From a virus: DNA of 42,843 nt. The stretch is taken from the IMG/VR virus record IMGVR_UViG_3300009183_000148, positions 1 through 42,843 of that record. The stretch is one strand, 5' to 3'. The notes beneath the pieces were generated by a model. That model saw only the letters and a program-made list of their open reading frames with translations, did no database searches and was not told the origin of the DNA. Below are positions 1 to 42,843 of the stretch, in pieces. The number at the start of each line of letters is the position of its first letter. The first letter of the stretch is position 1. Position numbers and translations under genes: made by a program.

Positions 1-60
1 AGCACATAGTTGTCCTAGATGAAAGAAACCTCTTAGGGCTCTAGTGGGGATTGTGTGCTT
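1..60 (+). other. Structured RNA segment preceding tmRNA coding piece
   Basis: No open reading frame is seen. The segment can fold back on itself: AGCACA (1-6) pairs with TGTGCT (54-59), CTAGA (15-19) with TCTAG (40-44), and CCT (29-31) with AGG (35-37), giving one nested, interrupted hairpin. It ends six bases before the tmRNA 5' strand. If the tmRNA is circularly permuted, this would be the intervening segment removed between the acceptor piece (left of the window) and the coding piece. I see no T-arm (GGTTCRA-type) or CCA end in it, and no glutamine-riboswitch consensus. The pairing is seen in the sequence; the role is inference. Confidence 0.3.
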
Positions 61-65
61 TTGAT

Positions 66-231
66 GGGCCTGACCTAGATTCGACAGGGCAAAGAGTAAC
101 AGAGTGGACAGCACACCAGAGCAGGTGTAAAAACTAAAAAAAAGTAAACGCAAACGACTCACAGTTCGCATTAGCAGCCTAAACACTGCTTAGGGTTTCG
201 GATGGTTTCCTCGTAACAGAATAACCATCCA
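66..231 (+). ncRNA. ssrA: Phage tmRNA (ssrA), coding piece, probably circularly permuted
   Basis: tmRNA rescues stalled ribosomes by acting as a tRNA and then as a short mRNA for a proteolysis tag. The 5' acceptor strand GGGCCTG (66-72) is followed by the D-arm-like signature GATTCGACAGGG (78-89). An A-rich stretch and GTAAAC precede resume codon GCA at 150. The tag frame 150-182 reads A-N-D-S-Q-F-A-L-A-A-stop, ending in the LAA type that ClpXP recognises. AGCAG (173-177) and CTGCT (186-190) form the usual helix around the tag stop. A strong hairpin (GGATGGTT 200-207 with AACCATCC 223-230) follows. No T-arm or CAGGCCC acceptor strand lies downstream, so the acceptor half must be upstream of position 1, as in permuted two-piece tmRNAs. 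The identity is firm; the permutation and the exact 3' end are inferred. Confidence 0.87.
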
Positions 232-249
232 CAAATTTAGAGGTAAATC

Positions 250-402
250 ATGGCAAATTTCAAAAGAAAGAAACCTCGTAGAAGTTGCAGATGTACCATG
301 TGTACCCAGCTTAGATGGTTGGGTAATTCCGCAGGCCGAAAAAGAATTTCGGATATTCGTAATGACGATAAGTTTAAATCATATAAGGAAAATGTCGAGT
401 GA
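250..402 (+). CDS. Small basic cysteine-cluster protein
   Basis: A 50-residue protein that is very basic at the N-terminus (KRKKPRR) with a tight Cys cluster (S-C-R-C-T-M-C, residues 12-18). ATG at 250 follows AGAGGTAA, a usable ribosome binding site. The stop TGA (400-402) overlaps the GTG start of the next gene at 399, which supports translational coupling. Short Lys/Arg-rich, Cys-containing proteins of this kind occur in many aquatic phages, but I know no function. Nucleic-acid binding is only a guess from charge. It lies immediately after the tmRNA. Confidence 0.6.
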   Translation: MANFKRKKPRRSCRCTMCTQLRWLGNSAGRKRISDIRNDDKFKSYKENVE

Positions 403-1124
403 AAGTTTACATTAACAATTATAAAGACCATTGGATTAGTCCTTACACTATGTTAGATTATATGTTTTTTTGGACAGATTGGTCTAAATGTAGTCGCAAT
501 AGTAGTATCCAAAACGCATTAGATGAACTTGAAGGTAAATACAAATACATTGAACATCCTGAATGGGTTGAGAAATGGTCAGACCGCCTTCTACCTATTA
601 GTAAAGCAATTCAATGGGTTTGGAGTAAAGTTGACCGCAAGATTGATTATGTAAAAATTGACCGATGGGATACTTGGTCAATGGATCATACATTGTCATA
701 CATCATTCTTCCAATGTTGAAACAATTGAAAGAATCAAAACACGGTGCGCCTTTTGTTGATGATGAGGATGTGCCAGAAGAATTAAAATCAACTTCTGCA
801 CCACCAAAAGAAAACGAATGGGACACCGATGACAACCATTTCAAAAGATGGGATTATGTCCTCGATGAAATGATATATGCATTTGAACATAAGGTCGATG
901 ATTCTTGGCAAGATGCATATCGTTCTGGTGAGATGGATATACTTTGGGTGCCTGTTGACAAAGACGGCAACGAAGTACCAAAAGGTGAACACAAATTCAG
1001 CCAAATGAGAGATGGACCAAATCATACATATAAATGCGATTACGATGGTATGCAAATTGTTGAAGATAGAATGAAGAATGGATTCCGTTTGTTTGGTAAA
1101 TATTACCAAGGTTTGTGGGATTGA
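399..1124 (+). CDS. Conserved aquatic T4-like phage protein, function unknown
   Basis: A 241-residue soluble protein starting at GTG 399 within a GTGA overlap with the upstream small gene. It is rich in Trp and acidic residues and has no signal peptide or membrane segment. The N-terminus (VYINNYKDHWISPYT) and the central motif RWDTWSMDHTLSYIILPMLKQL look like a family I recognise as conserved but uncharacterised in marine T4-like phages. The central region is followed by HGAPFVDDEDVPEE and a second WD-rich stretch near residues 139-150 (EWDTDDNHFKRWDYV). The C-terminal part contains PNHTYKCDYDGMQIVEDRMKNG. I cannot assign a catalytic site. Membership in a widespread phage family is my recollection, not a search result. 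Confidence 0.8.
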   Translation: MKVYINNYKDHWISPYTMLDYMFFWTDWSKCSRNSSIQNALDELEGKYKYIEHPEWVEKWSDRLLPISKAIQWVWSKVDRKIDYVKIDRWDTWSMDHTLSYIILPMLKQLKESKHGAPFVDDEDVPEELKSTSAPPKENEWDTDDNHFKRWDYVLDEMIYAFEHKVDDSWQDAYRSGEMDILWVPVDKDGNEVPKGEHKFSQMRDGPNHTYKCDYDGMQIVEDRMKNGFRLFGKYYQGLWD

Positions 1125-1126
1125 TT

Positions 1127-1699
1127 ATGGATAAAGATTTAAGGTCTTATGTTAAAGTTTACGACAATTGGTTAGATGCCGATAAGTGTAAACAAACCAT
1201 AAGTGAAATGAACAATGTAAATTGGCAACAACATACATTCTATAATGCGGCTGATGGTTCATATGCAACTCAAAGTGGCAATCGTGAACTAGATATTTCT
1301 TTCGAAGGTGCTAATATATCCACACAACCATATGTAATGCAAAGAATATGGGATGCCTATCGAAAGTATACCAATGAATTAGAATTTACTTGGTTTAATG
1401 GATGGCAAGGTTATTCTGCCGTTCGATTCAATCGATATAGTGAAGATAGGTTAATGGCACTACATTGTGACCATATTCATTCATTGTTTGATGGTAAAGC
1501 AAAAGGTATTCCTACAATGACCTTTCTTGCAGTATTAAATGATGATTATGAAGGTGGTGAATTTATTATGTGGGGTGACGAAGAAATCAAATTTAAAACC
1601 GGCACAGCAGTTGTATTTCCTTCTGTATTTTTATTTCCACACGGAGTTCAACCTGTAACTAAAGGCACAAGGTATTCTTGCGTGAGTTGGGCGTGGTAG
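1127..1699 (+). CDS. 2OG-Fe(II) oxygenase (prolyl-hydroxylase-like)
   Basis: A 190-residue protein of the 2-oxoglutarate/Fe(II) dioxygenase superfamily. The iron-binding HxD is H113-C-D115 (ALHCDHIH), the distal His is H172 (FPHGVQPV) and the 2OG-binding Arg is R182 (GTRYS), all in the usual order for the double-stranded beta-helix core. ATG 1127 (MDKDLRSYV) is preferred; an in-frame GTG at 1115 would add four residues and overlap the previous stop by ten bases. Such enzymes are common in marine T4-like phages; substrates are unknown (protein side chains, nucleobases or tail proteins are all possible). A second, different family member lies at the right end of the window. Confidence 0.85.
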   Translation: MDKDLRSYVKVYDNWLDADKCKQTISEMNNVNWQQHTFYNAADGSYATQSGNRELDISFEGANISTQPYVMQRIWDAYRKYTNELEFTWFNGWQGYSAVRFNRYSEDRLMALHCDHIHSLFDGKAKGIPTMTFLAVLNDDYEGGEFIMWGDEEIKFKTGTAVVFPSVFLFPHGVQPVTKGTRYSCVSWAW

Positions 1700-1700
1700 T

Positions 1701-1850
1701 ATGTGGCGGTTGTGGGCTAAGGCACTCGGTCAAAAAGAAGGTGTGAATGATTGCGAATCAGATAAGATTGCCGCAATACGAACATTAATTGTGTTAATAT
1801 ACATCATAACGAATTTTTTCATTATTGCCAGTGTTATAAGACATTGGTAA
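1701..1850 (+). CDS. Small conserved membrane protein (MWRLWAKALG-type)
   Basis: A 49-residue protein starting one base after the oxygenase stop codon. It begins MWRLWAKALGQK, has an acidic stretch (DCESDK), and then a hydrophobic helix of about 20 residues (TLIVLIYIITNFFIIASVI) ending in RHW. This layout predicts a single-pass inner-membrane protein. I recognise near-identical small proteins from cyanophages and other marine T4-like phages, always uncharacterised. The strong residue conservation I recall supports it being a real gene. Confidence 0.75.
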   Translation: MWRLWAKALGQKEGVNDCESDKIAAIRTLIVLIYIITNFFIIASVIRHW

Positions 1851-1858
1851 CATAAATA
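1851..1858 (+). promoter_or_regulatory. Putative T4-type late promoter (CATAAATA)
   Basis: CATAAATA matches seven of eight positions of the T4 late promoter -10 box TATAAATA. It sits in the only intergenic space of this block, 59 bases before the ATG at 1918. A small hairpin ACTGGC/GCCAGT (1863-1868, 1883-1888) follows. Confidence 0.5.
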
Positions 1859-1917
1859 AGTAACTGGCTACACACACTTATTGCCAGTAACACACAAAAC
1901 ACACAAAGGAGTTTTAT

Positions 1918-2199
1918 ATGTCAAACATGACACCGTTCGAAATACGCCTCGAACTTCTAAAAATGGCGAAGGATATGCTTTCTGATGACTACTACGGAAA
2001 GCGTGAATCAATTAGCAATCAATACGCATCACAATGCGAATATGCTAAACTGAATGGCCAACCAGTACCAGACCATCCAGGTTTTCCTTCCTTCCCAAGT
2101 GAACACGAAATCATTATCAAAGCAAACGCATTGAACGGTTTCGTTTCACAACAAATCCCCAATTCTACACAAGAAAAGACAATCAAAAAGTCCACCTGA
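1918..2199 (+). CDS. Conserved T4-like phage protein, function unknown
   Basis: A 93-residue protein with a very strong ribosome binding site (AAAGGAG nine bases before ATG) and its own probable late promoter. The N-terminus MSNMTPFEIRLELLKMAKDML, followed by a Tyr- and Gln-rich helix and the PxPDHPGFPSFPSEHEI proline segment, matches a small family I recall from marine T4-like phages. It is predicted soluble and largely helical. The C-terminal tail is Lys/Thr-rich. No function is known to me. The promoter and strong translation signal suggest abundant late expression, perhaps as a virion or assembly component (inference). Confidence 0.75.
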   Translation: MSNMTPFEIRLELLKMAKDMLSDDYYGKRESISNQYASQCEYAKLNGQPVPDHPGFPSFPSEHEIIIKANALNGFVSQQIPNSTQEKTIKKST

Positions 2200-2208
2200 T
2201 ACGGGATC

Positions 2209-2238
2209 GGATTTACGACCTTCTTTGGTCGTAAATCC
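2209..2238 (+). terminator. Perfect 12-bp hairpin, possible terminator or mRNA processing element
   Basis: GGATTTACGACC (2209-2220) and GGTCGTAAATCC (2227-2238) form a perfect 12-bp stem with a six-base TTCTTT loop, between a stop codon and the next ribosome binding site. The stem is AT-rich at its base and is followed by TTAACTAATTAA rather than a T-run, so it is not a textbook intrinsic terminator. It could be a weak terminator, an mRNA 3'-end stabiliser or a processing site. Confidence 0.5.
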
Positions 2239-2259
2239 TTAACTAATTAAGGAGAAATT

Positions 2260-2808
2260 ATGCGAGCTCGCATTTTCATCACATTGGTGACCATTGTAAC
2301 TATTTTTACATTTAGTTTTTTGATGGTAGACCAAAATAGAAATTTGCCATACAAGGCATACTATAATAATTTAACCGCAGATGCTAAAACGCAGGTTGAG
2401 TGTCTGGCTGAAAACATTTATTTTGAAGCGGGGCATGAATCTGATGCAGGTAAAATTGCCGTTGCTTTTGTTACTTTGAACCGTGTTAATAGTGGTCGTT
2501 TTGAAAACAACATTTGTGGTGTTGTTAAACAAAAGACCGGTAACACTTGCCAATTTTCTTGGTATTGTGAAGATAGAGCCAAGGCAATATCGACAGGACA
2601 GGTCTTGACAAATAGGCCAAATTCGTTGTATAATGATGTTAGAAATTTAGCAGTATATGTTTATGCTAATTATGAGAAGATGGAAGACCCATCAAAGGGT
2701 GCCTTGTTCTATCATGCTGATTATGTTAATCCAAAATGGCCTAATATGATTTACACAACCACGGTAGGCAGACACATTTTTTACAAACGAAAAGGTATGG
2801 AGAGTTAA
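2260..2808 (+). CDS. SleB-type cell wall hydrolase with N-terminal signal anchor
   Basis: A 182-residue peptidoglycan hydrolase of the SleB/Hydrolase_2 family. Residues 4-22 are hydrophobic (signal anchor or signal-arrest-release segment), so the enzyme should act in the periplasm. The catalytic motif ENIYFEAG (Glu56) is followed by the family's VAxVTLNRV (residues 68-76), the QFSW motif near 98-101, GALFYHA (147-153) and the C-terminal GRHIFYKR. The ribosome binding site AAGGAG lies eight bases before ATG 2260. It is the best candidate endolysin in the window. The next gene is a small membrane protein overlapping by one base (TAATG), which suggests a lysis pair. Confidence 0.85.
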   Translation: MRARIFITLVTIVTIFTFSFLMVDQNRNLPYKAYYNNLTADAKTQVECLAENIYFEAGHESDAGKIAVAFVTLNRVNSGRFENNICGVVKQKTGNTCQFSWYCEDRAKAISTGQVLTNRPNSLYNDVRNLAVYVYANYEKMEDPSKGALFYHADYVNPKWPNMIYTTTVGRHIFYKRKGMES

Positions 2809-3074
2809 TGAATACGAAAAACATAGACTTATTTAAGTTAGATTCGACATTTATTATTTGCTTAACTTTAGTTCTACTAGCATCAGTTGTAGGATTGGGA
2901 TATTACTATGTAACTGATAGAACATTGATGGCAAAAAATATTGATTCTGCTATTGTAAAAGGAATCGACCCATTATCAGTAAGATGCTCATATGCAAAAA
3001 GTGATGATTTGATTTGTGTTGCATTTGCTGCTTCGGCACAATCACACAATGTAGCGACAATCGCTAAAAAATAA
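2808..3074 (+). CDS. Small single-pass membrane protein next to the cell wall hydrolase
   Basis: An 88-residue protein coupled to the SleB-type hydrolase by a TAATG overlap. Residues 15-35 form one clear transmembrane helix (FIICLTLVLLASVVGLGYYYV), and the remaining part is a small C-terminal domain with two Cys (VRCSYAK, DDLICVAFA) that could form a disulphide in the periplasm. Position and topology would fit a holin, antiholin or spanin partner, but no diagnostic motif is present. It could equally be an unrelated membrane protein. The family looks familiar from marine T4-like phages, without a known function. Confidence 0.65.
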   Translation: MNTKNIDLFKLDSTFIICLTLVLLASVVGLGYYYVTDRTLMAKNIDSAIVKGIDPLSVRCSYAKSDDLICVAFAASAQSHNVATIAKK

Positions 3075-3093
3075 TTTTTAACAGGAGTATATT

Positions 3094-3363
3094 ATGGCAG
3101 TTCAACAATTGACGATTAACCAACTTTCTCAACCAGACCGTGAGAAGTTATTTAAGATTATTAAAGATTGTTCCGATTCGTTAACTCGTATCGATGGTGA
3201 ACAAGATTTCATTCGTGAAAGCATTGCAGAGACATCCAAACAAATGCAATTACCTAAGAAGTTGGTTGCGAAGTTAGTTAAGGTTTATCACAAACAGAAC
3301 TTTGATGAAGAAGTTGCTGTGCATGAACAATTTGAAACACTTTATGAATCGGTGGTGAAATAA
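3094..3363 (+). CDS. dsbA: DsbA double-stranded DNA-binding, late transcription protein
   Basis: An 89-residue protein, the same length as T4 DsbA, which binds double-stranded DNA and aids late transcription. The C-terminal half (residues 52-89: LPKKLVAKLVKVYHKQNFDEE...FETLYESVV) follows the T4 pattern of a helix with LYHKDN then EEVVELYDTV. Context is strong: in T4, dsbA is directly followed by 33, 59 and 32, and the same order is found here with one extra gene inserted. The ribosome binding site AGGAG precedes ATG 3094. The stop overlaps the next ATG (TAATG). Confidence 0.85.
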   Translation: MAVQQLTINQLSQPDREKLFKIIKDCSDSLTRIDGEQDFIRESIAETSKQMQLPKKLVAKLVKVYHKQNFDEEVAVHEQFETLYESVVK

Positions 3364-4022
3364 TGAAATATACTTTTATAATGGAAGAAACAGATATTAG
3401 AGGCGAATTAGTCGGTAATAAACTGGTTAGTGAATTTACTGCGGATTCCTTAGAAGATATCTTGGTTCGATTCCAAGATTTTCTAAAAGGTTCTGGATTT
3501 GTTTTTGATGGTCAGTTAGATGTTATTAATGATGAATGGGACGAAGATTTTGATGGTGTTGAAGAATTTGAAACGCCACAAGAACCTGTGCATGATTGGA
3601 CTCAAACATTGAGAGATGATGTTGAATGGCCGTTTGCAAAACAAACTGCCGAATATACAACACCTAAATTCAATCCTGCACAAGAATTATATGATGAGAT
3701 GGATTACGGTGTTGCAAATAGACCGAAAAATACTGCACCTTGGGACTGGACTGTAAATGAATTGATGAAAGGTCCTATTACAACCAAAGATGTTGAAGTG
3801 AATTTTTCACCAACTGGCGCAGATTATACTGTGAACTATGGTGCGTATGGTGCGGCCCAACCTAGTATTTTTGTTCCCACAGGTATTGATACTATTACTC
3901 TTTCAGGACTACAACCAGGTGGTAGTGTAGGAATCAGTTGTGAAATTTGTGGACTTCCAAGAAGTGTAATGAAGTCGCACAATTGTTATGATGATAATTG
4001 TCCGAAAGGCACTTGGAAATAA
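3363..4022 (+). CDS. Unknown protein with C-terminal Cys cluster, between dsbA and 33
   Basis: A 219-residue protein in three parts. The N-terminal domain (1-55) is a beta-alpha segment (KYTFIMEETDIRGELV, then FTADSLEDILVRFQDFLKGSGF). A very acidic Trp-rich linker follows. The C-terminus has a probable zinc site, C-x2-C near residues 194-197 and C...C near 208-213 (SCEICGLP, HNCYDDNCPKG). The N-terminal type is familiar as an uncharacterised marine phage family. It is translationally coupled to dsbA upstream (TAATG) and to gene 33 downstream (TAATG), so it is probably made with the late-transcription proteins. A role there is inference only. Confidence 0.7.
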   Translation: MKYTFIMEETDIRGELVGNKLVSEFTADSLEDILVRFQDFLKGSGFVFDGQLDVINDEWDEDFDGVEEFETPQEPVHDWTQTLRDDVEWPFAKQTAEYTTPKFNPAQELYDEMDYGVANRPKNTAPWDWTVNELMKGPITTKDVEVNFSPTGADYTVNYGAYGAAQPSIFVPTGIDTITLSGLQPGGSVGISCEICGLPRSVMKSHNCYDDNCPKGTWK

Positions 4023-4246
4023 TGCCAACAAAAGACGAAATGGCTAAGTTTGCTAAATCAATCGAAGAATTAGTTGCAAATACTGATTACAACTATATCG
4101 AAGCGATTGTTGAACATTGTAAACAAACAGGTCTTGAAATTGAAGTGGCAGCAACATTAGTGAATTCCAATTTAAAATCGAAACTTGAGGGCAATGCAAT
4201 GGACAATAATATGTTGAAAGAAAAAGGTTCTCGTTTACCATTATGA
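4022..4246 (+). CDS. 33: gp33 late promoter transcription accessory protein
   Basis: A 74-residue protein. T4 gp33 binds the RNA polymerase beta flap and links polymerase to the sliding clamp so that gp55 can use late promoters. The sequence has the gp33 layout: a helix with AKFAKSIEELV, then YIEAIVEHCKQTGLEIEVAATLVNSNLKSKLE, and the C-terminal N-x-M-L-K-E-K tail. ATG 4022 overlaps the upstream stop; an upstream TTG at 3998 would give an unlikely extension into the previous gene. It overlaps gene 59 by ATGA. The T4 gene order dsbA-33-59-32 strongly supports the call. Confidence 0.82.
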   Translation: MPTKDEMAKFAKSIEELVANTDYNYIEAIVEHCKQTGLEIEVAATLVNSNLKSKLEGNAMDNNMLKEKGSRLPL

Positions 4247-4830
4247 CAGGATATGAAGCGTTTAGTCTGTATCAATCACTAAAACTTCATTTCTCACAAG
4301 ATTCATATGATTTTTTCAAATACAATGGTAAATCTAATATTAGTGTTACCACATTTGAGAATCGTAAAGACAAGTATCATTTCTACAAACTATCTCGCAA
4401 GTATACCGATAAAGATGATTTGATTACCTTTATTGTATCTAACTTTGTGGTTGATGATAAGGCGTGGGTTGGAGACTTGTTGACAGAAGATGCTGAGATA
4501 AGATACAAACACAGAAAGAAAGTTCTCCAAAGTCTTTCCTATGTGTTTGAGAATGATTGTAAGACGATATTTGAAGGTTGTGATGATCCAAATTCGGTAT
4601 TGAAAACTGAAGGTGATTACCCGGTATTATTAACAAAGGCATTACGCAGAGAAGTTGAAATTGAAACTCTATGCATACTTGCCAAGATACTTGGTTTTAT
4701 TCCTATGTGGGATAAAAAGATTACTGATACGATTCGTTGGCCAGACTACCGAAAAAAGATTATCAAGTATGCCTCATTTTTACCAAGTGATGTAGTAAAA
4801 TACAAACTGTTATTGAAGAAGATTATTTAA
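4243..4830 (+). CDS. 59: gp59 loader of replicative helicase
   Basis: A 195-residue all-helical protein matching T4 gp59, which loads the gp41 helicase onto gp32-coated forks. Features shared with T4 include the N-terminal LYQSLKLHF, the RKDKYHFYKLSRKY motif (T4 has RRDKYFFQKLSEKY), ITFIVSNFVVDDKAWVGDL (T4 LIFISNLVANQDAWIGD), and a C-terminal half with ETLCILAKILGFIPMWD. It is slightly shorter than the 217-residue T4 protein. It overlaps gene 33 and lies upstream of its partner gene 32, separated by the HAD gene. Confidence 0.9.
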   Translation: MTGYEAFSLYQSLKLHFSQDSYDFFKYNGKSNISVTTFENRKDKYHFYKLSRKYTDKDDLITFIVSNFVVDDKAWVGDLLTEDAEIRYKHRKKVLQSLSYVFENDCKTIFEGCDDPNSVLKTEGDYPVLLTKALRREVEIETLCILAKILGFIPMWDKKITDTIRWPDYRKKIIKYASFLPSDVVKYKLLLKKII

Positions 4831-4839
4831 GGTTAGGTA

Positions 4840-5325
4840 ATGAAAAAGATTTATTTGGATATGGATGGCGTCTTGTGCGATTTTGAAGGAGGTTTCTCTG
4901 GACATTATGGACCAGAGACTTTGAAAAACCGTGATAAGAAACTATGGACAAACGAATGGCCAGACTTCATTTTAGAGAAGCGAGGTTTCGAATTTCTTTC
5001 ATGGTGGCCAGGTGGTCAAGAATTGATTACATTTGTGAAATCAATTCCTAATATTGAAATTGAGATTCTTACTTCTTCTGGTGGTGAAAAATATCATACA
5101 GAAGTTGAAGAACAAAAAAGAATTTGGTTGAAGAAACAAGGAATTGCTTTTAAACCAAATGTGGTGCCTGGTCGTAAGCATAAGAAAGATTATGCAGGCG
5201 AAGGCATCGTATTGATAGATGATACTTTGGATGTTATTCAGGCATTCAACAAAGCAGGTGGTATCGGTATTCATCACAAGGATATCGGCGATACTATTGA
5301 GAAGTTGAAAGTTTTGCTTGCATGA
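4840..5325 (+). CDS. HAD-family 5'(3')-deoxyribonucleotidase-like phosphatase
   Basis: A 161-residue HAD hydrolase. Motif I is D7-M-D9-G-V-L-C-D, motif II is T78-S79 (EILTSS), motif III Lys is in RKHKKDYA (115-116), and motif IV is D127-D128 (VLIDDT). Small size and the DMDGVLCDF start resemble the 5'(3')-deoxyribonucleotidase (NT5C) family, which dephosphorylates deoxynucleoside monophosphates. A substrate in nucleotide metabolism, salvage or repair is likely but not shown. It is inserted between 59 and 32, genes that are neighbours in T4, nine bases after gene 59, so it is probably co-expressed with replication genes. Confidence 0.85.
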   Translation: MKKIYLDMDGVLCDFEGGFSGHYGPETLKNRDKKLWTNEWPDFILEKRGFEFLSWWPGGQELITFVKSIPNIEIEILTSSGGEKYHTEVEEQKRIWLKKQGIAFKPNVVPGRKHKKDYAGEGIVLIDDTLDVIQAFNKAGGIGIHHKDIGDTIEKLKVLLA

Positions 5326-5328
5326 TGA

Positions 5329-5335
5329 CTAAATA
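5329..5335 (+). promoter_or_regulatory. Putative late promoter (CTAAATA) upstream of gene 32
   Basis: CTAAATA is the variant of the T4 late box described for marine T4-like phages. It starts four bases after the HAD stop codon and 73 bases upstream of the gp32 ATG, leaving a leader of roughly 65 bases. In T4, gene 32 has several promoters and a translationally autoregulated leader; I see no clear pseudoknot here. Confidence 0.4.
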
Positions 5336-5407
5336 TCTGATATATTATGAATATGTGGATAAGTTGTTTATACACCGTTAATACTCCGTTATACGAAAGG
5401 AAATACT

Positions 5408-6307
5408 ATGAGTAGTTTTGCAAACCTAAAGCGCAATCGTACCGATTTGGACAAACTCACCAAAGCGATTGAAGCTTCTACCCAGTCTAATGCAGAGGCT
5501 GGTTCAAAAGATGACACCCGATTCTGGCAACCCGAAGTAGATAAAGCAGGTAATGGCATGGCCGTTATTCGTTTTCTACCCGCACCTGCCGCTGATGGTG
5601 ATGATGCCCTTCCTTGGGTTCGTGTTTTTTCACACGGCTTTCAAGGACCAGGCGGTTGGTTCATCGATAACTGTCTCACAACTCTAAATGACAAGTGTCC
5701 AGTTTGTGAACACAACAATACATTATGGAATTCTGGCATCGAAGCAAACAAAGATATTGCTCGTAAACAGAAACGCAAACTTTCTTACATTGCCAATATC
5801 TTGGTCATTTCTGATCCAAGCAATCCATCAAACGAAGGTCAAATCAAACTGTTTAAGTTTGGTAAGAAAATCTTTGATAAGATTACAGAAGCAATGAACC
5901 CTGAGTTTGCTGATGAGAAAGCAATCAACCCATTTGATATGTGGGAAGGTGCTAACTTCAAGTTGAAGATTCGTAATGTTGAAGGTTATCGTAATTATGA
6001 TAAATCAGAGTTTGCTGACCAGTCTGCACTCTTTGAAGGTGATGATGCTAAACTTGAAGATTTGTGGAAGCGTGAATTTGGCATTAAAGAGTTTTCTGAG
6101 AAGAAACAATTTAAGTCCTATGAACAGTTGAAAACACGCCTTGATAAAGTTCTTGGATTCGATGGCGCACCTGCTGCACCTAGAACCAAAGCAACTGACA
6201 ATGTTGTTTCTTCATTCAAAGATGATGATGTATCTGTAATTGACAAAGCAATCACAGAAGATGACGAAGATTTAGATTATTTTAAGTCTTTAGCAGAAAC
6301 AAAGTAA
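5408..6307 (+). CDS. 32: gp32 single-stranded DNA-binding protein
   Basis: A 299-residue protein, close to the 301 residues of T4 gp32. The zinc site is complete: H76 (FSHGF), C89 (DNC), C97 and C100 (KCPVCEHN). The basic N-terminus (FANLKRNRTDLDKL) resembles the T4 LAST-type cooperativity region. The C-terminus is strongly acidic (ITEDDEDLDYF), the tail that in T4 recruits gp59, gp43 and other replication proteins. It coats single-stranded DNA in replication and recombination. The ribosome binding site GAAAGGAAA lies before ATG 5408. It ends the plus-strand block just before a strong terminator. Confidence 0.96.
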   Translation: MSSFANLKRNRTDLDKLTKAIEASTQSNAEAGSKDDTRFWQPEVDKAGNGMAVIRFLPAPAADGDDALPWVRVFSHGFQGPGGWFIDNCLTTLNDKCPVCEHNNTLWNSGIEANKDIARKQKRKLSYIANILVISDPSNPSNEGQIKLFKFGKKIFDKITEAMNPEFADEKAINPFDMWEGANFKLKIRNVEGYRNYDKSEFADQSALFEGDDAKLEDLWKREFGIKEFSEKKQFKSYEQLKTRLDKVLGFDGAPAAPRTKATDNVVSSFKDDDVSVIDKAITEDDEDLDYFKSLAETK

Positions 6308-6330
6308 TTAACTAGTCCTTTAATTACTTG

Positions 6331-6355
6331 ACCCGGCTTTATGCCGGGTTTTTTT
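6331..6355 (+). terminator. Rho-independent terminator after gene 32
   Basis: ACCCGGC (6331-6337) and GCCGGGT (6343-6349) form a GC-rich 7-bp stem with a TTTAT loop, followed directly by a seven-T run (6349-6355). It ends plus-strand transcription. The hairpin also lies just past the stop of the minus-strand gene ending at 6354; on that strand it lacks a T-run, so it would be weaker for leftward transcripts. Confidence 0.92.
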
Positions 6356-8381
6356 ATGTCGCTCTGGCAGCGAGATTAGTTGCCGTATCTTTCGGTGCAG
6401 GAGCTTGAGCCACTTGCGTAGTATTCACAACTTTATTATTAGTGGTTGGTGCATTAACCACAATTGGTGTTGTTGGTTTTTGTTGTTGCCTTTGTTCAGA
6501 AGCAACCGCAGAAGAATTTGATGCCACTTGAGCACCCGATGGTGAGGATGCAGGAGCAGCACCAACAGAAGTAATCTTTGGATCATTCACATATGCCAAG
6601 AAATGTTTCTGTCTATCTTCTAAACCAATTGTACCACCATTGACAAACTTAGTGACCGCAGTAATATTACTCCAATCACCTTTGTAACCTGCCATATACT
6701 TCAATGCAGATTCGGCCGCACCGGCAGGTTGCGTTAATTCTTCGGGATTGTTTGCATAACCGAATCTTGTGTAGTTTTGTTTACCAGTTAACTGAATGAA
6801 TCCACGACCACGATATTCGTAACCTTCACCACCACCTTCTGGCGCATTACCCATTCTGCCGCCATAGATTCTTTCTGCAACTGCTTTCGGACCACCCGAT
6901 GCTACTTGTTGTGCATCATCTGGACTCTTAAACTTTTTAGGAAACAACTTAGTAAGTGTTGCGGCTTTATAATTTAAATTTTCGCTGAGTGTAGTGAAGT
7001 CACCAGATTCGTGACCAACTTGTGCCATAATAGCAGCACGCTTTGTTGGGTCAGTAATCTTTTCTTTGTCCATCTCCGCCAACATTGCTTTCTTACCAGT
7101 TTCAGACCCAATCTTACTTGGTTTTGCATCTGATGGAGAAGGTGGTTTAGCACTAGGCGCCGGTGCGGGAGCGGGTGCAGTAGTTGGTGCTGCCGTAGGT
7201 TTTGGCGGTGGTGCAGGTACTTCTTTACCAGAAGGAGTTGTAACTGGATAGACAACTGGTGGAGGAATGCCTTTTGCCGCCAGTTTTTTATTCTCAGCGT
7301 CAACCTCTTCTTTGGTCATCGGTACGAACTGACCTTTTTCGTCTAACTTTAACCTTTGTGTAGGTTGACCAGGTTTAGGTTTTTCTTCTTCTTTTTTCTT
7401 TCCAAAACCTAATTTTTCGGCAATGGCATCCGTAACAGATTTTAATTTTGCGGTTGCTTTATCATATGCATCTGTTACAAATTTAAGTTTTTCTTTTAAG
7501 ATATTGATATACTCAGTTATCTTATCGATAACACCTTTAATGAAGGCAAATGTTTGTGGAAATTCTTGAGCAAATAAATCTATTTTTTCACCAAACCAAT
7601 TACTAATTGCATCAACAACTTTTTTAACTGCATCGATGATTGGTTGAATAATCTCTTTTACTTTATCAATGATAGGTTGAACTACATCACTAAACCATTT
7701 CTTAAAGTCGCTTACAAATTCATCAAATTGTTCTTTGATTGATTCCCATAAACCACCAACCCATTCTGTAAACGATTCTTTAAATAAGTCATAAACAATT
7801 AATATAATACCTGCCAAATAAAAGTATTTGGTAAATGATTTGATAATCTTATTGATACCAAATTGATCCATGATTTTATCCATGAAACTTTTTGCTTTTT
7901 TGGCCACAGGTGCTTTTTCTGGAGTAGGCTTTTTCGATTCTTGTTCTTTTGCCCGTTCACTCTCTAGTTTTGCTTCCCGTTCATCGGCTTTCAAAAACTG
8001 TGCATCTGCTTTATTGGTTGATTCGCCGCCTTCTAATTTAACTAATTTTATGGAATTTTGTCTTGCAACATTCAGGTCACGAGCCATCAAATGGATGGAC
8101 ATGAAGTTTTTGGCAATAATTTTTAGAAAGGCATTTACATCATCACCAGATTCTTTCTCTGGTGTTGGTGTCGCTTCCACTTTAGGAGAACCTTTACCAA
8201 AAAAAGATTTTAAAGAACTGCCTACTGATTCTTTAATTGATTCTAGTTTAGGTTTTTGATTATCTTCTTCAGGAGAAGTTTTTTGTCTTTCGATTTTTTC
8301 TTTTCTTGCAGCTAATGCGGCACCACGCAAAGGATTGCCGTTTTTATCCAAGTGTTCTGATGGTGTATTATATTCTGCCAT
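6354..8381 (-). CDS. Tape-measure/hub-like virion protein with GH19 muralytic domain
   Basis: A 675-residue multidomain protein. Residues 79-140 are a module shared with the upstream paralogue (LKIIAKN..SI..MARD.NV.RQN, then KADA.FLK.DEREA). A hydrophobic segment lies near 186-200, followed by long amphipathic helices (200-325), a Pro/Ala-rich linker (370-425), a GH19 chitinase/lysozyme-like domain (about 430-605) with catalytic Glu458 (GHESGDF), an acidic loop before YRGRGFIQLTG (523-533), and a low-complexity C-terminus. The gene is last in the operon gp26-gp51-paralogue, where T4 has its hub and tape-measure genes. I infer a virion-carried, membrane-interacting protein that digests peptidoglycan at entry. 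A free endolysin is less likely given the helical and shared modules. Confidence 0.75.
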   Translation of the reverse strand: MAEYNTPSEHLDKNGNPLRGAALAARKEKIERQKTSPEEDNQKPKLESIKESVGSSLKSFFGKGSPKVEATPTPEKESGDDVNAFLKIIAKNFMSIHLMARDLNVARQNSIKLVKLEGGESTNKADAQFLKADEREAKLESERAKEQESKKPTPEKAPVAKKAKSFMDKIMDQFGINKIIKSFTKYFYLAGIILIVYDLFKESFTEWVGGLWESIKEQFDEFVSDFKKWFSDVVQPIIDKVKEIIQPIIDAVKKVVDAISNWFGEKIDLFAQEFPQTFAFIKGVIDKITEYINILKEKLKFVTDAYDKATAKLKSVTDAIAEKLGFGKKKEEEKPKPGQPTQRLKLDEKGQFVPMTKEEVDAENKKLAAKGIPPPVVYPVTTPSGKEVPAPPPKPTAAPTTAPAPAPAPSAKPPSPSDAKPSKIGSETGKKAMLAEMDKEKITDPTKRAAIMAQVGHESGDFTTLSENLNYKAATLTKLFPKKFKSPDDAQQVASGGPKAVAERIYGGRMGNAPEGGGEGYEYRGRGFIQLTGKQNYTRFGYANNPEELTQPAGAAESALKYMAGYKGDWSNITAVTKFVNGGTIGLEDRQKHFLAYVNDPKITSVGAAPASSPSGAQVASNSSAVASEQRQQQKPTTPIVVNAPTTNNKVVNTTQVAQAPAPKDTATNLAARAT

Positions 8382-8382
8382 A

Positions 8383-10251
8383 TTATGCTGCCACAGAAAT
8401 TAGTTTTGCAAACTCAGTATCATATACATCTGCAATTAGATTTTGTGCTTTGCCTTGTGATTCGGAACTATTATTAGTTGTTGGCGAATTGATTATAGAA
8501 CCCTCATCAGCAGAAGATTCCATTCTTTGTTGTTCCGCAACTGATGCGGATTGATTTGACATTTCGGAACCTGAGGGTGCCGATGGTGATGATTCAGCAG
8601 AAGGTGGAGAAGAACCACTACTACCACTTTCAGAAGGAGAAGAACCGCCACCACTACTTGATATATCACTTGCATCCGCAACAGAACCAGTTGGTGATGA
8701 AGGCATAGATGATGCGGATGGTGCATTATCTTTCTTTAACGCACCAATATTTGTTGAATGTTGACTGTTTGAATCTTCAACAGTTTTACGATATGATTCT
8801 AAACTTGCTTCTTCTTGTTTTACAAATTCTGCAATCTTTTCTGGACTGCCTGCATTTTGTTTTTTAAATGCATCAATTCTTTCTTTCGAATTCTTTTCAC
8901 GCTCTGCAAGGTTCTGATTATTACTGTCGATGAAAGTTTGGATCTGAGTAATCTTTTGGTCAGCAGACATATCTCCAGACAAAGCGGGAGAAGGCATTGT
9001 TGTTGGTGATGGCGCAGGAGTTACAGGTTCACTTGTAACTGGTGTAGCAGCAGTCGGTGTTGCACCAGGTGCTTCTTGTCTTACTTGAGCAGGTGATGTT
9101 GCCGAAGGAGGTGGTGATGGATTTTGTTGTTCAATCTCCATTGCTTTGTCGGCTAAACTTTTAACACCAGTTTCATTTCCTGTTGGCGCAGCCGGTACAG
9201 GTGATTTTGATTCATCTAACTTTTCTTTTGTTAGTGCAAAATCTTTTGTATTTGGTGATACTGGTTTAACATCTTCTGCCGCTTTAGGTGTGTCATCTGG
9301 CATTTTAACGACACCGCCAAATAGACCAACAACAAAGTCTTTTATACCACTAAAAAAACCAGAAATAGTTTCTGTGATTGGTTTAAAGAAGTCACCAATC
9401 GATGCAAATAAACTTTTTAAAGTATCTTCACCAAATAGACCAAAAGTTAAAAACTCTAACATGCCACCTAAACCGGCGACTATTGCTTCAGAAAAACTTC
9501 CAGTCTCTTGGTATTTTTTGAAACCATCTTTGATACCCGAAAATAGAGTACCGATAATGGCAATTGGAAGAAATACTTTAGAAAAAATCTTCGACAACAT
9601 TTTTGGATTAAAAATGAATCGGATGGCTTTCATAAAACCACCACTAAAGAAACTCATAATGGTGTCTATTAACCCGCCACCGCCTTCACCGCCACCTTCT
9701 TTTTGACCAGGCTCTTTTTTACTGCCGCCATATTTTTGTCTTTGAACTTCTAGTGCAGCTTCTCTCTCATCTTCTTTAAGGAAAAACGCATCGGCTTTTG
9801 TAGGTGCCGAACCTTTACCACCTTTTAATTTTGTTAACTTAACTAAATTTTGACGAAGAACATTTACATCTCTTGCCATCATTGGAATAGAGATGGAGTT
9901 TTTAGCAATTATTTTTAAATATGCTAAACTATCTTCACTTAAACCACCAGACTCACCTTTTGCTTGCACCTCTTTTGAAAGACTATCAACCTGGTTTTGT
10001 ATATTGTCCAGACCTCTATTAGATAAAGCGGTTGGAGATTTTTCTTTTTCTTCTTTCTTTTTAACACCCATTTTACCACGAATAACGGCCGAGAAAATAT
10101 CATCGCCACCGAACATACTTCGGACAACATTTTCTTTACTAAATGTTTTACCTACATCTTTGGTGGTGCCTTCTAAAGCCGCCTTAGCGCCTCCAATAAG
10201 TCCTTTACCACCTTCTACTTCGGATAGGTATCTTGATGCAAAATCTGCCAT
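8383..10251 (-). CDS. Tape-measure/hub-like virion protein, paralogue without GH19
   Basis: A 622-residue protein. Residues 107-170 repeat the module of the downstream paralogue (YLKIIAKNSISIPMMARDVNVLRQN, KADAFFLKEDEREAALE). Two hydrophobic stretches follow (about 218-240 and 253-275, FLPIAIIGTLF and AIVAGLGGMLEFLTFGLFG), then amphipathic glycine/phenylalanine helices and a long Pro/Ser/Ala-rich disordered region from about 315 to the end. There is no recognisable enzyme domain. It starts in a one-base overlap with the gp51 stop. Size (T4 gp29 is 590 residues), position after the gp26/gp51 pair and helical/hydrophobic content suggest a tape-measure or hub component. The family assignment is inference. 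Confidence 0.7.
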   Translation of the reverse strand: MADFASRYLSEVEGGKGLIGGAKAALEGTTKDVGKTFSKENVVRSMFGGDDIFSAVIRGKMGVKKKEEKEKSPTALSNRGLDNIQNQVDSLSKEVQAKGESGGLSEDSLAYLKIIAKNSISIPMMARDVNVLRQNLVKLTKLKGGKGSAPTKADAFFLKEDEREAALEVQRQKYGGSKKEPGQKEGGGEGGGGLIDTIMSFFSGGFMKAIRFIFNPKMLSKIFSKVFLPIAIIGTLFSGIKDGFKKYQETGSFSEAIVAGLGGMLEFLTFGLFGEDTLKSLFASIGDFFKPITETISGFFSGIKDFVVGLFGGVVKMPDDTPKAAEDVKPVSPNTKDFALTKEKLDESKSPVPAAPTGNETGVKSLADKAMEIEQQNPSPPPSATSPAQVRQEAPGATPTAATPVTSEPVTPAPSPTTMPSPALSGDMSADQKITQIQTFIDSNNQNLAEREKNSKERIDAFKKQNAGSPEKIAEFVKQEEASLESYRKTVEDSNSQHSTNIGALKKDNAPSASSMPSSPTGSVADASDISSSGGGSSPSESGSSGSSPPSAESSPSAPSGSEMSNQSASVAEQQRMESSADEGSIINSPTTNNSSESQGKAQNLIADVYDTEFAKLISVAA

Positions 10252-10391
10252 TATCGTTTCTTAGTTTGTCTTTGTAATTCCAACCGGTCTTTTTCTTCTT
10301 TCAAATACTTCAATAGTAATTCAACATAAATGGTTCTTTCCCAAGGCAACATGTTTTCAAGTTCAGTCAAACTATACTTGTGATGTTGCAT
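10251..10391 (-). CDS. 51: gp51-like baseplate hub assembly chaperone, probably reached by -1 frameshift
   Basis: The conserved part is a short helical peptide from ATG 10391 (MQHHKYSLTELENMLPWERTIYVELLLKYLKEE...), resembling the small gp51 of marine T4-like phages. The open frame extends upstream to about 10505 inside gene 26, but that part is out of frame with the zinc ribbon of gp26 and looks unnatural. No ribosome binding site is evident before ATG 10391. A slippery sequence at 10457-10451 in gene 26 enters this frame by a -1 shift, which would give a gp26-gp51 fusion of about 307 residues. Both standalone and fusion products are possible. In T4, gp51 is needed for hub assembly. Confidence 0.72.
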   Translation of the reverse strand: MQHHKYSLTELENMLPWERTIYVELLLKYLKEEKDRLELQRQTKKR

Positions 10392-10401
10392 CAAAGCAAA
10401 G

Positions 10402-10457
10402 TTCGTCTGATAATAGTTGCCTAATGTATCATAACGAAAAATTAGACGAAAAAATTT
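10402..10457 (-). promoter_or_regulatory. Putative programmed -1 frameshift site, gp26 to gp51
   Basis: On the minus strand the zero-frame codons are CAA AAT TTT TTC GTC TAA. This contains A-AAT-TTT (10457-10451), a canonical X-XXY-YYZ slippery heptamer, extended by T-TTT-TTC. The next bases, TTCGTCT (10450-10444), can pair with AGACGAA (10408-10402) downstream. The -1 frame remains open to 10251. The stem begins immediately after the heptamer, closer than the usual 5-8-base spacer, so the stimulatory role is less certain than the slippery site. Confidence 0.6.
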
Positions 10458-11173
10458 TGCATGCCCTTTATTGCAATATCTTCTTCGTATGCACATTTTG
10501 GACACTTGAAGTGAACATCTTTTTTAATTTCAGGCATGGTATCAAAGAAGTCTTTAAACTTCTCTAAATCTTTTTGTTGTAAGTTATCAATAAATTCTTC
10601 CATTTCTTCTCTGGATGAATCTTTTGAATAATACACACTTTCTTTATCATAAACATAGTCGATGCAATCAACAAGAATTTTTAACATAACTTCATTCTCG
10701 TTCATCTTCTCATACTTCTGAATCATTTCAAAAGTAGGATACTTAAATGCAATACCAAGGTTTTCGGTAAGTTGAATTTTGTTTTTATGATTTGGATTCT
10801 TTGTTGGTTCAACTTCTAATAGATTGAGTTTGAATTCAACAACGCCACTACATTTCTTTTCTTCACCCGTTTCATCTTTAGTTGTATTGTTGCACTTATA
10901 ACGCAAGTCAACAATTTCTTCTACTGACCTTGCACGGAGATTCATAAACAAATACTCTAAATCGAATGTTGGTAATGAATCGATATCCATTTCATCAAGC
11001 ACACAGTTTCTCAATACTTGGCGAATAACACCAACCATCTCATTGCCGTCTGTTGATTCGGCTGCCATTAAAAATAGTTTCTGTTCTTTTACAAGAAATG
11101 GTCGGAAACGAATAGGTTTTCCTGTCGAAATTAAATTCACAGTATAAATTGGTACATCTAGTTTAGGTAACAT
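10442..11173 (-). CDS. 26: gp26 baseplate hub assembly protein (tail assembly chaperone)
   Basis: A 243-residue member of the T4 gp26 baseplate family. The N-terminus (LPKLDVPIYTVNLISTGKPIRFRPFLVKEQKLFLMA) is typical. Two Cys pairs, C94/C108 (RYKC...KKC) and C224/C227 (KCPKC), probably form a zinc site. The last codons hold a slippery AAATTTT followed by the TAA stop, and the -1 frame continues into gp51. Xenologous tail phages place a frameshifting chaperone pair just before the tape-measure gene, the same position as here. ATG 11173 has an upstream GAGG. In T4, gp26 is required for hub formation. Confidence 0.88.
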   Translation of the reverse strand: MLPKLDVPIYTVNLISTGKPIRFRPFLVKEQKLFLMAAESTDGNEMVGVIRQVLRNCVLDEMDIDSLPTFDLEYLFMNLRARSVEEIVDLRYKCNNTTKDETGEEKKCSGVVEFKLNLLEVEPTKNPNHKNKIQLTENLGIAFKYPTFEMIQKYEKMNENEVMLKILVDCIDYVYDKESVYYSKDSSREEMEEFIDNLQQKDLEKFKDFFDTMPEIKKDVHFKCPKCAYEEDIAIKGMQNFFV

Positions 11174-11196
11174 AATATCCTCGCTTGTTTAAAATT

Positions 11197-11946
11197 TTAT
11201 AATGCACGACCCAAAGGTAAAATCCTTGAAAACGCAGAACCAAACAACGCAGTTGCCGCAGAGGCAAGGTCGTAGGATCCTTCGTAAATTGGTCGGTATC
11301 TTTGATATGCCATTTGCACAGATAGTCTATGAAATCCATCATCAGACCAACTGAGCGCTTGCGATGCAACTCCTATTGGAAATGCATCCATTAATTCTAC
11401 TGCGTAAATCTTTTTAATGAAATCATCATATTGAATGATTTTAATATTAGTTAGATATCTGGACTTTTGTCCTTTTGGATATCTAAGGTTGTTTGTATCA
11501 GAAGGATGAATTGCTTCAATCCATCGGTCAAACAATTTACGCTCATAGAATTCGTTGGTACACAAAAATGTTAATGTTGTGTCACCGTATTGTGATTGGT
11601 ATGGAACTTTAAATGTAGGTCCATAAATTTTTACATCAGCAGTTTGTAATGTTCTGCCTGGCAATTCCGCACTTTCACATTGAAGTGCCAAGTACCTTGA
11701 CATAGAAGAATTTGAAGTTTTGGAATATTCATCTTGTTCTCCTCCACGACCAAATGCGGCGCCAATAGCATCCGAAACATCTGAGAAGATAGAGTTTGGG
11801 AAATTCAAAATCTTTTCAATGACTGAATTGCCTACAAAACTATTAATGTAAGGTGGAATAGGAAGAACAACTTCAAAACGGGAAGGTTTTGCAAGTCCAT
11901 CTTTCGCTCTTACATTAGATAAAAATAAATTTGGTGAAAATGACAT
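11197..11946 (-). CDS. 54: gp54-like baseplate tail tube initiator
   Basis: A 249-residue protein of the T4 tail-tube fold family (gp19/gp48/gp54). The N-terminus MSFSPNLFLSNVRAKDGLAKPSRFEVVLPIP is followed by an ALQCESAELPGRTLQTADVKIYGPTFKVPYQSQYGDTTLTF-type core seen in tube proteins, then FYERKLFDRWIEAI and a C-terminal beta region (AFPIGVASQALSWSDDGFHRLSVQMAYQRY). T4 gp54 (320 residues) sits on gp48 and starts tube polymerisation. gp48 is encoded divergently at 13005, so the other tube-fold protein here is best read as gp54. A gp19-like tube protein is the alternative; the low copy position in a baseplate operon argues against it. Confidence 0.72.
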   Translation of the reverse strand: MSFSPNLFLSNVRAKDGLAKPSRFEVVLPIPPYINSFVGNSVIEKILNFPNSIFSDVSDAIGAAFGRGGEQDEYSKTSNSSMSRYLALQCESAELPGRTLQTADVKIYGPTFKVPYQSQYGDTTLTFLCTNEFYERKLFDRWIEAIHPSDTNNLRYPKGQKSRYLTNIKIIQYDDFIKKIYAVELMDAFPIGVASQALSWSDDGFHRLSVQMAYQRYRPIYEGSYDLASAATALFGSAFSRILPLGRAL

Positions 11947-12528
11947 TTAGAATTTTTTCCTAGAATCAGACCATACTTTGCTTGTTGTTGCACCTACAAA
12001 GTTTTCAGCAGGTAACATTACCGCTATATCCCATTCGTCAGCAGTTATTTCTAAAAAGCGGGATTGTATATTTGTAAATAAATACCGTTTAATACACGGC
12101 ATAGCCTCAAATGCTTTTGATGCACTTGCTAAATAACTATAACTTAAACGCAGTTTAGTTTTTTCATCATAGTTATTGTTTGATGCGACTTCACTTAGTT
12201 TATCTAAAAGGATAATTCGTTGCTTTGGGTGAATGTAATGTAAATTCAACCCTAGAAAACCGTCTTGGTATCGTTCAATTGGAATAACCAATGGGAACCT
12301 GTCGTAATATGGCAACGAATCTTTCCACTTTGGATTGTAAAAGTAAAAATACATACGACCAATCATAGAATTCTCACGAAGTCTTTGTTGGTCACGCATA
12401 ATAGAATTTGGTGTTGGAGATAAGTCTCTAACTTTAGACCTCAACCAAGCACGAGCCGCATTTGTCCTTGGCGTAAGACCTTCTTTCGCCAACGATGTTT
12501 TTATTCTGTCAATTAGTGGTTTCGCCAT
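11947..12528 (-). CDS. 2: gp2-like DNA end protector / head completion protein
   Basis: A 193-residue protein from ATG 12528 (MAKPLIDRIKTSLAKEGLTP). A TTG at 12552 would add eight residues and overlap the gp4 stop. Conserved-looking blocks are NAARAWLRSKV, MYFYFYNPKWKDSLPYYDRFPLVIPIE, GFLGLNLHYIHPKQRIILLD, CIKRYLFTN and EWDIAVMLPAE. T4 encodes gp2 beside gp4 with gene 53 on the opposite strand, as here, and gp2 protects packaged DNA ends from host RecBCD. The call rests mainly on synteny and on my recollection of the family, so the name is moderate while the gene itself is certain. Confidence 0.6.
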   Translation of the reverse strand: MAKPLIDRIKTSLAKEGLTPRTNAARAWLRSKVRDLSPTPNSIMRDQQRLRENSMIGRMYFYFYNPKWKDSLPYYDRFPLVIPIERYQDGFLGLNLHYIHPKQRIILLDKLSEVASNNNYDEKTKLRLSYSYLASASKAFEAMPCIKRYLFTNIQSRFLEITADEWDIAVMLPAENFVGATTSKVWSDSRKKF

Positions 12529-12533
12529 TTGAG

Positions 12534-12541
12534 TATTTATC
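12534..12541 (-). promoter_or_regulatory. Possible late promoter (GATAAATA) at the gp2-like gene
   Basis: Minus-strand GATAAATA lies five bases before ATG 12528 and just after the gp4 coding region. A T4-type promoter here would start transcription at or next to the ATG, giving a leaderless message, so it may be chance in AT-rich DNA. Confidence 0.25.
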
Positions 12542-12973
12542 TCAAATGCCAAGTTCTTTTTCTGTTATGATTTGAAACTGCCATCCATGTTCTTTACAAA
12601 ACAAAGTGGCAGCTTTCCACTTTTCTTGATTGATGGCATATTGGGTAACTTCATATAGGTATTGTTTGGTCTTGCGCTTTTGCGTTGGCATCATCGTCTG
12701 TTTATACGGCTTCACTTCTAGTATTGAAGTCTGCTCGGAGCCATCTTTCCGTTTGATCCTGACGATGAAATCTGGAAAGTAACGATGCACTCTATTGTCA
12801 ACTGGCGACACATAGGGTATCGGCAACTCCTCAGATGCCCACCATATGACGGCAGTATTCTCATCGAGGTATTTCATTACCCGAAGTTCCCAATTGGAAC
12901 GATAGACGATGTTTGAGGCATCGCCTTTATATTTGTTTGGGTTTCTTGGACGAAACCATCCTTTGTATGACAT
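12542..12973 (-). CDS. 4: gp4 head completion protein (nuclease-fold)
   Basis: A 143-residue protein of the T4 gp4 (gp50) head completion family, which has a TnsA-like restriction-nuclease fold. The signature is RSNWELRVMKYLDEN near residues 26-40, then WWASEELPIPYVSP, RYFPDFIVR (Asp of the nuclease core) and ILEVKPYKQT (the E-x-K pair), so the catalytic triad E...D...ExK appears intact. T4 gp4 is needed to finish filled heads before tail joining. It is first in the leftward operon, divergent from gp48 with 31 bases between start codons. Confidence 0.88.
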   Translation of the reverse strand: MSYKGWFRPRNPNKYKGDASNIVYRSNWELRVMKYLDENTAVIWWASEELPIPYVSPVDNRVHRYFPDFIVRIKRKDGSEQTSILEVKPYKQTMMPTQKRKTKQYLYEVTQYAINQEKWKAATLFCKEHGWQFQIITEKELGI

Positions 12974-12978
12974 AAATA
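12971..12978 (+). promoter_or_regulatory. Putative late promoter (CATAAATA) for the gp48 operon
   Basis: CATAAATA on the plus strand overlaps the first codon of the divergent gp4 gene and lies 26 bases before the gp48 ATG, a normal leader length with an ATAGGA ribosome binding site between. On the minus strand TATAGATA (12987-12980) could serve gp4, so the two promoters would overlap. Confidence 0.5.
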
Positions 12979-13004
12979 TTATCTATAAACCTTATAGGAC
13001 AATC

Positions 13005-14276
13005 ATGGCGCTTTTTGGATTCTCAGACATATCTTTTAATAAAAGTTCTGGAAACAGGATAGGTCCTTTGTCTAGCCTTTCTGGCAGCCAATTTGAAACA
13101 ACTACACTCCGTTATCCTTTAGATATTGGTAATACGGACAAATCTCATTATGTAATATTTTATATCCGTGAACAGAAAGAGTCTAGTTTTAAAAGAACCA
13201 CAGTTTCCGATTTTTCAGATAGTGGTGGTATAGGTAGTCTCTCTCTGGTAGACTTAACCAATCCACAAAAATTAGCAACAAATTATGGTAATGAGTTGAT
13301 GGGTAAAATCAACAATGGATTAAATCAACTCAATCAAAAAACAGGCGGTATTTTAAGTGGTCTTACAAGTGCAATCAGTAAAGCCGCAGGCGGTGTTATT
13401 GGTGGTATTACAGGTAGTATTGGTAATATTTTTGGCCAAGCAAACATTAGTTTAGGTGGTGGTTCTGCTGCCACACAAGCACTTATCGACAACTCAATTA
13501 AAAGAATCACGGGTGGTAGTTTAAATTTTTTAAGAACAACCAAACTCACAACAGATGCAATTGCTTTGTATATGCCAGATACATTGCAATATACTTATGC
13601 ACAATCATACGACCAATTAAGTTTGGGTGGTGAATTAGCAGGTCAAGCACTTGCGGGGGGCAAATCAATTTATGATGCATTTCAAAGTGGTAGTGCAGAA
13701 GGTATTGGTGCAATTGGTAAAACTGCTGCCGAAATTGCCAAACAAAAAGCGGGTTCTGGTGTTGCAAAACTTTTAGGTAGTGAACAAACAGGTCAAGCAA
13801 TTTTAGCTGCAACAGGTCGTGTGCAGAATCCTATGCTTGAAATGGTTTACAAGTCTCCAAATTTCAGAACATTTCAATTCGACTTTACTTTTTATCCAAG
13901 AGATGAGAGAGAAGCATTAGAAGTTCAAAGAATTTTAGAAAGACTTCGTTTTCATCAAGCGCCAGAATTGATGCCAAATGCAGGTGGTTTTTTAATTCCT
14001 CCTTCCGAATTCGACATTAAGTTTTACAATTCAGGTAAAGAAAATCCTAACATTCCACAAATTGCATCATGTGTATTAGTCTCACTTGATGTTAACTATG
14101 CACCAAACGGATGGTCTGCATATGAGACACCTGGTGAAAATAATCCTTCTTTAGGTCGCACAGGTATGCCAGTATCAATTCAAGCTACATTGCAATTCCA
14201 AGAAATGACATATCTAACAAAGGCAGACTTCAGGTCTGATTTAGCAAATGCAGATACATTGGCGAGAGGTAATTAA
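13005..14276 (+). CDS. 48: gp48 baseplate tail tube cap
   Basis: A 423-residue protein starting at ATG 13005 with ATAGGA upstream. The N-terminus contains TTTLRYPLDIGNTDKSHYVIFYIREQ, a hallmark of gp48 in marine T4-like phages. A long Gly/Ala-rich middle section (ILSGLTSAISKAAGGVIGG... and QALAGGKSIYDAFQSG...) separates it from the C-terminal tube-fold half (NPMLEMVYKSPNFRTFQFDFTFYPRDEREA...). T4 gp48 (364 residues) caps the hub and bridges to gp54 and the tube. It overlaps gp53 by TAATG. The Gly-rich insert is longer than in T4. Confidence 0.85.
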   Translation: MALFGFSDISFNKSSGNRIGPLSSLSGSQFETTTLRYPLDIGNTDKSHYVIFYIREQKESSFKRTTVSDFSDSGGIGSLSLVDLTNPQKLATNYGNELMGKINNGLNQLNQKTGGILSGLTSAISKAAGGVIGGITGSIGNIFGQANISLGGGSAATQALIDNSIKRITGGSLNFLRTTKLTTDAIALYMPDTLQYTYAQSYDQLSLGGELAGQALAGGKSIYDAFQSGSAEGIGAIGKTAAEIAKQKAGSGVAKLLGSEQTGQAILAATGRVQNPMLEMVYKSPNFRTFQFDFTFYPRDEREALEVQRILERLRFHQAPELMPNAGGFLIPPSEFDIKFYNSGKENPNIPQIASCVLVSLDVNYAPNGWSAYETPGENNPSLGRTGMPVSIQATLQFQEMTYLTKADFRSDLANADTLARGN

Positions 14277-14926
14277 TGGCAAAATATTTTAATTACTTTC
14301 CAAAAACACTTTATACTGCCAATAATTCATCGGCAGGGTTAGATACTGTAACAAATATTATTGCAAGGTTTGGATTTGAGTCCACACTTAAAGAAAATTC
14401 TTCTGCATTTTACAAGTATGACATTAAAGATGGTGACACACCAGAAATTATTGCATCCAAATATTACGAAAACTCAGAAAGACATTGGATTGTTTTAATG
14501 TTTAATGACATTTTTGACCCACAGTTTGATTGGCCACTTAGAGATAGGGTATTGGTTGATTATATTGATGCAAAATATACTGCAAATGGTGCTGCAAATA
14601 CGACCATACAAACTGGTCTTTCATGGGCTATGTCACCAAATAACATTCAAGCTTATTATAAAGTAATTACAAGAACAAATATAGATGATATAAAAATAAT
14701 TGAAAAACTTCAGTTAGATGCCAACACATATGCAAATACCGCTACCACTAACACAATTTATAATTTACAAGATGGCAGTAGAATAACTGAAGTTGTAACT
14801 AAAGAAACGCAATCGTATTATCAGTATGAAGTTGCAGTTAATGATAGTAAACGAACAATTAAATTATTGAAACCTGAATTTGTTACTGCCGTAGAAAAAG
14901 AATTTAAGAGAGTAATTAAAGCATGA
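14276..14926 (+). CDS. 53: gp53 baseplate wedge subunit
   Basis: A 216-residue protein with the gp53 layout: N-terminal YFNYFPKTLYT, then a LysM-like segment YDIKDGDTPEIIASKYYENSERHWIVLMFNDIFDPQFDWPL (residues 48-88), and a C-terminal beta region ending ELVTAVEKEFK. T4 gp53 (196 residues) joins the six wedges around the hub. It is coupled on both sides (TAATG with gp48, ATGA with the next gene), as expected for stoichiometric baseplate parts. T4 also places 53 next to 4 and 5. Confidence 0.88.
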   Translation: MAKYFNYFPKTLYTANNSSAGLDTVTNIIARFGFESTLKENSSAFYKYDIKDGDTPEIIASKYYENSERHWIVLMFNDIFDPQFDWPLRDRVLVDYIDAKYTANGAANTTIQTGLSWAMSPNNIQAYYKVITRTNIDDIKIIEKLQLDANTYANTATTNTIYNLQDGSRITEVVTKETQSYYQYEVAVNDSKRTIKLLKPEFVTAVEKEFKRVIKA

Positions 14927-16254
14927 GTTTATCAATGAGTAAATCAACCCAATTCAAAATAAATGAATTGGTGATTGTTACTAAAGGTGGACCAATTGAC
15001 ATTTCGGTCATCTATGAAGAAATAAACATCTTCGATTCTTTATTTCTGCCTGTTATGAGTGGAAGTATATTGATTCGTGATGCTGCCGGTTTATCTGGTA
15101 GTTTATTATTTGATGGTTCAGAATCTATTCTCATTGATATTGCAAAAGACAGTAATTCCGATATTGGTTCGTTTAGAAAAGCATTTCGTATCTACAAACA
15201 ATCAACTCGTAAGAATGAAGGTTTGAATAGTGAACTTTATACATTACATTTTTGTTCTGATGAATTAATGTATTCAGACCAACAAAGAATTAATCAATCA
15301 TACGATAACACATATGGTAAAGTTGTTGAGAAAATTTTAGAAGATTATTTGGGTGTTCCTGCGGGTGAATCTGGTGGCATTTTTGAAGATACAGTTGGTA
15401 TTCGTAATGTTGTTATACCAAATTTGAGACCAATTGAAGCCATAGAATGGTGTGCGAAAAGAAGTTTAGACCAAAAGCAGGCACCTAATTACCTTTTCTT
15501 TCAAAATTTAGTTGGTTTTAATTTTGCGCCATTGTCAATGTTGTTAACACAAGAAGATATTTTGGATGTCAGATTTGCACCAAAAAATCAATCAAAAGGC
15601 AATCCATTTTCTGAAATTAGTTCAGCAAGAGCATTTGAAGTTGTAACGCAATCAGACAGTATTTCAAAACAAAGGTCTGGTGTTAATGCCGGTCAATTCA
15701 TTGGTTTTGACCCACTCACAAGAACAACTGCTAAGAAAGAAATTGGTTACGGTGATGTTGATGCAACAATGGATAAAGCAAATGATAATCCAAATGCATC
15801 AGTAATTAAAAATCGTTCAGGTGTAAGTAATATAGAGGCATATGACTCTAAGAAAACTTTATCTTTCTTCTCTTTGGCACAAAATTTTAGTAATTATATT
15901 AAAGAAAAAGACCCAACATCATTATCTAAATTAGACAACACCGAATCGTGGATGTTTCAACGAAAAGCAATTATCGACAATTTAATGTCAAAGAGACTTA
16001 AAATTGCCATGCCAGGAAACTTTCAATTGACTTCAGGTTTTAATGTGAATGTTGATGCACCTATTTTTGGTAAAAAATTCAAAGGTGATGATAATGAAGA
16101 TAAGAGTTTAAGTGGTAAATATCTTATTGTAGCATCACGACAAATTATTGGTTACGAAAAACACGAAACGATTATTGAAGTTGCAACAACCTCTTCAGAT
16201 GTTGAAATTTCTGTGAGTAGTCCAGAACAACAAGAGGACCTTTTGAGTTATTAA
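14923..16254 (+). CDS. Baseplate hub protein, gp27-like
   Basis: A 443-residue structural protein directly upstream of gp5. Beta-rich N-terminal blocks (FKINELVIVTKGGPIDISVIYEEINIFDSLF, GSILIRDAAGLSGSLLFDGSE) and a middle part (RPIEAIEWCAKRSLDQKQAPNYLFFQNLVGF) resemble gp27/VgrG-type hub domains, where gp27 forms the trimeric ring that holds gp5. The C-terminus has beta strands ending SGKYLIVASRQIIGYEKHETIIEV. Synteny (53 - this gene - 5) and size (T4 gp27 is 391 residues) favour the gp27 role. The sequence similarity is too weak for me to be sure. Confidence 0.68.
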   Translation: MSLSMSKSTQFKINELVIVTKGGPIDISVIYEEINIFDSLFLPVMSGSILIRDAAGLSGSLLFDGSESILIDIAKDSNSDIGSFRKAFRIYKQSTRKNEGLNSELYTLHFCSDELMYSDQQRINQSYDNTYGKVVEKILEDYLGVPAGESGGIFEDTVGIRNVVIPNLRPIEAIEWCAKRSLDQKQAPNYLFFQNLVGFNFAPLSMLLTQEDILDVRFAPKNQSKGNPFSEISSARAFEVVTQSDSISKQRSGVNAGQFIGFDPLTRTTAKKEIGYGDVDATMDKANDNPNASVIKNRSGVSNIEAYDSKKTLSFFSLAQNFSNYIKEKDPTSLSKLDNTESWMFQRKAIIDNLMSKRLKIAMPGNFQLTSGFNVNVDAPIFGKKFKGDDNEDKSLSGKYLIVASRQIIGYEKHETIIEVATTSSDVEISVSSPEQQEDLLSY

Positions 16255-16255
16255 T

Positions 16256-17386
16256 ATGGACAATCAAAAAGATTTTGCCGGTAAAGGTGGTTTTGTTTGG
16301 TGGGTTGGATTCGTTGAAGATAGAATGGATCCACTTAAACTTGGTCGCCTTAAAGTTAGATGTGTTGGTTGGGATGCGGACAATAAAATGCAACTTCCAA
16401 CAGATGCATTACCTTGGGCTCAAGTTGCATTTCCAGTAAATAATGTAAACCCATATGCCTGTAAAGAAGGTGATATGGTTCTTGGTTTCTTTGCAGATGG
16501 TGAAGCCGCACAACAAAGAATTGTATTTGGTCAATTTCCAAGTATCCCACTTAAAGAAGCTAATGCAGAAGAAGCATATAGTGACCCAAGAGAAGATTTG
16601 GCTGATGCACCAAGACCACCTGAATCGAAAGAATACAATGAAGATGGTACAGGTATTGTAATAAGCGAAAAATCACAAGCGGATCCAAACCCAATTTATT
16701 TGGATGAACCTTCGACTTCTCGTATTGCAAGAAATGATGCAGAAACAATTACAGAAACATTTATCCAAGAACGAAAAGATAATGTTGTCAAAGAAATTAA
16801 GACATATAATAAAGAAGAAGAATTAAGTAATTGGGACGAACCAGAAACATTATATGATGCCGTTTATCCTTACAACAATGTTATGGAAACGGAATCTGGT
16901 CACATTGTTGAATATGATGATACACCTGGTGCAGAACGAATTCACATTGCACATCGAAATGGAAGTTTCACAGAATGGTTTCCTGATGGTGACAGAGTAG
17001 AGAAGATTACTAAAGGTAGATATTCTATTGTTATGGAAGACGACCACCTGTATGTTATGGGTGATTGTAAAATTACTGTTCAAGGCAATGCAGAGATTTA
17101 TGTTCAAAAAAATATGTATGCAACCGTTGATGAAAACCTTATCGCATATGTTGTTGGTGATGTAGATGCACAAGTTGATGGTAGTGTTACTGCATTGGTC
17201 AAAGGTGATGTTGATGCCACAGTAAATGGTAGTTTGTCTGCAACTATTGATGGAGATGCCACATTAGATATTGGTGGTGATTGTTCAGAGACAGTTGGTG
17301 GTAGTAAAACATCTGATGTTGGTGGAGATTATAATATCTCTGCCGGTAATTTTAGTGTCAATGCCGGAACAATTAATCTAAACTAA
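16256..17386 (+). CDS. 5: gp5-like central spike, OB-fold plus beta-helix, no lysozyme domain
   Basis: A 376-residue spike protein. Residues 7-105 form the OB-fold domain (GFVWWVGFVEDRMDPLKLGRLKVRCVG, GDMVLGFFADGEAAQQRIVFGQFP), as in T4 gp5 and VgrG. A charged linker follows. The C-terminus (about 215-376) is a repetitive triple-stranded beta-helix with octapeptide-like steps (VVGDVDAQVDGSVTALVKGDVDATVNGSL...). T4 gp5 carries a lysozyme between these two parts; here that insert is absent, leaving only an acidic spacer. It pierces the outer membrane during injection. A PAAR tip protein is encoded two genes downstream. Confidence 0.88.
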   Translation: MDNQKDFAGKGGFVWWVGFVEDRMDPLKLGRLKVRCVGWDADNKMQLPTDALPWAQVAFPVNNVNPYACKEGDMVLGFFADGEAAQQRIVFGQFPSIPLKEANAEEAYSDPREDLADAPRPPESKEYNEDGTGIVISEKSQADPNPIYLDEPSTSRIARNDAETITETFIQERKDNVVKEIKTYNKEEELSNWDEPETLYDAVYPYNNVMETESGHIVEYDDTPGAERIHIAHRNGSFTEWFPDGDRVEKITKGRYSIVMEDDHLYVMGDCKITVQGNAEIYVQKNMYATVDENLIAYVVGDVDAQVDGSVTALVKGDVDATVNGSLSATIDGDATLDIGGDCSETVGGSKTSDVGGDYNISAGNFSVNAGTINLN

Positions 17387-17387
17387 T

Positions 17388-17963
17388 ATGTCAGCAAATG
17401 TTATCGTTTCTTTTTCTAACGAATCAGGATTTCCCACAGGTGAAATTCCTGAAGATGCTTATAATTTTATTACTGACCCAATTCTTCTTTCAAGAGCAGT
17501 AAAATCTGCATGGGAAGGAAGTACCATTTCAGTAGATATAACTTATACTGGTGAAGCGGATGACGGAACAGGAAACAATGTCGTTGCAAATGTGTCACAT
17601 AATTCAAGTTCTTATGATTTTACATCGATTGGATTAACTTATACAGTAACCTCTAATAACACCGCAAGGATTAGTGGTAAAACTGCAAATTTATTTCCAG
17701 GTCAATATTACAGATTTAGAATGCCTGATGGCACATTTAAAATTTTACCACCAGAGACAACAGAAGATTTTTTTGCATTGGTGGAATATAATATGCCAAC
17801 GCCAACATCCAGAGAAGAAACTTATCCTGTAAATATAACAGTTGAAGCCGCAGGTATTGAACCTAAACAAAATGTGTCTATTAATTTGACAGAATACCAT
17901 TATTGGAAGTATCAGTCGGCCGTAGCCGCAGTAAAAGATTTGGTGTCAAGAGGTAAACAATAA
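17388..17963 (+). CDS. Unknown baseplate-region structural protein
   Basis: A 191-residue protein lying between the gp5 spike and the PAAR tip, two bases after gp5 and overlapping the PAAR gene by TAATG. It is beta-rich with many Thr/Ser/Asn (SANVIVSFSNESGFPTG, ISVDITYTGEADDG, ISGKTANLFPGQYYRFRMPDG). The last 40 residues end in a helix (EYHYWKYQSAVAAVKDLVSRGK). I recognise no domain with confidence. Position between two spike components suggests a structural or spike-associated role, for example an effector, adaptor or trimming factor. There is no signal peptide. Confidence 0.6.
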   Translation: MSANVIVSFSNESGFPTGEIPEDAYNFITDPILLSRAVKSAWEGSTISVDITYTGEADDGTGNNVVANVSHNSSSYDFTSIGLTYTVTSNNTARISGKTANLFPGQYYRFRMPDGTFKILPPETTEDFFALVEYNMPTPTSREETYPVNITVEAAGIEPKQNVSINLTEYHYWKYQSAVAAVKDLVSRGKQ

Positions 17964-18277
17964 TGCCAGCAGTTGCTAGAGCAGGAGATTCAGTATTATC
18001 ACAAGATGGTGGACCAGGTAGAAACTGTCCGACTCCTATGAAAACATCTGTGGGACAAGTTAATGGAAATAGTGTTTTTGCAAATGGTATTTTGATTGTT
18101 GTTGCAGGTAACACAATCGCACCGCATCCTAAAAGAGGATGTTCAGTTGATACCTCTACATTATCTGGTTATTCTTCGACTGTGAAGATTGGTGGAAAAG
18201 GTGTTGGAAGAATTGGAGATGATTATGGTCCTAACACAATTACTGCTGGTTCGGGTAATGTATTTGCCGGAGGTTGA
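17963..18277 (+). CDS. PAAR-domain spike tip protein (gp5.4-like)
   Basis: A 104-residue PAAR protein. The N-terminus (MPAVARAGDSVLSQDG) is the PAAR start with the A-R-x-GD motif. Residues 50-58 carry APHPKRGC, and Cys21 with the His/Cys here probably binds the tip zinc ion. The rest is short beta strands with Gly turns (VFANGILIVVAGNT, KIGGKGVGRIGD). PAAR proteins cap the gp5 beta-helix and sharpen the spike (T4 gp5.4, VgrG tips). It overlaps the previous gene and precedes gp25 by 11 bases. Confidence 0.9.
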   Translation: MPAVARAGDSVLSQDGGPGRNCPTPMKTSVGQVNGNSVFANGILIVVAGNTIAPHPKRGCSVDTSTLSGYSSTVKIGGKGVGRIGDDYGPNTITAGSGNVFAGG

Positions 18278-18284
18278 ATAAATA
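18277..18284 (+). promoter_or_regulatory. Possible late promoter (AATAAATA) at gp25
   Basis: AATAAATA lies in the 11-base gap before the gp25 ATG at 18289. Only four bases separate it from the ATG, so the start site would fall on the start codon. It may be a genuine leaderless-type start or a chance match. Confidence 0.3.
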
Positions 18285-18288
18285 GAAT

Positions 18289-18699
18289 ATGGCGACAATA
18301 ACAACAAATATCGATTCCGCAAGAAGTTTCAAAGACTTAGATTTGAACTTTACAGCGCATCCAATTCGCAAAGATATCAACAAGCATGTCAATGAATATG
18401 CTGTTATCAATTCAGTCAAAAATCTTATTTTGACAAATCATTATGAGCGTCCTTTTAGACCAGAAATAGGTAGTAACATTCGCCGTATGTTATTCGAGAA
18501 TGTTGACTCCGTTATGGCGGCGCAAATTGAAAGAGAAATTGAAGAAACGATTGTCAATTTCGAACCAAGAGTTCAAGTTTCAAGGGTTACGGCCTCTGCA
18601 TCTCCGGATGAGAATAGATATAATGTCGAATTAGAATTCTTCGTTATCAACAGTCCAGACCCAATTACAATTAAATTTTTCCTAGAACGGATTAGATAA
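18289..18699 (+). CDS. 25: gp25 baseplate wedge subunit
   Basis: A 136-residue protein of the gp25-like (lysozyme-fold, non-catalytic) family, matching the T4 length (132). The core is FTAHPIRKDINKHVNEYAVINSVKNLILTNHYERPFRPEIGSNIRRMLFE, and the conserved EPR motif is present at FEPRVQV. The C-terminal strands (YNVELEFFV, ITIKFFLERIR) are typical. gp25 caps the sheath-initiating wedge and contacts gp6 and gp53. gp6 follows two bases later, the widely conserved 25-6 pair of contractile tails. Confidence 0.95.
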   Translation: MATITTNIDSARSFKDLDLNFTAHPIRKDINKHVNEYAVINSVKNLILTNHYERPFRPEIGSNIRRMLFENVDSVMAAQIEREIEETIVNFEPRVQVSRVTASASPDENRYNVELEFFVINSPDPITIKFFLERIR

Positions 18700-18701
18700 A
18701 C

Positions 18702-20759
18702 ATGGCAGACCGTTTAAGAGTTACCGAACTTGATTTTGATACAATCAAGAATAATTTAAAAGCGTTTTTAAATCAACAAACAGAGTTTACAGACTATGAC
18801 TTTGAGGGTTCTGGCCTGTCTGTCCTGTTGGATATTCTTGCTTACAATACCCACTACAATGCATACTATCTAAACATGGTTGCAAATGAGTCGTTCCTTG
18901 ATACGGCTCTGTTGCGTGATTCAGTTGTTTCACATGCAAAGAAATTAGGTTACACTCCGTATTCACAAAGAGCACCTATTGCAACAATTAACTTAACTGT
19001 CAATTCATCTACATCGAATACTGGTTACTTAACTCTGCCGTCTGGTTATGGATTCTTATCTAATCAAATTGACGGAAGTGCTTATAATTTTGTTATTTTG
19101 GAAGATACGATTGTTGCAAAAGCCAACTCACAATACTATTTTGAGAATGTTGACATTTATGAAGGTCAACTCGTAACATATAATTTCACACATAATCAGG
19201 CAACAAATCCAAAACAAGTTTTCTCTTTACCAGAATCTAACATTGATACTACAACAATTAGAGTAACAGTAAGACCTGCGGTTGGAAATACTCAAGTTGC
19301 AGTTTATTCTAAAGTTACAGATATATTAGATGTTTCTTCAACTAGTGATGTTTACTACTTGCAAGAAAACAAGAGTGGTAAATTCCAAGTTTATTTTGGT
19401 AATGATATTGTTGGTAAAAAACTGCCTGATGGTGCAGTAGTTTCTGTCCGTTACCTTGTTACAAATGGAACAGATGCAAACAAGGCTAATAACTTTATTG
19501 GTTCATCATCACTAACAGATTCTTTAAATGAAAGTCTAACTAATTTCAATATTAGACCTGTATCTGCCGCAGCTGGTGGTTCAGTAAGAGAATCAATTGA
19601 TGAGATTAAATTTAATTCTGCTGCACAATTTACAACACAAAATAGATTAGTAACATTTAAAGATTATGAATCTTATTTGAGAAAAAATTATCCTGCGATT
19701 GATTCACTATCCGTATGGGGTGGTGAAGATGAAACTCCGCCAGTTTTTGGTAAAGTTTATATTGCAATCAAACCTAAAGCAAATTACTATATCACACCAA
19801 CAGAAAAGAAACGAATCATTGATGATATCATTAAGCCAAAAGCGATTGTTTCTGTTGATGCCGAAATTAGAGATCCAGAGTACCTGTATTTGTTGATTAG
19901 TAACTATGTTGAATACGATAAAAACAAAACAACTCAAAGTGCAGATTCAATTAGAAATGCAATTCGCACCTCAATTGGTGTTTATAATTCTACCATTTTA
20001 AGTAAGTTTGGTTCTGTTTTTGTTCTTTCTAAATTGCAAGATTCTGTTGACAATGTTGATATTAATTCCATTCGTGGTTCAGAAACAATCATTCGTTTAC
20101 AGAAAAGATTTGAACCTAATTTAAGTATTGCAAAAACATACACGATTAATTTTAACGCAGAGTTAAATCGTGGTACAGTTAATGATAGATTAGTATCGAC
20201 AGAATTTACTGTTTACGACCAGTTTGGTATTCTTAGAACAGCACAGATAGAAGAAATCGCCGACTCGTTTACTGGCATTTCAGAAATTCAAGTTGCAAAT
20301 CCAGGTACTGGATATACAAGCACACCAACAGTCTCAATTAGTGGTGATGGTACTGGCGCAGAAGCGACTGCAAAAGTTGTAAACGGCCGCATTGAAAGTA
20401 TTACAATTTCAAATCGTGGTGTTGATTACACCCGTGCTATTATTACTATTACTGGTGGCAGTGGTTATGGTGCAACTGCAATTGCGGTACTAGATGCACG
20501 ATTTGGTAAAATTAGAACATACTATTATGATGAAAATGCAAAGAAGAAAATTATCAATGCTACCGCCGGAACAATCGATTATACAAATGGTGTAATTGTA
20601 TTGAATGACTTCCGTGTTCTTTCGTCAAAAGAACCTGATGGTTTAATTCGTTTGACAGTTAAATCACAAAAAGGTATTCTTACATCATCCAAAGAAACTA
20701 TTATTACGATTGACGAAGCAGACCCAACATCAATCTCTACTGAATTAGTTGCAATTTAA
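18702..20759 (+). CDS. 6: gp6 baseplate wedge subunit (baseplate J family)
   Basis: A 685-residue wedge protein, near the T4 size (660). The N-terminus (LRVTELDFDTIKNNLKAFLNQQTEFTDYDFEGSGLSVLLDILAYNTHYNAYYLNMVANESFLDTA) is a clear gp6/BPJ signature. The core ring domain includes FKDYESYLRKNYPAIDSLSVWGGED (residues 320-344). Residues about 524-603 hold a GTGY-type beta module (NPGTGYTSTPTVSISGDGTGA, then NGRIESITISNRGVDY) that also occurs in three later baseplate proteins here. gp6 dimers form the inner wedge ring. It overlaps the next gene by TAATG. Confidence 0.95.
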   Translation: MADRLRVTELDFDTIKNNLKAFLNQQTEFTDYDFEGSGLSVLLDILAYNTHYNAYYLNMVANESFLDTALLRDSVVSHAKKLGYTPYSQRAPIATINLTVNSSTSNTGYLTLPSGYGFLSNQIDGSAYNFVILEDTIVAKANSQYYFENVDIYEGQLVTYNFTHNQATNPKQVFSLPESNIDTTTIRVTVRPAVGNTQVAVYSKVTDILDVSSTSDVYYLQENKSGKFQVYFGNDIVGKKLPDGAVVSVRYLVTNGTDANKANNFIGSSSLTDSLNESLTNFNIRPVSAAAGGSVRESIDEIKFNSAAQFTTQNRLVTFKDYESYLRKNYPAIDSLSVWGGEDETPPVFGKVYIAIKPKANYYITPTEKKRIIDDIIKPKAIVSVDAEIRDPEYLYLLISNYVEYDKNKTTQSADSIRNAIRTSIGVYNSTILSKFGSVFVLSKLQDSVDNVDINSIRGSETIIRLQKRFEPNLSIAKTYTINFNAELNRGTVNDRLVSTEFTVYDQFGILRTAQIEEIADSFTGISEIQVANPGTGYTSTPTVSISGDGTGAEATAKVVNGRIESITISNRGVDYTRAIITITGGSGYGATAIAVLDARFGKIRTYYYDENAKKKIINATAGTIDYTNGVIVLNDFRVLSSKEPDGLIRLTVKSQKGILTSSKETIITIDEADPTSISTELVAI

Positions 20760-23413
20760 TGGCTGATTACAAAACCTCATTACTTGTTAATCGTCAAGTT
20801 CCTGAATTTATTCGGGAAGAGAACCCCGTTTTCATTACATTTTTAGAGGCATATTATGAATACCTTGAAACAAAACAGGGAACACAACTTAACGATTTAA
20901 CTAAAAGAGCAAAAGAAATCCGTGACTTATCGGATGTAGATGTTTCGATTGAAGAATTCGAAGAATCATTTTTTAACATGTATGCATCTCTTGTACCGAG
21001 AGATGTTGCCGCAGATAAAGCTCTTTTAATTAAAAATGTTTTACCTCTTTACCTCTCAAAAGGTTCTGAAAACTCATTCAAACTTCTTTTCAGATTATTG
21101 TTTGGTAATGAAGTTACAGTTACATATCCTAAGTCAGAAGTTCTTCGTGCTTCTGATGGTAAATGGTTACTTGAAAGATATGTCAAAGTAAATGACGAAG
21201 CCTTTGTTTTATACACCGGTAACGGAACAACGAAAGAATTTAAATTACCTGATGTAACGAATAGTGGCATTTTGGTATATTTTAATGGCGTATTACGAAC
21301 AACTGGTTACTTTGTTCGAAAAGAAATACAAAAATTATACTTTACTGTTGCGCCTACAAATGGTGTTGAAGTTAAAATTGCATTTACTAATTTTAATTTT
21401 GAAGTAGCCAAAACAAGAAAACTTACCGGCGTTACTTCAGGTGCAAATGCAATTGTAGAGCGTGTTGGTTCACAAGTTCTCAACAATAAATTAATTCACG
21501 AATTTTATATTGATGAAAATACACTTGATGGTGAATTCGCAATTGGTGAATTAATTAAAGCCGATACCTTTGATATAGATGATGGAATACTGTATATCTA
21601 TTTTAGAGGTCTTTCATCGGTTGTTGCCATTAATGTTATTGACGGCGGTTCAAGTTATGTGGTTGGTGATCCAGTTCCACTTAATTCACCCAATGCAACT
21701 GAACAACCTAAAGCAGTTATTTCAAAAGTCTTTAGTGGTGCAATTAATAAAGTAAATGTTTTAGATGGCGGTGCAGGTTTTAAAATACCTAAACGAATCA
21801 ATGCAGTTGGTTATGCCAACACAGAATTAGAATTTGCCATACAAGCAGTCTTTGCCAATGGTGCAAATTCTGTTGCAAGTTCATTTTTCATTTACTCAGA
21901 TGTTATTTCCGATGTAGACCCAGCAAACACAATTTTAAGTGTTACTGACTGGCATTTTCCTGGTAATGTTGCAGGACAAACGAATGTAAACACAGTCATT
22001 TCACGAGCACTCAGTAATAGTGCATTTACATCTATTGGTGCAATTTCAAATGTTGCCATTATTACTTCAAATGTAGTTTTGTCCATTGTTCCAGATTTGT
22101 TTGCTGAACCAGCGGACATTACAATATCTCCATTGACCGCAAATACAACCACAAGCACAGTTGTAAAAATTGATAGTTATGGTTCAATTGGTAAACTAAT
22201 TGTTAATGATGGCGGTGGTGGTTATGCAATAGGTGATGAATTAATTTTTACAAACCCTCCAAATAGAATGGCATTTGGTGTTGGTGCAACGGGTGAAGTT
22301 GTAGATATTGATGGTACGGGTAAAATTAGAAATGTTTTACTGTTGCCACCTAAGTTAACTGGCACAGTCAATGTATATTCATTATCGAATACAACAATTC
22401 AGGGAAACAACACCACATTCTTAACTGATTTGGCGATTGGTGACTTAGTTGTTATTCAAACAGGTAACACAGGTGTCAGTTCATGGGAAACTAGAAAAGT
22501 AGTTAAAGTTGATTCAAATACTTCGTTCAATGTGAATACTGCATTTTCAGTTAGTTTTGTTGAACAGAGAAGAATTAGAAAATATGGTATAAATCCAGTT
22601 GGTGGTCAAAACTATAAACCAGATAAACTTCCTCTTGTAACAGTATCATCCGTTGCAGGTGCAAATGCAAACATTTCTGCATATTGTATTTTGGGAGATG
22701 GTGAAGTATTAGAAGGTCGTGGTACAAAACGACCAGGTGAAATTGAGAGAATCTCCATCGTTGATCCAGGTGCCGGAATTACAATTATTCCTCAAATTGA
22801 TTTGTCTGGATTCGGTGACGGAACTGCTACTGCCAATACTGAGTTATCTCCAACATATGATTCATTACCAGGCAGATGGACAAGTTCAGATGGTATTCTA
22901 TCAAGTGACAGAAAGATTCAAGGTAGAAATTTCTATGTTAATTATTCGTATTTGACAAGTTCGTTTATAGAGTTCTCTAAATACAAGAAAATCTTTAAAG
23001 AATTATTACATCCTGCTGGGTTTAAAGCCTATGCGGAATGGGAAACATTTAATACATTACCGCAATCTGAAGTTACGACAAATACGATTGTTGCACCAAC
23101 GACAATCAGGTCATTATCAGGTACAGTTAATGTAAATGGAAGTATTGTTGTAGTTGGTTCAGGAACCAAGTTTAATGTCGCAAACTCAATTGGCATTATG
23201 ACTGTTGGTTCTTACATTGCAGTTAATTCTGAGATTCGTATGATTAATGCGATTATCAGTAACACAGTATTTACTGTAAGCAATGCGTTCTCAATTACTG
23301 CAAATACACAAGAGTTAGTTGTAATTAATACTGCATACACCGCAGTTGCAACAGAAGTAACATTAGACGAGATTATCGCTGAGAACGAACTTGTTCTTAC
23401 AGTAGAATCATAG
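20759..23413 (+). CDS. 7: gp7-like baseplate wedge subunit
   Basis: An 884-residue protein coupled to gp6. Residues 1-125 (YKTSLLVNRQVPEFIREENPVFITFLEAYYEYLE..., ENVLPLYLSKGSENSFKLLFRLLFG) form a helical N-terminal domain typical of the large wedge protein after gp6 in marine T4-like phages, usually named gp7. The rest is beta-rich with at least four GTGY-like modules (near residues 287-306, 331-348, 477-527 and 660-695) and a C-terminal helix-containing tail. T4 gp7 has 1032 residues and joins gp6, gp8 and gp10. The gp7 name relies on position and my recollection of the N-terminal type. Confidence 0.75.
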   Translation: MADYKTSLLVNRQVPEFIREENPVFITFLEAYYEYLETKQGTQLNDLTKRAKEIRDLSDVDVSIEEFEESFFNMYASLVPRDVAADKALLIKNVLPLYLSKGSENSFKLLFRLLFGNEVTVTYPKSEVLRASDGKWLLERYVKVNDEAFVLYTGNGTTKEFKLPDVTNSGILVYFNGVLRTTGYFVRKEIQKLYFTVAPTNGVEVKIAFTNFNFEVAKTRKLTGVTSGANAIVERVGSQVLNNKLIHEFYIDENTLDGEFAIGELIKADTFDIDDGILYIYFRGLSSVVAINVIDGGSSYVVGDPVPLNSPNATEQPKAVISKVFSGAINKVNVLDGGAGFKIPKRINAVGYANTELEFAIQAVFANGANSVASSFFIYSDVISDVDPANTILSVTDWHFPGNVAGQTNVNTVISRALSNSAFTSIGAISNVAIITSNVVLSIVPDLFAEPADITISPLTANTTTSTVVKIDSYGSIGKLIVNDGGGGYAIGDELIFTNPPNRMAFGVGATGEVVDIDGTGKIRNVLLLPPKLTGTVNVYSLSNTTIQGNNTTFLTDLAIGDLVVIQTGNTGVSSWETRKVVKVDSNTSFNVNTAFSVSFVEQRRIRKYGINPVGGQNYKPDKLPLVTVSSVAGANANISAYCILGDGEVLEGRGTKRPGEIERISIVDPGAGITIIPQIDLSGFGDGTATANTELSPTYDSLPGRWTSSDGILSSDRKIQGRNFYVNYSYLTSSFIEFSKYKKIFKELLHPAGFKAYAEWETFNTLPQSEVTTNTIVAPTTIRSLSGTVNVNGSIVVVGSGTKFNVANSIGIMTVGSYIAVNSEIRMINAIISNTVFTVSNAFSITANTQELVVINTAYTAVATEVTLDEIIAENELVLTVES

Positions 23414-23421
23414 GAAAAGAA

Positions 23422-25989
23422 ATGTCAACGACAATTAGAATAACAAACCTACCAATTTTAACAACGCCAGATGCAAACACTCAAAATACGGTGTTTGTAG
23501 TTGTAGATAAAAGTAGCGGAACATTCACGACAAAACAAGTCTCATTAGCCGCAATTGATTTAGCGGTTGATAATGTTGCGCCAGTTGCATTTGCAGTTTC
23601 AAACTTAGCATACGGTAAAGCAAACTCAGCGAATATTCTGGCACAAGCTGCGTTTGATAGAGCCAATACAGTAAATATCTTTACACAGTCTGCCTATACA
23701 ATGTCAAACTCGGCAAACATCTTAGCACAAGGTTCATTTACATTTGCTAATACTGTTAATGTAAAAGTTGATAGTGCATATGCTTTTGCTAATACAGTAA
23801 ACATTAAAGTAGATTCTGCATATGCATTTAGTAATACAGTTAACATCAAAGTAGATTCCGTTTTTACATTTGCTAATACAATTAATGTAAAAGTTGATAG
23901 TGCATATAACTATGCAAATTCTATAAATTCATCATTATTTTTTACAAAAACTGATGTTACACTTTTAACAAATAGAACAACTGCGGTAGAAACTTTAGCA
24001 AATACTGTAAATGTATATGCATTTTCTTCATATGCTCAAGCAAACGCAGCTAATGTTCTAGCACAAGCCGCTTTCAATGCCGCTAATACTGCTAATGCAG
24101 GTATGGTTCAAGGCGCATATGACAGAGCAAATACCGCCAACATTTTAGCGCAAGCATCTTTCAGTAGAGCCAATTCTGCAAACATAACCGCAGATGCTTC
24201 TTATGCATTTGCTAATACAATAAACATCAAAGTAGATTCTGCATACGCATTTTCTAATACAACTAACATCAAAGTTGACTCAGCATATGCATGGGCAAAT
24301 ACAATCAATGCAAAAGTTGATGTATTATATTCTTTTGCGAATAATGCAAATATTAAAGTTGACTCAGCATATGCTTTTGCCAACATAGTTAATATTAAAG
24401 TAGATTCGGCATACGCATTTAGTAACACAGTAAACATTAAAGTTGATTCTGCATATGCATACAGCAATACACTTAATGTCAAAGTTGAATCGGGATACGC
24501 ATTTGCTAATACAGTTAATATCAAAACAGATGCTGCCTTTACAAGAGCCAATGCGGCCAATGTTTTAGCACAAAATGCATACAATTATGCCAATACAATT
24601 TCAGTATCATTAAACAATGCGTTTATTTTAAATACCGCAAATACTGCTAATGCCGGATTTAATCAGGCTAATGCCGCTTTCAATCAGGCCAATGTTGCAA
24701 CAACACTTTCTGCTACTGCGTTTAATGCAAGTAATACTGCATATGTGTTTGCCAATTCTGCATATGCTCATGCAAATGGTGCCTTTAATTCTGCAAACAG
24801 TATTGGATCAACAATTGTTAACTTAGATTCACGGTTTGAAACTGTGTTTTCTAAAGCCAATGCGGCTAATGTTTTAGCTCAATCTGCATTTAATCAAGCA
24901 AATGCTGCCAATGTTTTAACACAAGCATCATTTAATTTATCAAATACTGCCAACATTACCGCAGAAGCCGCATACAGTAAAGCGAATTCTGCCAATGTCT
25001 TAGCACAAGCTGCGTTTGATTCATCCAATGTTGCGTTTGTTCACTCTAATGGTGCATACAACCTTGCAAATACAAATTCTTCATTAATTACATCCGTATC
25101 TGCAAAAACAAACTCTGCATTTGATGTTGCCAATACGGCACTTGCAACGGCTGCAATTGCAATTAACTATGACAATTTTGCCAATGCGGCTTTTGATAGA
25201 GCGAACTCTGCAAATATTTTGGCACAGTCTGCGTTCAATGCCGCTAACTCAGCCGCATCATCTTCAATCGATATCATTGCAAGAGAAACTGCAAATGCTG
25301 GGTTCGATAAAGCAAATTTATCTTATCTGTTTGCTAACACAGTTAATGTAAAAGTTGATAGTGCATATGCATGGGCAAATACTATTAATATTAAAGCAGA
25401 TGCCGCTTACACCATGGCAAATGCCGCCAATATTTTAGCGCAAGCCGCATTTGTTTCTGGAAATACTACGATTACTTCATTAGGTAATTTGTATAACTTT
25501 GCTAATACCGCTAACATTAAAGTTGATAGTGCATATGCTTTTGCCAATGCGGCCAATATATTGGCACAAAATGCATACAATTATGCAAACACCATTTCAA
25601 TTGGTGGTACGATTACTGGTAATGCGGCCACAGGTAACCTATCTGCAAATGCTGTTGGTTACATTGGTATGCCACAGAATAATTTGACTTCAAATTATGT
25701 AATCACACTTGCAGACCAAGGCAAACATTTATACTATAATGTATCATCAAACAATATACTTTATATTCCAACCACTTCAAATGTGGCGTTCCCTATTGGT
25801 GCATCAATTGCTATTATATCCAGAACATCTTCAAGTGCGAATGTGACTATCACACCAAATACTGGAGTATCATTGTTCTTGGCAGGCAATACAACATCTG
25901 CAAATCGCAATGTAACGACATATGGTATGGCAACTCTTGTGTGTGTAGCCGCAAATACTTGGTTCATTAACGGTACTGGAGTTTCGTAA
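23422..25989 (+). CDS. Tail fibre protein with about 30 copies of a 14-residue repeat
   Basis: An 855-residue fibre. The N-terminal 60 residues (TTIRITNLPILTTPDANTQNTVFVVVDKSSG) resemble fibre attachment domains. Residues about 65-730 are a 14-residue (42-base) repeat with consensus SAYAFANTVNIKVD or AAFDRANSANILAQ, interrupted by four less regular linkers. Fourteen residues equals two heptads, suggesting a trimeric coiled-coil or helical rod. The last 120 residues form a globular beta domain (VGYIGMPQNNLTSNYVITLADQGKHLYY, then ANTWFINGTGVS) like C-terminal domains of other phage fibres. It is probably a long or short tail fibre inserted between gp7 and gp8. The lectin gene follows with a TAATG overlap. 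Confidence 0.85.
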   Translation: MSTTIRITNLPILTTPDANTQNTVFVVVDKSSGTFTTKQVSLAAIDLAVDNVAPVAFAVSNLAYGKANSANILAQAAFDRANTVNIFTQSAYTMSNSANILAQGSFTFANTVNVKVDSAYAFANTVNIKVDSAYAFSNTVNIKVDSVFTFANTINVKVDSAYNYANSINSSLFFTKTDVTLLTNRTTAVETLANTVNVYAFSSYAQANAANVLAQAAFNAANTANAGMVQGAYDRANTANILAQASFSRANSANITADASYAFANTINIKVDSAYAFSNTTNIKVDSAYAWANTINAKVDVLYSFANNANIKVDSAYAFANIVNIKVDSAYAFSNTVNIKVDSAYAYSNTLNVKVESGYAFANTVNIKTDAAFTRANAANVLAQNAYNYANTISVSLNNAFILNTANTANAGFNQANAAFNQANVATTLSATAFNASNTAYVFANSAYAHANGAFNSANSIGSTIVNLDSRFETVFSKANAANVLAQSAFNQANAANVLTQASFNLSNTANITAEAAYSKANSANVLAQAAFDSSNVAFVHSNGAYNLANTNSSLITSVSAKTNSAFDVANTALATAAIAINYDNFANAAFDRANSANILAQSAFNAANSAASSSIDIIARETANAGFDKANLSYLFANTVNVKVDSAYAWANTINIKADAAYTMANAANILAQAAFVSGNTTITSLGNLYNFANTANIKVDSAYAFANAANILAQNAYNYANTISIGGTITGNAATGNLSANAVGYIGMPQNNLTSNYVITLADQGKHLYYNVSSNNILYIPTTSNVAFPIGASIAIISRTSSSANVTITPNTGVSLFLAGNTTSANRNVTTYGMATLVCVAANTWFINGTGVS
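23620..25600 (+). repeat. Coding 42-base tandem repeat array in tail fibre gene
   Basis: The fibre rod is encoded by degenerate tandem units of 42 bases (for example GCATATGCATTTGCTAATAC-type starts), in two classes: one ending NIKVD and one ending NILAQ. Copies differ in third positions but keep the protein pattern, which indicates old expansion plus possible recombination. Blocks of NIKVD units (23750-23900, 24190-24530) alternate with blocks of NILAQ units. Confidence 0.8.
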
Positions 25990-26696
25990 TGAGTGGCATG
26001 ATGGCCATGATGGCCGGCAATGCTCGGACTTCTATTGCTGCGGCTTCATCGGCAACTCTTGTCTATAATTTAGATGCAGCCGATTATTCGGTTGTACCAC
26101 TCAATGGATCACTTGCAAATGGCACAGGAGCATACACACTTACTGTGGCCAACGCTGGCGCCAGCATATCTTGGAACTCGGCCAATGGTGGATCATTTGC
26201 TAAATCGAATAGTACCGGAACAGATTTTATCTATGGTGGTCCAAGTTATGTTACTGCACAAAGTTACACAGTATTCATGGCATATAAGTTATCAGCAACA
26301 TCAGCTGGAAGATTATTGAACACTCAAAGTGAAGCAACAAAAGATTGGTTGATGGGTGCATATAATGGTAATCCAAACACTTTCTATCCCAACTTTGCTG
26401 TAAACTTACCATCGAGTGGTGCTGATACAGCTTGGCACTTAGATTGGGCAACATGGAATACATCAACGAATACTGGACAACTTTACACATCAACAAGCAC
26501 AGCACCATCAGGTGTAGCTTTTACAGGAACTAATGCTGGCGGTGGTGGTTTCAATCAGTTAAGAATGTTTAGCCGTGCAGGTGGTGTTGAAGTTCAATCA
26601 GGTAACATAGGATTCGTTAAAGTGTATGATGGTGTGTTGGATTTAGCAACCATTCAATCATTACATGCAACACATAAAACACGGTTTGGTTATTAA
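25989..26696 (+). CDS. Concanavalin A-like lectin (LamG-type) receptor-binding protein
   Basis: A 235-residue protein coupled to the repeat fibre (TAATG). After a Met-rich start (MSGMMAMMAGNA) it reads as one jelly-roll lectin-like domain: LVYNLDAADYSVVP, ISWNSANGGSFAKSNSTG, SYTVFMAYKLSATSAGRLL, WHLDWATWNTSTNTGQLYTS, GGFNQLRMFSRAGG and the terminal GNIGFVKVYDGVLDLATIQSLHATHKTRFG, which is the usual end of LamG/laminin-G-like domains in phage and marine bacterial proteins. It probably sits at the fibre tip and binds glycans on the host surface. Ligand unknown. Confidence 0.75.
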   Translation: MSGMMAMMAGNARTSIAAASSATLVYNLDAADYSVVPLNGSLANGTGAYTLTVANAGASISWNSANGGSFAKSNSTGTDFIYGGPSYVTAQSYTVFMAYKLSATSAGRLLNTQSEATKDWLMGAYNGNPNTFYPNFAVNLPSSGADTAWHLDWATWNTSTNTGQLYTSTSTAPSGVAFTGTNAGGGGFNQLRMFSRAGGVEVQSGNIGFVKVYDGVLDLATIQSLHATHKTRFGY

Positions 26697-26713
26697 TCCA
26701 TTCTAAAATGACA

Positions 26714-26721
26714 GATAAATA
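26714..26721 (+). promoter_or_regulatory. Putative late promoter (GATAAATA) for gp8
   Basis: GATAAATA in the 31-base gap between the lectin stop and the gp8 ATG (26728). The spacing to the ATG is short (six bases), so either a very short leader is used or the motif is fortuitous. It is one of few non-coding gaps in this region. Confidence 0.35.
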
Positions 26722-26727
26722 AAAGAT

Positions 26728-28287
26728 ATGCCTTCATATACTTCTAAAAAAATAAGTTTTAATGCCGCTGAACAATTCAAAGAATCGTTCTTTGAGCAGT
26801 CGCCAACTATTGGCTATGTTTTTATTGGCAATCATTTATCATATGCCAATGATGATGTTGCAGATGAAATCACAGATACTTCTGTAAATGAAAAGTTAGT
26901 ATGGGATAACATGTTTGCTGCCCGTAAAGTTACGGGTAGTGAAGTTGAATTGGTTGTCCCAAGATACGATTGGTCTGCAAATACAATTTATAAACACTAT
27001 GACGACCGTGTAGAAATTGCAAATTTAATCACCACAACCGCAAATACAAACCAACAACCAGTTGCGCCAATGTATGTAATGAATAGTGAGAGAAATGTTT
27101 ATATTTGTCTTGCTAACGGATTAAATGCAAACTCAACGATTGAACCAACAGGTAAAAACCTCAGTTCAAATGGAAATATTCAAACTGCGGATGATTATAC
27201 ATGGAAGTATTTGTATAATGTCCGTGCATCAAATCGTTTCTTAACAAACAATTGGATACCTGCACCAGTATCAACATCTAAACTAGACTACGATACATCA
27301 CCACTTATTTCGGTAGATGGTGAATTAGTTTATTTGGAAGTTGAAGATAATGGTTCGGGATATGTTCACAGTAACATTAGCGTAAGTTCATTCACTTCGG
27401 GCACTAATTTAATTACCGTAGCTAATACCAGCAACCTTGCCGCCAATATGGCACTTTCAGGACTAGGCATTGCAGGTGGTTGTTTCATCGATTCTATCGA
27501 TACACTAAACTTGCGTATTCGTCTTTCCGCAAACACTTCCGCAAACGGAGGCGGTTCAGGAAACACAGTTGCTGTTACGACTAGAGTTTTGATTGATGGC
27601 GATGGCCAGAACGCTATTGCATTGGCAAGAGTCGGTGCTAATACCGAGATTGATGAAATTATTCTTACAACTTATGGTAGAGATTATACTCGGGCAAATA
27701 TATCAGTTTTTGGAACTGGAACGGGTTGTAATGTTCGTGCAGTTCTGCCGCCAAAATATGGCCATGGATTCAATTCTGCCAAAGAATTAGGCTCAACAAG
27801 CGTCATGGTCGCAATGAAAATAGGCGAAATAGATTCAACAGAAGGTGGATTAATTTCTACTGGAACAACATTCAGACAATACGGACTTCTGAGAGACCCG
27901 CATAAATATGGATCTGATGAAGTTGTTGCTTCTGGAAATGCAAATACTGTCATTTCTCAAACAACTGATTTAACGATTATTTCTGGTTCTAGTTATAACT
28001 TAGATGAGTTTGTGTATCAAGGTCCTTCTGCAAATACCGCAACATTTAGTGGGTTTGTTAATGCACAAGATGCCAATGTGGTCAGACTTACACGGGTTAA
28101 AGGTACACCAATTACTGGTGGTCCATTAAAAGGTGTATCAACTAATCCAACAGGTAGAGCAGTTGTTGTTACAAAGAATCCTGAATTTGAACCTTATACA
28201 GGTGACATGTTGTATGTCGATAATATCGTTAAAACGCAACGAACAGATGGACAAGCTGAAAGTATCAAGTTTGTCGTAAGATTTTGA
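26728..28287 (+). CDS. 8: gp8 baseplate wedge subunit
   Basis: A 519-residue wedge protein. The N-terminus (PSYTSKKISFNAAEQFKESFFEQSPTIGYVFIGNHLSYAND) and the block WDNMFAARKVTGSEVELVVPRYDWSANTIYKHYDDR are hallmarks of gp8 in T4-like phages, as is YTWKYLYNVRASNRFLTNNWIPAP. T4 gp8 has 334 residues; the extra length here comes from inserted beta segments, including GTGY-like modules near residues 207-218 and 290-345 (EVEDNGSGYVHSNISV; DEIILTTYGRDYTRANISVFGTGTG). gp8 dimers join gp6, gp7 and gp10 in each wedge. Confidence 0.9.
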   Translation: MPSYTSKKISFNAAEQFKESFFEQSPTIGYVFIGNHLSYANDDVADEITDTSVNEKLVWDNMFAARKVTGSEVELVVPRYDWSANTIYKHYDDRVEIANLITTTANTNQQPVAPMYVMNSERNVYICLANGLNANSTIEPTGKNLSSNGNIQTADDYTWKYLYNVRASNRFLTNNWIPAPVSTSKLDYDTSPLISVDGELVYLEVEDNGSGYVHSNISVSSFTSGTNLITVANTSNLAANMALSGLGIAGGCFIDSIDTLNLRIRLSANTSANGGGSGNTVAVTTRVLIDGDGQNAIALARVGANTEIDEIILTTYGRDYTRANISVFGTGTGCNVRAVLPPKYGHGFNSAKELGSTSVMVAMKIGEIDSTEGGLISTGTTFRQYGLLRDPHKYGSDEVVASGNANTVISQTTDLTIISGSSYNLDEFVYQGPSANTATFSGFVNAQDANVVRLTRVKGTPITGGPLKGVSTNPTGRAVVVTKNPEFEPYTGDMLYVDNIVKTQRTDGQAESIKFVVRF

Positions 28288-28299
28288 GAGAAAAAATAA

Positions 28300-31200
28300 A
28301 TGTCGATTAATACCAATTTTAATGTAAATCCATACTTTGACGATTATGATGGAGGTAAAAAGTTCCTTCGTCTATTGTTTAAGCCTGGTTATGCGGTTCA
28401 GGCTCGTGAACTAACACAAGTTCAAACATTACTTCAAAATCAAATTCAAAGACAAGGTGATTTTGTCTTTAAAAATGGTTCTTTGGTAAACGGTGGTGCA
28501 ATTGTCAATGCAACGGCAACATATTTGAATTTGTCTCCAATCTATATTGCCACCAATGTTGTTGCAAATAATTTTATTGACCAAACAGTTCTTTCATTAG
28601 ATGAATCGAAGCGTGCAAAAGTTATTAGGGTATATGAAGCAGATGAAGGCACCGGCGATCCAATTACATTGATGATTCAACAAGTCTATGGTGAACCATT
28701 TGCTGCAAACGAAGTAATCAAAACAAATGAGACAACACCATATTTTGCCAATACCACCAATGTAGGTAACGGCACTATCGTATCTGTTGATACGGGTGTT
28801 TACTACTACGATGGTTTCTTTATTGAAACAGATAAACAAACAGTAGCGGTATCAAAATATAACACATCTACTGCAAATGCTCGTATTGGTTATGAAATTT
28901 CAGAATCCGTTATAACATCATCTTCTGACACATCCCTATTAGACCCAGCACAAGATGCTTCTAATTATCAAGCACCTGGTTCCGACCGTTTTAAAATTGA
29001 TTTAATTCTTTCTACTCGTTCATTAGAATCTGTTGATGATGAGAGGTTCATTCAATTACAAGAAGTTAAACAATCAGTTTTGACCGAAAATTTCCAAGAA
29101 ACACGATTAGGTGTTCTTGGAAGAGTATTAGAAGATAGAACATATGATGAATCTGGCAACTATACTGTAAATCCATTTATGGTTTCTTGTGAAGATAATG
29201 CCTCAAATTCTGCACAGACAGATATTATCATTTCACCAGGACTTGCTTATGTTTATGGTAGAAAATTTAAAACAATTTCTCCAACAATTATTACAGTTGA
29301 CAAACCAAGAGAATACATCAATGTAACAAATGAAACAATCACAATGGATTTTGGATATTTCTTATATTCAAATAATCATTTTGGTTCTTTTCCCGTTAAC
29401 ACATTACAAACTGTTGATTTACATTGCGTAAATGTGGCATCTATTAACACTGCCAATACTGCAATGATTGCCAACACAAGAGTTGGTTCTGCTCGTATCA
29501 AACAAGTTGCTTTTGATTCTGCATCAAACACATCAAATTCTGCAACATATGAATATAGAACTTACTTGTTTGATTTACAAGTAAACGACAATGTAGTTTC
29601 AAATATTGTTAGCACAACTAATTTAACAACAGGTTCAAATGTTGTGATTCATGGTTCACTATTGTCACCTATTGTTGATGCATACAAAGGTGCCAAGTTC
29701 CGTATTTCAAGTGGTTTAGGTTCTACCGAAACATCTAAAACTATTACAGGTTGGAATCCCATCACAAAGACAATAACATTGGACAAAGGATTTTTAAGTA
29801 TTTCTACACCCAATGTAGCATCTGTTGGTTGTATTGATTTTGAAATCGGTCAAATCAAATCATTAATTAATTTTAATGGAACAACAAGAGTATGTTCTGC
29901 TGATGTTGCACAAGCATCAAAAGACCCAGCTTTTACATACGATACAACATATATTTCCGATTCAGGTTTTGAACCATTGATTATGCGTTTAAAAAATGAA
30001 TATATTAAACAAAATACAATTGCAGACTTTACATACTCATATACAAGGTTGTATGAAGGTCAAATATTCTCGTCTGGTGTATCTCCGGCACTATCAGTAG
30101 GTACTGGTGAATCTTTATCTGGTGCATCTTCAGTTGCATCAATCTTAGACCAATATCAAGTTATTTGTACCACTGCTGGTGGTTCATCATATACCGCAGG
30201 ACAAATTATTCCTGCAAGCGCAATTACTGTTAATACTTCAACTCGTCAAATCACCGTTTCTGGTGGTTCTGGTATGACTGCGAATATTATAACAACAATT
30301 GATGCTTCAAACCCAGCAGTTAAACCAAAAGTTTATTACCCTGCAAACAACACAATTCAAACATCAGGTTCCGTTGATGTATTCAGTAATAGTGCCGCAG
30401 TATTGTATCCTTTTGCAGGTCAAGTTCATATTGCAAACACATTTATTAATCGTTCAGCTGATGGCATAAATTCTCTTTACTGTTCTGATGTTATTGAAAT
30501 TACAAAAGTTTTAGACTTTAGAGGTTTCAATGTAACACAAGCTAATACAACTTTTGCTGTTGATGTAACGGCAAAGTATTTCTTCGATAATGGTCAAAGA
30601 AACTCTGCTTATGACCATGCATCAATTCGTTTAAAACCAAAATATACACCACCACAAGGTCCTATTGCAGTATTCTTTAATCGTTTTTTCTCATCTGGTC
30701 CAGGTTTCTTTACAGTAGATTCTTATACTGCAAATAATATCACCAATTTTAGTTATGGTGATGTTCCTGCTTATGTGGCGGCAACTTTAAACAATACAAA
30801 TCCTGTGTATCAATTAAGAGATTCTATTGACTTTCGTCCAGTTAGATTGGATGCAACCGCAGGTTCTGGTTCAACTGTAACATTTGATGTGTCCGCTACA
30901 ACAACTGGTCCTAAGATTCCTGTTGTTGGTAGTGAAGGTATTTTAGATTATAGTTATTACTTACCAAGAATTGACAAAGTTATTTTAGATAAGTCTCAAT
31001 CTTTCCAAGTTATTAAAGGTATTTCAAGAATCACACCATCGATACCTGCTGATACTGAAACTGGTATGCCGCTTTACATTTTGACATACTCACCATTTAC
31101 ATCTGATTCAAAAGAAATCGACAGACAGTATATCAATAACAGAAGATATACAATGAGAGACATTGGTGGTATTGATAGACGAGTTTCAAACCTTGAATAC

Positions 31201-34200
31201 TATACTTCGCTATCTTTATTAGAGCAAGGCGCTTTAAACAAAAATGATATGTCAGTAAGAGATTCAGAAAATCTTACTCGCTTTAAAAATGGTATTCTTG
31301 TTGATAACTTTACAGGTACATCTGTTGTTGATGTTTTAAATAACGACTATGATGGTGGTCCAAAGTATTCTATTGACCCAAGACTCCGTGAATTAAGACC
31401 TTCTTTCACAACATCGGCACATAAATTAGAATTTGATTCGGCCAATTCTTCTGGTTATATCCAAAGTGGTCCAATCGTTTCTGCCAATGGTTCGGACTTA
31501 TTATTAATTGACCAACCAAGAGCATCTAAGTGGATCAATGTAAACCCATTCAATGTGGTTAACTATATTGGTAAAATTGTTTTAAACCCAGACTCAGATT
31601 TTTGGGTAGATACTGCTTCTGCACCCGAAGTTGTTGCAGATATTTCTGGTAATTTGGATGCATGGAAACTAATGGCAGAAAATGCCGCTTCAACTGAATG
31701 GGGTTCATGGAACCGTGTTAACGGTACTGTTGAAACTGCTCAATTTGATACTGGTCAAACATGGACTGAACAACAACGAGTATCTCAAAGACAACTAGAT
31801 ACAACCACATTTGCTAGTACCGTAACTGTTACATCAGGTACGGAAGCCAGAAATGGTGTTGCAACATTTGCTACAATGGAAAAAGTTACCAAATCTCTTG
31901 GTAACCTAGTTGTAGATATGTCGATTATTCCTTACATGAGAAATGTAAATGTATTGTTCATTGCATCCGACTTCAGACCAAATACAACATTATACCCATT
32001 CTTCGATGGAAAAATTGTTGACAAGTATGTAAGTTCGGCAAATAGATTTACATTAACAACAAACAATGTTCAACTAAGAACCACAGTTGGTAATCCTGAA
32101 TTAGTTTATATTAAAAATTCTTCAGGTACAATTAAAGGTTCTGGTTATGCAATTCATGCCGCAAACAATGTTCTGTATGTTGCGAACTTAGCTGCAATTG
32201 ATAGTTGGACATTTGTAAAATCTGGTGGTTCAACAATTGTAGGTGCAACCACAGGCGCAACATACGCTATTTCTGGCTTTGAACATAATTCAGGTCAAGC
32301 AGATGCGGGTTCAACAACCACAATTACTCTTGCATTGACTTCAACTGGTGCGAATAACTACACAGAATATGTTGGTAAAAACATTTTTATTACATCTGGA
32401 ACAGGTTCTGGCCAAGAAGGTACGATTACTGCATTTAATGTCTCAACAAGAGTTGCAACAGTCTCTGGTTTAACTACTGCACCTGCCGGCGATTCTACTT
32501 ACACAATTGGTCGTCCAAAAACAGATGCATCAGGTTGTATTGCAGGTGTGTTCTCTATTCCTTCTCAACAGTTCAGAATTGGTGAAAAACTATTCAGACT
32601 GATTGATAATATTGCAGGTGATATTCCCACATCACGCACAAATGGTGATGCTTCATTCTTTTCACAAGGATTGTTACAGACAAAACAATCTACAAGTATT
32701 GTTGCGACAACTGCAACAGGTACTAATAGAAGAACAGTAAGAGATGAACGCCCATTCTTTGATGTGCAAACTGGTGTTCGAACAGTTGGTACGGTTACCA
32801 ATTGGGTTGACCCTCTTGCAGAAACATTCTTAATTTCACCTCAACAATTCCCACAAGGTGTTTTTGTTTCGAAAATGAGATTCTGTTTCAAGTCAAAAGA
32901 TTCGACTGTTCCTGTAACATTACAAGTTCGTCCTGTGGTGAACGGATATCCATCTTCTGCTGATGTTTATCCATATTCAACTGTATCAGTAACTCCAGAT
33001 AAAGTTAGAATTACAGATAGTCCGGATATTACAGATATAACAAAATACACCGAGTTTACATTCCCAACACCATTGTTCTTACAACCTGGTGAACATTCGT
33101 TTGTTCTATTGGCAAACTCTAATGAATATGAAGTCTATGCGGCAGAAATTGGTAAGAAAGATTTGGTAACAGGTCGTCAAATTTCCGAACAACCATATGG
33201 TGGTTCATTGTTTTTGTCACAAAACGGTTCTACATGGACTGCTGACCAAAACAGCGACCTTCAGTTCCAAATTTTTAGAAGAAGGTTTAATTCTAATGAA
33301 AATGCACAATTGTTGTTTCAAGTTACATCACCAGAAGATGCACAGAACTACGATTTGGCACAGTTGATTACACAACATGTAACAACAACAAATACTTCTA
33401 TTAATTACACATTTAACTCACAAACTTTAACAGCAAGTTATACTGGTTACCAAGCAATTATTCCACATACCGATTATGCGATGAGTGATGGATATGGAAC
33501 TCGTCAATTAGTACCTACAACAGGCAACACAACATTCTTGTTAAAGAGTTTAATGTCTACCATTAACCCAGACATTTCACCATTTATTGATACCACAAAA
33601 ATGGGATTCATTGGTGTTAACAATGTGGTTGATAATTTAGAACTTGCAAACGATGATATTCAAGTTACATCCGCAGGTACTGGATACTCAAACACTAGTA
33701 ACTTAGTAATTACTATTTCTGGCGGTGGTGGTATAGGTGCAACTGCAAAAGGTAATGTTGCAAATGGACGAATCACAAGCGTTGAGATTGTTGATGCGGG
33801 TGAAGGTTACACAGGCAAACCTACTGTAACTGTAACCGATTTAGGTTCAACCGGTTCGGGTGGTGTAATTACAGTTACAGGTGAGACAGACAAATCTGGT
33901 GGTCCTGCGGCCGCTAAATACATTACTCGCAAAGTTGTATTGGCAGAAGGTTTTGATTCTGGCGACTTGCGTGTGTATCTGACCGCATACAAACCAGCAG
34001 ACACAGGAATTTTTGTATATGCTAAATATCTCTCATCATCCGATCCAGATCCATGGGAAGATAAAGGATGGAATTTGTTAGCACAATTGGGCAATGCAAA
34101 CTTTGTGTCAACGACTCCTTTTGATTATCGTGAGTTAACATTTGCACCTGGTTCAAGTGCGACTGAGGACAATTCAATCTCATATACAAATAGCACAGGT

Positions 34201-34320
34201 TCAGTATTCAATACATTTAAAACTTTTGCAATTAAGATTGTTATGACAGGCAAACAAACTTATGATGTTGTTAAGATTCGTGACCTTCGTGTTATTGCTA
34301 TGCCTGCCAAGGTGATATAA
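28300..34320 (+). CDS. Giant DUF4815-type baseplate/tail structural protein
   Basis: A 2006-residue protein, the longest in the window. The first 120 residues (NTNFNVNPYFDDYDGGKKFLRLLFKPGYAVQARELTQVQTLLQNQIQRQGDFVFKNGSLVNGG) are the N-terminus of a DUF4815 family found in marine T4-like phages, usually annotated as structural or fibre protein. The rest is mainly beta-rich: FYSYTRLYEGQIFSSG, FRPVRLDATAGSG near 840, TFLISPQQFPQGVFVSKMRFCFKSKD near 1505-1535 (a jelly-roll-like part), and a GTGY module at about 1785-1865. I infer a gp10-like wedge or fibre-socket role linking the baseplate to host-binding proteins. The start ATG 28300 is in good context after gp8. Confidence 0.78.
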   Translation: MSINTNFNVNPYFDDYDGGKKFLRLLFKPGYAVQARELTQVQTLLQNQIQRQGDFVFKNGSLVNGGAIVNATATYLNLSPIYIATNVVANNFIDQTVLSLDESKRAKVIRVYEADEGTGDPITLMIQQVYGEPFAANEVIKTNETTPYFANTTNVGNGTIVSVDTGVYYYDGFFIETDKQTVAVSKYNTSTANARIGYEISESVITSSSDTSLLDPAQDASNYQAPGSDRFKIDLILSTRSLESVDDERFIQLQEVKQSVLTENFQETRLGVLGRVLEDRTYDESGNYTVNPFMVSCEDNASNSAQTDIIISPGLAYVYGRKFKTISPTIITVDKPREYINVTNETITMDFGYFLYSNNHFGSFPVNTLQTVDLHCVNVASINTANTAMIANTRVGSARIKQVAFDSASNTSNSATYEYRTYLFDLQVNDNVVSNIVSTTNLTTGSNVVIHGSLLSPIVDAYKGAKFRISSGLGSTETSKTITGWNPITKTITLDKGFLSISTPNVASVGCIDFEIGQIKSLINFNGTTRVCSADVAQASKDPAFTYDTTYISDSGFEPLIMRLKNEYIKQNTIADFTYSYTRLYEGQIFSSGVSPALSVGTGESLSGASSVASILDQYQVICTTAGGSSYTAGQIIPASAITVNTSTRQITVSGGSGMTANIITTIDASNPAVKPKVYYPANNTIQTSGSVDVFSNSAAVLYPFAGQVHIANTFINRSADGINSLYCSDVIEITKVLDFRGFNVTQANTTFAVDVTAKYFFDNGQRNSAYDHASIRLKPKYTPPQGPIAVFFNRFFSSGPGFFTVDSYTANNITNFSYGDVPAYVAATLNNTNPVYQLRDSIDFRPVRLDATAGSGSTVTFDVSATTTGPKIPVVGSEGILDYSYYLPRIDKVILDKSQSFQVIKGISRITPSIPADTETGMPLYILTYSPFTSDSKEIDRQYINNRRYTMRDIGGIDRRVSNLEYYTSLSLLEQGALNKNDMSVRDSENLTRFKNGILVDNFTGTSVVDVLNNDYDGGPKYSIDPRLRELRPSFTTSAHKLEFDSANSSGYIQSGPIVSANGSDLLLIDQPRASKWINVNPFNVVNYIGKIVLNPDSDFWVDTASAPEVVADISGNLDAWKLMAENAASTEWGSWNRVNGTVETAQFDTGQTWTEQQRVSQRQLDTTTFASTVTVTSGTEARNGVATFATMEKVTKSLGNLVVDMSIIPYMRNVNVLFIASDFRPNTTLYPFFDGKIVDKYVSSANRFTLTTNNVQLRTTVGNPELVYIKNSSGTIKGSGYAIHAANNVLYVANLAAIDSWTFVKSGGSTIVGATTGATYAISGFEHNSGQADAGSTTTITLALTSTGANNYTEYVGKNIFITSGTGSGQEGTITAFNVSTRVATVSGLTTAPAGDSTYTIGRPKTDASGCIAGVFSIPSQQFRIGEKLFRLIDNIAGDIPTSRTNGDASFFSQGLLQTKQSTSIVATTATGTNRRTVRDERPFFDVQTGVRTVGTVTNWVDPLAETFLISPQQFPQGVFVSKMRFCFKSKDSTVPVTLQVRPVVNGYPSSADVYPYSTVSVTPDKVRITDSPDITDITKYTEFTFPTPLFLQPGEHSFVLLANSNEYEVYAAEIGKKDLVTGRQISEQPYGGSLFLSQNGSTWTADQNSDLQFQIFRRRFNSNENAQLLFQVTSPEDAQNYDLAQLITQHVTTTNTSINYTFNSQTLTASYTGYQAIIPHTDYAMSDGYGTRQLVPTTGNTTFLLKSLMSTINPDISPFIDTTKMGFIGVNNVVDNLELANDDIQVTSAGTGYSNTSNLVITISGGGGIGATAKGNVANGRITSVEIVDAGEGYTGKPTVTVTDLGSTGSGGVITVTGETDKSGGPAAAKYITRKVVLAEGFDSGDLRVYLTAYKPADTGIFVYAKYLSSSDPDPWEDKGWNLLAQLGNANFVSTTPFDYRELTFAPGSSATEDNSISYTNSTGSVFNTFKTFAIKIVMTGKQTYDVVKIRDLRVIAMPAKVI

Positions 34321-34553
34321 TGCCTTTAATTAAAGTAAAAGACCACGAACATCTTTTCCGTGACAGTCACTCCAAAGCGATTCTAAATACAGATAGAGCC
34401 GCTTTGGAAGATTACTATGCTAAAGTAGAATTTTTAAGAAAACAAAAAGTGGAACAAGAAGATACAAAACAAAGAATTTCCACACTAGAACAGAATATGT
34501 CAGAAATCAAATCTTTACTTCAAGATATTGTTCTTAATACAAGGAAAGAATAA
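34320..34553 (+). CDS. Small coiled-coil structural protein
   Basis: A 77-residue protein linked to its neighbours by TAATG overlaps on both sides. The N-terminus (PLIKVKDHEHLFRDSHSKAILNTDRAALEDYYAKVEF) is followed by a heptad-like helix (LRKQKVEQEDTKQRISTLEQNMSEIKSLLQDIV). I recognise the KVKDHEHLxRDxxSKAIxNTD start as a small conserved family of marine T4-like phages with unknown function. Charged coiled-coil, no membrane segment. It could be a fibre adaptor or trimerisation factor; that is inference from location. Confidence 0.75.
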   Translation: MPLIKVKDHEHLFRDSHSKAILNTDRAALEDYYAKVEFLRKQKVEQEDTKQRISTLEQNMSEIKSLLQDIVLNTRKE

Positions 34554-35716
34554 TGGCGGCTAATTTAATAAGTCAGTTATCGACCGCCAATACCTTCCAA
34601 CATTGGTTAGGGGCAACACAAAGCCTGATTGGTACTGCCAATCTATTGACCGATGGTAATGGTCAAACTTTCTTTGCCAACACTAGAATTCGTGTTGGTG
34701 GTACTTCTGCAAATGTTTCCTTAAATGTTGAAACTGGTGCGACAATCAATGTCATTACTGCTAATACAACTAACACAGTAAACTTACAATCTAAAGAAGT
34801 TGTTGTTACAGGTAATATTACCTCACTAACAACAATCACAATGAATACCGGTACTGGTACATATCAGACTGGTGAACTTGTATTCCAAGGTCCTAATAAT
34901 AATGTAACATATGCAAATTCAACTGCTATTGTTCAATCATGGAATACAACATCGAATGTATTGAGTTTAATTCAACTCAGCGGTACATTCAATGCAAATA
35001 CAAATACATATGCACAATTAAGTGGTGCAAACTGGACAACAATTAATGTTAGTTCAGGTTTTTCATATGCAAAACCAAATGTTACAGTTCCATCAAATGT
35101 TCTAATTCAAAGAGATTTGTTTGTAGATGGTAACACAAGAGTTACTGGCAACACAACTATTATCGGTGACTTAACTGTTTCAGGTAATATTACATTAGAT
35201 ACGATTGGTTTTGATGACCTATCAGTTGCGGGTTCTGCAACCGTTGCCAATACATTAATTGTAACTAAAGACACTACATTAGGTGCTAACCTTGCGGTTG
35301 CAAACAATGTAACGATTGGCGGTAATGTTGCAACACTAAGAGTTACTACGACTGCTGATATTGGCAGTCATGCGAATATTGCGGGTAGTGTTTACATTGC
35401 TGGTGATTTAACAATTGGTGGTAATGTAACACTAGATACTATTGGGTTTGATGACCTTACTGTGTCTGGTAATGGTTCATTTGGAAACAATGTAACGATT
35501 GGTGGTAATACTGCAATCACAGGTAGTATTACCATTGCAGGTAATGAATTATTAACTGGTACACTAGGTGTCACAGGAAATGCAATTTTTGGTAATGTAA
35601 CTATAACAGGTACATTAAATGCCGAAAGAATCACAGGTAATGCCAATACAGCAATTTATGCTTCTATTGAATTAAATGATGGTTCTGCACTGGCATATTC
35701 AATTGCATTAGGATAA
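34553..35716 (+). CDS. Beta-helix tail fibre protein
   Basis: A 387-residue fibre. The N-terminal domain starts SQLSTANTFQHWLGATQSLIGTANLLTDGN. From about residue 190 it has a regular beta-solenoid made of short steps of the TVSGNITL, NNVTIGGN, ITIAGNELL type, with a direct internal duplication of TLDTIGFDDL (about residues 214 and 295). The C-terminus ends in INAERITGNANTAIYASIELNDGSALAYSIALG-like residues. Such VTIGGN/VSGN repeats build trimeric beta-helical shafts in many phage fibres and autotransporter passenger domains. It starts with TAATG coupling and is followed by twin late promoter boxes. Confidence 0.8.
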   Translation: MAANLISQLSTANTFQHWLGATQSLIGTANLLTDGNGQTFFANTRIRVGGTSANVSLNVETGATINVITANTTNTVNLQSKEVVVTGNITSLTTITMNTGTGTYQTGELVFQGPNNNVTYANSTAIVQSWNTTSNVLSLIQLSGTFNANTNTYAQLSGANWTTINVSSGFSYAKPNVTVPSNVLIQRDLFVDGNTRVTGNTTIIGDLTVSGNITLDTIGFDDLSVAGSATVANTLIVTKDTTLGANLAVANNVTIGGNVATLRVTTTADIGSHANIAGSVYIAGDLTIGGNVTLDTIGFDDLTVSGNGSFGNNVTIGGNTAITGSITIAGNELLTGTLGVTGNAIFGNVTITGTLNAERITGNANTAIYASIELNDGSALAYSIALG

Positions 35717-35727
35717 ATAGATAAATA
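35712..35727 (+). promoter_or_regulatory. Tandem late promoter boxes (GATAAATA x2)
   Basis: GATAAATA occurs twice back to back (35712-35719 and 35720-35727), the first overlapping the fibre stop codon. They lie 21-36 bases before ATG 35748, a normal distance for a T4 late promoter and leader, with GAGGA as ribosome binding site. Confidence 0.5.
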
Positions 35728-35747
35728 GTTGGATATAGAGGATATTC

Positions 35748-36074
35748 ATGGCAAACGCATTTAAAAATTACTTTCTTAAAAACGCTAATACAACATCGCA
35801 GAATGTCTTTTCTGCTGGTGCGGGTGTTCAGGCGACTGTCATTGGTATGACGATTGCCAATATCACTAATGCTCCAATTACTGCTAATGTGACAATCACA
35901 TCTAATGGTACTTCTTACTTCATGGTTAAAAGTGCAATCATCGCTTCTGGCGGTGCATTAGTTCCAATTGGCGGCGACCAAAAGGTTGTGTTAGAAGCAA
36001 CGGACTACTTACAAGTTCAAACAAGTGCGGCTGATTCCGCAGATGTTATTCTTTCAGTTTTGGAGATAACATAA
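35748..36074 (+). CDS. Small fibre-region structural protein
   Basis: A 108-residue beta-rich protein (NAFKNYFLKNANTTSQNVFSAGAGVQATVIGMTIANITNAPITANVTITSNGTSYFMVKSAIIASGGALVPIGGDQKVVLEATDYLQVQTS...). The layout (fibre-like strands, a central hydrophobic 'I-A-x-G-G-A-L-V-P' step and a final D-V-I-L-S-V-L-E-I) resembles the YK-type small proteins downstream, and I recall similar small proteins in cyanophages. Its own promoter pair suggests high expression. Likely a fibre or collar-associated decoration; function unproven. One base precedes the next gene. Confidence 0.7.
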   Translation: MANAFKNYFLKNANTTSQNVFSAGAGVQATVIGMTIANITNAPITANVTITSNGTSYFMVKSAIIASGGALVPIGGDQKVVLEATDYLQVQTSAADSADVILSVLEIT

Positions 36075-36075
36075 T

Positions 36076-36486
36076 ATGGCATACATCGGTAATACTCCTG
36101 AAGTCAATACTTTTGCGGCTGCTTCAGAGGCATTTAACGGTACTGGTTCTCAAACGAAATATACAATAGGTCGTAGAGTAACTGGTGTCAATGATGTAAT
36201 TGCAGTTATTGAGAATGTGGTTCAAGACCCGTTCTCTGCATACACTATTGCCGCAAACAATACTTCAGGTACTGCTGATATCACTTTCACATCAGCACCA
36301 CCATCAGGTACAAACAATATCCAAGTTCGATATAATTATTTACAAATCGTCACATACGATTTGATTGACGGCGGTAATATTCAAGGTGGAACTATCACAG
36401 AAGCAAAAATCGCAGATGGTGCTGTAACCGATGTTAAACTATCTGCAAGAATTTTACCAAATATGTTAATGTTATCAGGAATGTAA
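36076..36486 (+). CDS. MAYIGN-type fibre base protein, copy A
   Basis: A 136-residue protein starting MAYIGNTPEVNTFAAASEAFNGTGSQTKYTIGRRV, a start shared by many phage fibre-associated proteins. A short beta domain (VQDPFSAYTIAANNTSGTADITFTSAPPSGTNNIQVRY) is followed by the GGTITEAKIADGAVTDVKL motif typical of fibre-shaft beginnings. It is a paralogue of 39456-39803. Together with 36488 and 36826 it forms a cassette (copy A) that is repeated downstream. Likely the attachment segment for the following tip protein. Confidence 0.78.
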   Translation: MAYIGNTPEVNTFAAASEAFNGTGSQTKYTIGRRVTGVNDVIAVIENVVQDPFSAYTIAANNTSGTADITFTSAPPSGTNNIQVRYNYLQIVTYDLIDGGNIQGGTITEAKIADGAVTDVKLSARILPNMLMLSGM

Positions 36487-36487
36487 A

Positions 36488-36826
36488 ATGGCACAAATTT
36501 ATAAAAGATTAGGCGCAATTAACCCATCTGCAAATACGCAGACAAATGTGTATGTTGTGCCAGCATCAACAGAGGCAATTATTTCAACAATTGCAATCTG
36601 TAACCAAGATTCAACCAATGTATCATACAGTTTGATTATGATGCCACCAGGTGCATTTGCATCTCCAGCGGCCGCACCTAACTATGTTATTAGAGGTGCA
36701 GTTGTTCCGGCGGCAGATACAATCCTTCTTACAATTGGTTTGACTGCAAATGCGGGGTCAATATTTGCAGCTAATACAAATAACCCCAATGTATCAATCT
36801 CAATGTTTGGTTCGGAGATTAGCTAA
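36488..36826 (+). CDS. YK-type small fibre protein, copy A
   Basis: A 112-residue beta protein (MAQIYKRLGAINPSANTQTNVYVVPASTEAIISTIAICNQDS). Paralogue of 39807-40154 and 40154-40483, which share the pattern YK.LG...P..NT.TN.Y, AII.TI.ICN.DS.N, a Pro-Thr/Pro-Gly step, YIIRG.V.PA and a final FG.EIS. These look like stacked beta decorations on a fibre shaft. It ends with a TAATG overlap with the glycine-rich tip protein. Confidence 0.78.
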   Translation: MAQIYKRLGAINPSANTQTNVYVVPASTEAIISTIAICNQDSTNVSYSLIMMPPGAFASPAAAPNYVIRGAVVPAADTILLTIGLTANAGSIFAANTNNPNVSISMFGSEIS

Positions 36827-38589
36827 TGACAATTCGTAGAAGCACAGGTTTAATAGGCGGGTCATTTACCGGTGAAAGCGTAAGACCTGTTGGCTACGCA
36901 TTTCCCATAGGGTTAACTGCCGCACCACCCGGTGGCAATGTTGTAGTTTATTTTGGTGCAACAGAATCCTTTACAGTTCCAAGCGGTGTTACATCAGTTG
37001 ATTATCTGTGTATAGCAGGTGGCGGTGCAGGCGGTGCAGGAACAGGACAAAGTCATTATGGTAGTGGCGGTGGTGGTGCTGGTGGTATGAGAACTGGTAC
37101 AAGTCTATCAGTAACACCTGGTGCGACAATGACGATGACTGTTGGTGCGGGTGGTGCTCTCGTTGGTCCTTCAAATTCTCAAGGAAATTCTGGTGGTAAT
37201 TCATCAATCGCAGGTCCTTCTCCATTTGCAACTATAACATCGACTGGCGGTGGCGGCGGCGGTGGCCACACGGCGACCGCTCCAGCAGGCGGTACTGGCG
37301 CAACAGGAGGTTCTGGAGGCGGAGGTACCGCAATAGGTGCCGGTGGTTCAGGAACACCAGGTCAAGGAAATAATGGAGGTTCTGGAACACCAGGATTCTC
37401 TAATGGCACAGGTGGTTCTGGAGGAGGTGGTGCTGGTGGTGTAGGAACAAATGCAGTTTCTACTAGTCCCAATGGCGGAACAGGCGGTGCAGGTTTAGCA
37501 TCCTCAATCACCGGCAATCCTTTCTTATATGCAGGAGGTGGAGGAGGTTCTGCACAGGGACCTGTTGCTTATGATCCAGGTGCTGCGGGAGGTTCGGGTG
37601 GTGGAGGTCAAGGTGGTGCTTATTTACCCAATTCGGAAGATGGACAATCTGGAGGATTAGGACTAGGTGCTGGCGGCGGCGGCGGTTCAAATAATGCGAC
37701 TAATGGCCGTTCTGGTTCGGGAGGTTCTGGAGTTATCATTTTAAAATACACACCAGTTGCACTTGCAAATCAAACATATAAATTTACAGGAACAGGTTCT
37801 TGGACATGTCCCGAAAATGTCACCTCAGTAGATTACCTAGTAGTCGCAGGTGGTGGCGGCGGCGGCAGATTTGGAACGAGCGGCGGCGGAGGGGGTGGAG
37901 GTGGTGCAGGAGGTTTTAGAACTGGTACTGCATTATCGGTTACACCAGGCACATCATATACAGTAACAGTAGGTGCGGGTGGTATTGCCGCTCTTTCGGT
38001 CGAAAGAGGTTATAATGGTGCCAATTCATCTTTCAGTTCTATTACTTCCATAGGTGGTGGTGGAGGAGGATCAAGAAGTAGTGCAGTTAGTTCAGGATCA
38101 AGCGGAGGATCGGGAGGAGGTGCAGGTGCATCAGATTCTCCTTCATTTCCTGTTTCCGCTGGTTCTGGAACACCAGGACAAGGTAATAATGGAGGTTCAG
38201 ATCCAGGACCAGATGGTGCTCCATATGCAGCTGCAGGAGGTGGCGGCGCAGGAGGCGCAGGTACAAATTCTCGCTCAACAGGAGCAGGTGGTGCGGGAAG
38301 CACCTCATCACTATCTGGAACTCCAGTAACATATGCTGGCGGTGGTGGCGGAGGTTTATACACTTCTCCGGTCGCATCTTCTGGAGGTTCTGGTGTCGGC
38401 GGTAATGGTGGTAATGAAAGCAATCCAGCAACTTCTGGAAGTCAAAATACTGGAAGTGGAGGCGGAGGATCAGGTAATGGTAATCTAGGTAGTGCGGCCG
38501 GCGCTGGAAGTTCTGGTATCGTAATTATTCGAACCAATCAAACAGTAGGTACTATATCAGGTGGCCGTGGCGGTTACTTCATTAATTAA
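36826..38589 (+). CDS. Glycine-rich tail tip adhesin, two-module, copy A
   Basis: A 587-residue protein made of a 45-residue N-terminal part (GLIGGSFTGESVRPVGYAFPIGL) and two Gly_rich_2-type modules. Module 1 (about 45-305) starts FGATESFTVPSGVTSVDYLCIAGGG and ends SGVIILKYTPVA; module 2 (about 312-570) starts FTGTGSWTCPENVTSVDYLVVAGGG and ends SSGIVIIRTNQ. Each module carries SGTPGQGNNGG and an SS.TG/SG.P..YAGGGGG signature. Long GGGG runs suggest polyglycine-II helices like those in T-even gp38 adhesins. It probably recognises the host surface. Its paralogue lies at 40483. Confidence 0.85.
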   Translation: MTIRRSTGLIGGSFTGESVRPVGYAFPIGLTAAPPGGNVVVYFGATESFTVPSGVTSVDYLCIAGGGAGGAGTGQSHYGSGGGGAGGMRTGTSLSVTPGATMTMTVGAGGALVGPSNSQGNSGGNSSIAGPSPFATITSTGGGGGGGHTATAPAGGTGATGGSGGGGTAIGAGGSGTPGQGNNGGSGTPGFSNGTGGSGGGGAGGVGTNAVSTSPNGGTGGAGLASSITGNPFLYAGGGGGSAQGPVAYDPGAAGGSGGGGQGGAYLPNSEDGQSGGLGLGAGGGGGSNNATNGRSGSGGSGVIILKYTPVALANQTYKFTGTGSWTCPENVTSVDYLVVAGGGGGGRFGTSGGGGGGGGAGGFRTGTALSVTPGTSYTVTVGAGGIAALSVERGYNGANSSFSSITSIGGGGGGSRSSAVSSGSSGGSGGGAGASDSPSFPVSAGSGTPGQGNNGGSDPGPDGAPYAAAGGGGAGGAGTNSRSTGAGGAGSTSSLSGTPVTYAGGGGGGLYTSPVASSGGSGVGGNGGNESNPATSGSQNTGSGGGGSGNGNLGSAAGAGSSGIVIIRTNQTVGTISGGRGGYFIN

Positions 38590-38593
38590 TCAA

Positions 38594-38600
38594 CTAAATA
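38594..38600 (+). promoter_or_regulatory. Putative late promoter (CTAAATA)
   Basis: CTAAATA in the 52-base gap after the first glycine-rich adhesin, with a second box TTAAATA at 38606-38612. Both precede ATG 38642 with a good GAGGAG ribosome binding site. Confidence 0.42.
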
Positions 38601-38641
38601 AAGTATTAAATATTTTTTCAAACAAAGAGGAGTTTTAAACA

Positions 38642-39034
38642 ATGGCACATTTTGCACAACTTGACGAAAACAATGTTGTTCTTCAGGTCATCGTGGTCGA
38701 CAACAAAGATACGGCAGATGCCAATAGTGTAGAAAAAGAACACATTGGTGCTGCTTTTTGCGAGAAGTTGTTGGGCGGTACATGGAAACAAACATCGTAT
38801 AACGGTAATATTCGTAAACACTATGCAGGTATTGGTTTCAAATACCATGCAGACATTGATGCGTTTGTCGCACCAAAACCATACGCATCTTGGGTTTTAA
38901 ATAACACAACTGCAACATATGAAGCACCAGTTGCTATGCCTACTGATGCTGATGTAGAAGCAGGCGAATATTACAAATGGGATGAATCAACAACATCTTG
39001 GGTTAAAGAAACTCTTATTGATAGCAACCCTTAA
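38642..39034 (+). CDS. Conserved MAHFAQLDENN-type phage protein
   Basis: A 130-residue protein starting MAHFAQLDENNVVLQVIVVDNKDTADANSVEKEHIGAAFCEKLLGGTWKQTSYNGNIRKHYAGIGFKYHADIDAF. I recall this family from many marine T4-like phages, often near fibre genes, with no known function. The second half reads FVAPKPYASWVLNNTTATYEAPVAMPTDAD and ends SWVKE. The Trp/Tyr-rich end and the position suggest a fibre or tail-assembly component. It has its own promoter and a strong ribosome binding site. Confidence 0.8.
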   Translation: MAHFAQLDENNVVLQVIVVDNKDTADANSVEKEHIGAAFCEKLLGGTWKQTSYNGNIRKHYAGIGFKYHADIDAFVAPKPYASWVLNNTTATYEAPVAMPTDADVEAGEYYKWDESTTSWVKETLIDSNP

Positions 39035-39054
39035 TTAATTATTGGAGTTTAAAT

Positions 39055-39453
39055 ATGAATGTGGATGAAATTGCAAAGAATTTTACAGGTGAAACGGCAA
39101 TGCCTTTTGGTATCGATACAGTTATCAAAACATTGCGACCTGGTGCTAAATGGGATGTAACTGTTGCAGGTGGTGAATATACTTTCACTCGTTGGCAAGA
39201 TGACTCTGGCCAAATGCCTCCAACAAAGCAAGAAATTGATAAAGAGTATGCGTTTCAAAAAGCACAAGTAGAATATTATCAGTATGCTTATGATAGATGC
39301 CATAATTACCCTGATGGGTTCGAACAACTAGATTTGTTGTGGCATGCTATTGATAAAGGCGGTGATTTAAAAGAATCCGAATGGTTTCTAAAAATCAAAG
39401 AAGTAAAAGACAAATATCCAAAACCAGAGGGTGGACCTCCAGTTAAAGAGTAA
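39055..39453 (+). CDS. Unknown protein in fibre region (possible tail fibre assembly chaperone)
   Basis: A 132-residue protein with ribosome binding site GGAG. Parts: FTGETAMPFGIDTVIKTLRPGAKWDVTVAGGEYTFTRWQDDSG (beta), then a helical half with QVEYYQYAYDRCHNYPDGFEQLDLLWHAIDKGGDLKESEWFLKIKEVKDKYPKP. The DGFEQLDLLWHAID-type ending is reminiscent of phage tail-fibre or tail assembly chaperone proteins, but I cannot name a family. It separates the two adhesin cassettes. Confidence 0.65.
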   Translation: MNVDEIAKNFTGETAMPFGIDTVIKTLRPGAKWDVTVAGGEYTFTRWQDDSGQMPPTKQEIDKEYAFQKAQVEYYQYAYDRCHNYPDGFEQLDLLWHAIDKGGDLKESEWFLKIKEVKDKYPKPEGGPPVKE

Positions 39454-39455
39454 AA

Positions 39456-39803
39456 ATGGCATATATCGGAAATAAACCAACATCTAGTCCGTTTGTAACA
39501 GATTCCTATACAGGTTCTGGAACGCAAACTGCTTTCTTGAGTTTGACCTATGCACCGGCCGCAACATCATCGATTGCGGTCTTTGTAAACGGTGCATATA
39601 AAAAACCAACAACGGACTATACAGTAAGTGGTACAACATTAAACTTTGTGTCTGCACCGGCTGCAGCTGCATCGATTGTAGTTCTTCATCTAGGTGTTGG
39701 TTCTCAGACAACCACAACAGTTGCCGATGGTGCGATTACACAAGCAAAGTTATCACCCGATATCGATTTTGGTATCAATGCTTTGTTTTTCACGGGTTCA
39801 TAA
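39456..39803 (+). CDS. MAYIGN-type fibre base protein, copy B
   Basis: A 115-residue paralogue of 36076-36486, starting MAYIGNKPTSSPFVTDSYTGSGTQTAFLSLTYAP and with the same order of beta segment (IAVFVNGAYKKPTTDYTVSGTTLNFVSAPAAAASIVV) and ADGAITQAKLSPDIDFG motif. It opens the second copy of the cassette. Confidence 0.78.
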   Translation: MAYIGNKPTSSPFVTDSYTGSGTQTAFLSLTYAPAATSSIAVFVNGAYKKPTTDYTVSGTTLNFVSAPAAAASIVVLHLGVGSQTTTTVADGAITQAKLSPDIDFGINALFFTGS

Positions 39804-39806
39804 TAG

Positions 39807-40154
39807 ATGGCAAATACCTATAAAATACTCGGTCAAATTTTACCTGCGGTGAATACTGCTACGAATGTGTATTCAACCAGTGCAAATTCGGCCATCATTC
39901 AAACAATTTATATTTGTAATCAAGACTCTGCAAATGCAAATGTGGATATCATTGTAAGACCAACAGGTGTGGCACTTGGTAATCAACATTACATTTTACA
40001 AAATCAATTAGTAGGTCAAGCAGACACTATAATTTTGAATCTAAATATCACTATGAATTCAAATGTTGTTCTTGTTGCAAATAATAGATACCGTAGTGGC
40101 GAATCAAAAGCTGCTAATGTATCGTTTTCAGCATTTGGTGTGGAGATTAGTTAA
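39807..40154 (+). CDS. YK-type small fibre protein, copy B1
   Basis: A 115-residue paralogue of 36488-36826 (MANTYKILGQILPAVNTATNVYSTSANSAIIQTIYICNQDSANANVDIIVRPTG). It keeps the terminal AFGVEIS. The second cassette has two such genes in tandem where the first has one. Confidence 0.78.
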   Translation: MANTYKILGQILPAVNTATNVYSTSANSAIIQTIYICNQDSANANVDIIVRPTGVALGNQHYILQNQLVGQADTIILNLNITMNSNVVLVANNRYRSGESKAANVSFSAFGVEIS

Positions 40155-40483
40155 TGACAACTGCATATAAACTACTTGGTCAAATCACACCAACATCAAA
40201 TACAATGACCAACTTGTATACCACGGCAGCGGCTACACAAGCAATCATTGGTACAATCACAATTCACAACTTCTCCGATTCAAATGGTGCTTATTCATTG
40301 GCAGTAAGACCAACCGGAGCGACTTTTTCAAATACTCATTATATCATTAGAGGCGGCGTAATACCTGCCAGAGAGTTAATTACTATCAAAGGTGCCGTTT
40401 CAATGAACGCTGGTGTTGTGCTAACTGCAAACACAAACCTTGGTAGTGTTACATTTAATGCCTACGGTGCGGAGATAACTTAA
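40154..40483 (+). CDS. YK-type small fibre protein, copy B2
   Basis: A 109-residue paralogue starting MTTAYKLLGQITPTSNTMTNLYTTAAATQAIIGTITIHNFSDSNGAYSLAVRPTG and ending AYGAEIT. It overlaps both neighbours by TAATG, as copy A does with its adhesin. Likely a tandem duplication of copy B1. Confidence 0.78.
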   Translation: MTTAYKLLGQITPTSNTMTNLYTTAAATQAIIGTITIHNFSDSNGAYSLAVRPTGATFSNTHYIIRGGVIPARELITIKGAVSMNAGVVLTANTNLGSVTFNAYGAEIT

Positions 40484-42183
40484 TGTCAGCAGAATTTTTA
40501 AATAATAATTTCAATGTTAATACAGTAAGACCTGCGGGTTACAAATGGCCAGTAGGACTATCCGCATCACCAGTATCAGGTAATATTGTTGCATATTTTG
40601 GTGCAACAGAAACATGGACAGTTCCAACAGGCGTAACAGAAATTGATTATCTGTGTATAGCAGGTGGAGGTTGCGGAGGAACTTATCAAGGTGGTGGTGC
40701 CGGTGGTATGAGAACTGGTACTGCATTTTCAGTAACACCAGGTGCATCAATCACGATGACAATTGGTGCGGGTGGTGCAGGTGCAGTAGGTGTGCCTTCA
40801 ACAGGAAACAATGGTACTCCGGGTGCAAATTCATCACTAGGTCCCAGCATTGTTTCGACTGGCGGCGGTCACGGAGGAGATAACGGTTTATCTGGTGGTA
40901 ATGGAGGATCTGGCGGTGGCGGTGGATGGAATCCAGGTTCGACCGCAGGAACAGGAACTCCAGGTCAAGGTAATAATGGTAGTTCGAACTACGGTAGTCC
41001 AACTTTCTCTGGCGGTGCAGGTGGTGGCGCCGGTGGTGCCGGAGGAGCACCAACTCCTACCACTGGCGGTGCAGGTGGTGCAGGACTTGCATCATCAATT
41101 ACGGGTTCTCCAGTAACATATGCAGGTGGCGGTGGCGGTGGATATTATCCGGGCGGAGGCGGAACAACTGCGGGAACGGGAGGTTCTGGCGGAGGCGGCG
41201 CAGGCGGAGGGCCTGGCCCATTTACTGGAGGAGACAGTATTGGCCGCCGCGGTGAATCAGGATTAGGTGGTGGTGCCGGAGGTAGCACATATGTAGATGG
41301 TTTTCCCCGTAATGCTAACGGAGGTTCAGGTGTTATTATTGTAAAATATATTCCACCCGCTAGTGCGAACACGACTTACACATTCAAAGGTACAGGTTCT
41401 TGGACATGTCCAACTGGCGTTACCTCAGTAGATTATCTAGTAGTTGCTGGAGGTGGTGGCGGAGGTGGCTCTCTATCGGGAAATCAAAATGCTGGTGGAG
41501 GTGGTGCTGGAGGTATGTTAACTGGTTCTTCTCATTCAGTAACACCAGGAACATCATATACAGTTACAGTAGGTGCTGGAGGTAGAGGTGGTTGGGGACA
41601 ATCTCCGTCATATTCATTTACTGGAGGTAATCAAGGAGCAAATTCTTCTTTCAGTTCTTTTACTGCAATAGGTGGTGGTTATGGTTCCGCTTCTGGAGAT
41701 AATTATGCTGGTGGTAATGGAGGTTCAGGAGGCGGCGGAGGTTTTGGTGGTTCAGGAGGTTCGGGGACACCAGGTCAAGGAAATAATGGCGGCGCAGGAA
41801 TTACTAGCAATGGTGCTGGCGGCGGCGGTGGTGCTACAAGTGCTGGATCAAATGGAACACCAAGTGCCGGTGGTAACGGTGGTGCAGGAACTGCTTCATC
41901 AATTTCTGGAACACCTGTAACATATGCAGGTGGCGGTGGCGGTGGAGCATATACAGTATCAGGTGGCACAGGCGGTTCAGGTGGCGGAGGTAACGGCGGT
42001 ACACCCGCATCTGTCAATGGAGTTGCTGGAACTGTAAATTTAGGTGGTGGTGGTGGCGGAACTTATTCTGCTCCAAGTGTAAGTGGTGATGGGGGTAATG
42101 GTGGTGCAGGTATCGTCATAATTCGAACTAACCAAGCAATAGGTGGTAGCATTGCTGGCGTAGGTGGTTATTTACTACCATAA
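40483..42183 (+). CDS. Glycine-rich tail tip adhesin, two-module, copy B
   Basis: A 566-residue paralogue of 36826-38589. Module 1 starts FGATETWTVPTGVTEIDYLCIAGGG and ends SGVIIVKYIPPA; module 2 starts FKGTGSWTCPTGVTSVDYLVVAGGG and ends AGIVIIRTNQ. Both carry SGTPGQGNNG and an SS.[TS]G.PVTYAGGGGG signature. Modules 1 of the two proteins resemble each other more than they resemble modules 2, so the internal duplication came before the gene duplication. The glycine-rich loops differ in sequence, as expected for receptor-binding surfaces. Confidence 0.85.
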   Translation: MSAEFLNNNFNVNTVRPAGYKWPVGLSASPVSGNIVAYFGATETWTVPTGVTEIDYLCIAGGGCGGTYQGGGAGGMRTGTAFSVTPGASITMTIGAGGAGAVGVPSTGNNGTPGANSSLGPSIVSTGGGHGGDNGLSGGNGGSGGGGGWNPGSTAGTGTPGQGNNGSSNYGSPTFSGGAGGGAGGAGGAPTPTTGGAGGAGLASSITGSPVTYAGGGGGGYYPGGGGTTAGTGGSGGGGAGGGPGPFTGGDSIGRRGESGLGGGAGGSTYVDGFPRNANGGSGVIIVKYIPPASANTTYTFKGTGSWTCPTGVTSVDYLVVAGGGGGGGSLSGNQNAGGGGAGGMLTGSSHSVTPGTSYTVTVGAGGRGGWGQSPSYSFTGGNQGANSSFSSFTAIGGGYGSASGDNYAGGNGGSGGGGGFGGSGGSGTPGQGNNGGAGITSNGAGGGGGATSAGSNGTPSAGGNGGAGTASSISGTPVTYAGGGGGGAYTVSGGTGGSGGGGNGGTPASVNGVAGTVNLGGGGGGTYSAPSVSGDGGNGGAGIVIIRTNQAIGGSIAGVGGYLLP

Positions 42184-42197
42184 GTTGATTCACATCA

Positions 42198-42221
42198 AGT
42201 GACCCACTCCACAGGGTCACT
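42198..42221 (+). terminator. Terminator hairpin overlapping a late promoter
   Basis: AGTGACCC (42198-42205) and GGGTCACT (42214-42221) form a perfect 8-bp stem with an eight-base loop just after the adhesin stop, followed by AAATATTTTTAT. It probably ends the fibre operon. Its last base is part of the CTAAATA box. Confidence 0.75.
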
Positions 42222-42226
42222 AAATA
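42220..42226 (+). promoter_or_regulatory. Putative late promoter (CTAAATA)
   Basis: CTAAATA lies 34 bases upstream of the ATG at 42260 and overlaps the base of the terminator stem, an economical terminator-promoter arrangement. Confidence 0.45.
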
Positions 42227-42259
42227 TTTTTATCATTAACTGACTGAGAGATTTTAATT

Positions 42260-42843
42260 ATGTCGTATATTCTAAATGGAATTTTCCCAACGCCTGTTCA
42301 ACAAGGCAACATTGGTCGTTCTTTCACACAAGAAGAACTAGACTTTATAAAGTTACATTGTGAACCGGATCGTATCTATAAAAATCAAGGCAATACAACA
42401 AGTCTTGATAGGTACATATTAAAACATCCTGAGATGAAAGATGTATCGGACTATATCGATGCATCAATTAAAAATTATGTTGCAAATGTTATTATTCCGA
42501 GACATCCAGTAGAATTTGTTGTTACACAGTCTTGGTTAAATTATACTAAAGAAGGTGAGTATCATCATAAACATGCTCATCCAAATAGTCTAATTTCAGG
42601 TGTTTTTTACTTTGATGCAGACTTAGAAAAAGATAGAATCTATTTTTTTAATGATGGTTATAAACAAATAAAAATACCTACTGATACATTTAACCTTTAT
42701 ACATCAGATTCATGGTTCTTTCAAGTTAAGACTGGTGATATTATGTTGTTTCCTTCTAGTCTTACACACATGGTCGAATCTAAAAAAGGTGACAATGTGA
42801 GAACTAGTTTAGCATTCAATGTATTTCCAAAAGGTTACATTGG
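42260..42843 (+). CDS. 2OG-Fe(II) oxygenase, partial at window edge
   Basis: The first 194 residues of a protein of the putative 2OG-Fe(II) oxygenase group with an HxH-type site. ATG 42260 starts MSYILNGIFPTPVQQGNIG. The metal site region is EGEYHHKHAHPNS (H103, H105, H107), followed by LISGVFYFDAD, the late strand GDIMLFPSSLTHMVE with the distal H170, and the 2OG-binding region NVRTSLAFNVFPKG (R181). This replaces the HxD of the first oxygenase (H113-x-D115) and indicates a different subfamily. Such enzymes often occur near phage fibre genes. The C-terminus is cut by the window end. Substrate unknown. Confidence 0.82.
   Translation, partial: MSYILNGIFPTPVQQGNIGRSFTQEELDFIKLHCEPDRIYKNQGNTTSLDRYILKHPEMKDVSDYIDASIKNYVANVIIPRHPVEFVVTQSWLNYTKEGEYHHKHAHPNSLISGVFYFDADLEKDRIYFFNDGYKQIKIPTDTFNLYTSDSWFFQVKTGDIMLFPSSLTHMVESKKGDNVRTSLAFNVFPKGYI

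Follow-up and report, generated by a model that had tools for sequence, protein, structure and literature searches.

A probable -1 frameshift joining gene 26 to the gp51 frame of a T4-like phage, and its likeness to G/GT-type tail assembly chaperones

The tail assembly chaperones of lambda (gpG and gpGT) and HK97 (Xu, Hendrix and Duda 2004) are reportedly made as a short and a long form by a -1 slip late in the gene. The same scheme is proposed here for gp26 and gp51 of a phage known from a viral sequence record. The idea has a precedent in T4-like phages: by the accounts given in PMC10885494 and PMC12846349, Vladimirov, Gautam and Davidson identified gp26 and gp51 as tail assembly chaperones of T4-like phages in 2022 (Virology 566:9-15, doi 10.1016/j.virol.2021.11.003). 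According to the first of these accounts, the paper shows that in some T4-like phages a short gene and a longer, fused one take the place of frameshifting; according to the second, it found slippery sequences of the poly-T type in T4-like short-form genes. Phage Adele and the tail assembly chaperones of Vandenendeviridae and Andersonviridae have a poly-T -1 slip site and a second ORF that is routinely annotated as a separate hypothetical gene, as here, with the motif GTTTTT where this phage has T TTT TTC (PMC12846349). An earlier sequence-only reading of the locus had proposed that gp26 and gp51 be recast as a G/GT-type chaperone system. That central claim is right in substance and gains from the match to the HK97 chaperone fold given below, but it was already published in 2022 and is not new. 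What is added here is therefore limited to four points: quantified conservation of the slip site, a folding peak at the junction, the HK97 chaperone fold match and an exception in Ackermannviridae.

The window, that is, the whole stretch of 42,843 nucleotides that was analysed, is IMG/VR record IMGVR_UViG_3300009183_000148, and it carries the locus on its minus strand (Table 1). In profile searches the gene 26 product matches PF12322 (E 8e-60) and phrog_150 (E 4e-66); the gene has a Shine-Dalgarno duplex energy of -7.5 kcal/mol at its start and ends in GGC ATG CAA AAT TTT TTC GTC TAA. The sequence-only reading was correct that these last codons contain A-AAT-TTT and T-TTT-TTC and that the -1 frame stays open through the junction, both of which can be read directly in the sequence; the -1 frame stop, at 10253-10251, overlaps the ATG of the next gene (TAATG). 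The -1 frame extension matches phrog_634 ('baseplate hub assembly catalyst', E 3e-27) and, as a separate hit, the final 56 positions of the phrog_150 profile (E 4e-9). Since that profile has 282 positions, of which gp26 covers 7-232, and its C-terminal part is matched by the -1 frame, some members of the family hold both parts in one chain.

Table 1. Features of the gene 26/gp51 junction in the window
Feature	Position	Strand	Remarks
Gene 26 (PF12322 T4_baseplate / phrog_150)	10442..11173	-	ORF; 243-aa short zero-frame product, TAC-N type
Slippery heptamer T TTT TTC	10448..10454	-	Zero-frame codons AAT TTT TTC; invariant in 79 close relatives
TAA stop of gene 26	10442..10444	-	One codon 3' of the slippery site
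-1 frame extension ('gp51', TAC-C type)	10254..10448	-	65 aa after the predicted slip
ATG proposed as gp51 start	10389..10391	-	Without ribosome binding site; ATG in 70/80 close-clade sequences
Candidate stimulatory stem	10402..10438	-	10438-10433 and 10431-10427 with 10412-10402; 9-nt spacer after the heptamer; weakly supported

We consider it very probable that this locus encodes a lambda G/GT-type tail assembly chaperone pair, made by a programmed -1 frameshift through which gp26 is extended into the gp51 frame. T TTT TTC is an in-frame heptamer of the canonical slippery form X XXY YYZ. Most ribosomes would stop at the TAA and release the short gp26, while a minority, positioned on T TTT TTC with tRNA-Phe in both the P and the A site, would slip back by one base, re-pair on TTT TTT and resume reading at CGT CTA ATT. 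The slipped product would consist of gp26 residues 1-242 followed by 65 residues ending at 10254, a predicted fusion of 307 aa, and the short and long forms together would chaperone the tape measure or hub proteins. Comparison establishes the conserved slip site, coding in the -1 frame up to that site, the lack of an alternative start, the homology of the fusion to the two-gene pair of T4 and a fold resembling that of tail assembly chaperones; frameshifting itself and how often it takes place, any part played by RNA structure downstream and a chaperone role in this phage are inferences.

Alignment of the junction in related phages, the check that the sequence-only reading had suggested, revealed a conserved slippery heptamer. 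In 79 of 80 relatives from viral contigs gene 26 ends in CAA A[AG]T TTT TTC Gxx TAA, with AAT alternating with AGT before the unchanging T TTT TTC; the one left out, L078, has an early stop in its gp26. In distant cyanophage relatives the two Phe codons are preceded by TCT, AGT, AAT, GCT or GAT, always with T as the third base. Across 31 clusters made at 70% identity, whose members are related, so that counts are not independent, NNT TTT TTY lies within the last five gp26 codons in 27, as against 8 of 108 other Phe-Phe pairs of the same DNA (7.4%), and by these counts its presence there exceeds chance. The clusters include Kyanoviridae, Straboviridae and phages of Stenotrophomonas, Caulobacter, Pseudomonas, Ochrobactrum, Acinetobacter and Aeromonas. 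Two heptamers had originally been put forward, and only T TTT TTC is upheld; A AAT TTT (10457-10451) is not conserved as a slip site, many close relatives having AGT TTT. A DNA-level search of phages gave no match, and a scan with the gp26 of D527 as query found no loci.

T4 itself is without a frameshift here: its genes 26 and 51 are distinct and are transcribed away from each other. Both of its products, gp26 (208 aa) and gp51 (249 aa), belong to PF12322. The profile of our gp26 matches T4 gp51 at 13-187 (E 3.8e-7) and that of the -1 extension matches it at 200-244 (hhalign E 6.9e-6). T4 gp26 ends just past ...GLKEFF, the same point as the short product of this phage, while T4 gp51 runs on. 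By sequence comparison, the two T4 proteins are paralogues, gp26 corresponding to the short product and gp51 being collinear with the predicted fusion, and T4 has in two genes what this phage appears to produce from one gene and a slip. The locus thus belongs to the T4 gp26/gp51 family by its PF12322 core and its collinear long form, and it resembles the T4-like gp26/gp51 of the 2022 work in its PF12322/phrog_150 family and its short and long forms; it differs from T4 in having one gene with a slip site rather than two. In T4-type gp26 the Phe-Phe pair is TTC TTT, not T TTT TTY, and no extension follows; in one more distant T4-type gp26 it reads G TTT TTT, with a -1 frame stop immediately after. 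Predicted models of the window gp26 (pLDDT 86) and a T4-type gp51 (pLDDT 85) have a similar order of elements, the latter with two additional C-terminal helices. A fold search of the PDB with the T4-type gp51 model gave nothing significant; among viral models it matched relatives of gp26/gp51, and a 'tape measure chaperone' of Citrobacter phage Moon came up as a weak match.

The N-terminal 84 residues of the gp26 model have the HK97 tail assembly chaperone 2ob9 as their top VIA-align match (Z 7.5, rmsd 3.6, 83 aligned residues), followed by 3klu (YqbN) at 7.3, 3fgx at 6.9 and 5ir0 (an ORF of a PICI-like element) at 5.7, after which the scores fall to 4.4 and 2.8. We take 3klu and 3fgx to be prophage chaperones of the XkdN kind. 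Foldseek alone gave an E of about 1 with probability 0.75. These matches are moderate evidence and support a tail assembly chaperone fold in the predicted N-terminal domain. A profile search of PDB sequences gave nothing convincing, and no sequence similarity to lambda gpG/gpGT or the HK97 chaperone was found by it. Our gp26 is larger than those proteins, with an extra beta-rich part, the heptamer differs from the G GGA AAG of lambda, and, unlike them, gp26 of the window clade carries CxxC-type motifs in its C-terminal region (FKCPKCAYEE and YKCNN...KKCSG). These motifs suggest metal binding, both in the window clade and in T4 gp26; in many cyanophages NPKTG takes their place.

Could gp51 instead be a small gene of its own, translated by coupled reinitiation at ATG 10391 or an equivalent codon after the gp26 stop? 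GenBank annotates it as separate in S-PM2, HTVC008M, Milchi, Cr30 and P-SSM2, and an ATG overlaps or adjoins the gp26 stop (TAATG, TGATG) in S-PM2, P-SSM2, Cr30, D527 and Marzo. Yet the heptamer is conserved in these same phages, where coupled initiation is possible as a second route. The window clade has no start near the stop: from the slip site to offset +50 the only ATG, GTG or TTG in the -1 frame of the close clade is a TTG at +20 in 18 of 80 sequences. ATG 10391, named earlier as the only sensible ATG and as lacking a ribosome binding site, does lack a Shine-Dalgarno sequence (duplex energy +0.1 kcal/mol, against the favourable value at the gp26 start), and the codon is not ATG in 10 of the 80. 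Furthermore, of the one-base codon differences between the gp26 stop and this ATG in the -1 frame of the close clade, 3351 are synonymous and 812 nonsynonymous, compared with 510/3163 and 845/3078 in the other two frames; judged by these ratios, the -1 frame evolves like protein-coding sequence all the way to the slip site, 17 conserved codons before ATG 10391. T4 gp51, as a full-length homologue of the fusion, also speaks against a separate gene, which we regard as very unlikely. Scarcely credible is the suggestion that T TTT TTC is kept only for coding Phe-Phe in both frames and that the gp51 frame is entered from GTG 10505 or ATG 10496 upstream. Phe-Phe is indeed read in both frames at the site, and this window does have those -1 frame codons, but only a few of the 80 relatives share them. 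A stop codon ends the upstream -1 frame some 25 nt ahead of the gp26 stop in many relatives, and about 10 nt ahead of it in some, which leaves no room, so an upstream start cannot replace frameshifting. The -1 fusion of gp26 and gp51 that the sequence-only reading had claimed is strongly favoured by the slip site, the coding -1 frame and the lack of an alternative start.

It is also conceivable, though improbable, that frameshifting is real but yields structural subunits of the hub and not chaperones of the G/GT type. Databases call gp26 a hub subunit, and a review of T4 cites genetic studies that place T4 gp26 in the hub; the same review, however, lists gp26 and gp51 as hub assembly chaperones, with gp51 required and absent from the particle (PMC3004832). 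The fold match of the gp26 model and the 2022 identification of chaperone genes, as relayed by PMC10885494 and PMC12846349, argue against structural subunits too.

The 7-bp pairing of 10450-10444 with 10408-10402, which had been placed just downstream of the slip, exists in this sequence, but it starts inside the slippery site and is not conserved, all seven pairs forming in only 2 of 11 distinct arm pairs of relatives, with no compensatory change. The 70-nt stretch that holds the 11-bp candidate stem of Table 1 has a folding z of -2.88, but the stem is not the minimum free energy structure when a slightly different 60-nt stretch is folded, and there are competing folds; no covariation of it was found in the close clade, and the one helix that RNAalifold gave is short and lies further downstream. 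When 50-nt stretches are folded in the 31 lineages, values are close to normal away from the junction and show a sharp peak there, just downstream of the slip site (mean z -2.06 versus -0.31 elsewhere, p 9e-7), with about half of the lineages below z -2. Because of this peak, a downstream hairpin is likely to be common across lineages, differing in form and weak in much of the window clade. The 31 representatives also have slight second dips (mean z about -1.1) at offsets of +200 and +300 relative to the gp26 stop, close to where the next gene begins. An internal Shine-Dalgarno sequence as stimulator was rejected as a general signal, at -5.7 overall versus -4.4 for synonymous shuffles; in this window no significant signal of this kind was found, and some cyanophages have a strong GGAGGG.

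Four of the 31 clusters, represented by SFP10, phiA8-29, SD25 and D494, are without T TTT TTY. The first three are Ackermannviridae by their records and D494 is unclassified; the four loci (L088 of SFP10, L194, L197 and L198) are Ackermannviridae-like, with NTT TTY at the gp26 end. At the slip position they have ATT TTC, CTT TTC or GTT TTT, and all retain a -1 frame extension of the same kind, which in SFP10 is unannotated. These phages may use a single-tRNA slip. We tentatively put forward, at somewhat less than even chances, that a downstream hairpin of lineage-varying form boosts frameshifting, that Ackermannviridae-like phages keep the fusion through [ACG]TT TTY, and that a single recoding event of ancient origin has persisted while its signals changed, giving way to a pair of separate genes in the T4 group.

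The fusion reading puts right how a core pair of tail genes is annotated. The gp51 frame is matched by 538 phage records, and the entries inspected treat gp51 as a separate tiny gene or omit it. The extension is absent from the GenBank annotation of ACG-2014h, ACG-2014d, avDM6 and avDM12-TAAL, where an apparent gap of about 160-270 nt lies between gp26 and the next gene. Sullivan et al. (2010, PMC3037559) had noted that cyanophage gp51 reaches only about 20% of T4 gp51 in length, a shortness that the fusion would explain, and 'gene 51', in this phage as in marine relatives, is best taken for the C-terminal portion of a predicted long form and not for a separate gene.

Downstream of the gp51 extension, also on the minus strand, lie a gene for a 622-aa protein (10251-8383) and one for a 675-aa protein (6354-8381). 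No clear profile match was obtained for the former, and blastp and phmmer comparisons with annotated or candidate tape measures gave no significant match for tape-measure identity. The 675-aa protein has an endolysin-like domain (432-596) and weak tape-measure profile matches, and it is partly paralogous to the 622-aa protein, with a shared stretch of 217 residues at 35% identity (E 3e-26), which may reflect duplication of a tape-measure-like gene.
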